64,000 nt of DNA. Source: Loktanella sp. SALINAS62 (lineage in GTDB: Bacteria; Pseudomonadota; Alphaproteobacteria; Rhodobacterales; Rhodobacteraceae). The stretch lies in NCBI RefSeq assembly GCF_018263905.1, contig NZ_JAAFZU010000023.1:1-64000 (forward strand). The letters run 5' to 3'. Below are positions 1 to 64,000 of this stretch, piece by piece. The first letter of the stretch is position 1. Every line of letters begins with the position of its first letter. The notes beneath the pieces were generated by a model. It was not told where the DNA came from and searched no databases. It saw nothing but the letters and a program-made list of their open reading frames with translations. The position numbers and the translations under genes are program-made.

Positions 1-87
1 CGTCAGCGTCGTCTTGCCATGGTCAACGTGGCCGATCGTGCCGATGTTAACGTGCGGTTTGTTACGTTCGAACTTTGCCTTAGCCAT
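1..87 (-). CDS. tuf: Elongation factor Tu, N-terminal fragment (cut by window edge)
   Basis: The minus strand from 87 leftward encodes 29 residues that match the universally conserved start of EF-Tu: MAKAKFER, then the [16 protein letters not shown] stretch with the G1/P-loop [10 protein letters not shown]-Tu is the GTPase that carries aminoacyl-tRNA to the ribosome. The remainder lies beyond the left edge. A purine-rich AGGG element about 9 bases before the ATG serves as ribosome-binding site. parC lies just upstream on the same strand; the 138-base gap between them holds no gene I can support. Confidence 0.95.
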
Positions 88-225
88 GCCGGGCACCCTT
101 TGATTTGCGGGGCCGCACGCGGCCCGTTTTGAACATCGCGGGCGATGTATTGTGGATCGCAGTGGAAATCAAGCATATGATTTACGAACCGGTCCCCCCA
201 AGGGAACGCGAACGAGAACCGGGCA

Positions 226-2574
226 TCAGTCGAACCTGTTGGATTTCGGGAAACCGTGCGGGGCACGTTTTCCGACGGACCCGCGCGCGGCTTTCCAGTC
301 GGACATGTCTTCTTGGGTCCGGGTTTTTCCGCCGCCCATCGTCCAAGACAAGCCAGCGTTCCAGTCAAAGGTTGTTACGTCACCAAGCCCGCCGTCCAGT
401 TCCAGCGTGCCCTGTTTGCCAAAGACGCGTTTGTATTTTTGCAGGCGGACACCCTTGCCACGTCCCATTTCAGGAAGCTCGTCCACCGGAAACACCAGGA
501 AACGGCCATTTTCGGACACGACTGCGACCGTGTCGCCCTGCACACGGCGAATGACCTTTGCGGCACCTTCTTTGACGTTCAGCACCTGTTTACCGGCGCG
601 CGTCTGGGCGATCACATCGTCTTCGGGCACGATAAAACCGTCGCCTTCGGTCGAGGCGACCAGTAATTTGCCGCCCGGACGATAGGTCAGAATGTCGACG
701 ATCGCAGCTTCGTTGGGCAGGTCGATCATCAGACGCAGCGGTTCGCCCATACCGCGCCCGCCGGGCAACTGGCTGGCTTGCAAGGTATAGATGCGCCCCA
801 GTGAGCCGAACACCAGCAAACGGTCGGTCGTTTCTGCGTGGAACGCGAAACGCGGCCCGTCGCCATCCTTGAATTTCAGATCCCGGTCCAGCGGAACGTG
901 ACCGGTCAGCGCCCTGATCCAGCCCATCTGCGAACACACCACGGTGATCGGTTCGCGGGCGATCATGGCTTCCAGCGGGACGTCGGCGACCTCTCCGGCT
1001 TCACCGAATGTGGTGCGGCGCGCGCCGCCGGGGCTGTCCTTGCCGAATTGCTTGCGGGTATCGCGCAGTTGTTCGGCGATGCGTTTCCATTGCAAGCCTT
1101 CGTCGTCCAGCAGATCCTCTATCCCGGCGCGTTCTTCCATCAGGGCATTGCGTTCGGCGATCAGTTCCAGTTCTTCGAGACGGCGCAACGACCGCAGCCG
1201 CATGTTCAGGATGGCTTCGGCCTGCACTTCGGACAGGCTGATTTCGGGATCGGCCCCATCAACCAAAGGCGAGACGTAATCCTTTTCCGACATTGCGCGG
1301 GTGTGGTCCTGCGCCCAGTCTTCGACCATCAGGGCACGTTTAGGATCGTCGTCATAGCGGATGATGTCGATCACGCGGTCCAGATTGAGAAAGGCGATGA
1401 TAAAGCCTTCGAGCACTTCCAGGCGGTGGTCGATCTTGGCCAAGCGGTGCCGCGAGCGGCGCAACAGCACGTCCTGGCGGTGATCAAGGAAGGCGCGCAG
1501 CACTTCCTTCACGCTACACACCTTGGGTGTCAGCCCGTCGATCAGCACGTTCATGTTCAGGCTGAACCGCGTTTCCAGATCGGAATTGCGAAACAGCATG
1601 CCCATCAGCATGTCGGGATCGACCGTTTTTGCACGGGGTTCCAGCACGATCCGCACGTCTTCGGCGGATTCGTCGCGCACATCGGCCAGCAGCGGCACCT
1701 TTTTCGTCTGGATCACCTCTGCCAGCTTTTCAATCAGCTTTGATTTCTGCACCTGATAGGGGATTTCAGTGACGACGATCTGCCACTGGCCACGGCCCAG
1801 ATCCTCGATCTCGTGGCGGGCACGCAGGCGGATCGATCCGCGCCCGGTCCGATAGGCATTGGCGATATTTTCAGGCGATTCGACGATCACGCCGCCGGTC
1901 GGGAAATCCGGGCCGGGGATATATTGCAGCAGGGTGTCGTCGCCCGCGTTTGGCGATTTGATCAGATGCAGGCAGGCGTCGATCAATTCATGCAGATTGT
2001 GCGGCGGAATGTTCGTGGCCATGCCGACGGCGATACCCGACGACCCATTCGCCAAAAGGTTCGGAAAGGCTGCCGGAAAGACCACGGGCTCTTCCAGCGT
2101 ACCGTCGTAGTTCGGGCGATAATCGACCGCGTTTTCGGCCAGCCCTTCCATCAGCGCCTCTGCCGCGGCGGTCATCCGCGCCTCGGTATACCGCGCGGCG
2201 GCGGGGTTATCGCCGTCGATGTTGCCGAAATTGCCCTGTCCGTCCACCAACGGATAGCGGACGTTGAAATCCTGCGCGAGACGCGCCATCGCGTCATAGA
2301 TCGCAGCATCGCCATGCGGGTGATAGTTGCCCATCACGTCGCCGGAAATCTTGGCCGATTTGCGGAACCCGCCCGTTGCGGACAGACGCAGTTCGCGCAT
2401 CGCATACAGGATGCGGCGGTGCACGGGTTTCAGCCCGTCACGCGCATCGGGCAGCGCCCGGTTCATGATCGTCGACAGCGCATAGGTCAGATAGCGGTCA
2501 CCGATGGCGGTCCGCAGGGTTTCCACAGCGTCGTTGGGGCCTAATGTGTCGTCGGGCTGATCAGTCATGCGCAT
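226..2574 (-). CDS. parC: DNA topoisomerase IV subunit A
   Basis: This 782-residue protein is the DNA-cleaving subunit of topoisomerase IV, which decatenates daughter chromosomes with ParE. The type IIA winged-helix breakage domain is at the N-terminus, with [15 protein letters not shown] near residue 46 and the catalytic Tyr129 in AARYTE; a beta-pinwheel C-terminal domain follows. Length and the short C-terminal domain favour ParC over GyrA. The quinolone-pocket segment reads [12 protein letters not shown], so Ala90 stands where E. coli ParC has Ser80, while Asp94 fills the acidic position. Two in-frame ATGs, at 2574 and 2568, are both plausible starts and neither has a strong ribosome-binding site. 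It is transcribed toward tuf and divergently from the SH3b gene. Confidence 0.95.
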
Positions 2575-2643
2575 CGTCTAGCGAACCGCTTGCGGTGCGT
2601 AAAGGCAACGCAGCACCGCGACGGCATCGTTTAATCGCGACTC

Positions 2644-2669
2644 GGAACATAGAATCACGATACGGCGTT
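2644..2669 (+). promoter_or_regulatory. Predicted EcfG (general stress) promoter for the SH3b gene
   Basis: GGAAC at 2644-2648 and CGTT at 2666-2669 are separated by 17 bases. This is the alphaproteobacterial EcfG consensus (GGAAC-N16/17-CGTT). It lies about 54 bases upstream of the SH3b ATG in the right orientation, and the same motif drives the nepR-ecfG locus in this window. Confidence 0.65.
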
Positions 2670-2722
2670 ATAGCCGCATCTGCCGCACCGCTGGCAGCAC
2701 TCACGAAACAGGGGATGTTTTT

Positions 2723-3271
2723 ATGGGCAAGTTCATTATCGGAACGTTCGCGATTCTTGCTTGGGCGTTCTATGAAATGTCGGGCGGTGCGGATTTTGTG
2801 CCGCAGGAACGGATGGCCGCCGCGACGCCGGACGTGACAGAACCCGTGGCGGTGGCGCCGGAACCGACGACGACGCGGGCCGATACAGGGACACTTTCAG
2901 ATGTCGCAGCAGAGCCGGCCCCGCCCCAGGTTCAAGACGTCGCCGCATTGCCAGACGTCGAACCTGTGCCAGCGCCACAGACCGCCGGCAGTGCAACCGA
3001 TGTGATCGGCATCGACAACACGCCCGTTTTCGCATCGCTGTCCGGTGCTGACAATGCGGCGCTGGCCCCCACCAACCCATTCCGCGAGGTCGCGGCACGC
3101 GCTGTGAACATGCGCAACGGGCCCAGCACGTCGTTTGATGTGATTGACACACTGCCGCAGGGTACGCAGGCCGAAATCATGGACAGCGACGGCACCGGCT
3201 GGGTGCGCGTGTTCATTCCGGGCACAGGCCAGACCGGCTGGATGGCTGAACGGTTGTTGTCAGACGAATGA
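2723..3271 (+). CDS. SH3b domain-containing envelope protein
   Basis: This 182-residue protein starts with a hydrophobic segment (residues about 3-17, FIIGTFAILAWAFYEM) that acts as a signal anchor. A Pro/Ala/Glu-rich low-complexity linker (about 35-105) follows, then a bacterial SH3 (SH3_3) domain from about 120 with the typical VNMRNGPSTSFDVI and GWMAERLL elements. SH3b domains usually bind peptidoglycan or proteins in the periplasm; the specific role is unknown. The ATG at 2723 is preceded by GGGGATG-type purines. A perfect EcfG-type promoter upstream suggests stress induction. It is a single gene divergent from parC. Confidence 0.85.
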   Translation: MGKFIIGTFAILAWAFYEMSGGADFVPQERMAAATPDVTEPVAVAPEPTTTRADTGTLSDVAAEPAPPQVQDVAALPDVEPVPAPQTAGSATDVIGIDNTPVFASLSGADNAALAPTNPFREVAARAVNMRNGPSTSFDVIDTLPQGTQAEIMDSDGTGWVRVFIPGTGQTGWMAERLLSDE

Positions 3272-3310
3272 CCGTCTTGCGTTGACACAAGGTGCGCGGC
3301 ATCACGTGGC

Positions 3311-4135
3311 ATGACGCAGAAAAACATTTTGATCACCGGCTGTTCATCAGGCATCGGCTACGATGCGGCGCACGGCCTGCGTGATGCGGGCTGGCGCGTC
3401 TTTGCGTCCTGCCGCAAACAGGCCGACTGCGACCGGATGCACGCGCTTGGGTTCGACTCTCCGCGCATTGATTATGCTGACCCGCACACAATCCGCGATG
3501 GACTGGCAGAGGTGTTGCTGGCCACGGGTGGGACGCTGGACGCGCTTTACAACAATGGCGCCTTTGCCTGCCCTGGCGCGGTCGAAGACCTGCCGCGCGG
3601 TGGATTGGAATCCATCTTTCAGACCAACCTTTTTGGCGTGCATGACCTGACGGTGCAGGTCATCCCCGTCATGCGGGCGCAGGGCCATGGCCGCATCGTG
3701 AATTGTTCGTCCGTGCTGGGGCTGGTCGGTTACAAATGGCGCGGCGCCTATGTGGCAACCAAATTCGCGCTTGAAGGATTGACCGACGTGTTGCGCATGG
3801 AAATGGCCGACACCGGGATAAAGGTCATCTTGCTGGAACCGGGCCCCATCGCCAGCCGTATCCGTGAAAATGCGATCCCGCATTTCGAACGCTGGTTCGA
3901 TACCGAAAATTCGGCCCGGCGCGATCAGTATGACGACCTGAAAAAGCGGTTGTACAAAGGCGGCGACGATAAATTCCAGCTACCCGCCAGCGCCGTGACA
4001 GCGAAACTGCGGCGGGCACTGGAACACCCGCGCCCCAAGCCGCGCTATTACATCACGACGCCGACATATCTGGCCGGTGCGATGCGCCGCGTGCTGTCAA
4101 CACGTCTGCTGGATGCGGTGATTTCGCGCGGTTAA
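3311..4135 (+). CDS. Short-chain dehydrogenase/reductase (SDR) family oxidoreductase
   Basis: This 274-residue classical SDR has the Rossmann cofactor motif TGCSSGIG at residues 9-16, NNGA at 81-84, Ser134, and the catalytic Tyr147/Lys151 pair in YVATK. The cofactor is therefore NAD(P)H; the substrate cannot be told. The C-terminal extension beyond about 190 (PRYYITTPTYLAGAMRR) resembles the sterol/retinol-dehydrogenase-like branch of SDRs that act on lipophilic substrates, but that is inference. The ATG has only a weak upstream ribosome site. The twin-TM and adenosyltransferase genes follow on the same strand after a 57-base gap. Confidence 0.9.
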   Translation: MTQKNILITGCSSGIGYDAAHGLRDAGWRVFASCRKQADCDRMHALGFDSPRIDYADPHTIRDGLAEVLLATGGTLDALYNNGAFACPGAVEDLPRGGLESIFQTNLFGVHDLTVQVIPVMRAQGHGRIVNCSSVLGLVGYKWRGAYVATKFALEGLTDVLRMEMADTGIKVILLEPGPIASRIRENAIPHFERWFDTENSARRDQYDDLKKRLYKGGDDKFQLPASAVTAKLRRALEHPRPKPRYYITTPTYLAGAMRRVLSTRLLDAVISRG

Positions 4136-4192
4136 GCCGCTGGCCTTTGCTGTCGGTGCTGTTATGTCCATCCCCCAACGATAGGAGCAGCC

Positions 4193-4396
4193 ATGGCCAG
4201 TGATCCCCTTTTCATCATCGTCGCCCTGTCTTGTCTGATTGTGCTGGGCATCCTTATTCTGGGTGTCGGCGCATTTGGTAAGGGCGGCGAATTCAACAAA
4301 CGCAACGCGAACAGGATCATGCGCTGGCGGATCGGTGCACAGTTTGTCGCCGTGCTGCTGATCTTGCTGTTCGTCTTTATACGTGGAGGCATCTGA
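4193..4396 (+). CDS. Twin-transmembrane HIG1-like small membrane protein
   Basis: This 67-residue protein has two hydrophobic helices (about 7-27 and 46-63) around a short polar loop containing NKRNANRIMRWRIGAQ. The loop with RIMRWRIGAQ matches the HIG1 (hypoxia-induced gene 1) domain pattern seen in alphaproteobacterial proteins of this size. In eukaryotes HIG1 proteins associate with respiratory complexes; the bacterial role is not established. A good AGGAGC ribosome site precedes the ATG. It ends 3 bases before the adenosyltransferase start and is probably cotranscribed with it, an arrangement common in Rhodobacterales. Confidence 0.82.
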   Translation: MASDPLFIIVALSCLIVLGILILGVGAFGKGGEFNKRNANRIMRWRIGAQFVAVLLILLFVFIRGGI

Positions 4397-4399
4397 CCC

Positions 4400-4972
4400 A
4401 TGGTCGTACTGAACAAGATTTACACCCGCACCGGCGACGGCGGCGACACCGCACTTGGCAACGGCACGCGCGTTGCGAAATATGACGACAGGGTCAACGC
4501 CTACGGCACCGTGGACGAGGTCAACGCCACCGTCGGACTGGCACGCCTGCATGCCGACGGAGAGATGAATGGCCAACTCGCCATGATCCAGAACGACCTG
4601 TTCGATCTGGGCGCGGACCTGTGCCGCCCCGACATGGCATCTGACGCCGATGCGGAATATCCGCCACTGCGGATGACCGATGCGCAGGTGGCACGACTGG
4701 AATCCGAAATCGACGCCATGACCCAAGCCGTCGAACCGCTGCGCAGTTTCGTGTTGCCGGGCGGATCAGCCTTGTCAGCACATCTGCATCTGTGCCGCAC
4801 TGTCAGTCGCCGGGCTGAACGGCTGTGCGTGGCGCTGGCAGCGTCCGATGACGTGAACCCGGCGGCGACAAAGTATCTGAACCGTCTGTCGGACTGGTTC
4901 TTTCAGGCCAGCCGGATCGCCAACGACGATGGCCGTGCCGATGTGCTGTGGGTGCCCGGCGCAAACCGCTGA
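4400..4972 (+). CDS. Cob(I)alamin adenosyltransferase, PduO type
   Basis: This 190-residue enzyme transfers the adenosyl group of ATP to cob(I)alamin, making coenzyme B12 for methylmalonyl- or ethylmalonyl-CoA mutase and ribonucleotide reductase. PduO-family marks are the N-terminal YTRTGDGGDTALG ATP-binding loop, the KYDDRVNAYGTVDEVN segment, and RRAERLC plus YLNRLSDWFF toward the C-terminus. Length is normal for the family. It follows the twin-TM gene with a 3-base gap, so the two are likely an operon. The enzyme fits the probable ethylmalonyl-CoA pathway gene found later in the window. Confidence 0.92.
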   Translation: MVVLNKIYTRTGDGGDTALGNGTRVAKYDDRVNAYGTVDEVNATVGLARLHADGEMNGQLAMIQNDLFDLGADLCRPDMASDADAEYPPLRMTDAQVARLESEIDAMTQAVEPLRSFVLPGGSALSAHLHLCRTVSRRAERLCVALAASDDVNPAATKYLNRLSDWFFQASRIANDDGRADVLWVPGANR

Positions 4973-5099
4973 GCACGGCCTGCCCAGCTGTTCGCAACGT
5001 CGCGTCCTCTGGGGTGAAACGCCGCTTTTGTCCTATTGTAATTTGCCGACCGTCGTTATTTCAAAGGCAAGACTATGAAAACCATGGGAGTGATCCGCG

Positions 5100-5858
5100 A
5101 TGAAGGTGCTGGTACCGGTCAAACGCGTCATCGACTATAACGTGAAGGTCCGCGTCAAAGCGGACGGTTCGGGTGTCGATCTGGCCAACGTAAAAATGTC
5201 GATGAATCCATTCGACGAAATCGCCGTCGAAGAGGCGATTCGCCTGCGCGAAGCGGGCAAGGTCGAAGAAGTGATCGCCGTGTCCATCGGCGTCAAGCAG
5301 TGTCAGGAAACACTGCGCACCGCGCTCGCCATGGGGGCCGACCGCGCGATTCTTGTGGTGGCGACCGACGATGTTCACAACGACATCGAACCACTGTCCG
5401 TTGCAAAGATCCTCAAGGCGATCGTGGACGAAGAACAGCCCGGTCTGGTGATGTGTGGCAAACAGGCGATCGATAACGACATGAACGCCACGGGCCAAAT
5501 GCTGGCGGCCCTTCTGGGATGGTCACAGGCGACGTTCGCATCCAAGGTCGATATCGACGGTGAACATGCGACGGTCACACGTGAAGTTGATGGCGGCTTG
5601 CAGACCATCAAGGTCAAGATGCCCACCATCGTGACTGTTGATCTGCGTCTGAACGAACCACGTTACGCATCGCTGCCGAACATCATGAAGGCGAAGAAAA
5701 AGCCGTTGGATGAAAAGACGCCCGCTGACTACGGTGTCGATGTCACCCCGCGCCTGAATATCATCAAGACAACTGAACCCGCGGAACGTGCCGCCGGGAT
5801 CATCGTGAAATCGGTCGACGAACTTGTCGAGAAACTCAAAGAAGCGGGGGCTGTGTAA
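5100..5858 (+). CDS. etfB: Electron transfer flavoprotein subunit beta
   Basis: This 252-residue subunit pairs with EtfA to take electrons from acyl-CoA and other dehydrogenases and hand them to ETF-ubiquinone oxidoreductase. Typical EtfB features are the N-terminal [38 protein letters not shown] in the AMP-binding region, and the [22 protein letters not shown] recognition-loop segment with its Leu-Pro that contacts dehydrogenases. GGGAGTG lies upstream of the ATG. Its TAA overlaps the etfA ATG (TAATG), so the two are translationally coupled. Confidence 0.97.
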
Positions 5859-6784
5859 TGGCTGTTCTTCTGATTGGCGAAGTCACTGATGGTGCATTGA
5901 ACGTAGATGCGACATCCAAAGCCGTGTCCGCCGTCGCATCGCTGGGCGACGTGACGGTATTGTGCGCGGGCGCATCCGCCGCCGACGCCGCAGCCGAAGC
6001 CGCCAAGATCGACGGCGTCGCGCGTGTGCTTTGCGCCGAAGACGCGGCACTGGGTCACCGTCTGGCTGAGCCGACCGCCGACCTGATCGTCAAGTTGGCA
6101 GGTGATTATTCGCATATCGCAGCACCGGGCACGACGGATTCCAAAAACGTGATGCCGCGCGTTGCGGCGCTGCTTGATACGCAGATCCTGTCAGAAGTTA
6201 CCGGCGTCATCGATGCCGATACCTTTGAGCGTCCGATTTATGCCGGTAACGCGGTGCAAACGGTCAAATCGTCCGACAGCATCAAGGTGATGACGATCCG
6301 CACAGCAGGCTTTGACGCCGCCGCGATGACCGGATCGGCCAGCGTCGAAAACATCGACGCCGCAGGTAACCCCGGTCTGTCCGAATGGATCGAGGACAAG
6401 GTCGCCGAAAGCGACCGCCCCGAACTGACCAGTGCCGGGATCGTCGTGTCCGGCGGTCGTGGTATCGGGTCCGAAGAAGATTTCGCCATGATCGAAAAAC
6501 TGGCCGATAAGCTGGGTGCCGCCGTTGGCGCCAGCCGGGCCGCCGTCGATTCGGGTTACGCACCGAACGATTGGCAGGTCGGCCAGACGGGTAAGGTCGT
6601 GGCACCTGATCTGTATGTTGCCGTTGGTATTTCCGGTGCGATCCAGCATCTTGCCGGCATGAAGGACAGCAAGATCATCGTCGCCATCAACAAAGACGAA
6701 GAAGCCCCGATCTTTCAGGTGGCCGATTACGGTCTGGTCGCTGACCTGTTCACAGCCCTGCCAGAGTTGACCGAAAAACTTTGA
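5858..6784 (+). CDS. etfA: Electron transfer flavoprotein subunit alpha
   Basis: This 308-residue FAD-binding subunit is the partner of EtfB. The C-terminal FAD domain shows [12 protein letters not shown] (about 202), [23 protein letters not shown], and [25 protein letters not shown], the last containing residues that contact FAD. The ETF feeds electrons from acyl-CoA dehydrogenases, such as the one encoded at 17.4 kb, into the quinone pool. Its start overlaps the etfB stop, and a strong terminator follows the stop codon. Confidence 0.97.
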
Positions 6785-6812
6785 ATTCGGCCCAACACGA
6801 TTCACGGCAATG

Positions 6813-6838
6813 GGGGCGCACCTGCGATGGTGCGCCCC
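6813..6838 (+). terminator. Rho-independent terminator after etfBA
   Basis: A perfect 10-bp inverted repeat, GGGGCGCACC/GGTGCGCCCC, encloses a 6-base loop and is followed by a short T-run. It sits 29 bases past the etfA stop. Confidence 0.8.
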
Positions 6839-6849
6839 TTTATGTGGCG

Positions 6850-7698
6850 TCAGGTGACGGGTGGTAACAGCGGGCGCAGCGCGGACAAAAGTGCGTCTGT
6901 CGCTTCTTTGTGAGAGGCAAGGCCCAGCATTTCAGATGCCGCCTGTCGCTGATGACTGGAAAAGAACATACCGTGGGTTCCCCGATTGCGCGCGGCCAGC
7001 GATGGCCGAACGACGACGACATCACGGACCAGTGGCCGCAGGTTGTCGATCATCGCGGCAGAAATGAACAGTGGATCAGCGGCCAGCCCCGCATCGCGCT
7101 GATCCCATGGCGTGTTGTCCAGCCGTTCGGACGAAAACCACAGCAGAACGGCATTCGGCCCGATCTGCCCCAACATATTCCGCATCCGCGCAACCCATGC
7201 GTCCCGCAATTCCGATACGACGATGTCGAAACGCGCAGGGGATTTTTCAAACAGCGAGCCCAGCATATGCCGCGTAAAGGTGAAATCCGAAAAGTCGACT
7301 TCCGGAAAGACAGCCTGCATCACGCTAGACGCGCGCAAGAACCGGTCATTGCGGCGCGGATGAACAGAGTAAAATCGGTTCGACAGAAAATTCGCCCCCA
7401 TTACCTGCACCACGGTCATCTGCGCCTGCGCGCAGGCCTTCATGATCGTGGGGTCGTTGATAAAGGCATCGACCCCGCCGTTGACGCTGCCAAAATTGAC
7501 GCAAACACGCCCCAAGGCGCGTTCAAGTCGTGCTGGAAACGGTTGATCGATAAATTTACCGTAGGTCGCCGTGCCACCGACACAGGCGACATAGGCGCCA
7601 TCAAGCGATTTTTTCGGACCCCGGAAGTACTGCCGTGACATCCCGTAGCGGCACGGGCTGTAGTGCAGATCCAGCGCGTCGAATTGTTCCTGTTTCAT
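6850..7698 (-). CDS. DUF6473 family protein
   Basis: This 282-residue protein resembles the uncharacterised DUF6473 family, which is concentrated in Rhodobacteraceae. Recognisable parts are an N-terminal YSPCRYGMSRQYFRGPK, then CVGGTATYGKF and FGSVNGGVDAF, which look like the G-x-S/T and G-x-N blocks of an SGNH-hydrolase-like fold, and a late HGMFFSSHQR. There is no signal peptide. Function is unknown; a sulfotransferase- or esterase-like activity would be speculation. It is a single gene convergent with etfA and divergent from the hydroxyacyl-CoA dehydrogenase. Confidence 0.75.
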   Translation of the reverse strand: MKQEQFDALDLHYSPCRYGMSRQYFRGPKKSLDGAYVACVGGTATYGKFIDQPFPARLERALGRVCVNFGSVNGGVDAFINDPTIMKACAQAQMTVVQVMGANFLSNRFYSVHPRRNDRFLRASSVMQAVFPEVDFSDFTFTRHMLGSLFEKSPARFDIVVSELRDAWVARMRNMLGQIGPNAVLLWFSSERLDNTPWDQRDAGLAADPLFISAAMIDNLRPLVRDVVVVRPSLAARNRGTHGMFFSSHQRQAASEMLGLASHKEATDALLSALRPLLPPVT

Positions 7699-7836
7699 TT
7701 GTGACGCCCTGACTAGCGGAAAACACCCTCGCCACTTTCGGTCATAGGCGTTGCCAAAACCCTAAGGTCCGCCATGCTCTCTTGAAGGCCGCGCGGCGCA
7801 CGGCCTATGGTGGGCGAAACCAGCAGGGGTAAGGTC

Positions 7837-8712
7837 ATGTCAATCGAACAGGTCGGAATCGTGGGTGCCGGGCAGATGGGCAATGGCATCGCGCATGTCT
7901 TTGCCGTCGCCGGTTACGACGTGTTGTTGACCGATGTCAGCGAAGACGCGTTGACCCGCGCAATCGCCGTGATCGACAAGAACCTGATGCGGCAGGTGAG
8001 CCGCGACATGATTTCAGAAGCGGACAAGAACGCCGCCATGAAACGCATTTCCACGACGCCGACGTTGACCAACCTTGGCCGCGCGGACCTGATCATCGAA
8101 GCCGCGACAGAACGTGAAACAATCAAGCAAGCAATTTTCGAAGATCTGATCCCACACCTGAAACCCGACACGATCCTGACGTCGAACACGTCTTCTATTT
8201 CGATAACGCGTCTTGCGAGCCGCACGGATCGTCCGGAGAAATTCATGGGTTTCCATTTCATGAACCCTGTCCCGATCATGCAGCTTGTCGAATTGATCCG
8301 GGGAATCGCCACGGATCAGGAAACCTTTGCCGCATGCGAAAGCGTGGTTGAACGATTGGGCAAAACCTCGACCGCGTCAGAGGATTTTCCAGCTTTCATC
8401 GTGAACCGCATCCTGATGCCGATGATCAACGAAGCGATCTATACGCTGTACGAAGGCGTGGGATCGGTGCAGTCGATAGACACATCGCTGAAACTGGGGG
8501 CCAACCACCCCATGGGCCCCCTGGAACTGGCCGATTTCATCGGTTTGGACACCTGCCTTGCAATCATGAATGTCCTGCACGACGGGCTTGCCGATACGAA
8601 ATACCGTCCCTGCCCCCTTTTGACAAAATACGTCGAAGCCGGATGGCTGGGTCGCAAGACACAGCGCGGTTTCTACGATTACCGCGGCGACGTGCCGGTG
8701 CCGACCCGCTGA
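7837..8712 (+). CDS. 3-hydroxybutyryl-CoA dehydrogenase
   Basis: This 291-residue enzyme oxidises (S)-3-hydroxybutyryl-CoA to acetoacetyl-CoA with NAD(P), or catalyses the reverse. The Rossmann motif GAGQMGNGIAHVFA is at the N-terminus, GFHFMNPVPIMQLVE carries the catalytic His, and the C-terminal domain holds NRILMPMINEAIYTLYEGV and GANHPMGPLELADFIGLD. I chose the ATG at 7837, which follows an AGGGGTAAGG ribosome site, over an ATG 30 bases upstream that lacks one. Its 3' end overlaps the convergent acyltransferase gene by 34 bases. The likely role is butyrate, PHB or fatty-acid metabolism; the gene is often called hbd or paaH. Confidence 0.93.
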   Translation: MSIEQVGIVGAGQMGNGIAHVFAVAGYDVLLTDVSEDALTRAIAVIDKNLMRQVSRDMISEADKNAAMKRISTTPTLTNLGRADLIIEAATERETIKQAIFEDLIPHLKPDTILTSNTSSISITRLASRTDRPEKFMGFHFMNPVPIMQLVELIRGIATDQETFAACESVVERLGKTSTASEDFPAFIVNRILMPMINEAIYTLYEGVGSVQSIDTSLKLGANHPMGPLELADFIGLDTCLAIMNVLHDGLADTKYRPCPLLTKYVEAGWLGRKTQRGFYDYRGDVPVPTR

Positions 8713-9587
8713 CCAAGCGCCAAGGTCTGCGCCCGCAACCACGCCATCAGCGCGCGTGGATTGTCCATTTTGTCAGCGAGGTCCGCATTCGCAATAGCCT
8801 GCCCGATCACCGGAGAGATCACGCTGTTTCGGGTGCGCGCCACCTCGTGCAACAGCAGGCTTTGCCGCAACAGTGGCGAAATGCGATTTGCAATCATATA
8901 GGCACGCGAATTCGCACCCGGAAAAAAGCACGGCACGACCGCTGCACCCGACACCCGGATCATCTTGGCCGTGAACACGTTCCATTCGGATTCGACAGCC
9001 GGGCCAAACATTGTGTCGGATGTGGCAACCACCCCTGACGGAAAAAGCGCCACCATGCCGCCATCGGCCAAATGTGCCATCGCGGCACGGCGCATGTCGA
9101 TCATTCGGGCCTGTGCATCGGGCTGGTCCGGGAATGGCACGGGGATCATGTAGCGACCGGCCTCAGGATCAAGCGACGTCAGCAGCGACCGCGTCAGGAT
9201 ACGATAATCAGGGCGTCGCCGCCCAATCAGGTCCGCCAGAACCATCCCGTCAACCATGCCGTGCGGATGATTGGCGACCAAAACCACCGGGCCGGTTTTC
9301 GGAATTCGGGCGATCTGCGCTGCGGGCGTCCCGACAGTGATGCCCTGCACGTTTAGCGTTTCCGACCAGAACGCCTGTCCGGTTGCGCGGCCTTTGCGTT
9401 CGTAAGCCCGCACCATGCGCAGGATCGTCGCCTTGCCGGTCATCCATTCGACAGACCGAATGAAAGCCTGCCGCGCCGGGCTATCGAACGATGTCGCATA
9501 GCTAAGCGCCCGGCGATCATAGACGACAGGTGCTTTACCGCGAAGCCGGTCCTGCGGGATATCAGTCACCTTCGCCGAACTTGTCAT
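8679..9587 (-). CDS. Lysophospholipid acyltransferase family protein (PlsC-like)
   Basis: This protein of about 302 residues belongs to the glycerol-phosphate/lyso-lipid acyltransferase family. NHPHGMVDG is the NH-x4-D catalytic motif, and FPSG in GGMVALFPSGVVATS is the FPxG substrate motif. The PFFPGxNS-like segment near PCFFPGANSRAY recalls hemolysin/OlsA-type acyltransferases, so an ornithine-lipid or phospholipid role is possible. The start is uncertain: ATG 9587 lies inside the ptsH 3' end, and a GTG at 9569 that overlaps the ptsH stop is an alternative. It is probably the last gene of the ptsH operon. Confidence 0.82.
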   Translation of the reverse strand: MTSSAKVTDIPQDRLRGKAPVVYDRRALSYATSFDSPARQAFIRSVEWMTGKATILRMVRAYERKGRATGQAFWSETLNVQGITVGTPAAQIARIPKTGPVVLVANHPHGMVDGMVLADLIGRRRPDYRILTRSLLTSLDPEAGRYMIPVPFPDQPDAQARMIDMRRAAMAHLADGGMVALFPSGVVATSDTMFGPAVESEWNVFTAKMIRVSGAAVVPCFFPGANSRAYMIANRISPLLRQSLLLHEVARTRNSVISPVIGQAIANADLADKMDNPRALMAWLRAQTLALGQRVGTGTSPR

Positions 9588-9831
9588 CGACCAGTGCCGC
9601 AATCGCATCCAACAGGCGCTCGGCCTCTGGTCCGCTGGTCTCGACTTCGATCCAGCTACCGATCGTGGCGGCCAGCATCAGAAGGCCCATGATGCTGTCG
9701 CCGCCTGCATTCAGCCCGTCCTTGCGGACCACGGCCGACGCGTCGTGGTTTTCAACGACCTCGACCAGCTTTGCAGAGGCACGGGCGTGAAGCCCTTTGA
9801 TATTGGTAATCTCAAGTCGCCTGCTTGGCAT
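9562..9831 (-). CDS. ptsH: Phosphocarrier protein HPr
   Basis: This 89-residue HPr has the phospho-accepting His15 in GLHARASAK and the regulatory Ser46 in GGDSIMGLLMLAA, the target of HPr kinase. In alphaproteobacteria HPr mostly works in a regulatory nitrogen-type phosphotransfer chain rather than in sugar uptake. The upstream genes encode EIIA, RapZ and HprK on the same strand, consistent with one regulatory operon. It begins 1 base after the EIIA stop region. Confidence 0.95.
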   Translation of the reverse strand: MPSRRLEITNIKGLHARASAKLVEVVENHDASAVVRKDGLNAGGDSIMGLLMLAATIGSWIEVETSGPEAERLLDAIAALVDDKFGEGD

Positions 9832-9832
9832 A

Positions 9833-10225
9833 TCAGCTTGGTCCCACGCTTAACGCGTTGATATAACGATGTGCCGCTTCGATTGCGGCGCTTACCGCTT
9901 CGGGCACGGATTTCTGACGCGATTTCGCCAGTTTGATCAGCATCGGCAGGTTCGCACCGTAAATGATCTGACGGTTCACTTTGCTACAGGCCCGCAGTGA
10001 CAGATTGCTGGGCGATCCGCCGAACATGTCGGTCACAATCACCACGCCGTTGCCTGTATCGACAGAATCGGCTGCCTGACAGATTTCCTGTTGCTTGGCG
10101 ACGCGGTCGTCTTCGGCACCGATGGTCACGGCAACCATCCCGTCCTGAACACCGACAACGTGTTCGACAGCCGAAAGGTACTCTTTCGACAAGTTGCCAT
10201 GTGCGACGATCACGATTCCGATCAA
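9833..10225 (-). CDS. PTS EIIA component, mannose/fructose (ManX) type
   Basis: This 130-residue single-domain EIIA(Man) protein has the phosphorylatable His9 in the N-terminal IVIVAHG and the VIVTDMFGGSPSN active-site loop. No EIIB or EIIC is nearby, so it most likely acts as a regulatory phosphate acceptor from HPr, as in other alphaproteobacteria where it sits between rapZ and ptsH. It starts 3 bases after the rapZ stop. Confidence 0.93.
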   Translation of the reverse strand: MIGIVIVAHGNLSKEYLSAVEHVVGVQDGMVAVTIGAEDDRVAKQQEICQAADSVDTGNGVVIVTDMFGGSPSNLSLRACSKVNRQIIYGANLPMLIKLAKSRQKSVPEAVSAAIEAAHRYINALSVGPS

Positions 10226-10227
10226 GC

Positions 10228-11145
10228 TTACGGTCCCTGATTTGCCCCGGCGTCCACGTGGGCGCGGCGCTCTAATTCTCGGTGGCGAATAGACACGGGC
10301 CAGCCTGTTTTCGCAAGGGATGCCGCAAGCCTTTCGGCCATGACCACGGACCTGTGTTGCCCGCCGGTGCAGCCAAAGCCGATAGCCAGATGCGCGCGGC
10401 CTTCGTCCTTGTGCGCTGGCAGCAGCAATTCGACAAGGCTGTTCACCCGATCAAAGAACGGCTGGGCACGCGGGTCGGCGTCGATATAGACGCCAACACC
10501 AGGATCGCGGCCATCCAGCGGGCGCAGCACCGGGTCCCAGTGCGGATTGCGCAGAAATCGGCAGTCCAACACCATATCCAACCCGCGCGGCAGCCCCCGT
10601 TTATAGGAAAATGAATGCACCGAAACGCCCAGCACTTTACCGTCATTGGGGGCGAAATGATGTTCAATTTCCGCACGCAATTCGTGCGGGCTAAGCGTTG
10701 TGGTATCGATCAAAAGGTCTGCGCGTGCGCGGATCGGACCCAATAGACGTTTTTCTGCAGTGATCCCGGCAAGCGGCGGCCCAGCAGGTGCCATCGGGTG
10801 ATTGCGACGGGTTTCCGAATAGCGGCGCTGCAAGATGTCATCGCTTGCATCCAGATACAGCACCTGACCCGCGTCGCCCCGGTCGGTTGTCAGCCGATCA
10901 ATCGCCCCGATCAGTGCATCCACGCTGAAATCACGGTTGCGCACATCCAGAACCAGCGCCAACGGAACGGCCGTTTTGCGGTCCAGCAACGTCGGCAACA
11001 ATGACAGCGGCAGGTTGTCGATCACCTCGAACCCGATGTCTTCCAGGGCATTAATCGTCGTGGATCGCCCCGCACCAGATGGCCCGGTCACCAACAATGT
11101 TTCGATACCGCGTTCGGTGCGGCGCGCAGGGGCTGGATCAGGCAT
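10228..11145 (-). CDS. rapZ: RNase adapter protein RapZ
   Basis: This 305-residue protein is a member of the RapZ/YvcJ nucleotide-binding family. In enterobacteria RapZ directs RNase E to the GlmZ sRNA; the alphaproteobacterial role is less clear. The N-terminal P-loop is GPSGAGRST (21-29), with Arg27 in the position usually held by the Walker A lysine. The C-terminal domain carries [23 protein letters not shown] and the highly conserved [10 protein letters not shown]. It overlaps the hprK 3' end by 8 bases. Confidence 0.94.
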
Positions 11146-11557
11146 GTCGACCGCCTTGCAGAAGAAGCATTAACGAGCTTGCAAACCCTACGCCGTCACT
11201 GCGGTAGATCAAGGGGATCGGCAAGCCCATGAGGGTATAATGCCGAACTGGCGGCAGGCGATCCGGTTCTGCTGTTTCCATATCCACGATGTAGGCCACG
11301 GGGGTCGGCTGTGCTACAACAGCGGTCAGGATACCGATCCCCCGCGCCTCGATCAGGCCGGACAACGTATCCGGGCAGGATGCTGTCAAAACACCGCCCC
11401 GCTTTGACAAAATGGTGCGGTCATCGGCAACAAGCATGGCGCCAAGCGCCATCAGTTGCAGTGCAAGCGCAGATTTCCCGCTGCCCGATGGCCCGATTAT
11501 CAAAATCGCGCGCCCGTGCGCTGCGACGCAACTGGCGTGAACAATGTCGTCAGCCAT
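11138..11557 (-). CDS. hprK: HPr kinase/phosphorylase, short alphaproteobacterial form
   Basis: This 139-residue protein is the catalytic C-terminal domain of HPr kinase alone, as is usual in alphaproteobacteria (the Gram-positive enzyme has about 310 residues). The Walker A motif GPSGSGKS is at 22-29 and the HprK signature EARGIGIL is near residue 71. It phosphorylates HPr Ser46. It is followed directly by rapZ and sits behind the chvIG two-component genes, the classical arrangement that links carbon status to envelope signalling. Confidence 0.93.
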
Positions 11558-11586
11558 CCGCGTTCAGCGACACAATGTCGCGCGCA

Positions 11587-13299
11587 TTAGATCGGCAAAC
11601 CAACGACGAAACGTGCGCCAAGTGGTTCGGACGTGATGTCCGCCTCTGTCGGGCGGATGTTTTCGGCCCAGATGACACCGTTGTGCGCTTCGACGATTTG
11701 CTTGCTGATTGCCAGCCCCAGACCAGAGTTGTTCCCGAACTGACCTGCGGGCCGTTCAGAATAGAACCGGGTGAATATCTTTTTAAGGGCGTTGTCGGGA
11801 ATACCGGGGCCCGTGTCTTCGACCACGACGAGCACGCGATTTTCACGGCGTCGCACCCAAACCCGGATCGCGTCACCGTCTTCGCAGAACGAAATCGCAT
11901 TTGTGATCAGGTTGACAAAAACCTGCGCAAGCCTGCCTTCCAGACCCTGCACCATGATCGGTTGATCCGGCAGGTCTGAGATATAATCAACCTTCTTGTC
12001 AGCCGCTTCTTTGGCTAAAAATTCGTTAAGGTTGCCCAGCATCTTCAAAAGATTGAACGATTCTTCTTCTTCTTTGACCAGTTCTGCATCCAGACGTGAC
12101 GCACCGGCAATGTCGCTGACCAGACGGTCAAGTCGGTTCACGTCATGTTCGATCACCTGCAGTAGCGTTTCACGCTGATCTTCGCGTTTGGCCACACGCA
12201 TGGTGCCCACGGCAGACCGCAGCGACGCCAGCGGATTTTTTATTTCATGCGCAACATCTGCGGCGAATTGTTCGTTGCCTTCGATCCGTTCGTACAGTGC
12301 CTGAACCATGCCCCGCAGGGCGCCGGACAGACGCCCGATTTCGTCAGGCCGTGCCGTCAGGTCCGGAATTCGGATCCGTGTCGGTGCCATCTTGCGTGCG
12401 TTCTTGTCGCGTCCCAGTTCAGCAGCGGCAGCCAGATCGGCCAGTGGATTTGCGATCGTGGACGCCAGCACAAGGCTAACGGGAATGCTGATCAGGATAC
12501 TGACAATGAACAACCGCAGGACCTGTTCGCGTTCGTTCCGTACCAACGCGTCCAGTTCGCCGGGCGCGCTGGACACGGATACGACGCCGACCGCCAGTCC
12601 GTTATGTTCAACAGGTGTCACGACCAGGAAATTGGTCCCAGCTGCCGCCTGAAGCGTCCGGACATCGGTCCCATTTTGCATGACGTTTGCGATATCGTTC
12701 GCACTAAGCGTCTGGTCTGGTTCGGGCGCTGTGGGCGGCGCAAACATGCGGTGCACCTTACCCCAGATACCGCTGAACAGATCAATGATGGCGGTTCCAC
12801 CTTCAACCGATCCAGCGGTCGAGTCGCCGGCGGTTTGGCCCACAATCACGCCGCTGGCGCTGTAGACGTTCACTTCGATGCCGCCCCGCAGGTCAAGTTC
12901 CGCCAGCGTGCGGGCCACATCAATACCGTCACCGCTGACCAGATCGACGGGGGCAGATGACGGCATACGTGCTTCCAGCACGTCTGCGATCAATTCTGCT
13001 TCGTTCAGCAGGCCGCTGGCGCGTTGCAGCGCCAGATTATCCCGCGACGGATTAAGATATAGAACACCCGCGACCAACAGGATCATCGCCAGCAGATTGA
13101 ACGTGATGATCTTTCGCGCGATCGGCGAATGCCGCAGGTTCAGCAGATGCCGACCCCTGCGACGGGCCAGCATTTCCCGTTCCGTGATGGACTGCGGCGC
13201 AACCCAGTCGTCACCCAGCAACAACCGGGGTTGCTGGGTCGCCGCATGCCGCACCGAATTCAGGTCGCGTACATCAATATGGCCAGCCGCATCCGTCAT
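11587..13299 (-). CDS. chvG: Sensor histidine kinase ChvG (ExoS type)
   Basis: This 570-residue membrane kinase has TM1 about 64-82, a periplasmic sensor domain about 83-260, TM2 about 262-284, and a HAMP region. The dimerisation helix carries His351 in FAADVAHEIKNPLASL, and the ATPase domain has NLITNAISFC, DTGPGIP and NSGLGLAISKQ. ChvG responds to acid or envelope stress in Agrobacterium and Sinorhizobium. I chose the ATG at 13299, which lies 5 bases after the chvI stop; the open frame extends further but overlaps chvI. Confidence 0.95.
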   Translation of the reverse strand: MTDAAGHIDVRDLNSVRHAATQQPRLLLGDDWVAPQSITEREMLARRRGRHLLNLRHSPIARKIITFNLLAMILLVAGVLYLNPSRDNLALQRASGLLNEAELIADVLEARMPSSAPVDLVSGDGIDVARTLAELDLRGGIEVNVYSASGVIVGQTAGDSTAGSVEGGTAIIDLFSGIWGKVHRMFAPPTAPEPDQTLSANDIANVMQNGTDVRTLQAAAGTNFLVVTPVEHNGLAVGVVSVSSAPGELDALVRNEREQVLRLFIVSILISIPVSLVLASTIANPLADLAAAAELGRDKNARKMAPTRIRIPDLTARPDEIGRLSGALRGMVQALYERIEGNEQFAADVAHEIKNPLASLRSAVGTMRVAKREDQRETLLQVIEHDVNRLDRLVSDIAGASRLDAELVKEEEESFNLLKMLGNLNEFLAKEAADKKVDYISDLPDQPIMVQGLEGRLAQVFVNLITNAISFCEDGDAIRVWVRRRENRVLVVVEDTGPGIPDNALKKIFTRFYSERPAGQFGNNSGLGLAISKQIVEAHNGVIWAENIRPTEADITSEPLGARFVVGLPI

Positions 13300-13303
13300 G
13301 GGA

Positions 13304-14005
13304 TCAGTCTTCGTTATAGCGATAACCGATGCCGTAGAGCGTTTCGATCGCCGAAAACGCATCGTCTGCCATACGCATCTTTTTACGCAAGCGCTTGATG
13401 TGGCTGTCGATGGTACGGTCGTCCACATAGACCTGATCGTCGTAGGCCACATCCATCAACTGATCGCGGGATTTCACGAAACCCGGACGCTGCGCAAGCG
13501 CCTGAAGCAGCAAGAATTCAGTGACAGTCAGGGATACGTCCTGACCTTTCCATTTCACGGCATGACGCAGCGGGTCCATGGTCAGTTCGCCGCGAACCAT
13601 GACCTTGTTTTCTTCGGTATCTTCCATGACTTCGCCGCCAATCGCGTCTTGACGGCGGAGCAGCGCTCGGATGCGTTCGACAAGCAGGCGCTGGCTGAAT
13701 GGCTTCTTGACGTAATCGTCGGCGCCCATCCGCAGACCAAGCACTTCGTCGATTTCATCATCCTTGGACGTCAGAAAAATGACGGGCATGGATGTTTTCT
13801 GCCGCAGACGCTGTAGCAAATCCATGCCATCCATGCGCGGCATCTTGATGTCCAGAACGGCCATATCGGGCATGCTGCGGTTGAACGCATCAAGGGCAGA
13901 TTGCCCATCGTTATAGGTTTCAACCTCGAAACCTTCGGCTTCGAGAGTCATGGACACGGACGTCAGGATATTCCTGTCGTCGTCCACCAGTGCGATTTTG
14001 GACAT
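13304..14005 (-). CDS. chvI: Response regulator ChvI, OmpR family
   Basis: This 233-residue regulator has a receiver domain with acidic residues DDD at 8-10, phospho-acceptor Asp52 in [12 protein letters not shown], and Lys100/101 in YVKKPF. A C-terminal winged helix follows ([29 protein letters not shown] region). It is the partner of ChvG and first gene of the chvI-chvG-hprK-rapZ-EIIA-ptsH run. The 290-base gap to pckA is shared by both divergent promoters. Confidence 0.96.
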
Positions 14006-14180
14006 GGGTTATTCCCCTACTGCTCTATGTTATTATTGCCTGATTTTTTAGAAATCATTCTCTTGCTTCGCATATCGAATCAACCCCCACTAGCGAATCG
14101 GAATTAGAGTGTGCCTTATTTGCGCCCCTAACCCACAAGGAATGGTTTACAGGGCAACAATCGTACGCCCGACCCTGCCC

Positions 14181-14213
14181 TGATTGCGTTAACATGCGTT
14201 TGATTGCGCTAAC
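14181..14213 (+). repeat. Two direct repeats (TGATTGCG[T/C]TAAC) 20 bp apart upstream of pckA
   Basis: TGATTGCGTTAAC at 14181-14193 and TGATTGCGCTAAC at 14201-14213 differ by one base and repeat with a 20-base period, that is, on the same DNA face. The GCGCTAAC half resembles LacI-family operators with a central CG step. They lie 83-115 bases before the pckA ATG and may be a binding site for a carbon-metabolism regulator or ChvI. The rest of the chvI-pckA gap shows no gene. Confidence 0.45.
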
Positions 14214-14295
14214 GAGGCCCGCATGGGCTAGGCGGCCCGGAACCGGTGGTGATAGTTGGGCGTAGCCATATCAGGCAGTCAGAGGAGACGTCGCA

Positions 14296-15894
14296 ATGGA
14301 CCATGGCACGGTCAACCCCAGGATGAAGCTTGAAGATCAAGGCATCAGCGGACTGGCAGCGGTCTATTATAATGACGATGCCGACGCCCTGCACAGTGCC
14401 GCCGTAAAGCGGAACGAAGGCATCACCGGCAAGGGCGGCACCTTTCTGGTGACCACGGGCAAACACACGGGACGGTCCCCAAAGGACAAGTTCGTGGTTC
14501 GCACACCGGACGTCGAAGACACGATCTGGTGGGACAATAATCCGCCGATGGACCCTGCGCATTTCGACGTTCTGTATGACGACATGGTCGCGCATATGGC
14601 CGATGGCACAGCTTTTGTGCAGGACCTGTTCGGCGGTGCCGATCCAGATCACCGCCTGGATGTGCGTGTCGTCACGGAACTGGCATGGCACGGCCTGTTC
14701 ATCCGGCACCTGTTGCGCAGGCCCGATGCGGCAGAGCTGGACAGCTTTGCCCCCGATTTCACGATTATCAACTGCCCCAGCTTCAAGGCTGATCCGGCAC
14801 GGCACGGCTGCCGCAGCGATACTGTGATCGCGCTGAACTTTACCAAAAAGCTGGTCCTGATCGGCGGCACCGAATACGCCGGTGAAAACAAGAAATCGGT
14901 CTTTACCCTGCTGAACTACATGCTGCCCGAAAAAGGCATCATGCCGATGCATTGCTCGGCCAACCACGCAACCGGCAATCCCGTCGATACCGCCGTGTTC
15001 TTTGGTTTGTCCGGCACAGGCAAAACGACACTATCAGCCGACCCGACGCGTACGCTGATCGGTGACGACGAACACGGCTGGTCGGATCGCGGCGTGTTCA
15101 ATTTCGAAGGTGGATGCTACGCCAAGACCATCGGTCTGGACCCCAAGGCAGAGCCAGAGATTTATGCGACCTGCGCCATGCCCAATACCGTCATTGAAAA
15201 CATGGTCCATGATCCCGACACACTGGAACTGGATTTCAACGACGACAGTCTGACCGCGAATATGCGCTGTGCCTACCCGTTGCATTACATCCCGAATGCA
15301 TCCGATACCGCATTGGGCGGGCACCCCAAGAACATCATCATGCTGACCTGCGATGCTTTCGGCGTGCTGCCACCGATCTCTCGACTGACGCCCGCGCAGG
15401 CGATGTATCATTTCCTGTCGGGCTTCACGTCCAAGGTAGCGGGTACGGAACGCGGCGTGACCGAACCGGAACCCACGTTTTCCACCTGTTTCGGCGCGCC
15501 ATTCATGCCACGCCGGCCAGAAGCGTACGGTGCCCTGTTGCGCGACAAGATCGCCAGCCATGGTGCAACCTGCTGGCTGGTGAATACCGGCTGGACAGGC
15601 GGCGCCTATGGCACCGGTTCGCGGATGCCGATCAAGGCGACCCGCGCGTTGCTGTCCGCAGCACTGGACGGGACGTTGATCGACAGCAGCTTTCGCAAGG
15701 ATTCCAACTTTGGTTTCGACGTGCCGATGTCCGCCGACGGTGTGGACAGCACCCTGCTTGATCCGCGCCGCACGTGGTCCGACCCGGCAGCTTACGACGC
15801 GCAGGCCAAGAAGCTGGTCGAGATGTTTTCGGACAATTTCGCCAAATACGTCCCTTACATCGACGATGATGTGAAGGCCGCAGCCATCGGCTAA
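14296..15894 (+). CDS. pckA: Phosphoenolpyruvate carboxykinase (ATP)
   Basis: This 532-residue enzyme decarboxylates and phosphorylates oxaloacetate to PEP, the entry step of gluconeogenesis from C4 acids. The kinase P-loop [11 protein letters not shown] is at about 237-247, preceded by HCSANH, and followed by GDDEHGW (the PEPCK-specific kinase-2 metal site), GGCYAKTI and [15 protein letters not shown]. An AGAGGAGA ribosome site precedes the ATG. It is divergent from chvI, the standard arrangement in alphaproteobacteria, where ChvI and carbon regulators can act from the shared gap. Confidence 0.97.
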
Positions 15895-15932
15895 CGGGTG
15901 ACGCGACAGACGATTTGCGATAAGGGTCAGGC

Positions 15933-16466
15933 ATGCGTCTGACCCTTTTGCTTTTGCTGATATTTGCGACACCCTTGGCCGCGCAATCGCCGGACAAGAC
16001 CAGCCCACGGCTGTCCTATCTTGAAACAGGCGTGATTTGCCCGCCGCCATCCACGGGTCAAGCACCGGCCCCCGGCACGGTGGCAGGCACAACCCATCTG
16101 ATCGACGTGGAACCGCCGTTCATATCCAACGCAAGGCGCGTTCCGGCAGTTCTGGGGATCGGTTTCGGGGCCAAGGCCATGACATCCGACATGTTCGGCC
16201 TGTCCGACGTGAAGATCACCGTGAGCCACCCGCCGATGGGCCCGGACAAGACGGTGCAACAGACATTTCTGTCGCGTATCGACGCGGTCGAACCATCGCT
16301 GACGTTTTACCAGTTCGATTTCGACTATGAACTGGTGCAGGGGATCTGGCAGATCGAAGCGTCACAGGACGGTGACATCCTGTATCGCACCACGTTCGAG
16401 GTTGTCGCCCCCGAAGCGATGCCGGAGCTTGCACGCATCTGCGGGTTCGAAAACCTGTTATCCTGA
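15933..16466 (+). CDS. Secreted DUF3859-type protein
   Basis: This 177-residue protein has a clear Sec signal peptide (MRLTLLLLLIFATPLAAQ, cleavage after the A-x-A at about residue 17). The mature part has a beta-rich pattern with ETGVICPPP, then DVEPPFISNARRVPAVLGIGFG, which resembles DUF3859. The family has no assigned function; it is probably periplasmic. It lies 38 bases after pckA on the same strand but may be transcribed separately. Confidence 0.72.
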   Translation: MRLTLLLLLIFATPLAAQSPDKTSPRLSYLETGVICPPPSTGQAPAPGTVAGTTHLIDVEPPFISNARRVPAVLGIGFGAKAMTSDMFGLSDVKITVSHPPMGPDKTVQQTFLSRIDAVEPSLTFYQFDFDYELVQGIWQIEASQDGDILYRTTFEVVAPEAMPELARICGFENLLS

Positions 16467-16468
16467 CG

Positions 16469-17239
16469 TCAGCCCATCAGCCCGCGGCGGACCAAATTGG
16501 CACCGGCCACGACCAAAACCAGCAGCGTCATCCGTCTGAACCGGTCTTGATCGAACCGGTCACCCAGCTTGAAACCCAACCACATCCCCATTAGCGCAGG
16601 CAGAACCAGCAGCGCGGACAGTTTCCAAGTCTGGGCGTTCAGAATGCCTGACTGCAAATGACCCAGCAGCAACATCACCGAACCTGACCCATAAATGACG
16701 CCCTGCACCGCCATCTGTCGGGCCCGCGGGGTATCCAGCGCCAGCAGATACAGAACTGTCGGCGGCCCCCAGGTGCCCGCCAGCCCGCCCAGCGTCCCGG
16801 CAAGAAATCCAGCGCCCCATTCGAACATTCGTCGAAAACGCGGCGCAATGCGGGGTCGCCACCCCAAAAGCTGGATCAAACACAACGCCACAACCGGGAC
16901 GCCCAGTATCACGAACATCGCATCGGTTGGGATAAGCGTCAGGAATTGCGCGGAAATCAGGATCATGACGCAGACCACCAGCACATAGCGCCAATGTTCT
17001 TTGATCGCTTCGCCTGCTGGCACCAATCCGGCATGCAGTACCTGCCAGAAATTACTAACAACGATCGGAAAGATGATCCCCGCCACCACCAACTTGGGGT
17101 CAATCAATATTCCCATGCCGGAAATCATGATCAGCGGCATGGCAAAGCCGACAGCACCCTTCACAAAGCCACCCAGAAACGTGACCCCACACGCAAACAT
17201 GATCACGCCAAGCGGCAAAAATTCGGCTAATGTACTCAT
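16469..17239 (-). CDS. Sulfite exporter TauE/SafE family permease
   Basis: This protein of about 256 residues has roughly eight hydrophobic helices. The two TauE/SafE repeats are visible as GGFVKGAVGFAMPLI near the N-terminus and GLAGTWGPPTVLYLLAL in the middle. Members export sulfite, sulfoacetate or related organic anions; the substrate here is unknown. I prefer the ATG at 17239 (MSTLAEFLPL) over one 33 bases upstream because the membrane helix starts immediately after it. It is convergent with the DUF3859 gene and divergent from mcd. Confidence 0.87.
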   Translation of the reverse strand: MSTLAEFLPLGVIMFACGVTFLGGFVKGAVGFAMPLIMISGMGILIDPKLVVAGIIFPIVVSNFWQVLHAGLVPAGEAIKEHWRYVLVVCVMILISAQFLTLIPTDAMFVILGVPVVALCLIQLLGWRPRIAPRFRRMFEWGAGFLAGTLGGLAGTWGPPTVLYLLALDTPRARQMAVQGVIYGSGSVMLLLGHLQSGILNAQTWKLSALLVLPALMGMWLGFKLGDRFDQDRFRRMTLLVLVVAGANLVRRGLMG

Positions 17240-17386
17240 GCGCGCACATTGCGCCACGACTGTCGCAGGCACCAGCGGGAATCGGATGCGACATAATCGT
17301 ACGCAATAAATTTATATTACGCATCAATATTGCGCTGCGGATGCAAAGTCGTTACTGCTGCAACTGCACAAAAGACGGAGTCGACC

Positions 17387-19072
17387 ATGCCGCACGATGG
17401 ACAAGCCCTTACATATGCCGCCGCCCCTGTGCTGGCTGATCTTGTGAACACCACAGAACAGGCGCTGACAGCCGTGGACAGCATTCTGGCGAAAGCAAAG
17501 GCTGCGGTCAGTGACGCCGTCACGCAAGACGGGCGGGTATCGTCCAAGCTGATCGAAGCACAACAAACAGCGACGCATGGCCTTGCATGGCTTGCGACAT
17601 ATGCACAAGCGCTGCACCAAATGCAGGATTGGGCCGAACGTCTATCAGCCGACGGCCAGTTCAACACAGTCGAACAGCTGATCCACCAGATCGCATTCGG
17701 GGAATATCTGTCGCAGATCGCCGGCGGAATCCAGATGAACCAGACAGAGGTGGTGCGTCTGTCCGATTTTGGACTGTCGACCGATGACGCCGCAGACTTT
17801 GCAACCGATCCCGTGCAGCAGCTTATGCGCCACGGCAATACGCAGTCGGCCCGCACTGCGCTTGCGCTTGAAATGCAGGAACGCAGCGCTGATCTGACCG
17901 TGGGTAGGGCAGGTCTGGATGAAGAACTGGAGATGATCCGTGACCAGTTCCGACGTTTCAGCCGGGAACGGGTTGAACCCCATGCGCACGACTGGCACCT
18001 GAACGATGACCTGATCCCGATGGAAATCATCGACGAGATGGCGGAAATGGGTGTCTTTGGCCTGACAATCCCGGAAAATCTGGGTGGCTTCGGCCTGTCG
18101 AAATCCGCCATGTGCGTTGTGTCCGAAGAATTGTCGCGCGGCTACATCGGCGTCGGATCATTGGGGACACGGTCTGAAATCGCGGCAGAATTGATCCTGT
18201 GCGGCGGCACGGACGAACAGAAATCGAAATGGCTGCCGGGGCTGGCCAGCGGGGAAATCCTGCCGACCGCCGTGTTTACCGAACCCAACACCGGCTCGGA
18301 CCTGGGTGCGCTGCGGACGCGTGCCGTGCGCGATGGTGACGACTGGCAAATCACCGGCAATAAAACCTGGATCACCCACGCCGCCCGCACCCAAGTGATG
18401 ACCATACTCGCACGGACCGAACCCGAATCCGACGATTACCGCGGCCTGTCGATGTTTCTGGCGGAAAAGACACCCGGAACAGACGCGCACCCCTTTCCCG
18501 ACGACGGAATCACCGGCGGAGAGATCGAGGTGCTGGGCTATCGCGGGATGAAAGAATACGAACTGGCGTTTGACGGTTTCAAGGTAAGCGGTGAAAACCT
18601 GCTGGGCGGCGAAACGGGGCGGGGCTTCAAACAACTGATGCAGACCTTTGAATCGGCCCGCATCCAGACCGCTGCGCGCGCCATCGGCGTCGCCCAGTCC
18701 GCATTGGACGAAGGCCTGAAATATGCGCAGGACCGCAAACAGTTCGGCAAAGCGCTGATCGATTTTCCGCGTGTATCAGGCAAGCTCGCGATGATGGCGG
18801 TCGAAATCATGGTGGCGCGGCAGTTGACCTATTTCAGCGCCCGCGAAAAAGACGCCGATCGTCGCTGCGATCTGGAGGCCGGGATGGCGAAACTGCTGGG
18901 TGCACGTGTCGCTTGGGCCTGTGCGGATAACGCGTTGCAAATTCACGGTGGGAATGGCTTTGCACTGGAATACAAGATCAGCCGTATCCTGTGCGACGCA
19001 CGCATCCTGAACATCTTTGAAGGGGCCGCCGAAATTCAGGCGCAGGTCATCGCGCGACGACTGCTGGATTGA
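17387..19072 (+). CDS. mcd: Acyl-CoA dehydrogenase with N-terminal extension, probable (2S)-methylsuccinyl-CoA dehydrogenase
   Basis: This 561-residue flavoprotein is about 170 residues longer at the N-terminus than ordinary acyl-CoA dehydrogenases; the extension is helical and Ala/Gln-rich. The ACAD core begins near residue 175 and shows FTEPNTGSDLGALRT, GNKTWITHAA, DRKQFGKALIDF, ALQIHGGNGFALEYKISRI, and the catalytic FEGAAEIQ end. This architecture matches methylsuccinyl-CoA dehydrogenase of the ethylmalonyl-CoA pathway, which converts methylsuccinyl-CoA to mesaconyl-CoA and passes electrons to ETF. GGAG lies 6 bases before the chosen ATG. The substrate assignment rests on architecture and remains an inference. 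Confidence 0.78.
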   Translation: MPHDGQALTYAAAPVLADLVNTTEQALTAVDSILAKAKAAVSDAVTQDGRVSSKLIEAQQTATHGLAWLATYAQALHQMQDWAERLSADGQFNTVEQLIHQIAFGEYLSQIAGGIQMNQTEVVRLSDFGLSTDDAADFATDPVQQLMRHGNTQSARTALALEMQERSADLTVGRAGLDEELEMIRDQFRRFSRERVEPHAHDWHLNDDLIPMEIIDEMAEMGVFGLTIPENLGGFGLSKSAMCVVSEELSRGYIGVGSLGTRSEIAAELILCGGTDEQKSKWLPGLASGEILPTAVFTEPNTGSDLGALRTRAVRDGDDWQITGNKTWITHAARTQVMTILARTEPESDDYRGLSMFLAEKTPGTDAHPFPDDGITGGEIEVLGYRGMKEYELAFDGFKVSGENLLGGETGRGFKQLMQTFESARIQTAARAIGVAQSALDEGLKYAQDRKQFGKALIDFPRVSGKLAMMAVEIMVARQLTYFSAREKDADRRCDLEAGMAKLLGARVAWACADNALQIHGGNGFALEYKISRILCDARILNIFEGAAEIQAQVIARRLLD

Positions 19073-19567
19073 TCAGGCTTTCGACTGAACGCCCTGCAAA
19101 AGCGTCTGATCCAGCTTGTCGCCATGCAGGACGCTGACATCGCCCGTTTGTTCAAAGATTACGGCCCGCACCTTTGACAGGTCCAGCGCGTTCGCTTCGC
19201 GCAGTTTTCCGATGACATCCGCCTTGGTCATATTGGCCTTGCGGATGTTGTCCATCAGGAATTGACCGTCGCGCATGATCAGCAGGGGCGCGTTGTCGAT
19301 CAGGTCAGCCACCTGTGTCGTGCCTGTACGTAATCGTGCGATGCCGATCTGCACGACGAACAGCCCCACCAGCGCCGCCACCCCATGCAGCAACGGGGTC
19401 GATGGTGACATGACGGTGGACGCCAGTATCGATCCCGTGGCCAGTGTGATGACAAAATCAAACGACGACATCTTGGAAAAGGATCGCAAGCCCGCAAGCC
19501 GTGTCAGAACAATCACGAACGGCACCATGATGACGCAGCGCAGCAGGATATTGATGAAATCGGCCAT
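19073..19567 (-). CDS. DUF421 (YetF-type) membrane protein
   Basis: This 164-residue protein has three hydrophobic helices in the first 85 residues, including LTRLAGLRSFSKMSSFDFVI with the RS/FSKM signature of YetF/DUF421 proteins. A small soluble domain follows (DNAPLLIMRDGQFLMDNIRKANMT). Function is unknown, although relatives are often stress or sporulation genes. I chose the ATG at 19567. GGAAC (19619-19615) and TGTT (19597-19594), 17 bases apart, lie just upstream and resemble an EcfG promoter with one -10 mismatch. It abuts the convergent mcd stop. Confidence 0.85.
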   Translation of the reverse strand: MADFINILLRCVIMVPFVIVLTRLAGLRSFSKMSSFDFVITLATGSILASTVMSPSTPLLHGVAALVGLFVVQIGIARLRTGTTQVADLIDNAPLLIMRDGQFLMDNIRKANMTKADVIGKLREANALDLSKVRAVIFEQTGDVSVLHGDKLDQTLLQGVQSKA

Positions 19568-19593
19568 GACGTGTCCCCGTCGGTTTCGATCCC

Positions 19594-19619
19594 AACATCG
19601 GGGCGACCCCAACAGTTCC
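19594..19619 (-). promoter_or_regulatory. Possible EcfG-like promoter for DUF421 gene (imperfect -10)
   Basis: On the minus strand GGAAC is followed after 17 bases by TGTT instead of CGTT, ending 26 bases before the ATG at 19567. The spacing and placement are right, but the -10 has one mismatch. Confidence 0.35.
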
Positions 19620-19631
19620 GCCACCCCCTTG

Positions 19632-20369
19632 TCAGTTGATCCGTGCGTCGCGTCGCAGGACATCCAGCAGCCGGTCCCGGGCCGGTGGCAGGGAGGCATT
19701 GCCAAGCGATTGTAACAGCCGATGCGCGATGAAATAGCCGGTTGTCGACAGCGCGATCAGGATCTGGTCATCCGTGGCGTCCCCCTGCCCCGCCAGCACC
19801 GGCGGCAAGGGCAGCAACCGGTCGATCCATTCGCCCGCCGCCTGACGGCTGACGGCCCTGCCCGTGCGCGGGGACACGAACGCCAGATCTTCGTTCGTGC
19901 CGCGCACCGCGCAAGCGCTCAGATCAAGGCCGAACCCCATTTCCGTCAGTAGCGCCTGTTCCCAGCGTAGATAGGCCAGCGGCCAGACTTCGGACTGGCC
20001 CAAAAGGTCCAGCAACTGCGCGGTGCGATCATACAGTGGTCGGTGCGGTTCGCGTTCGGGCAACACCCGAGCCAACAGCGCACAGACAGCATTCAGCCCG
20101 GCCAGCGACAGACGGTCCGACATGGCGGCGATGGTGCGGCTGCGAACCGGTTCGACGGTAAAAGCCCCCAGATGTTCACCAAGCCGGGCCTTCCATGCCA
20201 CGGACAGTTGCGCGCCGGGTTGCAGGATCGGGGCGATCTTGCGACTGACCCCACCCCGCACGACGCCCGCGTGCCGCCCCATGTCGGGGGTAAACACCTC
20301 GATGATGGCCGATGTTTCCCCGAACGGGCGGACGGCCAAAAGGATGCCTTCGTCACGCCAATCGATCAT
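19632..20369 (-). CDS. recO: DNA repair protein RecO
   Basis: This 245-residue protein has the RecO N-terminal OB-fold start ([35 protein letters not shown]) and the C-terminal helical region with [22 protein letters not shown], where the family zinc/cysteine area begins. RecO loads RecA on SSB-coated DNA within the RecFOR pathway. It closes the lepB-rnc-era block on the minus strand, 10 bases after the DUF1491 gene. Confidence 0.93.
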
Positions 20370-20379
20370 CGGCCTGCCC

Positions 20380-20706
20380 CTATTCCAATCCGGGTGCGTC
20401 CAGCATGTGTCGCCCCTGCCGGTCCTCGACTTCTATGACCCACAGGTCGGCATCGAAACCGCGCTGGCGCGCAATGGACGCGTCGATATCCAGTTCGGGA
20501 CCCGATGCGAGCGTGACCCAGATCCTGTCGCCTGTCGCCAGATCGAAACTGCGCTGGAACGCCTGTGCCTGTCCATCCAACGTGTTAAGCTTTACCAGAA
20601 CAGCGCCCGCCGTCGCGTCCCCCCGTGCCACCACGAAAGCCGGAATATCAGCCACGCGCAGTCGCGCCAGATACGCCGCGACCCAAAAGTCGGCGGTCAG
20701 GCGCAT
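20380..20706 (-). CDS. DUF1491 family protein
   Basis: This 108-residue cytosolic protein starts [16 protein letters not shown] and contains the family's [13 protein letters not shown] and [14 protein letters not shown] segments. DUF1491 is an uncharacterised alphaproteobacterial family commonly found next to era and recO, as here. It starts 3 bases after the era stop, so it is cotranscribed. Function is unknown. Confidence 0.88.
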
Positions 20707-20709
20707 CGG

Positions 20710-21624
20710 TCAGGCATCGCCGTCTTTGAAATCAAGGCCCATTTCGGAATAGCGTTCCTTGTCTTCCAGCCAGTTGGCCCGGACCTTGACCTGCAAGAAC
20801 AGGTGGACCTTGCGCCCCAGCAGTTCTTCGATCTCGACGCGGGCCGCCTGACCCACCGCCTTGATCGTTTCGCCCTTGTTGCCCAGCACGATCCCCTTGT
20901 GGCCGTCGCGGATAACATAGACCAACTGGTCGATCTTGGCGGAACCGTCTTTGCGTTCTTCCCAGTTTTCGGTTTCGACCGTCAACTGATAGGGCAATTC
21001 CTGATGCAGGCGCAGCGTCAGCTTTTCGCGGGTGATTTCGGCTGCGATGTTGCGCAGCGGCGCGTCGGCAATCTGATCGTCGGGATACAGCCAAGGCCCA
21101 GCCGGAACCTGCGTTGCCAACCAGTCACGCAGCGCGTCGCAGCCATGCCCGCGTTCGGCAGAAATCATGAAGGTTTCGGCAAAATCATAGGCCGCGTTCA
21201 TTTTGGCGGTCAGTTCCAGCAAGGTTTCCGATTTTACCCGGTCGATCTTGTTGATGGCCAATGCCACGCGCGCCTTGCCGACCCGTTCCGCCAGCACATC
21301 CAGAATCGCCTGCACACCGGGGGTCAAACCACGGTTCGCTTCGATCAACAGGACGACGACATCCGCATCGCCCGCGCCCGACCACGCGGCAGCAACCATC
21401 GCGCGGTCCAACCTGCGACGTGGCGCAAACAGGCCGGGCGTGTCAACGAACACCAGCTGCGATTGACCAGCCTGCATGACACCGCGAATACGTGCGCGTG
21501 TCGTCTGCACCTTATGCGTGACGATGCTGACTTTCGCCCCCACCATGCGGTTCAGAAGGGTGGATTTTCCGGCATTCGGTTCACCGATCAGGGCGACGAA
21601 TCCGGCGCGCGTGTCTTCGGTCAT
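20710..21624 (-). CDS. era: GTPase Era
   Basis: This 304-residue ribosome-assembly GTPase binds the 3' end of 16S rRNA. G1 is [17 protein letters not shown]3 is DTPGLF, G4 is NKID, and the C-terminal KH domain carries [22 protein letters not shown]. Its ATG overlaps the rnc stop (rnc ends at 21621), so expression is coupled to RNase III, a widely conserved pairing. Confidence 0.97.
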
Positions 21625-22301
21625 GGGGATACCTTTTCCAGCAATGCGGCGGCTGCCGCTTGTTCTGCTTGTCGTTTTGCACGGGCCGTGGCGCGGGCGG
21701 TTTCGCCGTTAGCCAGCCGCGCCTCTATCGTGAAATCGGGCTGATGATCGGGGCCGGAACGGGCAACTTCTGTATAGACGGGGGGCGGTTCGCCGCGGGC
21801 CTGCGCCCATTCTTGCAATGCAGATTTAGCGTCGCGTGCATCCTTGGCCACCGTGGTGACGCGCGCACCCCACAGGGCCAGAACGGTGTCGCGTGCGGTT
21901 TCGAACCCGGCGTCCAGATAGACGGCGGCAATCACGGCCTCCATCGCGTCCGCCAGCAACGCATCCTTGCGGCGGCCACCGGATTTCATTTCGGACCGAC
22001 CCAGTTTCATCACTTCGCCCAGATCAATCTGGCGTGCAACTTCGGCGCATGTTTCACGGCGCACCAGCGCGTTGTAGCGCGGCGCGAGCGTGCCTTCGGC
22101 AGCACCCGGATCAGCCGTAAGAAGTGCTTCGGCGATGGTCAGGCCCAGCACACGGTCGCCCAGAAATTCAAGCCGCTGGTTGTCGTCACGGTGCGGACTG
22201 GCCATCGATGGATGCGTCACCGCCCGCAAAAGATGCCGCACATCGGCAAAGCTGTGCCCCAATCGTCGCTGGAACGCTTCAAGTTGGGCTGAAACCTTCA
22301 C
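21621..22301 (-). CDS. rnc: Ribonuclease III
   Basis: This protein of about 226 residues cleaves double-stranded RNA in rRNA processing and antisense regulation. The catalytic signature [14 protein letters not shown] is in the N-terminal nuclease domain, and the C-terminal double-stranded-RNA-binding domain spans about the last 70 residues. The preferred start is the GTG at 22301, which overlaps the lepB stop as GTGA and has AAGG 7 bases upstream; an in-frame ATG further upstream would overlap lepB by 43 bases. Confidence 0.95.
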
Positions 22302-23134
22302 TCGATCGCCTTGAAGAAGCGGTCGCTGCGCCATGTCCAAAACGCCAGCATCGACCGCCCCGCCGAAGAAAAGATCACCCGGTCTGCACGGCCGACGATA
22401 TCCTTGCGCGGGACGAAACCGACGCCGCCAGCGGTCTGGGCCACACGGCTGTCGGTGGAATTATCGCGGTTGTCACCGACAAAAAAGAAATGGTCAGCCG
22501 GCACGGTAAAGACACCCGTGTTGTCCAATGACCTGTTGCCGATGTTCAGGATATCGTGGCTGACGCCATTCGGCAGCGTTTCAACGAAACGTTGCTTGAT
22601 ACATTCTGCACCATCACCGACCGCGCCGTTGAAACACTGTGGCCGCTGACCGCCTGACCCCTGCGGTTCCATCCGTTCGGAAAAGATACCGTCTTCTGTC
22701 TGCGGGGCCGGTTCGTCATTGATAATCAGTTGGCCATCACGCATCTGGATGCGGTCACCGGGCATACCCACGACACGTTTGATGAAATCGCGTCCAGTGA
22801 CCGGGTGCCGGAACACCACGACATCGCCGCGTTCAGGATCGGACCCGAACAGCCGTTCGTCCGCGTCTTCGAACATGCCGCAGAAATCATCGGCACCGAT
22901 GTCGATACCAAGCGCCGGTATCAGGATAGAGGGACATGACGCGTAAGAGTAGCCGTATGCCATCTTGTTCACGAACAGAAAGTCACCGATTAGCAGCGTG
23001 TCTTTCATCGAACCGGACGGAATCCAGAACGGTTGAAAGAACAGGGTGCGGAAAACGCCAGCGATCAACAGCGCGTAGACAATCGTCTTGACGGTTTCGA
23101 CCACGCCCGCGACGACGCCAGTTTTTTCGGCCAT
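22298..23134 (-). CDS. lepB: Signal peptidase I
   Basis: This 278-residue membrane protease removes signal peptides from exported proteins. An N-terminal TM helix (about 12-35) leads into [15 protein letters not shown] with the nucleophile Ser42. The general base Lys119 is in [14 protein letters not shown], and [13 protein letters not shown] is the conserved box E. A disulfide-capable CPS/CGM pair between boxes is unusual but periplasmic. It precedes rnc with a GTGA overlap. Confidence 0.97.
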
Positions 23135-23189
23135 GTAATCTATCCCGTCCTTATTATGAACGGCTAAATGATCCTCCGGTCCCGATCTG

Positions 23190-23606
23190 TCAAGCCAATG
23201 GGTCTGCGGGGATCGGACGCGCTTCGATAAGAACGAAAGCCTGTGCCCAGGGGTGATCGTCGGTCAGGGTGACGTGAATGATCGCCTCGTGTCCAGACGG
23301 GGTCATCTGGTCCAATCGGTCCTTGGCCCAGCCGGTAACCTGCATGACTGGCTGACCGGTATGCAGATTGCTGACAGCCATGTCTTTCCATGCAATTCCC
23401 ATGCGCAAACCAGTGCCCAGCGCTTTTGAACACGCCTCTTTGGCGGCCCAGCGCTTTGCATATGTGCCGGGGGTGTCGCGACGGCGCTCTGCCTTTGCCT
23501 GTTCGATGTCCGTAAACACCCGGTTGCGAAACCTGTCGCCAAACCGGTCCAATGTGCCTGCGATCCGGTCGATTTTCGCAAGATCTGTGCCAATTCCCAG
23601 GATCAA
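23190..23606 (-). CDS. acpS: Holo-[acyl-carrier-protein] synthase
   Basis: This 138-residue enzyme transfers 4'-phosphopantetheine from CoA to acyl carrier protein. The start of the protein is [14 protein letters not shown] with the metal-binding Asp, and the second motif is [16 protein letters not shown] with Glu and Lys of the active site. The best start is a TTG at 23606, which follows GGAGG by 7 bases and overlaps the deaminase stop (TTGA). No ATG or GTG suits, so this is a genuine rare-start candidate. lepB follows 56 bases downstream. Confidence 0.92.
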
Positions 23607-24070
23607 GATTGATCCTCCGGCGCATAAATGACGTGAAGCCGCTCTTCCTCGACTCCACCCAGATACGTAAACGCACCGTCGCAAGCAGCATGGAAATCCG
23701 CGATCCCCAGCTTGGGAAAGCGGAAAAAAGATGCGTCACTATTGGCTTGTTGGGCACCAAAGATAACCCGGTCAATTTCCGCCCAACGCATCGCGGACAA
23801 ACACATTTCGCAAGGCTGGCAAGACGCAAGCAGGGTGCAACCCTTCAGGCTGCGGTCACCCAGCACGTCGGCGGCGCGGGCCATTGCGACCACCTCGGCA
23901 TGGCGGGAAACATCGTTGGTGTCACCGACTTCGTTCCGGGCCGTCGCGATGACTTGGCCGTCCCGCACAACCGCAGCGGTGAATACGATATCGTGACCTT
24001 TGGCATGCAGCGCCAGCGCGTGATCGGCGACGTCGCGCATCGCGGCGCGTTCTGTGTCGGTCGGTGTCAT
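23603..24070 (-). CDS. Nucleoside deaminase (CDA/TadA-like fold)
   Basis: This 155-residue zinc deaminase has the HAE motif at 57-59 and PCEMC at 86-90, with the three zinc ligands and proton-shuttling Glu59. It is similar to guanine deaminase/tRNA-adenosine-deaminase-type proteins; the substrate is uncertain, and the C-terminal [13 protein letters not shown] favours a free base or nucleoside over tRNA. Its ATG overlaps the pdxJ stop (ATGA). Confidence 0.9.
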
Positions 24071-24810
24071 GGCCGGGCCGCGTCCATCGCGGCGCGCATT
24101 TTGCGAATGGCCCCGTCGAGCCCAAGAAAGATCGATTCACCGATCAGGAAGTGACCGATATTCAATTCACGCACATGCGGCAGGGCGGCAATGGGCCCGA
24201 CACTGTCATACGTCAGACCGTGGCCCACATGAATTTCCAGCCCCAGCGAATGGCCATAGGCCGCCATATCGACAAGACGTCCCTGTTCGACATCGCGATC
24301 AGCCCAGCGCCCTTCGGCCCAGGCATCAGCATAGGCCCCAGCGTGCAATTCGATCACGGGTGCGCCGATACGGTGGGCTGCTTCGACCTGATCACGGTCG
24401 GGGGTGACAAACAGCGAAATGCGGCACCCCGCGTCGCGCAAAGGGGCGATGTAATCGGCCAGTTCGTGTGCCTGACGGGCCACGTCCAATCCGCCTTCGG
24501 TGGTGCGTTCTTCGCGTTTCTCAGGAACAAGGCAAACCGCATGGGGCGTCGTGCGCAGGGCCAGATCACGCATTTCAGCGGTCGCCGCCATTTCAAAGTT
24601 CAGCGGGATCGACAGCTTCTCCTTTAGCGCGGCCATGTCTGCATCGCGGATATGGCGGCGGTCTTCGCGCAGGTGTGCGGTGATACCGTCAGCCCCGGCC
24701 TCTTGGGCCAGCAAGGCCGCGCGCAGCGGATCGGGATTGTCACCGCCCCGCGCGTTCCGCACGGTCGCCACGTGATCGATGTTCACGCCCAGTCGCAGCT
24801 TGTCTGTCAT
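24067..24810 (-). CDS. pdxJ: Pyridoxine 5'-phosphate synthase
   Basis: This 247-residue TIM-barrel enzyme condenses 1-deoxyxylulose 5-phosphate with aminoacetone phosphate derivative to make pyridoxine 5'-phosphate. Motifs are [16 protein letters not shown] at the start, [24 protein letters not shown], and GHGLTYDSV plus [12 protein letters not shown]. The ATG at 24810 is correct; the open frame extends upstream only by chance over the DUF2062 gene. It overlaps the following deaminase gene. Confidence 0.97.
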
Positions 24811-24839
24811 TGGCCATTCCTTGCTATAGAGACGGCAAC

Positions 24840-25487
24840 TTAATCCGCTTTTGGTCCTTCGCCATCCCCCCGCGGCACTGGAGAAAGCTTTTCGAGCTTG
24901 GCGCGCAACACTTTGCGGCGACGGTTCTGCTGCACCCGCAGCACGGGCACGGCCAGAAAATATGCCACGGTTGCGCAGACCACACCGGGAAGCAGCCCAC
25001 CAATCAGATAGGGGAAAAAGATGTCGTGATAAAAGATCGACAATCCGTGCCAATCGGCGCGGCCCGGCGTGAACAACGCCCAGATGTTCTGTGCAAGTTC
25101 GCGGCCGGCGCTGGCAAACTTGCCGCCCACCGACCCGATATCTTCGTGGGGACCCCGGCCAAGAACCCAGTGGCCCACACCCAGCGATGCCGCAGCGATC
25201 GGAAGATAGGTCAGCGGATTGCCAAAGAACGTCGCCATCAGTGCCGCAAGGATATTTCCGCGCATCAGTTTCGCGATCATGGCGGCGACCACGAAATGCA
25301 GCCCGTAGAATGGGGTGAATGTGGTGAACACACCCGCCCAGATGCCGCGTCCGATTTTTTCGGGGGTGTCGGGCAGACGCTGCAAACGGCGCTGGACATA
25401 CCAGAACGCACGACGCCACCCGCCTTCGGGATACACGGCCGAAGCCATCACCCGCCACGCTGGTCGCCTGTCCCTGCGTTTGAACAC
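24840..25487 (-). CDS. DUF2062 domain membrane protein
   Basis: This protein of about 215 residues carries the DUF2062 pattern: [44 protein letters not shown], and at the C-terminus [25 protein letters not shown], with three to four hydrophobic helices. Function is unknown; relatives often sit next to lipid or cell-envelope genes. I chose a GTG start at 25487, preceded by AAGGGG, which gives no overlap with rsh. Longer frames would overlap rsh by over 100 bases. Confidence 0.86.
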
Positions 25488-25512
25488 CGCTGCGTTCCCC
25501 TTGATGACCTGT

Positions 25513-27636
25513 TCAGGTGCCAGATTGACCCGGATCGCGTTGGCGCGACAGGTCCGACACGTTGCTGTCTGCTTCGATTGCCGTGATGACGCGGTGCAGA
25601 TGGTCCGCGTCCCGCAGGTCGACGTCAATCAACAACCGAAAGTAATCGGGCTTGCGGTCGATGAATTTCAGGTCTGAAATATTGGCATCCTGCTCACCGA
25701 TCAATGTGCAGATCCGCCCAAGCACCCCCGCATCGTTGGTGATCGAGATATCCAGCGTCACCGCATGAACCGGCTTGTGCTGCCCGTCTTCCCACCGCAG
25801 ATCGATCCAGCGATCCAACTGATCCTCGAAATCGGCCAGCGCCTGACAATCGATGGCATGCACCTTTACGCCCTGCCCCCGGTAGGTAATGCCAACGATC
25901 CGTTCGCCCGGAACTGGCTGGCAGCAGGCAGCGCGCTGAAACTTCTGATCGTCACGCAGCCCGACAACAGCATGATTTGCGTCCACCTCGCCACCGGGCC
26001 GCTGATCAAGGTCGGGATAAATCGCGCGGACAATTTCGCGCGCCGACACTTCCGCACTGCCAAGACGGGCCAGCATATCGTTCGCCGCCCCCATCGCCAT
26101 CGTTTTGGCAGCGGTGCGAATCGCTTTTTCCGTCATGTTCTTGCCCGCGTTTTCAAAGGCGACACGCAGTAATTCGCGGCCCAGCCTGATATAGCGGTCG
26201 CGATCTTCTTCGCGCAGGAACTTGCGAATGGCGGTCTTGGCGCGCCCGGTGACGGCAATGTCGATCCATGTCGATTGCGGTGTCTGACCAGCGGCGGTGA
26301 TAATTTCGACCGATTGGCCGTTTTTCAGTCGCGTCCACAGCGGCACCCGCAGCCCGTCGACCTTGGCGCCCTGACAGGTTGTGCCGATCCGCGTGTGAAT
26401 TGCATAGGCAAAATCAATCGGCGTTGCGCCCCGCGGCAGCTTGATGACCTCTCCTTTTGGAGTGAAGCAAAACACCTGATCGGTGTACATTTCCAGCTTG
26501 ACCGCTTCGAGAAAGGCATCGTGGTCTTCGTCGTCTTCCAGCCGTTCGGTCAGGGCGCTGATCCATTTTACCGGATCGACGGCAAAGCGGTTTTCGACCC
26601 GTTCGCCGTTTTTATAAGACCAATGCGCAGCAACGCCGGTTTCCGCGACTTCGTGCATTTCGCGGGTGCGGATCTGCACTTCGACACGGCGCCCGTCGCG
26701 GCCCGATACGGTCGTGTGAATCGACCGATAGCCGTTCGTTTTGGGCTGACTGATGTAGTCCTTGAACCGGCCCGGCACGGCACGCCACCGCTGATGGATC
26801 GCGCCAAGGATGCGATAGCAATCGCCTTCGGTCGCAGTCACGATGCGAAAACCATAGATATCAGACAACCGGCTGAAACCTTGGTCCTTTTCCTGCATCT
26901 TGCGCCAGACAGAATAGGGTTTTTTGGCCCGTCCCATGACTTCGGCGTCGATATCGGCACGTTCCAGTTCGACCCGGATATCCGAAGAGATCCGGTTCAG
27001 CACGTCGCCCGATTCCCGCTGCAGCACGATAAATCGGCGGATAATGGAATTGCGCGCTTCGGAATTCAGGACGCGAAAGGCCAGATCCTCCAGCTCTTCG
27101 CGCATCCATTGCATCCCCATACGTCCGGCAAGCGGCGCATAGATGTCCATCGTTTCGCGCGCTTTCTGGGCCTGCTTTTCCGGTCGCATGGATCTGATCG
27201 TCCGCATGTTGTGCAGACGGTCAGCCAGCTTCACCAAGGTGACGCGCAGGTCGCGGCTGGTCGCCATGAACAGCTTGCGGAAGTTTTCGGCTTCTTTTGT
27301 TTCGCGACTGTTCAGTTGCAGGTTCGTCAGCTTTGTGACGCCGTCCACAAGTTCCGCGATTTCGGTGCCAAACCGATCCTTTACGATTGCGAAACTGGCA
27401 GGGGTGTCTTCGATGGTGTCATGCAGCAGTGCGGTAATGACGGTCGCGTCATCCATCTGCATCTTGGCCAGGGATTCGGCCACGGCGACGGGATGGGTAA
27501 AATATTTCTCGCCGGAATGGCGGTACTGCCCCTCGTGCATCTGATCGCCGAACGCAAAGGCGTCGGCGATCAGTGCGGCATTGGTACGTGGATTATAGCT
27601 GCGGACCAGAGCGATCAGATCGTCGGCTGTCGTCAT
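25513..27636 (-). CDS. Bifunctional (p)ppGpp synthetase/hydrolase, RSH
   Basis: This 707-residue stringent-response enzyme has the N-terminal HD hydrolase (LLHDTIEDT, intact), then the synthetase domain with GFRIVT and GYRSIHTTV, the TGS domain with FTPKGEVIKLPRGATPIDFAYAIH, a zinc-finger region with CCQPVPGERIVG, and a C-terminal ACT domain. Alphaproteobacteria usually have this single RelA/SpoT homologue (called spoT, relA or rsh). It follows rpoZ by about 40 bases on the minus strand, the common rpoZ-rsh arrangement. Confidence 0.96.
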   Translation of the reverse strand: MTTADDLIALVRSYNPRTNAALIADAFAFGDQMHEGQYRHSGEKYFTHPVAVAESLAKMQMDDATVITALLHDTIEDTPASFAIVKDRFGTEIAELVDGVTKLTNLQLNSRETKEAENFRKLFMATSRDLRVTLVKLADRLHNMRTIRSMRPEKQAQKARETMDIYAPLAGRMGMQWMREELEDLAFRVLNSEARNSIIRRFIVLQRESGDVLNRISSDIRVELERADIDAEVMGRAKKPYSVWRKMQEKDQGFSRLSDIYGFRIVTATEGDCYRILGAIHQRWRAVPGRFKDYISQPKTNGYRSIHTTVSGRDGRRVEVQIRTREMHEVAETGVAAHWSYKNGERVENRFAVDPVKWISALTERLEDDEDHDAFLEAVKLEMYTDQVFCFTPKGEVIKLPRGATPIDFAYAIHTRIGTTCQGAKVDGLRVPLWTRLKNGQSVEIITAAGQTPQSTWIDIAVTGRAKTAIRKFLREEDRDRYIRLGRELLRVAFENAGKNMTEKAIRTAAKTMAMGAANDMLARLGSAEVSAREIVRAIYPDLDQRPGGEVDANHAVVGLRDDQKFQRAACCQPVPGERIVGITYRGQGVKVHAIDCQALADFEDQLDRWIDLRWEDGQHKPVHAVTLDISITNDAGVLGRICTLIGEQDANISDLKFIDRKPDYFRLLIDVDLRDADHLHRVITAIEADSNVSDLSRQRDPGQSGT

Positions 27637-27676
27637 CTTGATCCGGCGCTTTCGTGGATTGGGCCGGTGATGGCCG

Positions 27677-28030
27677 TCAGCGTTGACCTTGCGCTTCCAT
27701 CAGGGCGCGCAACAACTTTTCTTCGGACATATCGTCTTCGACGGGTTTGTCCGATTCGGCGCCCATCAGAAGAGCCATCTGGTCTTCTTCGGGTTCGTCG
27801 ACTTCGATTTGGGTCTGGTTGGCTTCGATCATGCGCTCGCGCAAATCATCGGCCTGCTGGGTTTCGTCTGCGATTTCACGCAGCGACACGACGGGGTTCT
27901 TGTCGTTGTCGCGGTTTACCGTGACAGGCGAACCCGCTGCAATTTCGCGCGCACGATGTGCGGCCAGCATGACGAGTTCAAACCGGTTGGGGACCTTGTC
28001 GACACAATCTTCGACGGTAACGCGGGCCAT
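27677..28030 (-). CDS. rpoZ: RNA polymerase omega subunit
   Basis: This 117-residue subunit starts [29 protein letters not shown], the canonical omega helix-turn-helix-like core that clamps beta-prime. The C-terminal tail is acidic and longer than in E. coli, as is usual in Rhodobacterales. The ATG at 28030 is preceded by AGGAGTG. It lies between folK and rsh, and omega helps RNA polymerase bind the ppGpp made by the next gene. Confidence 0.96.
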
Positions 28031-28118
28031 CGGCACACTCCTGTTGTTGTCCGGGCTGGATAGCAAGCCCCGCTTCTGGCACGCGACCGCAAAAAACACA
28101 AGCAGGTTTCCCAACCTG

Positions 28119-28709
28119 TCAAGAGGTTTCGACGTCGATCCGCTTGATACCGTCCAACTGGTCAGGTCGAAGCGCATCCCGCATCTGCCGGACGGTCAAT
28201 CCAGACACCGGATGCACCCAATCCGGCGCCACATCTGACAGGGGAATCAGAACGAAACCGCGATCCTGCACCCGTGGATGCGGCAGGATCGTTTCTGTCG
28301 GCCATGTCGTTTGCTGATCAGCAAGCGGCATGTCCCGCCAAAAATTAAAAGTTGTGACGTCAGGTAATATCACATTTCCGAGTGAAACCAGATCAAGATC
28401 TATTGGCCGTGGCCCCCATCGCTTTGTGCGAATGCGCCCTGCGTGGCGTTCAAGATCGTGTAGCACCTGCAGGATATCATCCGGGTCCATCAGGCTATGT
28501 AGTGCGATTGCCGCGTTAACGAATTCGTTTCCGATTCCAACGGGGTAGGCTGGCGTCGCGTATAAATGCGACATTGAAAAATCCCCATCATGCGCCAGTG
28601 CCGCTGCCGCTTTTTCCGCAAAAGTTGCAACAATTTCCGCACGATCAGCTCTAGGTTGCACAGCGTTCCCGCCGATCGCTATGAGCGTTAACTTGCCTGT
28701 CTCTGACAT
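28119..28709 (-). CDS. folK: 2-amino-4-hydroxy-6-hydroxymethyldihydropteridine diphosphokinase
   Basis: This 196-residue enzyme pyrophosphorylates the pterin precursor of folate. It has LIAIGGNAV at the N-terminus (normally LGSN, here GGNA), [19 protein letters not shown] with conserved residues, and [13 protein letters not shown], the family signature, then [22 protein letters not shown] chose the ATG at 28709 over an upstream one at 28742. Stop is 89 bases before rpoZ. Confidence 0.93.
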
Positions 28710-28830
28710 AGCCAAACTTGCACCGTCTATTCCAACCCTCATATAGGGCCAATCCGTAAGATACCTATCCGACTTGGATGATTATGTATCTGTGATTGAC
28801 GACATCCGACTTCGCAAAGGTCACCAACAT

Positions 28831-29409
28831 ATGTTTTACCGAGACGAACGTCTGGCCCTGTTTATTGACGGGTCGAACCTTTACGCCGCAGCAAAAGCGT
28901 TGGGTTTCGATATCGATTATAAGCTTTTAAGGCAGGAGTTCATGCGCCGTGGCAAGCTGTTGCGCGCGTTTTACTACACGGCACTTCTGGAAAACGACGA
29001 ATACTCTCCCATTCGCCCATTGGTTGACTGGCTGAATTACAACGGTTTTTCCATGGTGACGAAACCGGCCAAGGAATTCACCGATTCCATGGGCCGTCGC
29101 AAAATCAAAGGAAACATGGATATCGAATTGGCCGTAGACGCTATGGAACTGGCGCCAAAGGTCGATCATATCGTTCTGTTTTCCGGCGACGGTGATTTTC
29201 GTCCGCTAGTCGAATCGCTTCAGCGTCAGGGCGTACGGGTGTCGGTGGTATCGACGATCCGCAGCCAGCCGCCGATGATTGCCGACGAACTGCGCCGACA
29301 GTGCGACAATTTCATAGAACTGGACGAGCTGCGCGATGTCGTGGGGCGTCCGCCCCGTGAGCCGCGCGAGATGCAGGAAACATCTGCGTCGATGTCCGAC
29401 GCCGAGTAA
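28831..29409 (+). CDS. NYN domain protein (LabA/DUF88 type)
   Basis: This 192-residue protein begins with RLALFIDGSNLYAAAKALG and has FSGDGDFRPLVESLQRQGVRVSVVS, the paired acidic sites of the PIN-like NYN nuclease fold (Asp in FIDGSN, Asp-Asp in GDGDF, and Asp in GNMDIELAVDAM). The LabA-type relatives act in RNA metabolism; the target is unknown. ATG 28831 has AAAGG upstream; an ATG 57 bases earlier is less likely. It is divergent from folK and ends at a strong terminator. Confidence 0.9.
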   Translation: MFYRDERLALFIDGSNLYAAAKALGFDIDYKLLRQEFMRRGKLLRAFYYTALLENDEYSPIRPLVDWLNYNGFSMVTKPAKEFTDSMGRRKIKGNMDIELAVDAMELAPKVDHIVLFSGDGDFRPLVESLQRQGVRVSVVSTIRSQPPMIADELRRQCDNFIELDELRDVVGRPPREPREMQETSASMSDAE

Positions 29410-29431
29410 GCTGCACCCCAGTATCGGCATC

Positions 29432-29463
29432 AAAGGCCCGCAGGTTTTCGCCTGCGGGCCTTT
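29432..29463. terminator. Bidirectional terminator between NYN gene and binding protein gene
   Basis: AAAGGCCCGCAGG/CCTGCGGGCCTTT form a perfect 13-bp stem around a TTTTCG loop, followed by T-rich sequence on both strands. It separates two convergent genes. Confidence 0.88.
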
Positions 29464-29471
29464 CTTGTGTA

Positions 29472-31118
29472 TCAGTTCGCGGCAAAGCCAAGCTGTGCCA
29501 CGTTGATTTCAAACGCTGGATGCTGTTCCGCGCCGACGACTTCGGGCTTGAAATGACGGTAGATCGAACGCCAGTACGGCTGGACGACAACGCCATCGTC
29601 GCGCAGCATGGTTTCCAGTCGGGCCGTCACTTCGGTCCGGGCGTCAGCATCCGCAAGGCTTAGCGCTTCTGCCAATGCACTGTCGAATTCGGGGTTGCTG
29701 TAACCAGATTCGTTCCAGGTTTCACCCGACCGATACGCCAGCGCCAGAATCTGCACAGCCAGCGGACGATGCCCCCAATCCGTTGCTGAATAGGGATAGG
29801 TGGTCCACCCATTCCAGAACGTACTACCCGGAATGACCGTCCGCTTGACCTGAATGCCAGCGTCCCGCAACTGGGCCGCGACCGCATCACATGTGTTCTT
29901 GCGCCATGTGTCGTCGATCGAGATCAGTTCGTGTTCGAAATCCTGCATCCCGGCTTCTTCCAGCAATGCCATTGCCGCCTCTGGGTCATACTCTGCTGGT
30001 CCGATGTCGGCATATTCGGGATGGATCGGTGCAACGTGGTGGTTGGCCGCGACCACACCATCATTGGAAAAGCCCAGTTCCAACAGTGTCGCGTTATCGA
30101 CAGCCAGCGCCAGCGCCCGACGCACCCGAACGTCGGCATAGGGGGTCGTGCCATCGACTTCTGCTTTTTGGTTCGGGCGGATGACCACGGTGGAAGATGT
30201 GACCGCCTCGCTTTGGGTCCAGCCAGCGCCGTCCATGATGTCTTTGAATTCACCGATGGTTTCGTAATTCATGTCGAATTCGTCGGACAATGCACCAGAA
30301 ACGATTGCGGCCTGATCGGTACCTAGGTCGATAAATTCGACCCGTTCCAGCGCGGCACCTTCGCCCCACCATGTATGGCCTTCGTTCCGGACCAATGCGG
30401 CGCGCACGCCGACCTCGTAACCATCGGGCAGATAGGCGCCGGTGCCTTTGGGGTCGAGCAACGGATCGCCCGAAAAGTCCTGCGGCACGATCGCCGCCGG
30501 GAAATCGGCAAAATTGGAAATAAGCGTGATATCCGACTGGGACAGGTCCAGCACGATGGTCGTATCATCCACAACGGTGATCGCACCCTCAGTGATATTT
30601 CCCGTATCTTCATCAATCAGCGACGTCATCCGCGACGCCATCGAATTTCCATCAAAGGACGAATCACACCAGCGTTCGATGTTGAACGCCACGTCCTGCG
30701 CCGTGAACGGGGTACCGTCGTTCCATGTGACACCCGGACGGATGTTCAGCGTGTATTGGGTCGCATCCTCGTTGACGTCCCAGCTTTCCAGCAGCATCGG
30801 CTTGATCGAACCGTCGCGCTGGTATTCGGTCAGATATTCCAGCCAGCCGCGTGTATAATTTGACATCTGCGGCCAATCGTAACTGCGCGGATCTTTTAAT
30901 GCGCGCACTTCCATCTGAATGCGAAGCGTTCCGCCGTCCTGCATGCTGGTCTGGGCGCGGGCAGGCGTCGCCAGTCCAAGCAATCCATAAGCCGCGGTCG
31001 CCGTCACCCCCAGCGACGTGGCGCGGGTCATGAATTCGCGGCGTGACAGACTACCATGCGTGACTTCGTCGGCATAGCGGCGGGCAGCGGGGTGGATCGG
31101 GTCGGTTGAACGGTTCAT
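29472..31118 (-). CDS. Extracellular solute-binding protein, family 5 (peptide/opine type)
   Basis: This 548-residue protein starts with a twin-arginine leader: SRREFM at 25-30 followed by a hydrophobic stretch ending at ARA before residue 56, so it is exported folded. The mature part has the DppA/OppA fold signals LLESWDVNEDATQYTLNIRPGVTWNDGTPFTAQDVAFNIER. The ligand (peptide, nickel, opine or similar) is unknown. There are no permease or ATPase genes on either side, so its transporter must be encoded elsewhere. It is convergent with the NYN gene across the shared terminator. Confidence 0.92.
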   Translation of the reverse strand: MNRSTDPIHPAARRYADEVTHGSLSRREFMTRATSLGVTATAAYGLLGLATPARAQTSMQDGGTLRIQMEVRALKDPRSYDWPQMSNYTRGWLEYLTEYQRDGSIKPMLLESWDVNEDATQYTLNIRPGVTWNDGTPFTAQDVAFNIERWCDSSFDGNSMASRMTSLIDEDTGNITEGAITVVDDTTIVLDLSQSDITLISNFADFPAAIVPQDFSGDPLLDPKGTGAYLPDGYEVGVRAALVRNEGHTWWGEGAALERVEFIDLGTDQAAIVSGALSDEFDMNYETIGEFKDIMDGAGWTQSEAVTSSTVVIRPNQKAEVDGTTPYADVRVRRALALAVDNATLLELGFSNDGVVAANHHVAPIHPEYADIGPAEYDPEAAMALLEEAGMQDFEHELISIDDTWRKNTCDAVAAQLRDAGIQVKRTVIPGSTFWNGWTTYPYSATDWGHRPLAVQILALAYRSGETWNESGYSNPEFDSALAEALSLADADARTEVTARLETMLRDDGVVVQPYWRSIYRHFKPEVVGAEQHPAFEINVAQLGFAAN

Positions 31119-31294
31119 AGCAGCATCCTATCTGGTCGGTACAGCGCGACAGCAGGCCAACGCTTAGCGTTTGGAACTAACGCGTGTGTTGATCTGTTCA
31201 ACCATGGTCTGACACGGTTTTGAGATTCCGCGACACTGGACCCGATCCCGGTTCGGCCCTATCAGTTGCACCGACCCGTACCGAAAGGCGCAAT

Positions 31295-32245
31295 ATGTCC
31301 AATCCCGCCCTGAACCTGTATCTTGCAGCCCCACGCGGGTTTTGCGCAGGCGTCGACCGCGCAATCAAGATCGTCGAAATGGCGTTGGAAAAATGGGGAT
31401 CGCCCGTTTTTGTCCGGCACGAGATCGTTCACAATAAATTCGTGGTCGATGGTCTGCGTGACAAAGGCGCGGTGTTCGTGGAAACGCTGGATGAATGTCC
31501 TGACGACCGCCCCGTTATCTTTTCAGCACATGGTGTACCAAAGGCAGTCCCTGCCGCCGCAGCAAAGCGCGAAATGATCTATGTCGATGCCACCTGCCCA
31601 CTGGTCAGCAAGGTGCATATCGAAGCACAGCGCCACGCCGACAATGGCCTGCAGATGATCATGATCGGTCATGCGGGCCATCCGGAAACCATCGGCACGA
31701 TGGGCCAATTGCCCGATGGTGACGTGCTACTGGTCGAAACAGTGGCGGATGTCGCCCATGTGCAGGTGCGTGACCCAGAAAAACTGGCCTTCGTGACGCA
31801 GACCACGCTGTCGGTCGATGACACCGTCGATATCGTGCAGGCGCTAAAGACGCGGTTTCCAGCGATCATCGGGCCGCACAAGGAAGACATTTGTTATGCG
31901 ACCACCAACCGCCAAGAAGCGGTAAAGGCGATGGCCCCGCTGTGCGACGCCATGCTGGTCGTGGGCGCACCCAATTCTTCGAATTCGCGCCGTCTGGTTG
32001 AAGTCGGCACGAAAGCTGGTTGCCCTTATAGCCAGTTGGTCCAGCGGGCCGATGACATTGACTGGCGGGCGCTGGATGGCATTGGGTCAATGGGCATCAC
32101 GGCAGGGGCATCAGCCCCCGAAGTATTGATCGAAGAGGTCGTTCAAGCGTTTCGCGACCGCTACGACGTGACGATCCACATGGTCGAAACCGCTGTCGAA
32201 AACGTCGAATTCAAGGTGCCCCGCGTCCTGCGCGAACCGGCCTGA
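31295..32245 (+). CDS. ispH: 4-hydroxy-3-methylbut-2-enyl diphosphate reductase
   Basis: This 316-residue iron-sulfur enzyme makes IPP and DMAPP in the last step of the MEP isoprenoid pathway. The three cluster cysteines lie in GFCAGV (Cys17), [11 protein letters not shown] and [12 protein letters not shown]; other signatures are [13 protein letters not shown] and GAPNSSNS. The ATG at 31295 follows GAAAGG. An ispH homologue near rnhA is common in Rhodobacterales. GGAAC-N17-TGTT about 97 bases upstream could be a weak stress promoter. Confidence 0.96.
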
Positions 32246-32257
32246 CGCGGCAAGCCG

Positions 32258-32689
32258 CTACATCGCGACTTCGGCCTGCATGACCGGGACGGGTCCGGCC
32301 GAAAAGCGATATTCGATATCCGAAAACCGATCCTGCGGGAATCCGTACAGAAACCGTAGCCCGTCTTCGCCCGCGACAACGCAATGTTCTGCGTCCGCCG
32401 GGATATACAGCGCGATGCCCGGACGCAGATCGTGATCAATGCCGTCAATCGTGACAATACCTTGGCCCGCCAGACAAAAATAAAATTCGCACGGGGAATG
32501 ACGGTGCGAATGCAAGGTGCCCTGCGGGCCGAATTCCGCCACACCCAATGTCAGGCTGGCGGTCTGCGTACGGTCACCCGAAAATAATGTGCGCCACTGC
32601 ACGGTGCCGTGGCTGGGATCGTCGAATCCCTCCAATGGCGCGTGGTCGGCATTGGCCACAGTGACCATCGCTTTATTCAAGATATCCAT
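32258..32689 (-). CDS. Cupin domain protein
   Basis: This 143-residue single-cupin protein has motif 1 complete: HSHRHSPCEFYFCLAGQG fits G-x5-H-x-H-x3-E-x6-G metal-binding consensus. Motif 2 is in ALYIPADAEHCVV with its conserved His. The ATG at 32689 has GGAGGAGG 8 bases upstream. The function is unknown; small metal cupins in roseobacters include DMSP lyases (DddW/DddQ), but nothing else here supports that. It is convergent with ispH and divergent from the DUF3429 gene. Confidence 0.85.
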   Translation of the reverse strand: MDILNKAMVTVANADHAPLEGFDDPSHGTVQWRTLFSGDRTQTASLTLGVAEFGPQGTLHSHRHSPCEFYFCLAGQGIVTIDGIDHDLRPGIALYIPADAEHCVVAGEDGLRFLYGFPQDRFSDIEYRFSAGPVPVMQAEVAM

Positions 32690-32860
32690 GCCAGCGCCTC
32701 CTCCGCCCTGATTGCGCTGGCACCATGCAACTGATCCGGCTGGCGTGTCCGTTTCCTTTCCGACAATGTGTTGTCGCAATTTGACGCGTCGCGTTGTGCA
32801 AGACAGCACAGTTATTCTATCTGTGACCCAACCGACCCTGTTTGCAAAAGGCCTGTGCCC

Positions 32861-33301
32861 ATGTTCCGCATCCCGACTGGACCCCTTGTTCTTGGCCTTG
32901 CGGGGTTGTTGCCGTTTTTATGGGGGGCACTGACCGCCTTGGTCCCGTCGTTGGGGGAATGGGCCATGCTGACGCTGGGGGGCCGGTTTACCGCGCCCTT
33001 TGTCCAACTGTCTTATGGCGCAATCATCCTGTCGTTCATGTCCGGCGTGCTATGGGGCTTTGCCACGCGGCAGGGTGGTTTGCTGCCATATGCGCTATCC
33101 GTCATTCCCGCGCTTTGGGCGTTCTTTATGGTGGGCGGCGGCCCGACCGCTGCGGGGATCAACCTGTGCGCGGGCTTTCTGGGTCTGCTTCTTCTGGACT
33201 GGCAATTCGCAAAGGCGGGTCTGGCGCCCGCATGGTGGATGCAACTGCGGACCCTACTGACCGCCATCGTCGTGGCCAGTTTCCTGCCGCTGATCCTGTG
33301 A
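32861..33301 (+). CDS. DUF3429 integral membrane protein
   Basis: This 146-residue protein has about five hydrophobic helices (GPLVLGLAGLLPFLWGALT, LSYGAIILSFMSGVLWGFA and others) in the pattern of DUF3429, whose SGVLWGFATRQ segment is characteristic. Function is unknown. The ATG at 32861 has AAAAGG upstream. Its TGA overlaps the methyltransferase start (GTGA). Confidence 0.86.
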   Translation: MFRIPTGPLVLGLAGLLPFLWGALTALVPSLGEWAMLTLGGRFTAPFVQLSYGAIILSFMSGVLWGFATRQGGLLPYALSVIPALWAFFMVGGGPTAAGINLCAGFLGLLLLDWQFAKAGLAPAWWMQLRTLLTAIVVASFLPLIL

Positions 33302-33894
33302 GCGTGGATCACCGGACCATCGGGTTTTACGACACGGCGGCCAGCCGCTACGCGACCCTGAACCATACCGACAAAGCCAGCGCAGCGCTTTGCGCTTTTA
33401 TGAAACTTTTGCCGCCGGGCGGGTCCGTTCTGGACCTGGGCTGCGGGCCGGGACGCGCATCGTATCATCTGCGCGCTGCCGGGTTCACGCCAGACCCGGT
33501 TGATGCGTCCAGCGCCATGGTCGCATTTGCACAGGACACGCACGCGCTGCCTGCGCGGCTGGCAAGCTTTGACGATCTGAACGCTGTCGCGGCCTATGAC
33601 GGCGTCTGGGCAAATTTCAGTTTGCTGCACGCAGCCCGCCATGACCTGCCACGTCACCTGTCGGCCATCGCCACCGCGCTGCGACCGGGCGGCGTGTTTT
33701 ACGCCGGCATGAAAACCGGTCAGGGTGAAGCACGCGACGCGCTTGATCGACGCTATACGTATGTGACGCCGTCGGAATGGGCTGTGATGCTGGATGATGC
33801 AGGATTCAGCCTGATTGCGTCGCGTGAAGGGGTGGACAAAGGCTGCGCCGGAACAGATGACGCCTTTCTTGTAACCCTCGCGCGGAAGACCTGA
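33298..33894 (+). CDS. Class I SAM-dependent methyltransferase
   Basis: This protein of about 198 residues has motif [13 protein letters not shown] for SAM binding, then [12 protein letters not shown], and the [31 protein letters not shown] block that follows strands 4-5. It probably starts at the GTG at 33298 overlapping the upstream stop (GTGA); a second GTG at 33304 is possible. The substrate is unknown. It is sandwiched in the DUF3429-rnhA-TRIC operon. Confidence 0.86.
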
Positions 33895-33898
33895 CACG

Positions 33899-34351
33899 AT
33901 GCCTGACCTGTTTGCCTATACCGACGGTGCCTGTTCCGGCAATCCCGGCCCCGGTGGTTGGGGCTGCCTGATGATCGCCCGTGAGGGCGGCACCGTCATC
34001 AAGGAAAAGGAATTGAGCGGCGGCGAAGCCCAGACAACCAACAACCAGATGGAGTTGTTGGCCGCGATCAGCGCACTGGAATCCCTGACCAAACGCAGCG
34101 CGATCACGATCGTGACCGACAGTTCCTACGTCAAGGACGGGATCACCAGCTGGATCTTTGGCTGGAAAAAGCGCGGCTGGAAAACCGCCGCCAACAAGCC
34201 CGTCAAAAACGAGGCACTGTGGAAACGGCTGGATGCCGCGACGCGGGAACACGACGTATCGTGGCAATGGGTCAAAGGACATGCGGGCCACCCGGAAAAC
34301 GAACGCGCCGACGCGCTGGCGCGGGCCGGAATGGCCCCGTTCAAGCCATGA
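33899..34351 (+). CDS. rnhA: Ribonuclease HI
   Basis: This 150-residue enzyme degrades RNA in RNA-DNA hybrids, including Okazaki primers and R-loops. The active-site acidic residues are visible in [18 protein letters not shown], in [14 protein letters not shown] (Glu), [12 protein letters not shown] (Asp), and [11 protein letters not shown] (Asp). It starts 4 bases after the methyltransferase stop and overlaps the next gene by ATGA. Confidence 0.97.
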
Positions 34352-34998
34352 TCGCTGGCCAAATCGACGGCTTTGTGCCCCTGCTGGCCGCGCTGGATTA
34401 CGCGTCGGTGTTCATTTTCGCGATCACAGGCGCGCTGGTCGCCAGCCGCGCACAGCTGGATATTGTTGGCTTTGTGTTTGTCGCGGCTGTGACGGCGACC
34501 GGCGGTGGCACCGTGCGGGACGTGCTGCTGAACCGCGACATGGTGTTCTGGGTCGCCAACCCGACCTATATCGCGGTCGCCAGCGTGGCCGCCGTGCTGG
34601 TGTTTTTGTTCGCGCACAAACTGGAAAGCCGGTATCGCAGCATTTTGTGGTTTGACGCGCTGGCGCTGGCTGTGGCCGTCCCCGCAGGCGTCGGCGTGGC
34701 GCAGGCAATGGGCATGGACTGGCCCATCGTGCTGATCATGGGGATTTCAACAGGCTGTTTCGGCGGGTTGATGCGCGACGTGGTCTGTAACGAGGTGCCA
34801 CTGGTCCTGCAGCAGGGCGAACTTTACGTGACCTGCGCCCTTGCGGGGGCCGCGGCGGCAGTGCTGTGCCAATGGTTCGGTCTGACAGGTGCTGCACCGC
34901 TTGCGGTGTGTGCTGTGACCACCTTTGCACTGCGCGCGGGAAGCGTCGCCCGTGGCTGGCGACTGCCTGTCTACAAAAGCTTTCCACCCCGCCAGTAG
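34348..34998 (+). CDS. TRIC-type cation channel family membrane protein (UPF0126)
   Basis: This 216-residue protein shows two repeats of the UPF0126/TRIC fold: [18 protein letters not shown] with [12 protein letters not shown], then [23 protein letters not shown]; seven hydrophobic helices are expected. Bacterial TRIC homologues conduct K+ or related cations. The ATG overlaps the rnhA TGA (ATGA), and it ends the operon. Confidence 0.9.
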
Positions 34999-35007
34999 GC
35001 GACGCCG

Positions 35008-35979
35008 TCAGACAACTTTGAGGACGATCTTGCCGATGTGATCGCCTGCTTCCATCCGCGCATGGGCCGCGCTGGCATCTTCCAGCGCAAATTCCTGATC
35101 CATGACCGGTGCAACCCGCCCTGTCGCCAGCAGGGGCCAGACATGGGCGCGCAATTGGTCCGCGATGCGCGCCTTGGCCAGATCGCTTTGTGGGCGCAGG
35201 GTGCTGCCAGTCAGGGTCAGACGTCGGGTCATCATCTGGATGAAATTCACCTCTGCCTTCATGCCACCCAGAAACGCGATCTGGACCAACCTGCCGTCGT
35301 CAGCCAGTGCGTTGATGTTACGCTGAATATAGCTGCCCCCCACCATATCGAGGATCACATCGGCGCCACCTTGTTGTTTTACAGCCTTTACGAAATCATC
35401 ACGCTTGTAGTTGATCGCCAGTTCCGCGCCCAGATCACGGCAGACGGCCAGTTTGTCGTCGGTGCTAGCCGTCGTGAAGACGCGCGCCCCGAATACATGC
35501 GCCAGCTGGATCGCCGTCGTGCCGATGCCTGACGACCCGCCATGCACCAACAGGCGTTCACCCGCTTGCAAACCGCCGCGCATGAACACGTTGGACCAGA
35601 CCGTGAAATAGGTTTCCGGCAGGCAAGCCGCCTTTTGCAACGACATGCCGTCCGGCACCGGCAGACAATGGGCCGCAGGCGTCATCACGTATTCCGCATA
35701 TCCGCCACCCGGCAGCAGTGCGCAAACCTGATCGCCCACTGACAGACCGCTGACGCCCGGGCCGACCGCATGTACATGGCCAGCGCATTCCAGTCCCGGC
35801 AGATCGGACGCCCCTGCCGGCGGATCATAGGCCCCTGCCCGCTGCAGCGCATCGGGCCGGTTCACCCCGGCAAAAGCGACCTTTATCACGACCTGCCCCA
35901 CGCCGGCCTGCGGCATCGGCCGATCCGTCACCTGCAAAACGTCCGGTCCACCCGGTTTGGTGATTTCAACGGCCTTCAC
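35008..35979 (-). CDS. NAD(P)H quinone oxidoreductase, zinc-independent MDR family
   Basis: This 323-residue medium-chain reductase of the QOR/PIG3 type has GVNRPDALQRAGAYDPPAG and the cofactor-binding GGSSGIGTTAIQLAHVFGARV. No structural-zinc cysteine quartet is seen. It reduces quinones or alkenals with NADPH; the physiological substrate is unknown. I chose the GTG at 35979, which overlaps the COQ9 stop (GTGA) with AGGACG upstream, over an ATG at 36003 that would overlap by 28 bases. Confidence 0.9.
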   Translation of the reverse strand: MKAVEITKPGGPDVLQVTDRPMPQAGVGQVVIKVAFAGVNRPDALQRAGAYDPPAGASDLPGLECAGHVHAVGPGVSGLSVGDQVCALLPGGGYAEYVMTPAAHCLPVPDGMSLQKAACLPETYFTVWSNVFMRGGLQAGERLLVHGGSSGIGTTAIQLAHVFGARVFTTASTDDKLAVCRDLGAELAINYKRDDFVKAVKQQGGADVILDMVGGSYIQRNINALADDGRLVQIAFLGGMKAEVNFIQMMTRRLTLTGSTLRPQSDLAKARIADQLRAHVWPLLATGRVAPVMDQEFALEDASAAHARMEAGDHIGKIVLKVV

Positions 35980-36677
35980 GATTCGCGTCCTGTCTTGCGC
36001 CATTGCCCCGGAACCTCGACGTCACGCATCGCAGACGGTGCCCGGACCATACCAGCGAGCTTTCCAAGCGGGATGGTCAGCGGTTTCAGCAACGGGTTCG
36101 CGTTGACCCGCGCCTTGAACTTTTCGAACTGCATTACCTCTGCGATCCGGCGGTCGATGAAATCATCCGTGGCGCTGTGATCAACCGACTGGTCCCCTAG
36201 CCAATACAACACGACGGACGCCCATACCCCCGACAGGGTCGCGCGTTTCGTGTACCAGTTGGCATCACGTGACGTATCACCCAGCGCGGTCCAGATGGCA
36301 TCGGCAGTGCCCCACATCAACTTTGCCCCTTCGGCGGCCAGATGGGGCAGCGCAAACAGGGTGGTGCCGCGCCGCACCGCTTCTTTGTTGGGCGATGCAT
36401 CCAGCCGTAACCGGATCGCGCGAGCCACCTTTTCGCTAAATCGCAACCCTGACATGTCATCCGCTGCGATGGCCTCAACCATCCGACGGTCGCCTTCGCG
36501 GTGATAAAGAACCGCCAGATCAGTGGCCCCCCGTGGACACAGGCTGCGCGCCCGTGCGGCAGGTATATCCGTTGACGCAATCGCGGCCTTGAACGCTTCT
36601 TCCGACCAGCCATCGAATGCGACTTGTGGCAGGATCGCGTCCAGCAGTTCCAGTTTTGCGGGGTCTGTATAAGTCAT
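35976..36677 (-). CDS. COQ9 family protein (ubiquinone biosynthesis accessory)
   Basis: This 233-residue protein shares the COQ9 features: helical N-terminal LLDAILPQVAFDGWSEEAFKAA (HTH-like TetR-type region), then LYWLGDQSVDHSATDDFIDRRI near the lipid-binding C-terminal part. In eukaryotes COQ9 delivers ubiquinone intermediates to COQ7; alphaproteobacterial homologues are thought to act similarly. ATG 36677 is preceded by a strong AGGAGG. Coupled to the downstream quinone oxidoreductase by GTGA, which fits a quinone-related operon. Confidence 0.9.
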   Translation of the reverse strand: MTYTDPAKLELLDAILPQVAFDGWSEEAFKAAIASTDIPAARARSLCPRGATDLAVLYHREGDRRMVEAIAADDMSGLRFSEKVARAIRLRLDASPNKEAVRRGTTLFALPHLAAEGAKLMWGTADAIWTALGDTSRDANWYTKRATLSGVWASVVLYWLGDQSVDHSATDDFIDRRIAEVMQFEKFKARVNANPLLKPLTIPLGKLAGMVRAPSAMRDVEVPGQWRKTGRES

Positions 36678-36783
36678 GGGGCCTCCTTGCATGTCAGCAG
36701 ACTAGACAAGTTAGAGCAGCGCGGCTATAGGACCAATTCCTGCAAATTTTTGCAAATCTGACTAGAAAGGTGGTGAAAACCAC

Positions 36784-36990
36784 ATGCAGGTTAGTGTTCG
36801 TGATAACAACGTCGATCAAGCGCTCCGTGCTCTGAAGAAAAAACTTCAGCGTGAAGGTGTGTTTCGTGAAATGAAGCTCAAGCAACATTTCGAGAAGCCC
36901 TCCGTCAAGAAAGCACGCGAGAAGGCCGAAGCGATCCGCCGTCAGCGCAAGCTGGCACGGAAAAAGGCCCAGCGCGAAGGTATGCTGTAA
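36784..36990 (+). CDS. rpsU: 30S ribosomal protein S21
   Basis: This 68-residue basic protein has the S21 layout: [31 protein letters not shown] followed by a C-terminal Arg/Lys-rich tail. Codon use is that of a highly expressed gene, with GAAAGGTGGTG before the ATG. S21 sits near the platform of the 30S subunit and helps position mRNA. It is monocistronic, with its own terminator. Confidence 0.97.
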
Positions 36991-37017
36991 AGCAGACTCT
37001 TTTCGACTGAAAGAAAG

Positions 37018-37046
37018 CCCCCGTCTGTTAACAGGCGGGGGTTTTT
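37018..37046 (+). terminator. Rho-independent terminator of rpsU
   Basis: CCCCCGTCTG/CAGGCGGGGG (10 bp with one G-T pair) with a TTAA loop is followed by TTTTT, 28 bases past the rpsU stop. Confidence 0.9.
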
Positions 37047-37119
37047 GCGTGTATTTCGGCGCATTCACATGCTTCCGCGCCAAATGTGTGCTTTAGTCCG
37101 GTGATCGCAAATGTTGGGT

Positions 37120-37134
37120 TTGTGCACATCACAA
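37120..37134 (+). promoter_or_regulatory. Candidate operator TTGTG-N5-CACAA before the Crp/Fnr gene
   Basis: A perfect 5-bp inverted repeat, TTGTG and CACAA separated by CACAT, ends 13 bases before the ATG of the Crp/Fnr-type gene. It overlaps the ribosome-binding region, so repression by autoregulation is plausible. The spacing is not the usual FNR (TTGAT-N4-ATCAA) or CRP spacing. Confidence 0.35.
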
Positions 37135-37147
37135 GGATATAGCCGCC

Positions 37148-37876
37148 ATGACCACGCCGTGCCAAAAGTGTCCGTTGCGTCGGCATGACCTGTTCACCGA
37201 CATGTCCGACGACAATGTGCAGGCGATGCAAAGGTTCAAGGTGGGCGAACTGACCGTCGATGCCGGTACGCCCTTGTTGATCGAAGGGTCGAACAGCCCG
37301 CAACTGTTCACAGCCCTGCGGGGTATGGGGATCAGATACAAGACGACGATTGATGGTCGCAGACAGGTCGTGAATTTTGTCTTCCCCGGCGATTTCATCG
37401 GATTGCAGGCCGGTTTGATGAAAGAGATGGCGCATTCCGTCGAAGCACGATCACGCATGACCCTGTGCGTGTTCAACCGATCAGAACTTTACAGCTTTTT
37501 CCGGTCCCACCCTGAACGCGCGTTCGACATCACATGGCTTGCCGCCGTCGAAGAACATTTCCTGGGCGAAGCCCTGACATCAATAGGTCAGCGCACCGCA
37601 AAACAGGCGCTGGCCTGGGCCTTGGTACGGATATTCGAACGCGGCAGCATGATTGGCCTGACAAATAATCGCAGCATGAAATTGCCATTCCGCCAGCAGG
37701 ATCTGGCCGATGCACTGGGGCTGTCGCTGGTCCACACGAACAAGACCCTGAGCCAGCTGCGCGATTCGCAGCTGGCAAACTGGTCGGACGGTCAGTTGAC
37801 CATCAATGACACCGAAAAGCTGGCAGCTGTCGCCGGCGTCGAAACCGGATTGGTGCCGCGCCGTCCGCTGATGTGA
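37148..37876 (+). CDS. Crp/Fnr family transcriptional regulator
   Basis: This 242-residue regulator has a cyclic-nucleotide-binding-like beta domain (VNFVFPGDFIGLQAG) and a C-terminal winged HTH with FRQQDLADALGLSLVHTNKTLSQLRDS as recognition region. It has Cys5 and Cys8 (CQKC) and Cys107. Set against E. coli FNR by spacing, Asp14 stands where the third N-terminal cluster cysteine would be, so a conventional four-Cys Fe-S cluster is not possible. Its effector and targets are unknown. It ends flush against the convergent topoisomerase gene. Confidence 0.9.
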   Translation: MTTPCQKCPLRRHDLFTDMSDDNVQAMQRFKVGELTVDAGTPLLIEGSNSPQLFTALRGMGIRYKTTIDGRRQVVNFVFPGDFIGLQAGLMKEMAHSVEARSRMTLCVFNRSELYSFFRSHPERAFDITWLAAVEEHFLGEALTSIGQRTAKQALAWALVRIFERGSMIGLTNNRSMKLPFRQQDLADALGLSLVHTNKTLSQLRDSQLANWSDGQLTINDTEKLAAVAGVETGLVPRRPLM

Positions 37877-38884
37877 TCAGCCGCCACGCAGATAGGCTGC
37901 TAGTTCCGCCTCACCTTTGCGCAGGCCACTGACGGGTTTTGTCTTTGCCAAACGGTTGAACAATACTGCGCGTTCATCGGCATGAAGATCGGCCAAATCG
38001 ATGACGGCCGGGTGAATGTAGCTGGTTCGCGATACGGCCGCAGTATTGTGAAGCCGCAGCGCCGCCGCTTCGCACATCGCCTTGATCGTCGGTGCGTCGT
38101 TATTGCAGGCATAGCAGAACGCCGCATGCGTCCCGTTCCACGTGCGCAACGTTTTGGCCGTGACGTCTGCACCACAAATGTCGTGCAGCGCGTCATTGAT
38201 GTGGTCGGACCGGATGCCATGCGTGTCGCCGCGATCGTCGACATAACTGATAAGCTCTGCACCCGGCAGATCCTGTGAATCGTGCAGCACATGCGCCAAC
38301 CGGGGGGCGTAGAAATCCTTTTCCACCTGTTTGCCACCCTTGCCAACATAGGCCAGCGCCAGATGGCCGCCGTCGATGTCGACGTGTTTGTTCAACAGGG
38401 TCGTGACGCCATAGCTGCCGTTTTCATCGGTATAGGCGGCATTTCCGACCCGCATTGATGCCCTGTCGATCAGCACCAAAGTCGCGGCCAACGCGGTATC
38501 GAATGTGCCCGCATCCCCGCGCAGTCGCATTGCAATCCATCGGCGCAGGCTGGGTAAATGATCGGACAGTTGGATCAGGTTGTCGTATTTCAGCTGTGCA
38601 TGCAGCTTTGTCCAATCGGGATGATATCGATATTGCTTGCGTTCGCGTTCATCGAAACCCGTCGCCTGAAGATGACCCAGTGGCATCGGGCAAATCCAGA
38701 CATCGGTATAGGCTGGCGGCACGCCCAAGGATTTCAGACGCGCCCGTTCTGCCTTGTCATCAATCCGTGTGCCGTCTGGTGCAATGTAACTGAAACCGCG
38801 CCCGGCGCGTTTGCGCCGGATGCCGGGTTCGCTGTCAGGGTAATATATCAGGTCGGATCGCCCCTGAAGATCGGCGTAGGCCAT
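37877..38884 (-). CDS. DNA topoisomerase IB (poxvirus type)
   Basis: This 335-residue enzyme relaxes supercoils by a 3'-phosphotyrosine intermediate. The active-site set can be followed: Arg145 in SMRVGNAAY, Lys182 in YVGKGGK, Arg247 in TLRTWNGTHAA, Asn280 in LHNTAAVSR (His in some relatives), and nucleophile Tyr289 in SRTSYIHP. The length is typical for bacterial TopIB. Its ATG overlaps the HVA1 stop (TGATG), so both are likely transcribed from the EcfG-type promoter at 39297-39273. Confidence 0.94.
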   Translation of the reverse strand: MAYADLQGRSDLIYYPDSEPGIRRKRAGRGFSYIAPDGTRIDDKAERARLKSLGVPPAYTDVWICPMPLGHLQATGFDERERKQYRYHPDWTKLHAQLKYDNLIQLSDHLPSLRRWIAMRLRGDAGTFDTALAATLVLIDRASMRVGNAAYTDENGSYGVTTLLNKHVDIDGGHLALAYVGKGGKQVEKDFYAPRLAHVLHDSQDLPGAELISYVDDRGDTHGIRSDHINDALHDICGADVTAKTLRTWNGTHAAFCYACNNDAPTIKAMCEAAALRLHNTAAVSRTSYIHPAVIDLADLHADERAVLFNRLAKTKPVSGLRKGEAELAAYLRGG

Positions 38885-39099
38885 CAGGCTTTCTCTATTT
38901 CCGTGATCGACTTGAACACTTCGTCGCCGTCGTCCTGTTCGATCCGGAATGACGGTTCTTCCGCGCTTGCGTCACGCGTGATCTCTGTACCGCTGATTTT
39001 CAGGGTCCGCTTCTGCGTATACTTCTGGGTCACTTTTCCGGTGCCGGTGCCGGACCCCCAATTCCATTTGACGCGGTCGCCTTCGTTGATGCTGGACAT
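38884..39099 (-). CDS. HVA1 (DUF2945) family small protein
   Basis: This 71-residue hydrophilic protein (MSSINEGDRVKWNWGSGTGTG...) matches the HVA1/DUF2945 family, a Tudor-like small beta-barrel; SGTGTGKVTQKYTQKR is the signature region. Members occur with stress and DNA-related genes; molecular function is unknown. CAGGAGCG precedes the ATG. It is coupled to the TopIB gene downstream and carries a long leader with a hairpin. Confidence 0.85.
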   Translation of the reverse strand: MSSINEGDRVKWNWGSGTGTGKVTQKYTQKRTLKISGTEITRDASAEEPSFRIEQDDGDEVFKSITEIEKA

Positions 39100-39189
39100 G
39101 TCTCGCTCCTGTGTGTTGTGGCACCCACTGTGGCGCATCCCACTGCGGGGCACGCGGCGCGGGTGGCCAGTAACTTAAGAGGGAATGGC

Positions 39190-39234
39190 GCGACCGGACC
39201 CTCACTTTCGGGGAGGAGGTTCAGGTCCGGTCGC
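39190..39234 (-). ncRNA. Hairpin leader element with anti-Shine-Dalgarno loop
   Basis: GCGACCGGACC and GGTCCGGTCGC are a perfect 11-bp inverted repeat (39190-39200 / 39224-39234). Read on the minus strand, the 23-base loop contains CCTCCTCCCC, a sequence complementary to Shine-Dalgarno sites. It lies between the EcfG-type promoter and the HVA1 ATG, so it would be transcribed in the 5' leader or as a separate small RNA. Similar loop motifs define the cuckoo/CcsR stress sRNAs of Rhodobacterales, which have two such hairpins; only one is seen here. Confidence 0.4.
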
Positions 39235-39272
39235 ATATCAATCGGCGGGGGACAGCGCCTTGATGATGACTG

Positions 39273-39297
39273 AACGCGTATCGCCCCGTCCGGTTCC
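39273..39297 (-). promoter_or_regulatory. Predicted EcfG promoter for HVA1-topoisomerase IB
   Basis: On the minus strand GGAAC (39297-39293) is followed after 16 bases by CGTT (39276-39273). It is a perfect match to the alphaproteobacterial general stress consensus. It points at the HVA1 gene with a leader of about 165 bases. Confidence 0.62.
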
Positions 39298-39377
39298 ACG
39301 TCGCGCGGCACATTTTCAATTCCCCGTGCGTGTTCCGGGCTATGTTCTGTGCAGACCTAGGAAAAAAGGCAGTTGTC

Positions 39378-40607
39378 ATGGCGATGATGGGCGGCGCGTT
39401 CATGCGCAAGATCGTGGTTGATGTGCGGGCCAGCTATTGGGCCGTGCCGTCCGGTTTTGTCGTCGCAGCCATGATGCTGGCGCAGTTGTTCATCTGGTTA
39501 GACCGCAACCCGGACGTTTTGCCATTCACCCTGCCGGACACCTGGATTGATCGTCAGGGTGATGGCGCACGGCAGACGTTGACGACAATTGCCACTGCCG
39601 TCATCGGCGTCGCAGGTGTCATGTTTTCGATGACCTTGGTGGCAGTCAGCTTTGCGGCAGGCAATTTTGGCCCCCGTTTGATCGGGAATTTCATGCGTGA
39701 TCGTGGCACGCAAATCAGCTTTGGGCTTTTGATGGCGACTTTTGTTTACGCCGTCTTTGTTTTGCGCGCGATTCATGGTCCCACGGATGACGTTGCCCCG
39801 TTTGTCCCGCAGATGTCATTGCTGTTGGCAATGGGGCTGATGGTCGTGTCGGTCTTTACGATGATTTTCTACGTGCACCATGTGCCCGAAACGATCAACG
39901 TATCGAATATCGCGTCAGATCTTGGGCATCGGTTCAGCCTTGATATCCGCCAGTTGATCGACGCACGCGGCTCGATCTTGGTCGAAGACCTTCCCTTTCA
40001 ACAGCGCAGCCTCACCACAGACATCTACGCAGCCCATCCGGGATATATTCAACAGATGGACAGGGACACCCTGTTTGACTGTGCGCGCAGGCAGGACTGG
40101 CTGATCAAGGTGCACCATAATCCAGGCACCTTCATCAGCCCGCACGTGCCGTTGATGACGGTCCATTCCAACGGCGTTTTAACCGAAACCCAGATCGGCA
40201 CGCTGCGCGACGCGATTGCGACCGGGAACGCCCGGACAGAAGATCAAGCCACCCCATATATCGGGGACCAATTGTGTGAAATGGTGGCCCGCGCACTTTC
40301 GCCGGGGTTCAACGACCCATTTACCGCCATGAATTGTTTGAATTGGCTACACGCAGGTTTAATGGAAGCGATCCATTACAAAGGTGGCCTGAAGCCCCTG
40401 ACAACGCAGCGCGTGACAATCCGCTTTACCGATTTCGGGGATCTGCTGACACCGTTTGAAAACTGTGCGGCCTATACCGTGACCGACCGCATGGCCCGCA
40501 CACGGCACCTGATGCTGGCCCGATCGCTGGTCAACGATGCCGGACGCGACCACCCGCAGACGGAACGGCTGGAACGGCTGGTCAGGCAACTTGACCAGCC
40601 GGACTAG
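39378..40607 (+). CDS. DUF2254 membrane protein
   Basis: This protein of about 409 residues has four hydrophobic helices in the first 160 residues (SGFVVAAMMLAQLFIWL; IATAVIGVAGVMFSMTLVAVSFA; GLLMATFVYAVFVL; LLLAMGLMVVSVFTMIFYVHH), then a soluble C-terminal domain with LSPGFNDPFTAMNCLNWL. This layout is that of DUF2254, function unknown. The chosen ATG at 39378 has AAAAAAGG 8 bases upstream; upstream ATGs lack one. It is convergent with alanine dehydrogenase. Confidence 0.86.
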   Translation: MAMMGGAFMRKIVVDVRASYWAVPSGFVVAAMMLAQLFIWLDRNPDVLPFTLPDTWIDRQGDGARQTLTTIATAVIGVAGVMFSMTLVAVSFAAGNFGPRLIGNFMRDRGTQISFGLLMATFVYAVFVLRAIHGPTDDVAPFVPQMSLLLAMGLMVVSVFTMIFYVHHVPETINVSNIASDLGHRFSLDIRQLIDARGSILVEDLPFQQRSLTTDIYAAHPGYIQQMDRDTLFDCARRQDWLIKVHHNPGTFISPHVPLMTVHSNGVLTETQIGTLRDAIATGNARTEDQATPYIGDQLCEMVARALSPGFNDPFTAMNCLNWLHAGLMEAIHYKGGLKPLTTQRVTIRFTDFGDLLTPFENCAAYTVTDRMARTRHLMLARSLVNDAGRDHPQTERLERLVRQLDQPD

Positions 40608-40610
40608 ACA

Positions 40611-41729
40611 TCAGGCTTGAATGGCGGCCTGCGGGTCCAGCGTGTCCAGACCCAGTGCTGCGCCCACTGCGGCATAGGTCACATGCCCGGCGTGCACGTT
40701 CAGCCCGGCCAGCAGATGCGGATCGTCGGCGCAGGCCTGTCGCCAGCCCTTGTCAGCCAGCGCCAGCATGAACGGCATGGTCGCATTGCCCAGCGCGATG
40801 GTGCTGGTCCGGGCAACCGCCCCCGGCATGTTCGCCACGCAGTAATGCATGATGCCGTCGACGTCATAGATCGGATCTTGATGCGTAGTGGCGCGCGAGG
40901 TTTCGAAACAGCCGCCTTGGTCGATGGCCACATCGACCAGCGCTGCGCCCGGCTTCAGCTCTGCCAGTTGGGCGCGGCTGATCAGTTTTGGCGCGGCGGC
41001 ACCGGGGATCAGGACAGCACCGATGATCATGTCGGCCTGCACCGCCAGTTCCATCGTGTTGCCTGCACTGGCAAAGCTGGTCTTGAACACCCCGGCAAAC
41101 ACGTCATCCAGATAACGCAGTCGGGTCAGCGACCGATCCAGAACCGTCACATCGGCACCCATGCCCGCAGCAATCCGGGCCGCTTGCGTGCCGACGACAC
41201 CGCCACCGATGACCACGACATGCGCGGGGCCGACACCGGGCACGCCACCCATCAGAACACCGCGACCGCCATTCGCTTTTTGCAAGGTCCACGCCCCGAC
41301 CTGCGGTGCCAGACGTCCCGCAACTTCGGACATCGGCGCAAGCAAAGGCAGGCCGCCAAAACGATCCGTCACAGTTTCATAGGCAATACAGGTGGCCCCG
41401 GACGCAATCAGGTCACGAGTCTGATCGGGGTCCGGTGCGAGGTGCAGATAGGTGAACAGAATCTGACCTTCACGCAGCATCTTGCGTTCGACCGCCTGCG
41501 GTTCCTTGACCTTGACGATCATGTCGGCGCTGGCGAACACCTCTGCCGCTGTGCCTGCAATGGCGGCGCCAGCAGCAATATAATCGGCGTCAGGAAAACC
41601 AGCGCCCAGACCGGCGTCGGTTTCCACCGTGACGGTGTGACCGTGCAGAATGGCCTCTCGCACGGCATTCGGTGTCAGGCCGACGCGAAATTCCTGAGGT
41701 TTGATTTCTTTTGGACAGCCGATGTGCAT
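40611..41729 (-). CDS. ald: Alanine dehydrogenase
   Basis: This 372-residue enzyme interconverts L-alanine with pyruvate and ammonia using NAD. MHIGCPKEIKPQEFRVGLTP opens the protein, followed by the catalytic Lys/His region in KVKEPQAVE and TYLHLA, and the NAD-binding VVIGGGVVGTQAARIA. The ATG at 41729 follows AGGAGCG. A divergent Lrp-type regulator lies 134 bases away, the usual partner controlling ald in response to alanine. Confidence 0.96.
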   Translation of the reverse strand: MHIGCPKEIKPQEFRVGLTPNAVREAILHGHTVTVETDAGLGAGFPDADYIAAGAAIAGTAAEVFASADMIVKVKEPQAVERKMLREGQILFTYLHLAPDPDQTRDLIASGATCIAYETVTDRFGGLPLLAPMSEVAGRLAPQVGAWTLQKANGGRGVLMGGVPGVGPAHVVVIGGGVVGTQAARIAAGMGADVTVLDRSLTRLRYLDDVFAGVFKTSFASAGNTMELAVQADMIIGAVLIPGAAAPKLISRAQLAELKPGAALVDVAIDQGGCFETSRATTHQDPIYDVDGIMHYCVANMPGAVARTSTIALGNATMPFMLALADKGWRQACADDPHLLAGLNVHAGHVTYAAVGAALGLDTLDPQAAIQA

Positions 41730-41863
41730 GGAACGCTCCTGTGTTGCGGTTTCATCCACTATCGCGTCTTGCCTGTGGTAAGTTTTCGATTGTTTTACCA
41801 TCGCGATCGGACAAGGATCACAATTATTGCACCGGGTGGGCAGTTACTGGGAAAATATCGTGC

Positions 41864-42325
41864 ATGATCGAAATTGACGACACAGATCGCCGCCTGATGG
41901 CGGCTTTGCAACGCGATGGCCGCATGACCAATGCCGAACTGGCGGACAAGGTGAACCTGTCGGCCAGCGCCTGCCACCGCAGGGTGCAGCGTCTTGAAAA
42001 AATCGGGGTGATTGATGGCTACGTAGCACTGGTCAACGCGCGCAAGATCGGGCTTTCGACAACGGTCTTTGTCGAAATCACGCTATCCGCCCAAGCGGAC
42101 GAGGTGCTGGATGCCTTTGAACGGGCTGTGCGGCTGATTCCGGACGTGCTGGAATGTCACCTTATGGCAGGATCTGCCGATTATCTGTTAAAGGTTCTGG
42201 CAAAAGACACCGAAGATTTTGCCAGGATACATAGAAAGCATCTGGCGCGCCTACCCGGCGTCGCGCAGATGCAATCCAGTTTCGCGTTGCGAAAGGTCAG
42301 GGCGACGACCGCCCTGCCGATCTGA
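41864..42325 (+). CDS. Lrp/AsnC family regulator, likely of ald
   Basis: This 153-residue regulator has an N-terminal HTH (AELADKVNLSASACHRRVQRLEKIGVI) and a C-terminal RAM/effector domain (VLECHLMAGSADYLLKVLAKD). Divergent position beside alanine dehydrogenase suggests it activates ald in the presence of alanine. The shared gap contains nested inverted repeats (GGTAA/TTACC at 41777-41799) that could be its site. I chose the ATG at 41864, not the upstream ATG at 41711, which lies inside ald. Confidence 0.92.
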   Translation: MIEIDDTDRRLMAALQRDGRMTNAELADKVNLSASACHRRVQRLEKIGVIDGYVALVNARKIGLSTTVFVEITLSAQADEVLDAFERAVRLIPDVLECHLMAGSADYLLKVLAKDTEDFARIHRKHLARLPGVAQMQSSFALRKVRATTALPI

Positions 42326-43144
42326 TCAACCGACGTTCAGCGTTTCGGTCGACGAAAAGAACATGGCCTGTGCCACGGCGGACCTGACCTGTTCTTCGGT
42401 ATAGGGTTTGGCGATCAAGAACGCAGGTTCCGGTTTGTCGCCCGTCAGCAAACGTTCTGGGAACGCCGTGATAAAGATAACCGGCATATCACCAAACGCG
42501 CCCAGCAGTTCATTGACCGCATCGATACCCGAAGAGTTATCGGCCAATTGAATGTCGGCAAGGATCAGATCGGGCTGTTCGGAAATACCCAGTTTGATCG
42601 CACCTTCGTGGGTGCGGGCTATGCCCGTCACCTTGTGCCCCATGTCGGACACCAGCGCTTCGAGGTCCATGGCAATGATCGCTTCATCCTCGATGATCAG
42701 GATGCGCCCGGCGATGCTGTCCGCCATTTCGCGGTGGGCGACGCCGACCAGATGCGCGACCTCTGACTCGTCGATGGACATGATGTCTGCAATTTCAGGA
42801 TACGAAAATTCTTCGATGGTGTTCAGCAGCAGCGCTTCGCGGGTGTTGGTCGTCAGCTTTGCAAGATGTCGTTGCGCGGCACCTTCTATGCCAACCGGGC
42901 TTTCGCCGGGTTCTGACGTGTCTGTGCTGGACCACATCATATGTAGCGTTTTGAATAACGCAGATTTTGGAGAAATCTGTGTGTCAAAAATGCTGCGATC
43001 CTCCAAAATCGCCTCGAGCGTGGCAGCGGCATAGGCGTCACCGCTCGCCTGCGATCCGGTCAGCGCCCGTGCGTAGCGCCGCAAAAACGGAAGATAAGTG
43101 CCAATGGCGGTGGTGACGTCCTGGTCGGCATTCGAAGTTGCCAT
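42326..43144 (-). CDS. phyR: General stress response regulator PhyR
   Basis: This 272-residue response regulator has an ECF-sigma-like N-terminal domain (about 1-135) and a receiver domain (about 146-270) with acidic IEDE, phospho-acceptor Asp197 in LILADIQL, PVIFITAFPERLLTG, and Lys247 in LIAKPY. When phosphorylated, the sigma-like part binds and sequesters NepR, freeing the EcfG sigma factor. I chose ATG 43144, with AGGAA upstream. It is divergent from nepR-ecfG, with a perfect EcfG promoter in front. Confidence 0.96.
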   Translation of the reverse strand: MATSNADQDVTTAIGTYLPFLRRYARALTGSQASGDAYAAATLEAILEDRSIFDTQISPKSALFKTLHMMWSSTDTSEPGESPVGIEGAAQRHLAKLTTNTREALLLNTIEEFSYPEIADIMSIDESEVAHLVGVAHREMADSIAGRILIIEDEAIIAMDLEALVSDMGHKVTGIARTHEGAIKLGISEQPDLILADIQLADNSSGIDAVNELLGAFGDMPVIFITAFPERLLTGDKPEPAFLIAKPYTEEQVRSAVAQAMFFSSTETLNVG

Positions 43145-43174
43145 AAGTTTTTTTCCTGTCATGTCCCTGTCTTT

Positions 43175-43199
43175 GGAACCTAACGCCGATTGAAGCGTT
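43175..43199 (+). promoter_or_regulatory. EcfG promoter for nepR-ecfG
   Basis: GGAAC at 43175-43179 and CGTT at 43196-43199, with a 16-base spacer, match the alphaproteobacterial EcfG consensus exactly. It lies about 50 bases upstream of the nepR start, so the sigma factor would autoregulate its own operon. Confidence 0.8.
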
Positions 43200-43207
43200 T
43201 GGGTTCC
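43182..43207 (-). promoter_or_regulatory. EcfG promoter for phyR
   Basis: On the minus strand GGAAC (43207-43203) is followed after 17 bases by CGTT (43185-43182), 38 bases before the phyR ATG. It overlaps the nepR promoter, so the two divergent promoters share most of their DNA. Confidence 0.78.
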
Positions 43208-43249
43208 TCATACAATATGTCTGAACCTTAATTAATAGCGGGCCCCTTA

Positions 43250-43405
43250 ATGTCCAACGATCCACCGAGCGACAAGGCGCGTCAGCAGATTGATGCCAAC
43301 CTCAAACGCGTCTTTCAAGCTCAAGAGCAGGCTGAGCTGCCCGATCGTTTGAAACAATTGCTAGAGAAACTGAAGGCCCAAGATAACGCTGCGGGGGGTC
43401 AATAA
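43250..43405 (+). CDS. nepR: NepR anti-sigma factor
   Basis: This 51-residue protein binds EcfG and holds it inactive until PhyR-P takes it away. The diagnostic helix is seen as IDANLKRVFQAQ and the NepR core LPDRLKQLLEKLKAQ. Its TAA overlaps the ecfG ATG (TAATG). The gene is short and easily missed, but its position between phyR and ecfG is canonical. The ribosome-binding site is weak, which may keep NepR levels tied to EcfG translation. Confidence 0.93.
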   Translation: MSNDPPSDKARQQIDANLKRVFQAQEQAELPDRLKQLLEKLKAQDNAAGGQ

Positions 43406-43959
43406 TGACGGCTGATCCACGTGACGAACTGGTCGAACATTTGCCCGCCTTGCGGGCATTTGCTATTTCGCTGACCCGAAACGGGTCGACTGCGGATGAC
43501 ATGGTGCAAGATACGGTCGTCAAGGCCTGGACGAATATCGAAAAGTTCGAGCCCGGCACGAACATGCGGGCCTGGCTTTTTACGATCTTGCGGAACACGT
43601 TTTATTCCAGCCGGCGCAAGGCAAAGCGCGAGGTGGCGGACGTCGACGGCATCTTCACAGAGAATATGGCGGAAAAGCCAGCCCACGATGGCCACCTGCA
43701 GATGACCGATTTTCAGACAGCATTCGCAAAGCTGCCTGACGAACAGCGTGAAACCCTTATTCTGGTCGGTGCATCCGGGTTTTCGTACGAAGAGGCCGCC
43801 GAAATGTGCAAGGTCGCCGTCGGAACGATCAAAAGCCGCGCCAATCGTGGCCGCAAGCGACTGGCAGAGCTGATGAATCTTGATTCAGACGGACCTGTTG
43901 AGCTGACCGACAAAGCCACGGTCGCCGTCGTCAGTAACAACGGTAATTCTGCATTCTGA
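43405..43959 (+). CDS. ecfG: ECF sigma factor EcfG (general stress)
   Basis: This 184-residue sigma factor has region 2 with LTRNGSTADDMVQDTVVKAWTNI, NMRAWLFTILRNTFYS, and region 4 with LPDEQRETLILVGASGFSYEEAAEMCKVAVGTIKSRANRGRKRL. It is the EcfG (ECF15) type, recognised by its neighbours nepR and phyR. The TAATG overlap couples it to nepR. It should read the GGAAC-N16/17-CGTT promoters noted in this window. Confidence 0.95.
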   Translation: MTADPRDELVEHLPALRAFAISLTRNGSTADDMVQDTVVKAWTNIEKFEPGTNMRAWLFTILRNTFYSSRRKAKREVADVDGIFTENMAEKPAHDGHLQMTDFQTAFAKLPDEQRETLILVGASGFSYEEAAEMCKVAVGTIKSRANRGRKRLAELMNLDSDGPVELTDKATVAVVSNNGNSAF

Positions 43960-45710
43960 TGCCGGATCGTCAGCCCGATAACGAAGAAACCTTTCGGTTT
44001 CTGCGCGGGCTGCCGTTCAGGGTCGTAGCGTTCCTGTCGCTTGCATTGCTGCCGATCGGTATGCTGGCCGTCTGGCAAACCAAGGGGTTGGACGAAACGC
44101 TTCGGGAACGCACCGAACTTAGCCTTGTGGCGCTGACGGAATTGGCCGCATCGGGCGAACGGCGCGCTATTCAGGCCGCCGTCGGATCGGCCCGCACCCA
44201 AGCGGCAATGTATGAAACACTGATGGATGATCCTGAACGTTGTCGGGCGGCACTGGGTAATCTGGTTGATCACAGTTCGATTTATCGTTTCGTCGGGTTC
44301 ATCCCTGTAAGCGGTTCGATCGTCTGTTCGTCACAACGGTCCGAACTTGAAAATTCTTTTCTCGATCAAAGGGTCATGGCGCTGACGGAATCCACCGTGC
44401 AGTCATTTTTGCCGGTCGTCATCCCGGACGCGGAACCATCCCAATATGCGGTGTTACTGCAACCGATATTCGTCGAAGACACCGTTATCGGTCAGGTTGC
44501 CATTGCCATGCCAGCCGACGTCCTGTCCCAACAACGCGACATGATCTTTGACCGCGAACCGCGTTCGATGGTCATCTACAACCAAGGTGGAGAGATTATC
44601 TCTGCCCAGGGTGAACCCATTGCGCCCGATGTGATCCAGTCACTTGTTACGCCTGATCAGACCGGATCAATTTTTGATCCCCAACGACGTGTAATCAGGC
44701 ACCGCACAGCGAACGACAGGGCCCAGCTTTTAACGACGACGTCGCTTGTGCCCGGTGTGGCCTATGCTGTCGGAAGCTGGTCTGAAAGCAACAGCGGCCT
44801 TGGATCAAGCGCATCCATGTTCCCGACGTTCTTTTTGCCTGCCCTGATGTGGCTGGCCAGTCTGCTGGTCGCCTATTTTGCCGTTCACCGACTTGTCGTG
44901 GCGCCAGTTCAGGATCTGCAAAAGCGGATGCGCCTGTTCGCTGTGAACAGATCGCTGACCGGAACGGCCCAGACAGAACGCTTGCCCACCGAACTGTTTG
45001 AACTGGAACAGACGTTCAGCAACATGGCTTACGACCTGCTCGACGACGAAGCCCGTATGGAAGATTCGCTGCGCGAAAAGAATGTGTTGCTGAAAGAGAT
45101 CCACCATCGGGTGAAAAACAATCTTCAGATGATATCGTCGATCATCAACATGGAAGTGCGGGCCAGCAACGACAGCTTTGCGCGGGATACGTTGAAAAGG
45201 TTGCAGGCCAGAATTATCGGACTCGCCACAGTGCACCGGTATTTATACAAAAGCGAAAATCTGGGCCGGACCGACGCCGCGCCGCTGATGGAAGAAATCT
45301 GCAATGTGCACTTCGATCGCTTGGCAATAACCCATCCCGGCGCCGATATATTACTGGAAGCTGACAGTTTCAGCCTTATCCCCGATCAAGCCGTCCCGCT
45401 TGCCTTGTTCGTCGGAGAAGCCGGCGCACAGGCGATCCGCAAGATGCCTGATCCGTCGGATGAAGCAGGCGTCTTTCACATAAGCCTCAAGATCGTTGCA
45501 CCCGGTATGGCCATGGTCCTATGCCGCAGCTCGTGCAGCGACGTGCCGGACGACACGCGGGATACGGACAGCACCATTGGGCAGCAGTTGATGCGCGCAT
45601 TTGCAATGCAACTGGGCAATACCATCGAAATTACACAGACAGACGGGATAAGAACCGTGTGCCTGACGTTTGCCGTGACAACAAACTTGCCTGACGCGCT
45701 GGATTACTGA
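43959..45710 (+). CDS. HisKA_2-type sensor histidine kinase with degenerate ATPase domain
   Basis: This 583-residue membrane protein has TM1 at about 22-40, a periplasmic sensor region, TM2 at about 288-310, a HAMP-like linker, and a HisKA_2 dimerisation helix with His382/383 in IHHRVKNNLQMIS. The catalytic part (about 440-575) retains hydrophobic strands but the N-box reads FVGEAGAQAIRKM without the usual Asn, and the DxGxG lid is absent (LCRSSCSDVPDDTRDTD). It starts at TGATG overlap with ecfG. By position it should control PhyR phosphorylation, but ATP-dependent kinase activity is doubtful. Confidence 0.88.
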   Translation: MPDRQPDNEETFRFLRGLPFRVVAFLSLALLPIGMLAVWQTKGLDETLRERTELSLVALTELAASGERRAIQAAVGSARTQAAMYETLMDDPERCRAALGNLVDHSSIYRFVGFIPVSGSIVCSSQRSELENSFLDQRVMALTESTVQSFLPVVIPDAEPSQYAVLLQPIFVEDTVIGQVAIAMPADVLSQQRDMIFDREPRSMVIYNQGGEIISAQGEPIAPDVIQSLVTPDQTGSIFDPQRRVIRHRTANDRAQLLTTTSLVPGVAYAVGSWSESNSGLGSSASMFPTFFLPALMWLASLLVAYFAVHRLVVAPVQDLQKRMRLFAVNRSLTGTAQTERLPTELFELEQTFSNMAYDLLDDEARMEDSLREKNVLLKEIHHRVKNNLQMISSIINMEVRASNDSFARDTLKRLQARIIGLATVHRYLYKSENLGRTDAAPLMEEICNVHFDRLAITHPGADILLEADSFSLIPDQAVPLALFVGEAGAQAIRKMPDPSDEAGVFHISLKIVAPGMAMVLCRSSCSDVPDDTRDTDSTIGQQLMRAFAMQLGNTIEITQTDGIRTVCLTFAVTTNLPDALDY

Positions 45711-45785
45711 ACGAAAACCCGCAACAGGATTGTAGTTGTAAAAATAGCGCAATCGCGATCACGTAAACTTTAATTAGATTAGCCC

Positions 45786-45810
45786 GGAACCATGCCGGCG
45801 AAACCGTGTT
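45786..45810 (+). promoter_or_regulatory. Possible EcfG-like promoter for a small membrane protein
   Basis: GGAAC at 45786-45790 is followed after 16 bases by TGTT at 45807-45810, one mismatch to the -10 CGTT. It lies about 28 bases before the ATG at 45839. Confidence 0.4.
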
Positions 45811-45838
45811 GAACCGGGATCGAACCGAGAGGCAAAGC

Positions 45839-45994
45839 ATGACTATCGAAGTTTTTCTAGCCAGTATGGCTGCCGTGGGACTGGCAGCGATGTTGATCTA
45901 TGTCCTGACAAGAGCGCCGGACGGAACGGAAGCACGCAACAGTTCGGTTCGTTCGGATCGTGATGCAAAACCTGCAGTGCGGCGACAGGACTGA
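45839..45994 (+). CDS. Small single-TM protein, unknown function
   Basis: This 51-residue ORF encodes a hydrophobic helix (TIEVFLASMAAVGLAAMLIYVLT) followed by a polar, charged tail rich in Arg/Asp. I do not recognise a family. GAGAGG lies before the ATG, and an EcfG-like promoter lies upstream, so it may be a stress-induced membrane peptide of the general stress locus. A strong terminator follows. Confidence 0.55.
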   Translation: MTIEVFLASMAAVGLAAMLIYVLTRAPDGTEARNSSVRSDRDAKPAVRRQD

Positions 45995-46020
45995 TCGTCA
46001 CGACCTTCGTCCGAAGCCAA

Positions 46021-46047
46021 AAAAGCCTGCCATAATGGCAGGCTTTT
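46021..46047. terminator. Bidirectional terminator between small TM gene and mscL
   Basis: AAAAGCCTGCCA and TGGCAGGCTTTT form a perfect 12-bp stem with a 3-base loop. A-rich and T-rich flanks allow termination in both directions. Confidence 0.92.
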
Positions 46048-46070
46048 GGTTTGCGTCAGGCACTATTGTT

Positions 46071-46499
46071 TTACTTGCGAAGACTGTCGCGGATGTCCAA
46101 CAGCACGTCCAGTTGCGACGGTCCGGTTTCAACATCCGGTGCGATGTCATCGGGCCGTTCTGCTGCAGCCTTCAGGCGGTTGACCGATTTGACCAGCATG
46201 AACACGACGAAAGCAATGATCAAAAAATTGATGCAAGCTGTGATGAACGCGCCATAAGCAAAGATTGCAGCGCCCGTTTCGCGCGCAGCATCCAGCCCTG
46301 TCCCCGTTGCAACATCGCCGGACAGTACGACGTACATCGACGTAAAATCGACACCGCCCAATACCAGCCCAATGATCGGATTGATCAGATCACTGACCAG
46401 CGACGTCACGATTGCGGTAAATGCCGCCCCGATGATGATACCCACCGCCAGGTCCATGACATTGCCCTTGGCAATGAAGTCCTTGAATTCTTGTAGCAT
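46071..46499 (-). CDS. mscL: Large-conductance mechanosensitive channel
   Basis: This 142-residue protein has the N-terminal amphipathic [29 protein letters not shown]1, a periplasmic loop, TM2 ([23 protein letters not shown]) and a C-terminal helix. It opens under membrane tension to release solutes in hypo-osmotic shock. GGAAC-N17-CGAT on the minus strand (46562-46537) upstream has a one-base-mismatched stress -10. It is convergent with the small TM gene. Confidence 0.96.
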
Positions 46500-46624
46500 T
46501 ATAAATTTTTCCTATGAAGTGATCGGCCCCTCTGCGATCGCCAAAAGGATTAGCCACGTTCCATTACAAAAGAAACAAGTTTTTGTGAGAGGCCGGTCCG
46601 CATCAAACGAATGCCCGCAACGGG

Positions 46625-47071
46625 CTAGGGTTTGGACAGCGTGCCCGTCAGCACATAGCGCAGGATTTCGGCCACCTGTTGCGGCGTTTCCACCACCGCC
46701 AGCGCAGCCGCGTCAATTTCCTTAAGCGCGTGCTGATGATCCGCGCCATGCATCACGACCAGCGACTTGCCCAGCGCAGCGGCCATGCCAGCATCAAAAG
46801 CCGCATTCCACTGTTTGTACTGGTCCCCAAACCTGACGACCACGATATCAGCGGTTTCGATCCCATGCCGGGTACGGATCGCGTTCAGCTTGGCCCCTTT
46901 GTGGTCGTGCCAAAACTTCTTGGGCTCTGCCCCCATGATGGCAACGCCACAATCATCCGACGCCGCATGATCTGTCACCGGTCCGGCAAAGTCCACGTCC
47001 AGACCCTGCGCTGCCGCAATGATCTGGTCGCGCCAGTCGGTATGGATTTCACCTGAAAGATAAACCTTCAT
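46625..47071 (-). CDS. YtoQ family protein
   Basis: This 148-residue protein (MKVYLSGEIHTDWRDQI...) matches the YtoQ family, seen as GEIHTDWR at the start, HDHKGAKLNAIRTRHGIETADIVVVRFGDQYKQWNAAFDAGMAAALGK in the middle, which resembles the nucleoside 2-deoxyribosyltransferase fold. Function is unknown. It lies 15 bases downstream of pheT on the same strand and is probably cotranscribed. Confidence 0.88.
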   Translation of the reverse strand: MKVYLSGEIHTDWRDQIIAAAQGLDVDFAGPVTDHAASDDCGVAIMGAEPKKFWHDHKGAKLNAIRTRHGIETADIVVVRFGDQYKQWNAAFDAGMAAALGKSLVVMHGADHQHALKEIDAAALAVVETPQQVAEILRYVLTGTLSKP

Positions 47072-47086
47072 CGTCGGAACCTTTCC

Positions 47087-49483
47087 TTAACTGCGCAGGG
47101 TGCCGTTCGTGGCTTTGGTCACCTTGGCCACGATCTGGGCCACGACCGCTTCGATCTGTTTGTCGGTCAAAGTGGCGTCCGTGGGCTGCAAACGGACAGT
47201 AAAGGCGAGCGATTTCTTGCCTTCGCCCAGACTGCCGCCGATAAATTCGTCGAACAGACGCACGTCGGCAATCAGGGACTTGTCCGCGCCAGCTGCGGCA
47301 TTCAGCAGTGTCTGCGCAGGCACGTCGGCATCGACCACAAAAGCAAAGTCGCGTTCGACCGCCTGCAAATCATTGGCCTGCAGCGCCGGGCGCGTGTTCG
47401 TCTTGGCACGCGGCAACGGCACCTCTGCCGGAAACAAGGTAAAGGCGACCGCCGGTCCCTTGACGCCCAGCGCGGTCAGCACCTTGGGATGCAGTTCACC
47501 GAAGACGCCCAGCACCTTTTTCGGGCCAAGGCAGATCTGGCCGTGACGTCCCGGATGGAACCACGCCGGTCCATCGCGCATCACTTGGGTTTTGGCCGGG
47601 GCACCGATTGCGGCCAACAGTGCCTCTGCGTCGGCTTTGGCATCGAACAGATCGACGGGTCGCGAAGCACCATGCACATCCTTGGGACCAGTCCGTCCGA
47701 TCAGAACACCGGTAACACATGGTGCCTGCTCACCGGGTTCACCGCCGGTGAAGATGTCACCGACCTCGAACAGGGCCATGTCGGCAATGCCGCGCGCCTG
47801 ATTGCGGGCTGCAGCCTGCAACAGCCCCGGCAGCAGCGCAGGGCGCATATGTGACATTTCCGAACTGATGGGGTTTTCAAGCCGCGTTGCATCCGCGCCA
47901 CCGCCGAACAGCGCAGCAGACGCCGCATCAATGAAACTGTAGGTCACGCATTCGTTGTAGCCCAGCGCCGCCGCCGTGCGTCGTGCTGCCTGCGCGCGCA
48001 CCTGCGACGGTGTCAGGACAGGTTTCGGAACACCGGGCTGCGTCCGGGGCAACGGTTTACCCTGCAATTTTGTCAGGGACGCGATGCGCGCGACCTCTTC
48101 GACAAGGTCGGCTTCGCCCTGCACGTCAGGGCGCCAGCTTGGTACATGCGCCTGATCGCCGTCGATGACAAAGCCCAGCGCGGTCAGTGTCGCACGTTGC
48201 GTATCGGCCGGAATATCCATCCCGACCAGACTGACGACGCGGTCGGTGTCCAGCGTATAGCTGCGCGCCACATCCGGCACGGCACCGGCGGTCACCATGT
48301 CGCTGGCCTGCCCACCTGCGTGGTCCATGATCATGGCACAGGCATGATCCAGCCCGGTGGGTGTGAACACCGGGTCGATCCCGCGTTCAAATCGGTAACG
48401 CGCGTCAGAGTTGATCTTGAGCGCGCGCCCGGCATAGGCGATTTGCACCGGGTCCCAATAGGCGCTTTCGACAAAGACACGCGTCGTTTCTGGCGTGCAG
48501 CCGGTCGCGTCGCCGCCCATGATCCCCGCGATGCTGACGGGACCGCTGTCGTCTGAAATGACGATTTGGCCTGCCGCAAGCGTATATGTCTTTTCATCCA
48601 GCGTACGGATTTCTTCGCCACCTTTTGCGCGATGGATGCGCAGATCGCCCGACAGCTTATCGGCATCAAAGACATGCAGCGGGCGATTCAGGTCATAAGT
48701 GTAGAAATTCGTCACATCGACTAAAAAGCTGATGGGTCGCAGCCCGATGGATTTCAGGCGCTGCTGCAACCAGTCCGGTGACGGGCCGTTCGTAACACCT
48801 TCGATCAGACGCCCGCAGAACACAGGACAGCCATCAGACGTATCCTCTGCGATCATGACGCCGACCGCGGGTGTGCCCTTGCCCTGCACAGGCAGTTCCG
48901 GCAGGGGCCGCAGCGTACCAATCCCCCGTGCCGCCAGATCGCGGGCCACGCCGCGAACGCCCAGCGCATCGGGACGGTTCGGCGTAATCGCAATTTCGAT
49001 GACAGGATCGACGCGGGCCGGGTCGTTCTGCGCCAGCCAGTCGGCAAAGCTTTGGCCGACATCGCCGCTTGCCAATTCGATGATGCCGTCGTGTTCTTCG
49101 GACAACTCCAGTTCGCGCTCTGACGCCATCATGCCAAAGCTTTCGATCCCGCGGATTTTGCCGACCCCGATGGTCGTATCGATGCCCGGCACATAGACGC
49201 CCGGATGGGCCACCACGACCGTGATCCCGGCCCGCGCATTGGGCGCGCCGCAGATGATCTGCTGGGTGCCATCGCGGGTGTCCACCTGACAGACCTGCAA
49301 CTTGTCGGCGTCAGGGTGTTTTTCCGCCGACAGCACATGGCCGATGGTGAAATCGCGCAAACGCTCTGCCGGATTTTCGACACCTTCAACCTCGAGCCCG
49401 AGATCGGTCAGCGTCTCGGCGATCACCTCGACAGAGGCATCGGTGTCCAGATGGGTTTTCAACCACGACAAAGAAAATTTCAC
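47087..49483 (-). CDS. pheT: Phenylalanine-tRNA ligase beta subunit
   Basis: This 798-residue subunit has the N-terminal tRNA-binding OB domain (KLQVCQVDTRDG region), the B3/B4 editing domain, the B5 domain, and a C-terminal ferredoxin-fold anticodon-binding domain (RPALQANDLQAVERDFAFVVD). It forms the alpha2-beta2 PheRS with PheS, which is not next to it here. The start is a GTG at 49483 giving VKFSLSWLKTHLDTD; upstream ATGs are outside the conserved region. ytoQ follows closely. Confidence 0.97.
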   Translation of the reverse strand: MKFSLSWLKTHLDTDASVEVIAETLTDLGLEVEGVENPAERLRDFTIGHVLSAEKHPDADKLQVCQVDTRDGTQQIICGAPNARAGITVVVAHPGVYVPGIDTTIGVGKIRGIESFGMMASERELELSEEHDGIIELASGDVGQSFADWLAQNDPARVDPVIEIAITPNRPDALGVRGVARDLAARGIGTLRPLPELPVQGKGTPAVGVMIAEDTSDGCPVFCGRLIEGVTNGPSPDWLQQRLKSIGLRPISFLVDVTNFYTYDLNRPLHVFDADKLSGDLRIHRAKGGEEIRTLDEKTYTLAAGQIVISDDSGPVSIAGIMGGDATGCTPETTRVFVESAYWDPVQIAYAGRALKINSDARYRFERGIDPVFTPTGLDHACAMIMDHAGGQASDMVTAGAVPDVARSYTLDTDRVVSLVGMDIPADTQRATLTALGFVIDGDQAHVPSWRPDVQGEADLVEEVARIASLTKLQGKPLPRTQPGVPKPVLTPSQVRAQAARRTAAALGYNECVTYSFIDAASAALFGGGADATRLENPISSEMSHMRPALLPGLLQAAARNQARGIADMALFEVGDIFTGGEPGEQAPCVTGVLIGRTGPKDVHGASRPVDLFDAKADAEALLAAIGAPAKTQVMRDGPAWFHPGRHGQICLGPKKVLGVFGELHPKVLTALGVKGPAVAFTLFPAEVPLPRAKTNTRPALQANDLQAVERDFAFVVDADVPAQTLLNAAAGADKSLIADVRLFDEFIGGSLGEGKKSLAFTVRLQPTDATLTDKQIEAVVAQIVAKVTKATNGTLRS

Positions 49484-49737
49484 GGATCCGGTCCCCTGAT
49501 TGGCACAATGCATGGCTGTCCTAGCCCATCGCGTCGCGGGGGAAAAGCCGGACCGGCAAACCAACGCCAAGGAGCGTGTCTGACCCAAAGTCGCAGCGTA
49601 CAGCACGCACCTTCGCTGCAACCCATGCCGTTAGAAGAAATCGCCATATAAACAGCCAATTTTGGCCACCGTTAACGCATAAGCAAAGGTCGCTTGCGCA
49701 TAGTCATCCGGTCGTCAAATTATAAAAAGCACGTTCC

Positions 49738-51360
49738 ATGGCAACAACATTCGAAGTCATCTATCTTGGCCAGCTGGCGATTATAGATTCCGAACAGAAC
49801 AACGAAGAGACTGCGGAAAACGCAGACGCCCTTGCCGGGCCGACTGCCATTTATGGATCAGAAACCGATCCGCTGTATAATCAGATCGGCACGCTGACAC
49901 CCGAACGCCTGCTGGAAGACGACAACGATTCATACGATGTCGACAACGTGGGTGGTTACGACAGCTTTAGCATCGACGGCGGCTCTGCACAGCTTTTCGA
50001 TGCGGTCGCGATATACAATGCGACGATCACATATATCGACGGAACGACAGCCGATATCACAGCCGTGGTATTTCAGGACGTCAACGGAAACACCTACCTT
50101 GCCCCGGAACTGACGCTTAACAGCGATCAGGCGGCACTGACCGCCATGCCGATCATGTCGCTGCAACTGGTTTCAGTCGCCAGCTATACCGGTGATTTTG
50201 TCGGCGGGTCCAGCACCGGCGACATGGATGCCGACCGGATCGCGGGCGATTTCAAGGCACCGGTCGATGGCGCGGAAATCGGCGAAAGCATGACAGTCGG
50301 TTATACGGATGCCGATGGCGACAAGGTCACCGAAGAAAACGATCTGATTTTTGCCAATGGCGGCGACGATACCGTCGACGCGGGCGGCGGGAACGATACG
50401 ATTTACGGGGGCACCGGCAACGACACGCTGACCGGCGGCAGCGGCGACGATAAGCTTTTTGGCGGGTCGGGAAACGACACACTGACCGGGGGCACCGGCA
50501 ACGACACATTCGGCTTTGACCGGTCCGGCGGGGATGATGTTGTCACCGATTTCGATCTGGGCGACGCCGACGGTGACGGGTTTTACAACGACCAACTGGA
50601 CGTATCAGCGCTACGGAATCTGGATGGCAGCCCCGTCAGCGCGTTCGATGTTACTGTGTTGGACGACGGAAACGGCAATGCGGTTTTGGTCTTTCCCGAG
50701 GGCGAAACCATCGTCTTGCAGGGGGTGGCCCCCGCTCAGATGGCGACCGCCGGGCAACGCTTTCTGGCAGGCATACCTTGCTTTACCGTTGGCACCTTGA
50801 TCATGACGCCCCTCGGCCATGTCCCCGTCGAAACATTACGCCCCGGTGATCTGGTCGACACCATGGACAACGGACCGAAACCATTGATCTGGGTCGGTCG
50901 CCGTGATCTGGACGCCACTGCCCTGACAGAAAATCCGAAACTGCGCCCTGTCCTTATTCAAGACGGCGCATTCGGAAACACCGCTCCGCTTATTGTGTCG
51001 CCACAGCATGCCATTTTGACACGGTCCGCAGATAGCGGCGATCAGCAGCTTGTCCGCGCGACCCATCTGGCCCGGATGGACGGCGGTACTGTCCGTATCG
51101 CGCGTGGGAAACGGCACGTCAGCTATATCCATATCATGTTCGAACGCCATCAGCTTGTTAAATCAAACGGCATCTGGACCGAAAGCTTTTTTCCCGGCCC
51201 ACAAGCGCTGGCCATGATGAAGACGCCGGAAATACTGGAATTATTTTCGCTGTTTCCGGAACTGAACTTTGGGGCCGTGCAGGCCTTTGGCCCGACAGCC
51301 CGCCCGGTCGTACGGCGCAAGGATTTGCCAGACAATCTGGCACGGATGCAGATGTGTTGA
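49738..51360 (+). CDS. RTX repeat and Hint_2 domain protein, probably secreted
   Basis: This 540-residue acidic protein has no Sec signal. About five RTX Ca2+-binding nonapeptides (GGxGNDxL/F type) lie at about 207-262, and a Hint_2 domain starts at Cys348 ([12 protein letters not shown]...[10 protein letters not shown]), with SPQHAIL and the FERHQLV-to-TESFFPG end. It lacks a C-terminal HN splicing end, so it may be an autoprocessing or stabilising module only. Such proteins are common in roseobacters and are exported by type I systems, but no such transporter genes are nearby. Its role is unknown. Confidence 0.88.
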
Positions 51361-51390
51361 TCCGATCGCCCGAAATTAACCGATGAACCT

Positions 51391-52359
51391 TTACAGCCAG
51401 CCGCGATATTTGAAGTAAAGATAGGGCAGGATGGCCGCCGCGATCATCAACCCGATCGCAAAAGGATAGCCGAACAGCCAAGACAATTCAGGCATGTATT
51501 CAAAGTTCATGCCATAAATCGAAGCGATGAGTGTCGGCGGCAGGAAGATCACGGCAACAACCGAAAAAATCTTGATCGTCGCGTTCTGTTCGATGTTGAT
51601 CATGCCAAGGCTGGCGTCGAGCATGAAGGTGATTTTTTGCGATAAAAAGCCGGAATGATCGGTAAGCGAGCGCGCGTCCCGCGAAAGCGTCTTGATACGC
51701 TCACGCAAATCTGGCCCAAGTCCGCGTTCCGACGCGACATGACCAAGGAACCCCGCCAACCGTTCAAGCGTGATCAGGCTGTCCCTGATGTGCGAATTCA
51801 GATCCCCCTTGCGCCCGATCTTTTCTAGAACGCCTTGGAAATTCCGACGCACAGACGTTGTGTCAGACTTACGAAAGATACTCGCAGATATCGCGTCGAT
51901 ATCACGCCCCGCCCGTTCCAGAACATCGGCCAGCCTGTCTATAATGACCTCAAGCAGGCCAACCAGAACAGTATCCGCATCCGGCAGCTTCATCGCGGTC
52001 TTGCGTGCCTGGGTCGGAAATGTCGTAAAGGCGCGGGGATCGTGATAGCGCACTGTGATCAACTGCTTGCCGGACAGGATGAACGAAACGGGGGCCATCT
52101 CGGGATCGTCATCATCGGTTTGTGCCGGCAGTATCGCCGTCATGAACGATGACTCGTTCTCCCGGTAAAGACGTGACGAAACCTCGATCTCCTCCATGTC
52201 GGCACGGTCCGGAATAGTGATCCCAAGGCGGTCGCCCAGCGTAGCAACCTCTTCAGGGCTCGGGCTCACAAGATCAATCCAGGTGGCGTCAAAGTCTGGT
52301 GTTTCGTCAATATCGCCGGGCTGCAGTCGGTTCTGGACGGTGTTGAATATGCGGATCAT
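51391..52359 (-). CDS. corA: CorA family divalent metal transporter
   Basis: This 322-residue CorA-family channel has a large cytosolic N-terminal domain and two C-terminal TM helices around the signature YGMNFEYMP (GMN motif). The extended coiled-coil helix (MLDASLGMINIEQN) leads into TM1. The likely cargo is Mg2+ (or Co2+/Zn2+ for the ZntB branch). ATG 52359 is chosen; the frame remains open upstream by chance. No partner genes are adjacent. Confidence 0.93.
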   Translation of the reverse strand: MIRIFNTVQNRLQPGDIDETPDFDATWIDLVSPSPEEVATLGDRLGITIPDRADMEEIEVSSRLYRENESSFMTAILPAQTDDDDPEMAPVSFILSGKQLITVRYHDPRAFTTFPTQARKTAMKLPDADTVLVGLLEVIIDRLADVLERAGRDIDAISASIFRKSDTTSVRRNFQGVLEKIGRKGDLNSHIRDSLITLERLAGFLGHVASERGLGPDLRERIKTLSRDARSLTDHSGFLSQKITFMLDASLGMINIEQNATIKIFSVVAVIFLPPTLIASIYGMNFEYMPELSWLFGYPFAIGLMIAAAILPYLYFKYRGWL

Positions 52360-52733
52360 GCGTTTCTTTGCCTTATCGCAGTGAATTTCTGACCTCGTCC
52401 GCGCGCCGCCATGCGAAAGGTGGCGCACAGAGCAGCGACGCAATCATCAACAGGGCTGTTATTGATCGCTGACACGCGCAACGCGCACTGTTGCAAAGGT
52501 CATAAAGCCATCTTGAACCCAAGTGTGAGACTCGATGACGTTGCCAACCGCGCGTCTAATCCGTGACCCTGAAAAAGCCCGACCCTTGGGGGATCGGGCC
52601 GGGTTACTGCAAGCGTCGCTTCGATTACCGCGATCTGATATGGGCGCGACCCAAGGAAGTCAGGCACACGGTTGGAAAAACCAGCACTCTTTCGCTGCCA
52701 GGGCGCTGATGAAAAGCAACGCGCACTTTACGC
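52360..52733. other. Intergenic region without a supported gene
   Basis: Between corA and the zinc-ribbon gene there are about 374 bases without a credible coding region. They hold the corA promoter region and a minus-strand terminator at 52572-52599. Small open frames here are shadows of neighbouring genes. I see no tRNA or repeat. Confidence 0.6.
52572..52599 (-). terminator. Rho-independent terminator on the minus strand after zinc-ribbon gene
   Basis: GCCCGA and TCGGGC arms with a 10-nt loop are followed, in minus-strand reading, by TTTTTC. It lies 135 bases past the zinc-ribbon protein stop. Confidence 0.6.
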
Positions 52734-53060
52734 TTAGAAGTCGAACAGTTCGCCCAGAAAGCCCTTTCGCTTTTTCTCGTGGCCGTATCCGCCCTGATAG
52801 CGACGCCTGTCATCTTCACTTCGTCGATCATCGTCGTATCGACCCTCGGCGCGCCGGGGCGCCTCTTGCGGTGCAGCCGGAGGCCGTGATTGGGCGGAGG
52901 CACGCTCGATGATCTTGTCAAGTTCGCCCCGGTCGAGCCACACACCGCGGCATTGCGGACAATAATCGATTTCGACGCCGGAACGGTCCGTCATGACAAG
53001 TTCGGTTCCGTCAAGTGGGCATTTCAAGATGCGGTCCTCCATAACTATCTGGGTTTTCAT
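52734..53060 (-). CDS. TFIIB-type zinc-ribbon protein (zf-TFIIB)
   Basis: This 108-residue protein has a CxxD/G ... CPQC zinc ribbon: CPLDGTELVMTDRSGVEIDYCPQCRGVWLDRGELDKI matches zf-TFIIB (PF13453). The rest is an Arg/Asp/Gly-rich disordered linker ending in KKRKGFLGELFDF, a conserved tail of this family. Function unknown, possibly protein- or nucleic-acid-binding. A second ATG at 53042 is an alternative start. Confidence 0.87.
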   Translation of the reverse strand: MKTQIVMEDRILKCPLDGTELVMTDRSGVEIDYCPQCRGVWLDRGELDKIIERASAQSRPPAAPQEAPRRAEGRYDDDRRSEDDRRRYQGGYGHEKKRKGFLGELFDF

Positions 53061-53195
53061 CTGGTTATAAAAAGCGCGTTTTCAAGCATGGCCCGCCTGA
53101 TCCGGGCCACGTCGCTGCCGCATAGGCCAGCATGGGGGCCGACATTTTACGGCAAACTTCGGCAAGACGCGCGGTCCTTTCAGGGGGTGCACAGT

Positions 53196-55511
53196 TCAGC
53201 GGTCATCACTCCAGCGCCACTCCTTGATCTCTGGAAGGTCCTCGCCGGTGCGATGGCTCCAGTCATGCTGCCGTTGCCGCATTTCGTTCACGTAGCCGCG
53301 CAAAGCATCAGCCGCATGACCGCTTCGCCCTGCTCTGTCCAAAGCGTCGAGGGCAATCGTGAAGCGATCAATCCCGTTCATCGCCGTCATGTTAAACGGC
53401 GTCGTGGTCGTGCCCTTTTCGCGGTAGCCGTTGACGTGGAACAGATGGTGGCCAGCGCGGCGATACGTCAGCTCGTGGATCAGCCCAGGATAGCCGTGAT
53501 GATTAAAGATCACCGGCGCATCGGTGCCAAAGACAGCGTCGAAGCGGTCGTCGCTCGCGCCATCAGGGTTCTGACTGGGCGGCTGAAGCGCCATCAGGTC
53601 AACGACGTTGACGAAGCGCAGCGCCATATCCGGCAAGAACCGCCGCAAGAGTGTCACCGCCGCCAGTGCCTCCAGCGTCGGCACGTCTCCGGCTGCGGCT
53701 ATAACCGCCTCAGGCTTGTGATCGTTCGCAGCCCAGTCCCAGATTCCAAAGCCTGCCGACAGGTGGGCACGCGCGGCATCAAGCGGCAGCCACTGCGGCT
53801 CTTGCTGCTTGCCAGCGACGATGCAGTTCGCGCGGTCAGTGGTCGCCATGACCTGTTCCACCACGGCCAGCAGGGAATTCGCGTCGGGCGGCAGGTAGAG
53901 CCGAACCATTTCGGCACCCTTGGTCGCAAGATGATCAAGGAATCCGGGGTCCTGATGGGTAAATCCATTATGCTCCTGCCGCCACACATGGCTCGATAGT
54001 AGCCAGTTCAGCGATGGGATCGGCGCCCGCCATCCCGTCTCTTTTGCCTCACGCATCCACTTGATGTGCTGGTTGGCCATCGAACCGACGATATGGATAA
54101 AGGCCTCGTAGGAGTTAAAGAGGCCATGCCGCCCGGTCAGCAGGTAGCCTTCCAACCAACCTTGGCACAGATGTTCTGACAGCACTTCCATGACCCGGCC
54201 TTGGGGCGACAGCGCAGCGTCCGTATCGCGCACCGGACCGGGTGCGAAACGCGGCGAAGCGTCAAAAACGGCGTTAAGCTTGTTGGATTCGGTCTCGTCC
54301 GGCCCGAACAGGCGGAAGTTGCGCGGATTGCGCCGCATCAGGTCGGCCAGCCAGTGGCCCAGAACGGTCGTGGCGCTGCCATTTACGGCACCCGGCGCAT
54401 CGAACGTCAGGGCGTGGTCCTCTGCCCGCGGCAGGTCCAACGGCACAGTCAGCCGCCCACCGTCCGCATGGGGTGTCGCGCCGAGCCTGCGACCGCCTTC
54501 GGGGACCAGCGTCAAGACCTGCGGCGAGGGCCGACCCTCTGGAAACAAGTCATCGGGGCGGTAGCGGCGCAGCCACTCCTCTAACTGGCGCAGATGCGGC
54601 CCTTCTTCGCGCGGCACATCCAAGGGGACCTGATGGGCGCGAAAGGTTCCCTCGACCTGCTGGCCGTCGACATCTTGCGGTCCGGTCCAGCCCTTGGGGC
54701 TGCGCAGGACGATCATTGGCGGCCGCCCTTCTCCATCGCGCACAATGCGGGCGTGGGCATCAAGGCAAGCGTCCATCGCTGCGGCCATGTCGCGATGCAT
54801 CTGTTCCGGCGCGTCGCCTTCGACAAAGATTGGCTGCCAGCCGTAGCCGTGGAACAGGGCGTCGATTTCTTCTCGCGCCATCCGCCCCAACAGCGTCGGT
54901 GCGGCGATACGATAGCCGTTCAGGTGCAGCACAGGCAGGACGAAACCGTCGCGTCCGGGGCGCAGGAAACGGTGGGAATGCCAGCTCGTCGCCAGCGCAC
55001 CGGTCTCGGCCTCTCCGTCGCCGATGGCGCAGAGCACCGTCAGGTCCGGGCTGTCAAAGGCCGCACCGGTCGCGTGGGCCAGCGCATAGCCAAGCTCACC
55101 CCCTTCGTGGATAGAGCCCGGCGTGGGCGCGGCGGCATGAGAGGGAACGCCCCCGGGAAACGAAAACTGCCGGAACAGCGCGCGCATCCCATCCGCGTCC
55201 TGCGGCACGTCGGAATGACGCTCGCTATAAGAGCCGTCGAGCCAGGCACCGGCCACCATTGCGGGGCCGCCGTGGCCGGGACCGGCGACGAAAAGCATAT
55301 CAAGACCCCGTTCGATGATGACCCGGTTCGCATGCGCCTGCATGAATGTCAGGCCCGGCGTGGTGCCCCAGTGGCCCAACTGGCGGGCTTTTATATCTTC
55401 GGGCGCTAGCGGCCGCATCAAAAGCGGATTGTCCATCAGATAGATCTGCCCGACTGACAGGTAGTTGGCCGCGCGCCACCAGGCGTCGACGGCGGAAAGA
55501 TCAATGCGCAT
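53196..55511 (-). CDS. xfp: Phosphoketolase (xylulose-5-P/fructose-6-P)
   Basis: This 771-residue thiamine-diphosphate enzyme splits xylulose 5-phosphate or fructose 6-phosphate into acetyl-phosphate plus glyceraldehyde 3-phosphate or erythrose 4-phosphate. Conserved blocks are NYLSVGQIYLMDNPLL, LGHWGTTPGL, GPGHGGPA, the ThDP motif AIGDGEAETG, and GRHGLFNSYEAFIHI. It overlaps the ackA stop region by 11 bases, so the pair is an operon. Acetyl-phosphate feeds the acetate kinase. Confidence 0.96.
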   Translation of the reverse strand: MRIDLSAVDAWWRAANYLSVGQIYLMDNPLLMRPLAPEDIKARQLGHWGTTPGLTFMQAHANRVIIERGLDMLFVAGPGHGGPAMVAGAWLDGSYSERHSDVPQDADGMRALFRQFSFPGGVPSHAAAPTPGSIHEGGELGYALAHATGAAFDSPDLTVLCAIGDGEAETGALATSWHSHRFLRPGRDGFVLPVLHLNGYRIAAPTLLGRMAREEIDALFHGYGWQPIFVEGDAPEQMHRDMAAAMDACLDAHARIVRDGEGRPPMIVLRSPKGWTGPQDVDGQQVEGTFRAHQVPLDVPREEGPHLRQLEEWLRRYRPDDLFPEGRPSPQVLTLVPEGGRRLGATPHADGGRLTVPLDLPRAEDHALTFDAPGAVNGSATTVLGHWLADLMRRNPRNFRLFGPDETESNKLNAVFDASPRFAPGPVRDTDAALSPQGRVMEVLSEHLCQGWLEGYLLTGRHGLFNSYEAFIHIVGSMANQHIKWMREAKETGWRAPIPSLNWLLSSHVWRQEHNGFTHQDPGFLDHLATKGAEMVRLYLPPDANSLLAVVEQVMATTDRANCIVAGKQQEPQWLPLDAARAHLSAGFGIWDWAANDHKPEAVIAAAGDVPTLEALAAVTLLRRFLPDMALRFVNVVDLMALQPPSQNPDGASDDRFDAVFGTDAPVIFNHHGYPGLIHELTYRRAGHHLFHVNGYREKGTTTTPFNMTAMNGIDRFTIALDALDRAGRSGHAADALRGYVNEMRQRQHDWSHRTGEDLPEIKEWRWSDDR

Positions 55512-56649
55512 GGTCGTCCTCTTGGATCAGGGTTGCGGCGTGGTGCGCCATCATCCGTTCCTCCTCGGTCGGCATCGCGCGGATTTGCACCGCGCTGTCC
55601 GGTGCAGAGACGATGGCAGCGTCTTGCGTATTGGCATCGTCGTCCAGCGACAGGCCCAACCATGCAAGTTCCGCCACGATCCGCTGCCGTATCACCGGCT
55701 GTTCCGCCCCCGCACCGCCGGTAAAGACCAGCGCATCAAGACCACCAGCCGAAACCGCCATCTCGGAAACGGCCTTGGCCGTGCGACGGCAGAAAAGCGC
55801 GACAGCTGCCTCTGCCTGCTGGCTGCCGTCGGGCAGGATATCGCGCAGGTCAGAGGAGATGCCCGAAACGCCCAACAGCCCCGAGCGGTGCCAAAGCAGG
55901 TTCTCAAGATCGTCGCAGCTCATTTCCTGCTTGAGCGCGTAGAGCAGCAGTCCGGGATCGACCGCGCCAGAACGGGTGCCCATCATCAACCCGTCCAGTG
56001 GCGTCGCACCCATCGAAGTGTCGACGCTTTGGCCGTCGAGGATCGCGCAGGCGCTCGAACCGCCCGACAGATGCAACGACACGATGCGTCGGCAATCCGG
56101 CGCTTCCGCAGCCATCTTTCGGGCGACCCAGCCGTGCGACAGACCGTGAAAGCCATAGCGGCGGATGTCGACGAACGGCACCTCGGGGGCGACCGGGATC
56201 TGCCGCGCGACAAGAGGCATGTCATAGTGAAAAGCGGTGTCAAAGACAGCGATCTGCCGCAAACCGGGTCGCTCTTCAGCCAGTCGCCGTACGACCGACA
56301 GGCCTGCTGGCTGGTGGACCGGCGCGAGCGGCGCAAGCGTGTCCAGCCGCGCGATCTCTGCCGCGTCAAGCCACGCTGCCGCCTGCGCCGTCTGACCGCC
56401 GTGAACGATGCGGTGAACGGGGATGGCGCCCTCGCCCTCTCGCTTGATCAGCAGCGCGGCGATGGCGGGAAAGTCAGCCGGATCGTCGACATCAAGCACA
56501 CCCGGCGCTTCGCCAGGGCGACCCAGCGCCACCGTCTGCGCCACCGACAGATCGATCCCACCCGTCCACGCTGGCGTGGAAGCGCCAGCAGGAAACAGCG
56601 CGAAGGCTAGGCTGGAAGAACCGACATTGAGGCATAAAAGCGAAGGCAT
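55501..56649 (-). CDS. ackA: Acetate kinase
   Basis: This 382-residue enzyme converts acetyl-phosphate and ADP to acetate and ATP. It starts LCLNVGSSSLAFALF (the phosphate-binding N-x-GSSS block), with HRIVHGG, VFDTAFHYDMP, RYGFHGLSHGW and VFTGGAGAEQ. Cotranscription with phosphoketolase suggests an ATP-yielding phosphoketolase bypass. No phosphotransacetylase gene is present here. Confidence 0.95.
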   Translation of the reverse strand: MPSLLCLNVGSSSLAFALFPAGASTPAWTGGIDLSVAQTVALGRPGEAPGVLDVDDPADFPAIAALLIKREGEGAIPVHRIVHGGQTAQAAAWLDAAEIARLDTLAPLAPVHQPAGLSVVRRLAEERPGLRQIAVFDTAFHYDMPLVARQIPVAPEVPFVDIRRYGFHGLSHGWVARKMAAEAPDCRRIVSLHLSGGSSACAILDGQSVDTSMGATPLDGLMMGTRSGAVDPGLLLYALKQEMSCDDLENLLWHRSGLLGVSGISSDLRDILPDGSQQAEAAVALFCRRTAKAVSEMAVSAGGLDALVFTGGAGAEQPVIRQRIVAELAWLGLSLDDDANTQDAAIVSAPDSAVQIRAMPTEEERMMAHHAATLIQEDDHAH

Positions 56650-56683
56650 GACGATAGGCGGGACCGATTAGGCATGTTCATGA

Positions 56684-56836
56684 CTAATGCTGCATGGCGG
56701 GGAAGGGTTCCACGGGCTGCGTGACTGGCTTGGCCTTTGACCGTCGCGGTGGACGCCTGTTTGAACTTGTTGGAAACGGACCGAAGGCTTCCGCCAGATC
56801 GCTGATGCCTTCGATGACGTAGTCTGTCGTACGCAT
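56684..56836 (-). CDS. Possible small protein upstream of ackA
   Basis: The minus strand encodes 50 residues (MRTTDYVIEGISDLAEAFGPFPTS at the start, then a Pro/Arg/Lys-rich tail). TAGGA lies 9 bases before the ATG. It ends 34 bases before ackA. No family is recognised; coding status is uncertain. Confidence 0.4.
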   Translation of the reverse strand: MRTTDYVIEGISDLAEAFGPFPTSSNRRPPRRSKAKPVTQPVEPFPAMQH

Positions 56837-56862
56837 CGCTGCATTCCTACGGGGTCACGGAT

Positions 56863-57336
56863 TCATTCCAGGGTCGCGTCGAATTCGATCACTGCGCGTC
56901 CGTCGTCTTCGACCGGGGCAATCACGATTTTGCCGTTGCTGATCCCCGATCCCGAAAACTCGACAACCTTGTCAAGAATGTCGCCCTGCTCTTGATCAAT
57001 CGCATAGCCAGCAAGCCTTAGTTCCTCTTCCCACTCTTCCAGCAGTTCGTCGGGATCGCGTTCGGTGGTGAACGAAAACATCCGCAGGGACGATCCGATC
57101 GAACGATCCGTGATGACTTCCATGTCGGCGGGTAGCTCCAGCACCTCTGGCAACCATTCTTGTTGATCCTCTTGGGCGTGCAGCATCATGTGATGGGGCC
57201 AGAACACCATGACGGCGATCAAGAAGCTGCAGATCAAAGCCCGAAGCCCCAGGATGTGCGACTGGATCAGGCGAACGGCGCCATCACGTCGCGCAGCGGG
57301 TCTGCGTGCGGGGTAAGTTGTGTCTGAATAAGTCAT
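56863..57336 (-). CDS. Hypothetical membrane-anchored protein
   Basis: This 157-residue protein has one hydrophobic segment (about 30-50, GLRALICSFLIAVMVFWPHHM) and an acidic, probably periplasmic part with DPDELLEEWEEELRLAGYAI and a possible domain from about 55 to the end. I do not recognise it. The acidic helix resembles small envelope proteins, but no function can be inferred. It may be cotranscribed with the small ORF and ackA downstream. Confidence 0.72.
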   Translation of the reverse strand: MTYSDTTYPARRPAARRDGAVRLIQSHILGLRALICSFLIAVMVFWPHHMMLHAQEDQQEWLPEVLELPADMEVITDRSIGSSLRMFSFTTERDPDELLEEWEEELRLAGYAIDQEQGDILDKVVEFSGSGISNGKIVIAPVEDDGRAVIEFDATLE

Positions 57337-57451
57337 CAGGGAAAGCTAATTCGCCGTCGCGTCTCGGCAATAGGCGACGGCTTCGGCGCACACGTGCTGA
57401 ACAAAAGGCGTTCAAGCGGCGGCCACCGCTCCAATCGCGCCAAGCTAGGGG

Positions 57452-58375
57452 TTAAGACCATGGGCCCGGACGGCTGCGTTTCCCTGCCTTGGGGATGCTC
57501 GTTTTTGAAAGTGGCTTAGATGGCGCAGGCCGGGATTGATCGACCTGCCCCACCATGTCGCGCAAAGCGGCGATGCGGTTTTCGGTCGCAGGGTGGGTCG
57601 CGAATAGGCTGTCGTGCTTGTGCGCGTGCAACGGATTAATAATGAACATATGCGCAGTTGCCGGATTACGTTCTGCTGCCGCGTTATCGATCCGGCTGGC
57701 CCCAGAGGCGATCTTTTCAAGTGCGGATGCCAGCCAGAGCGGATGACCACAGATTTCGGCACCAGCCTTGTCGGCTGCATATTCCCGTGTCCTGCTGATC
57801 GCCATCTGCACCAGCGCAGCGGCGAACGGTGCGGCGATCATCATCAAGATCGTGCCGAAAAGGCCCAGACGCTCGCGCGAACCGCCGAAGAAAAGCGCGA
57901 AATTGGCCAGCATCGAAATCGCACCGGCAAAGGTTGCGGTGACTGTCATGATCGCGGTGTCATGGTTTCGGATGTGGGCGAGTTCGTGCGCGATGACGCC
58001 TGCCAACTCCTCGCGGCTGAGGCTGCGGATCAGGCCGGTTGTCACGGCCACAGCGGCATTGCTGGGGTTCCGTCCCGTTGCAAAGGCATTGGGCTGCGGC
58101 GTGTCGATCAGGTAAACCTTGGGTTCGGGCAGGCCTGCGTTCCGCGCGAGATCTGCGGTCATGGCATAGATCCCCATCCGGTCGCCAGGTTCCAACGGTT
58201 GGGCATTATGCATCCGCAGGACCATCTTGTCCGAATTCCACCAGGTATAGACGTTCATGGCTGCCGCGATGATCAAAGCGATCACAGCCCCGCCCACGCC
58301 GCCCAGCAGATAACCCAACCCCATGAAAAGCGCGGTCATCGCCGCCATCAGCATCGCTGTCTTGAAATAACTCAT
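57452..58375 (-). CDS. htpX: Zinc metalloprotease HtpX
   Basis: This 307-residue M48 membrane protease has N-terminal TM helices, the zinc motif HELAH at 130-134 ([15 protein letters not shown]), two further helices and a conserved [13 protein letters not shown] with the third ligand Glu. HtpX degrades misfolded membrane proteins. ATG 58375 is used. A heat-shock-type promoter (CTTGCA-N15-CCCATAT) lies 38 bases upstream, consistent with RpoH control seen for E. coli htpX. Confidence 0.96.
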
Positions 58376-58412
58376 CGTCGTCTCCGAACCGTTACCCGCT
58401 GGCACCAACGAA

Positions 58413-58440
58413 ATATGGGTGGGTTATTGCAGGGTGCAAG
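58413..58440 (-). promoter_or_regulatory. Predicted RpoH (heat-shock) promoter of htpX
   Basis: On the minus strand CTTGCA (58440-58435) and CCCATAT (58419-58413) are separated by 15 bases, near the sigma-32 consensus CTTGAA-N13-15-CCCATNT. The placement 38 bases before the htpX ATG is right. Confidence 0.6.
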
Positions 58441-58489
58441 CATTTGCGGTTTCCGGAAAGAAGCAACTCAGCCGAATGTCATCGCTCAC

Positions 58490-58963
58490 TCAAACCGGCA
58501 AATCGCGTTGGTCGGCGATGGCTTCCATGGCGATGTAAGAGGTCACGGTTTCCAATGCCGCGCCGTGAATAAGCCGTTGATAGATTCCGTCGAAATCGTT
58601 CATGTCCTGTGCCACAATCTTCAGCATGTAGTCGTAATCCCCAGCTATACGGAAAACGTCGACAATATTTTCGATACCTAGCACCGTCTTGCGAAAGGTC
58701 TTCAGCCAGTCCGGCGAATGATCCCGCGTGCGCAGCATGACAAAGACCGTCAGGCCAAGCCCGATTTTTCCGTGATCCAGTCGAAGCGTTTGGCCCGTGA
58801 TGATGCCCGCATCCTTTAATCGTGCGATCCGACGCCAACATGCATTTTGCGACAGGCCGACGCGGTCGGCCACGTCGCGCTGGGACAATGATGCGTCCTT
58901 CTGCAGCACCCGCAGAATGGCGGCGTCGATTGAATCAAGAGTATGAGAGGTTGATTGGGTCAT
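58490..58963 (-). CDS. Lrp/AsnC family transcriptional regulator
   Basis: This 157-residue regulator has an N-terminal HTH (SQRDVADRVGLSQNACWRRIARLKDAGII) and a C-terminal RAM domain (FRIAGDYDYMLKIVAQDMNDF). It is divergent from the class V PLP enzyme with a 102-base gap, so it probably regulates that gene pair in response to an amino acid. No effector is identified. Confidence 0.91.
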   Translation of the reverse strand: MTQSTSHTLDSIDAAILRVLQKDASLSQRDVADRVGLSQNACWRRIARLKDAGIITGQTLRLDHGKIGLGLTVFVMLRTRDHSPDWLKTFRKTVLGIENIVDVFRIAGDYDYMLKIVAQDMNDFDGIYQRLIHGAALETVTSYIAMEAIADQRDLPV

Positions 58964-59065
58964 ATGATAGAAAAAGCCGCAAATTATGCATGATTTAGGT
59001 AATGATCATAGCAGATTGATAAGGCAATGTCTCATGCAACCGGAACAAACTGCGAGACTTGACCC

Positions 59066-60502
59066 ATGGACGACCTTACTGACCTGTACGACCGGTTTCG
59101 CAACGATCTGATGCAGAACGGTGCAATCAAAGCCCTGCAATCAGGCCTGATCGGAGAAGGCGCGATGGTGCCCGGTCCCGGTGGGCCGCAGCCGTTGATT
59201 TATGCCGATTACGTAGCGTCGGGCCGTGCGCTGAAGCAGATCGAAGACGCTGTGGTCCGGGACGTGCTGCCCTACTACTCCAACGCCCATACCGAGGCGT
59301 CGTTTTGCGGGCGTCACATGAACCACCTGCGGGCCAAGGCGCGGCATATCGTGGGCGCGGCTTGCGGTGCGGATGACAATCATGCGGTGATTTTCGCCGG
59401 CGCAGGAGCAACCGCAGGGCTGTCGAAACTGACTCGCCTGTTGGGGATCGATACGATGCTGGCAGAAGGGCAGCGCCCGCTGGTGCTGATCGGTCCGTAC
59501 GAGCATCATTCCAACATCCTGCCTTGGCGCGAATCCGGCGCCGAAGTGATCGAGATTACCGAAGCCACCACCGGCGGACCGGACATGGACGATTTGGTCG
59601 CGCACCTAGATGCGGGCAAAGGGCGTCCGATCATCGGTGCCTTTTCTGCCGCATCGAACGTGACCGGCATCGTCAGCGACGTTGCCGTGATTACCCGGAT
59701 TCTCAAGGATCGTGGCGCAATCAGCATCTGGGATTATGCGGGCGGCGGCCCCTACCTGCCGATCGACATGGGTTTGGGCATGGATGCCGTGGCTATATCG
59801 CCGCACAAATTCATCGGCGGCCCCGGCGCATCGGGTGTTCTGATCATGCGCCGCGACGCTGTCAAACGCGACCGGCCGACCAGCCCCGGCGGCGGCACCG
59901 TCCGGTTCGTGTCGCCTTGGGTGCAGGACTATTTGCTTGATGTCGTCACACGCGAGGAAACCGGCACACCAAACGTGATCGGCGATATCCGCGCTGCGCT
60001 GTGCTTCGTTGTAAAAGACGCGATTGGTGCGGGCCGTATGGCGAACCGATTGGAAAATCACCGACAAAGGGCGCGCACAGCGTGGCGCGGTCTTGCGGGA
60101 CTGACCCTTCTGGGCAACCCGGATGCGCCAGCCCTGCCGATCTTTTCGTTTCTGATCCGCGATGCCGATGGCGCGGTGGTGCATCCCCAGCTTGTCTGTC
60201 GCGTCCTGTCGGATCATTTCGGCATTCAGGCGCGCGGCGGGTGCGCCTGCGCTGGCCCTTACGCCCACCGGCTGCTGGGGATTGATCGCGCGCAATCAGA
60301 CCGGTTGCGGGCGGATATTCTTGCGGGCCATGAGATCGCAAAACCGGGCTGGACCAGACTCGCATTTTCCGCCCTGATGGAGGATGCCAAAGCCGACCGG
60401 ATCATTGACGCAGTCGCCCGCGTCGCCCGCGATCCAGATGTCTACACCCGCGATTACACCGTGGATGAAAGCACGGCGCGTTTTTCGCCGAAAGCCGCTT
60501 GA
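59066..60502 (+). CDS. Class V aminotransferase-fold PLP enzyme (cysteine desulfurase-like)
   Basis: This 478-residue enzyme has the class V PLP site with Lys248 in ISPHKFIGGPG, YEHHSNILPW, SAASNVTGIVSD, and WDYAGGG. A C-terminal RGGCACAGPYAHRLL (Cys393, Cys395) resembles the persulfide/active-cysteine loop of cysteine desulfurases. Whether it is a C-S lyase, a desulfurase or an aminotransferase is open. Its TGA overlaps the ATG of the amidotransferase gene (TGATG), and a divergent AsnC-type regulator is next to it. Confidence 0.87.
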   Translation: MDDLTDLYDRFRNDLMQNGAIKALQSGLIGEGAMVPGPGGPQPLIYADYVASGRALKQIEDAVVRDVLPYYSNAHTEASFCGRHMNHLRAKARHIVGAACGADDNHAVIFAGAGATAGLSKLTRLLGIDTMLAEGQRPLVLIGPYEHHSNILPWRESGAEVIEITEATTGGPDMDDLVAHLDAGKGRPIIGAFSAASNVTGIVSDVAVITRILKDRGAISIWDYAGGGPYLPIDMGLGMDAVAISPHKFIGGPGASGVLIMRRDAVKRDRPTSPGGGTVRFVSPWVQDYLLDVVTREETGTPNVIGDIRAALCFVVKDAIGAGRMANRLENHRQRARTAWRGLAGLTLLGNPDAPALPIFSFLIRDADGAVVHPQLVCRVLSDHFGIQARGGCACAGPYAHRLLGIDRAQSDRLRADILAGHEIAKPGWTRLAFSALMEDAKADRIIDAVARVARDPDVYTRDYTVDESTARFSPKAA

Positions 60503-61301
60503 TGTGCCGGTTTCTCGCATGGACCGGGGCGCCCCGCTACCTTGACGCATTCGTGCTGAACGGTGACCGGTCCCTTATCGTTCAGAGCCGCGGCGCGTTG
60601 ATTGGCAAAACGCCCCTGAATGCCGACGGCTTCGGCCTTGCATGGTATGGCGAGCGCGAAACGCCCTGTATCTACAAGGATGTGAACCCCGCCTGGTCGG
60701 ATGCGAACCTCGAACAGATATCACGGCACACCCGATCCGGTCATTTTCTGGCACATGTGCGGGCCTCGACATCGATGGCGACGTCGCGCAACAATTGCCA
60801 TCCGTTCAGTCTTGGCCGGTGGAGTTTCATGCACAATGGTCAAGTGGGCGGGCATCTGAGGCTACGGCAGGACCTTGACGGCATGATACCGGCGGACTGC
60901 TATGCGCACCGGTTTGGCGCCACCGACAGCGAGGCGATATTTCTGATCGCCGCCGGTTATGGTCTGGACCGCGATCCCATCGGGGCCATGATGCAAGCGG
61001 TGGGCGACGTCGAATCCCTGTCACGCGCCAAAGGCGATACGCCCCATATGCGGTTTGCAGCCTGTTGGAGCGATGGACGAACACTTTACGCCGCCCGATA
61101 TGCGTCCGACCGATTCCCCCCAGCCTGTTCTATCAAGTCCGTGCTGACGGCATCGTCCTGTGCTCTGAACCGCTGGATGGCGGCACCGCTCCGTGGACCG
61201 AGGTCGAGGCCGGCACAGCGATCGAAGTGGAGGGCAAAACTGTCAGACGGCATCGCTTTCAGCCAATGACTGCTAACCTTGAAACCGGAACCGTCACCTG
61301 A
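60502..61301 (+). CDS. Class II glutamine amidotransferase (EgtC-like), frameshifted
   Basis: This Ntn-hydrolase has the nucleophile Cys2 right after the start (MCRFLAWTGAP), FGLAWYGE, LAHVRASTS and the NNCHPF/FMHNGQVGG block of class II amidotransferases such as EgtC/YafJ. The original frame stops at 61269. From the six-C run near 61115-61121, the sequence that fits the family (SLFYQVRADGIVLCSEPLDGG) lies in the next frame, ending at 61301, as if one C were missing. So it is a broken gene or a sequencing error. It is translationally coupled to the PLP enzyme. Confidence 0.8.
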
Positions 61302-61336
61302 TCACCCCGCAAAGGGCCAGCACGCTTTGATCCGTT

Positions 61337-62074
61337 TCAGGGGGCCGGACTGACAAGCTTTTCCAAAGTGGCGAACAACAACAGGCTCATGGCCGCAAGT
61401 ACGGACAGGGCTGCAAACATCAGGTCGGTCTGCCCCCGCCCATTCGACATAAGCATCAGATAGCCCAGACCGCGCGAAGACCCGACCCATTCCCCGATGA
61501 TCACGGCAAAGGGCGCGTAAACTATGGCGAGCCGGAGGCCCGAGATCAGCGCCGGAAGAGCATTCGGGACCTGTAGCAGGAACAACCGCCGCAGCGGCGT
61601 TGCGCGCATCTGATGTGCCAGATCCACCAGCGGCGCTGGCAGTCGCATGAGCCCATCGAAAAACGCCGATGTGACGGGGAAATAGATAACCAGCATGACG
61701 ATCACGATTTTTGACGTCCCACCATAGCCCAGCCATAGCGTCAGGATTGGCGCCAATGCAAAGACCGGCACCGCCTGTGCAAAGATCAGCATGGGGCGCA
61801 GCATCAGCCGCGCCACAGGCGACAAGGCAAGGTTCAACGCCGTGGCCACACCAAGCGCCACCCCTGCCGCCATTCCGACCAAAAGGTTGGTCGCGGTGAA
61901 CCGGGCGTGCTCTGCCAGAAGCGCGGCGTTGACCCACAAAGCTTCACCAACGCGTATCGGGCTGGGCAGAATGAAATGCGGCACGTCCGTCAGCCAGACC
62001 ACGACCTGCCAAATGCTCAGGGCGACAGCCAAAGCCAATAGGGCGCGCAGGGGGGCAGCATTCAGCCAGCGCAT
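61337..62074 (-). CDS. ABC transporter permease, thiamine-precursor type (ThiX-like)
   Basis: This 245-residue permease has six hydrophobic helices and the binding-protein-dependent transport signature around AHQMRATPLRRLFLLQVPNALPALISGLRLA (EAA-like loop). The order ThiY-like protein, TenA, ATPase and permease suggests uptake of a hydroxymethylpyrimidine or formylaminopyrimidine precursor of thiamine. Its start overlaps the ATPase gene by 13 bases. Confidence 0.88.
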   Translation of the reverse strand: MRWLNAAPLRALLALAVALSIWQVVVWLTDVPHFILPSPIRVGEALWVNAALLAEHARFTATNLLVGMAAGVALGVATALNLALSPVARLMLRPMLIFAQAVPVFALAPILTLWLGYGGTSKIVIVMLVIYFPVTSAFFDGLMRLPAPLVDLAHQMRATPLRRLFLLQVPNALPALISGLRLAIVYAPFAVIIGEWVGSSRGLGYLMLMSNGRGQTDLMFAALSVLAAMSLLLFATLEKLVSPAP

Positions 62075-62790
62075 GCGACTTTACCAGTCAGGCGGGCCAA
62101 AAGTGCGGCCTGTGCAGCCAGTAGCGCTGGCGCCCGAAAGTCGCGTGGGGTGAACCCATCGGGTAGCGACAACATCTCGGACCCGTCCGGCCCCAAGAGC
62201 CAAGCACGATCCGACAATCGCAGCGCTTCGAGTGGATCATGGGTAATCAGGATGACTGTGCGTCCCTTAAGCAATTTGGCCGCAAGGTCCTGCATCGCCA
62301 GCCGGGTGGCGGTATCGAGTGCAGAGAATGGTTCGTCCAGCACAACCACCGGCGCGTCCTCTATCAGCACGCGGGCCAGCGCCACGCGTTGACGCTGCCC
62401 CCCCGACAGTTCGGACGGTCGACGATGCGCCAGCCCGGCCAGCCCCACCTGTTCCAGCAGCGCGCGGGCGCGCGATCTGTCCGGCCGTGCCCCGCGCAGT
62501 CTTGCGCCGATGGTAACATTTTGAACCGCATCCGCCCACGGCATAAGCTGTCCGGACTGCGCCAGCAGCGCGACACGTCCGGTCAAGGGCACGCCATCGC
62601 CCGTTTGCAGCCTACCGCGTAGATGCTGCGTGCCCGGCAAACCCGCAACAAGCCGTGCGATGGTGGATTTGCCGACCCCGGACGGCCCAAGCAGGCAGGA
62701 CCACCGCCGGGCGGGGATCTCTAGCGCCAGATTGCGGATCAATGCGGCGTCGCCAATCCACAAGTCGCCACGCACATCAAGCGACGTCAT
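62062..62790 (-). CDS. ABC transporter ATP-binding protein (ThiZ-like)
   Basis: This 242-residue ATPase has Walker A GPSGVGKST, Q-loop LAQSGQLMPWADAV, signature LSGGQRQRVALARVL, Walker B VVVLDEPFSALD and H-loop ITHDPLEAL, all intact. It energises the adjacent permease. It starts at 62790, overlapping the tenA stop by 4 bases. The thiamine-precursor substrate is inferred from TenA next door. Confidence 0.92.
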   Translation of the reverse strand: MTSLDVRGDLWIGDAALIRNLALEIPARRWSCLLGPSGVGKSTIARLVAGLPGTQHLRGRLQTGDGVPLTGRVALLAQSGQLMPWADAVQNVTIGARLRGARPDRSRARALLEQVGLAGLAHRRPSELSGGQRQRVALARVLIEDAPVVVLDEPFSALDTATRLAMQDLAAKLLKGRTVILITHDPLEALRLSDRAWLLGPDGSEMLSLPDGFTPRDFRAPALLAAQAALLARLTGKVACAG

Positions 62791-63461
62791 GTGCCGTTGA
62801 ACCCCATCTGCCAAAAGCCGACTTCGAGCCGCGTGGCCGTGGCAAAGCGCTGCGACAAGTGTTTGGCGCGCGGCAGGCTGGTCCAGTCCGGCCCCAGCCG
62901 ATGCAAAAGCGCACCGTCGATCAGCGCGCCGACATTCCCGCACAGGGCTTGATATTCTGCACCGGCATAGGTCTCTATCCACTCGGAATAGGGTCCGCCA
63001 CTGCCCGAAAGCCGCGCGCCGATTTCACCGTAGCCCAGCACACAAGGGGCGAGGGCCGCCATCAGGTCAAGAAAATCGCCCGAATATCCAGCGTCCAACA
63101 CGTAGCGGGTGTAGGCGAGGTTCGCAGGCGCCTCTTCTGTCGCTTCCAGTGCGGCGGCATTGATGCCTTCACGGGCACAGATCTGCACATGCAGCGGCAT
63201 TTCATGATGCACCAGCGCCTGCACAGTGGCCGACGCCGCCTGCATTTCTGCCAATGTTTCGGCCTTTGCTGCTGCCAACGCCCATGCCCGGGCAAAGTGG
63301 ATCAGAAAGACGTAATCCTGACGGAGATAGTGCAGGAAACGCGGACGCGGCAAGGTGCCGGTCCGCAGCCCTTCGACAAAAGCATGGTGGGTATAGGCAT
63401 TCCAATGATCCGCCTCGGCGCGCCAGTGGCCAAAGGCCGTTCCATAATCAGGTGCGATCAT
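62787..63461 (-). CDS. tenA: Thiaminase II / aminopyrimidine aminohydrolase TenA
   Basis: This 224-residue enzyme hydrolyses aminomethyl-pyrimidine breakdown products of thiamine to HMP for salvage. Cys140 in LAPCVLGYGEIG is the expected nucleophile, and the C-terminal RLEVGFWQMGF holds the catalytic Glu. The tenA position between the binding protein and the transporter genes marks the cluster as pyrimidine salvage. It overlaps the upstream gene by 4 bases. Confidence 0.95.
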   Translation of the reverse strand: MIAPDYGTAFGHWRAEADHWNAYTHHAFVEGLRTGTLPRPRFLHYLRQDYVFLIHFARAWALAAAKAETLAEMQAASATVQALVHHEMPLHVQICAREGINAAALEATEEAPANLAYTRYVLDAGYSGDFLDLMAALAPCVLGYGEIGARLSGSGGPYSEWIETYAGAEYQALCGNVGALIDGALLHRLGPDWTSLPRAKHLSQRFATATRLEVGFWQMGFNGT

Positions 63462-64000
63462 GGACGCTTCGCTGTCAGGTCAATGGCAAGATCATCCACG
63501 GAAAGCCCGCCCTGTGTCGCGCCGCGTTCGGCCAGAAACGCCTCGAACCGGGCATAGCGTCCGGCGTCCATCGCGGCAGGCCGGGTGGCAAAGCGCGGCC
63601 ATGTGTCATCCCATGCAAGCGTATTCAATTCTGTCTGCAGCTCGGACGCCGTGGCCGCGAACTTGTCCCATGCGTCGTCAGGGTTGTTGAGGATATAGCC
63701 AGCCGCACGTTCAGTCGCATCCAGAAAACGTGCGATGGCATCGGCGTCCATCCGTTCCGGATTGGCGACATAAATCAGCTCGTCATAGGCGGGCACGCCG
63801 TCGGCCTCTGGGTAAAAACAGCGCCCCTTGGTGCCTTCGATCTGCAATTGGTTCAGCTCAAAATTGCGAAACGCCCCAATCACAGCATCGACCTGACCCG
63901 ACATCAGCGCAGGCGAAATCGACCACCCGATGTTGATCTGCTCTGCATCGTCCGGGGCCATATCGTGATGGGCCAGCATCGCGTCCAGCATGACCTCTTG
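63458..64000 (-). CDS. ABC transporter substrate-binding protein (ThiY/NMT1-like), C-terminal part
   Basis: This fragment of 180 residues continues beyond the right edge. It looks like the C-terminal half of the NMT1/ThiY family: INIGWSISPALMSGQVDAVIGAFRNFELNQ, which contains the conserved effector-binding region, then AAGYILNNPDDAW. ThiY proteins bind formylaminopyrimidine, the precursor TenA would act on. Operon position (before tenA) supports this; a TPP riboswitch would be expected outside the window. Confidence 0.85.
   Translation of the reverse strand, partial: QEVMLDAMLAHHDMAPDDAEQINIGWSISPALMSGQVDAVIGAFRNFELNQLQIEGTKGRCFYPEADGVPAYDELIYVANPERMDADAIARFLDATERAAGYILNNPDDAWDKFAATASELQTELNTLAWDDTWPRFATRPAAMDAGRYARFEAFLAERGATQGGLSVDDLAIDLTAKRP

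Follow-up and report, generated by a model that had tools for sequence, protein, structure and literature searches.

What is the hairpin that stands before an HVA1-domain gene, 3.0 kb from phyR-nepR-ecfG, in Loktanella sp. SALINAS62, and on what would it act? The preliminary description of this DNA, a stretch of 64,000 nucleotides that we call the window, presented a single hairpin in the stress-controlled 5' leader of HVA1, exposing an anti-Shine-Dalgarno (anti-SD) loop, and offered two readings, a new leader-derived regulatory RNA or a device that sequesters the HVA1 ribosome site. As read from the sequence of the window and its relatives, the hairpin (P2) is probably the second half of a two-hairpin small RNA gene on the minus strand. 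We consider it likely that this is an sRNA gene with an EcfG-type promoter beside the general-stress-response locus, probably acting in trans through its C-rich loops.

Anatomy of the unit

In the window the unit and the gene that follows it are arranged as listed here.

39273..39297, minus strand: EcfG-type promoter GGAAC-N16-CGTT, an exact pattern match
39237..39264, minus strand: hairpin P1 (ATCAA GGCG / CGCC GA TTGAT), from sequence reading and covariation
39190..39234, minus strand: hairpin P2, the hairpin first reported, with CCTCCTCCCC at 39210-39219
39166..39189, minus strand: first, pyrimidine-rich part of what follows P2, with CTCTT as the predicted partner of the HVA1 Shine-Dalgarno
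38884..39099, minus strand: HVA1/TUDOR-domain protein (PF11160), downstream of the RNA, with Shine-Dalgarno (SD) AGGAG at 39106-39110

The arms of P2, GCGACCGGACC and GGTCCGGTCGC, match the sequence exactly as first described, as a perfect 11-bp inverted repeat at 39190-39200 and 39224-39234, and RNAfold predicts a hairpin of 12 bp at -27.8 kcal/mol (z -4.4). The exposed anti-SD loop stands in part: the string is present on the minus strand, but the loop is predicted to be partly and weakly paired internally, and not all ten of its bases are predicted to be open. Perfect 11-bp hairpins with loops of 6-30 bases were counted 10 times in the window, at 3 distinct places (both strands, every register); 40 first-order random windows averaged 1.85 such hairpins, with 8 at most, and a CCTCC-loop case arose once among them. 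The 10-mer CCTCCTCCCC has four copies in the genome, the same count as its reversed control, and is not rare by itself. What raises the element above chance is its conservation together with covariation. That P2 should be a mere terminator, attenuator or chance hairpin, as perfect 11-bp hairpins at two other places in the window might suggest, seems very unlikely in view of the compensatory changes, the near-fixed promoter spacing among relatives and the lack of a T-run after P2 in the window. A T-run of at least 5 after the RNA is absent at 17 of the 20 loci collected, the window included, and occurs only at L076, L086 and L096. Between RNA and HVA1 in G005 and G004 (L019, L020) there is an inverted repeat, GATCCGGAACC/GGTTCCGGATC, followed by TTT, possibly a weak terminator.

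P2 was described as a single hairpin, yet another, P1, precedes it. Upstream of both lies a promoter of what we take to be the EcfG form. This pattern alone proves nothing, because the window has 4 occurrences of GGAAC-N16/17-SGTT where 2.4 would be expected; GGAACC and GTT are present in all 16 aligned loci, 7 of which came from a pattern that itself contained GGAAC and GTT. The putative transcription start would lie near 39263-39266. The P1 loop motif, TGTCCCC at 39248-39254, starts 18 nt past the promoter, and the loop is partly paired in the predicted fold of the long window transcript. The order promoter, P1, P2, pyrimidine-rich tail could be read in all eight same-genus HVA1 leaders retrieved by the protein search. 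The regulatory RNA driven by a stress promoter that had been proposed appears probable.

The working strand could also be the plus strand and the hairpin a leader of DUF2254, which starts about 95-145 nt away on that strand, the inverted repeat being symmetric. We rejected this reading and give it next to no credence, since the EcfG-type promoter and the P1 loop lie on the minus strand and the RNA is kept without DUF2254 in relatives: at L090 and L092-L094 it stands beside phyR, with DUF2254 unmatched in 8 kb each.

Conservation of stems and loops

Compensatory changes in the P2 stem, which the preliminary description had suggested seeking among relatives, were found. In 14 distinct sequences, 110 of the 112 cells formed by the eight outermost P2 pairs are paired and five of these eight pairs are doubly changed, compared with at most 59 of 112 cells and two of eight pairs in slid controls; the register of this set was set by hand, L094 was left out (its arms are the same as those of L078), and L076, L086, L096, L103 and L104 are not in it, their P2 being unalignable. 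MAFFT alignments gave a similar picture within each of two sequence groups, represented by four sequences apiece. In the group of the window, 94.2% of P2 is paired and double changes affect 4 of 13 pairs (as high in 6 of 500 shuffles); in the other group, P1 and P2 together are 91.7% paired (P2 alone 89.3%; as high in 3 of 500 shuffles), and 4 of 21 pairs are doubly changed. P1, aligned in 16 sequences, is 84.8% paired against 28-55% when slid, and none of 500 shuffles reaches its covariation score. Two of five measures are unstriking for P1. Its count of three doubly changed pairs is attained in 22 of 500 shuffles and matched in one slid version, and its pair types are attained in 317 of 500 shuffles. 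An earlier hand-set covariation count of both hairpins omitted bulged bases and the outer part of the G002 P1. From a joint MAFFT alignment RNAalifold predicted P2 only, with many broken pairs, which we attribute to a one-base misregister between the two sequence groups. Judged from these alignments, the RNA structure is under selection, with compensatory changes in both stems.

The loops are conserved in a shorter form than the motif first singled out. The anti-SD core CCUCC occurs in 6 of 14 P2 loops (window, G002, G004, G005, G008, L089), whereas UCCC is present in all 14. For P1, 14 of 16 rows carry TGTCCCC; among the 9 same-genus rows, in whose selection the motif played no part, 7 do. 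The conserved signal is therefore a pair of C-rich loops; by this comparison the complete anti-SD string is one local version of such a loop. Two relatives, L103 and L104 (from 1501), carry UUCCC in the P1 loop, the linker and the P2 loop, giving three possible seeds per RNA.

Distribution and genomic neighbourhood

Promoter, both hairpins and phyR linkage are kept in all nine Loktanella genomes examined; the ninth, G008, was found by a covariance model built from four leaders with the promoter sequence excluded, and the promoter was there at the same place. All or part of the unit was recovered at 11 more loci in other Rhodobacteraceae, five of which directly adjoin phyR. The collection thus comprises 20 loci (G000-G008, G017, G162, G338, G366, G388, L089, L090, L092, L093, L094 and L096), with L089/G436, L091/G003, L095/G008 and L098/G002 each counted as one locus because their sequences are identical or their contigs equally long.

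Searches with patterns and models gave few matches beyond these. A strict promoter-P1 pattern matched 10 times in a collection of 84,980 species, nine times in Rhodobacteraceae and once in Caballeronia, against about 6 matches expected by chance (our own arithmetic, assuming uniform composition); it is therefore the clade and the phyR linkage that carry weight, not the match count. The Caballeronia locus (L097) has neither this anatomy nor this locus and was judged a chance match. A looser pattern was not enriched in 394 genomes of the family, with 14 matches against 19 for its reversed control by our own count; six of the 14 have the whole or partial anatomy, and eight were judged from their folds not to be the RNA. 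A promoter-P1 model matched six of the same 394 genomes, four of them strongly, all already in the model, and two weakly and newly, G162 and G366, which on inspection share the layout, their loops being GUUCCCU and UUCCCUCGG; in G366 the RNA is about 1 kb from phyR. At E 0.01 this model left G017 and G338, which we count as relatives, unmatched, and among 385 genomes of the class its one match was the genome of the window. In G017, G338 and Roseovarius spongiae (L096) the promoter is present, and a T-run terminator comes after a P1-like hairpin. In other genera, stress loci were scanned at 12 of the 13 phyR matches (found in 12 of 25 genomes); one gave a clear relative, G017, and the other 11 gave nothing clear.

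A model built on one of the two sequence groups scarcely detects the other. Model R1 matched six of 121 relatives, all of the same genus (a second place in G006, L032, was judged coding by eye), and missed G000, G004 and G005 at E 0.01, while R2 missed G001, G003, G006 and G007 at E 0.1; G002 and G008 were found by both. In the 394 family genomes R2 matched G000, L048 and L049 only; we set aside L048, judged coding by eye, and L049, where no promoter was found. The distribution of the RNA is narrow.

The unit lies 3.0 kb from the phyR-nepR-ecfG genes in the window, where the stress locus is composed of four genes.

42326..43162, minus strand: phyR, anti-anti-sigma response regulator of the general stress response (Pfam PhyR_sigma2, PhyR_sigma-like, Response_reg)
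43250..43405, plus strand: nepR, anti-sigma factor (PF18557, E 3e-11)
43405..43959, plus strand: ecfG sigma factor (Sigma70_r2, Sigma70_r4_2; position after nepR)
43959..45710, plus strand: HWE/HisKA_2 histidine kinase of the stress locus (PF07568, PF07536)

phyR is found within 5 kb of the RNA at 17 of the 20 loci, among them G017, first found by scanning phyR loci. The three loci without phyR are G338 (L086) and G162 (L103), each with about 1.5 kb of flank per side, and L096, with 8 kb in all. At L078, L090, L092, L093 and L094 roughly 10-80 bases separate the end of P2 from that of the phyR match, and the HVA1 match is absent from the flanking DNA examined; alanine dehydrogenase lies on the other side of the RNA in four of these five loci, the L092 flank being too short to show it. 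Since the RNA gene converges on phyR there, the transcripts could overlap antisense.

A separate observation concerns the stress locus itself: at 43175-43207 of the window, overlapping divergent EcfG-type promoters lie between phyR (minus) and nepR (plus), an arrangement that suggests autoregulation in both directions.

Small RNA gene or leader of HVA1

The hairpin had been placed in the 5' leader of HVA1, a view that, as a general account, the relatives do not bear out. HVA1 follows the RNA at 9 of the 20 loci and has no match at the other 11 in the flank searched (about 1.5 to 10 kb). In G008, a genome 92% complete, HVA1 is unmatched in both genome and flank, yet the promoter, P1 and P2 are kept. 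At six of the nine HVA1-linked loci (G001, G002, G003, G006, G007 and L089) a second GGAAC-N16/17-NGTT stands before HVA1, two of the six with an AGTT ending; no second EcfG-type promoter was found between RNA and HVA1 in the window, G004 or G005. Because the RNA persists in G008 without HVA1 and second promoters occur at six of nine loci, the element is best read as an sRNA gene of its own.

The proposal that the HVA1 ribosome site is sequestered survives in an altered form. We rejected sequestration by the P2 loop, for which the predicted probability of pairing with the HVA1 SD in the full window leader is 0.0; the tail after P2 is predicted to do so at three of nine loci, with mean pairing probabilities (taken over 4-7 bases per SD) of 0.93 in the window, 0.65 in G005 and 0.37 in G004, against 0.00-0.02 at the other six. 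It is just these three HVA1-linked loci that show no second EcfG-type promoter. In addition, CCTC occurs in the 24 nt past P2 at all nine HVA1-linked loci and at none of the six HVA1-less loci with an alignable P2, a split mostly between two lineages sharing ancestry, and thus few independent observations. As far as the predicted folds go, the division of tails and promoters is consistent with HVA1 being controlled by read-through in one sub-lineage.

How much of the element's role could this explain? It may be that the RNA is mainly a cis-acting 5' leader, in which a read-through transcript has its SD covered by the pyrimidine tail and translation of HVA1 is thereby controlled. The tail-SD pairing predicted in precisely those loci without a second promoter and the distribution of CCTC speak for it; the near-zero pairing at the six other loci, the lack of an HVA1 match at 11 of 20 loci and a loop that is not itself predicted to pair with the SD speak against it, and we regard this reading as unlikely. 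A combined arrangement can be put forward tentatively, as a possibility we still hold doubtful: one EcfG promoter would give rise to a multi-seed stress sRNA and also, in the window species and the two relatives where HVA1 has no promoter of its own, to a read-through mRNA in which the sRNA tail would lock the start of HVA1. If that were true, HVA1 would be translated solely once the sRNA part had been cut off or had engaged a target.

Comparison with known RNAs

Hairpins with C-rich, anti-SD-like loops are known from the cuckoo and CcsR RNAs. PMC3927594 and PMC10253847 describe hairpins with CCUCCUCCC loops in rhizobia and CcsR RNAs in Rhodobacter, four of them in R. sphaeroides (PMC10253847). 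Our element shares with these RNAs (CIN1 locus) the type of loop, and the P2 loop of the window is CCUCCUCCCC; it might be seen as such an anti-SD RNA that has kept a single hairpin and come to lie in a leader. The promoter found here is of the EcfG type, where RpoHI/RpoHII promoters would mark a cuckoo or CcsR RNA, its P1 loop is TGTCCCC, CCUCCUCCC is not found in every loop, and CCUCC is missing from 8 of 14 P2 loops. No DUF1127 protein was found among the ten neighbouring proteins scanned, and a true 11-copy CCUCCUCCC array exists elsewhere in the same genome. We therefore rejected membership of the cuckoo family and hold a derivation of this kind to be extremely improbable, in agreement with the earlier remark that this is not an ordinary cuckoo RNA, as loops and neighbour genes differ and the promoter found is of the EcfG type. 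The array (L025, 2455-3160; G000:C78, about 347954-348659) is of the cuckoo/CIN1 type, with a 69-aa DUF1127 protein followed by 11 CCUCCUCCC copies, which are predicted to fold as 11 hairpin loops; R. sphaeroides, for comparison, has four CcsR RNAs.

Rfam had no match in the window at gathering thresholds. Below threshold, ar7 (19.6 bits, cut-off 60) and ar14 (12.9 bits, cut-off 58.8) fall on the element, two of four chance-level matches around it, and a search of 13 loci, the window included, gave nothing at E 1, a weak test in which E-values grow with the bases given. Identity with ar7 or ar14 was dismissed on these scores, far below the cut-offs, and on the empty 13-locus search.

By analogy, the closest known kind would be GsrN, an EcfG-controlled sRNA with a C-rich loop. 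According to PMC5869019, GsrN of Caulobacter has a SigT (EcfG) promoter and a 5' C-rich loop predicted to pair with G-rich sites, its homologs typically stand beside ecfG-nepR-phyR, though not in C. crescentus itself, and GsrN-like EcfG-dependent sRNAs are predicted in Rhizobiaceae. The window RNA is similar in having, on our reading of the sequence, an EcfG-type promoter directly upstream, a C-rich loop near the 5' end that is predicted to be exposed and for which G-rich pairing is proposed, and a place near ecfG-nepR-phyR (17 of 20 loci at most 5 kb from phyR). Unlike GsrN, it has two covarying hairpins with separate C-rich loops and a pyrimidine-rich tail, lacks an evident terminator and has HVA1 downstream at 9 of 20 loci. 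Its strict promoter-P1 motif was found within Rhodobacteraceae alone, bar one Caballeronia match that we judged to be chance; the motif and the promoter-P1 model found no recognisable match in Caulobacteraceae. The loop complements sought are also lacking in leaders of katG, a GsrN target, a matter of targets rather than of family: 13 leaders (two identical), from 20 katG matches in 11 genomes, contain none of GGGGA, GGGGG, GGGAGG and GAGGAGG, a result that rests on the absence of these G-rich motifs, duplex energies being unrestrained and unused. The regulon, if one exists, must therefore differ from that of GsrN.

Discussion

If the element is an EcfG-dependent sRNA gene, stress would free EcfG and the RNA, probably about 90-110 nt long, would be made from the EcfG-type promoter. 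Its P1 would offer UGUCCCC at the 5' end and P2 a second C-rich loop with the UCCC core, and these loops would most likely pair in trans with mRNAs, at G-rich leaders or at ribosome sites, in a GsrN-like manner; Hfq or RNases may handle the RNA. Several results weigh against this account: no T-run at 17 of 20 loci, no target among the katG leaders, a narrow distribution, little mutual recognition between the models of the two groups, a loose pattern that is not enriched, and the failure of the promoter-P1 model to match G017 and G338, which made us slightly less confident. A candidate target signature, GGGGACA-ATG, is not enriched in the window (3 against 2.1 expected), and the other counts of it lacked a fair control.

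Among the open-licence literature matches listed, mostly titles and openings of abstracts, we found no report of an EcfG-controlled sRNA in Rhodobacterales. According to PMC5869019, the general stress response of Alphaproteobacteria has a post-transcriptional arm, known in Caulobacter and predicted in rhizobia. Should the RNA described here be expressed, one could test whether a tie between EcfG and C-rich-loop RNAs, with sequences that vary from one group to another, is general.
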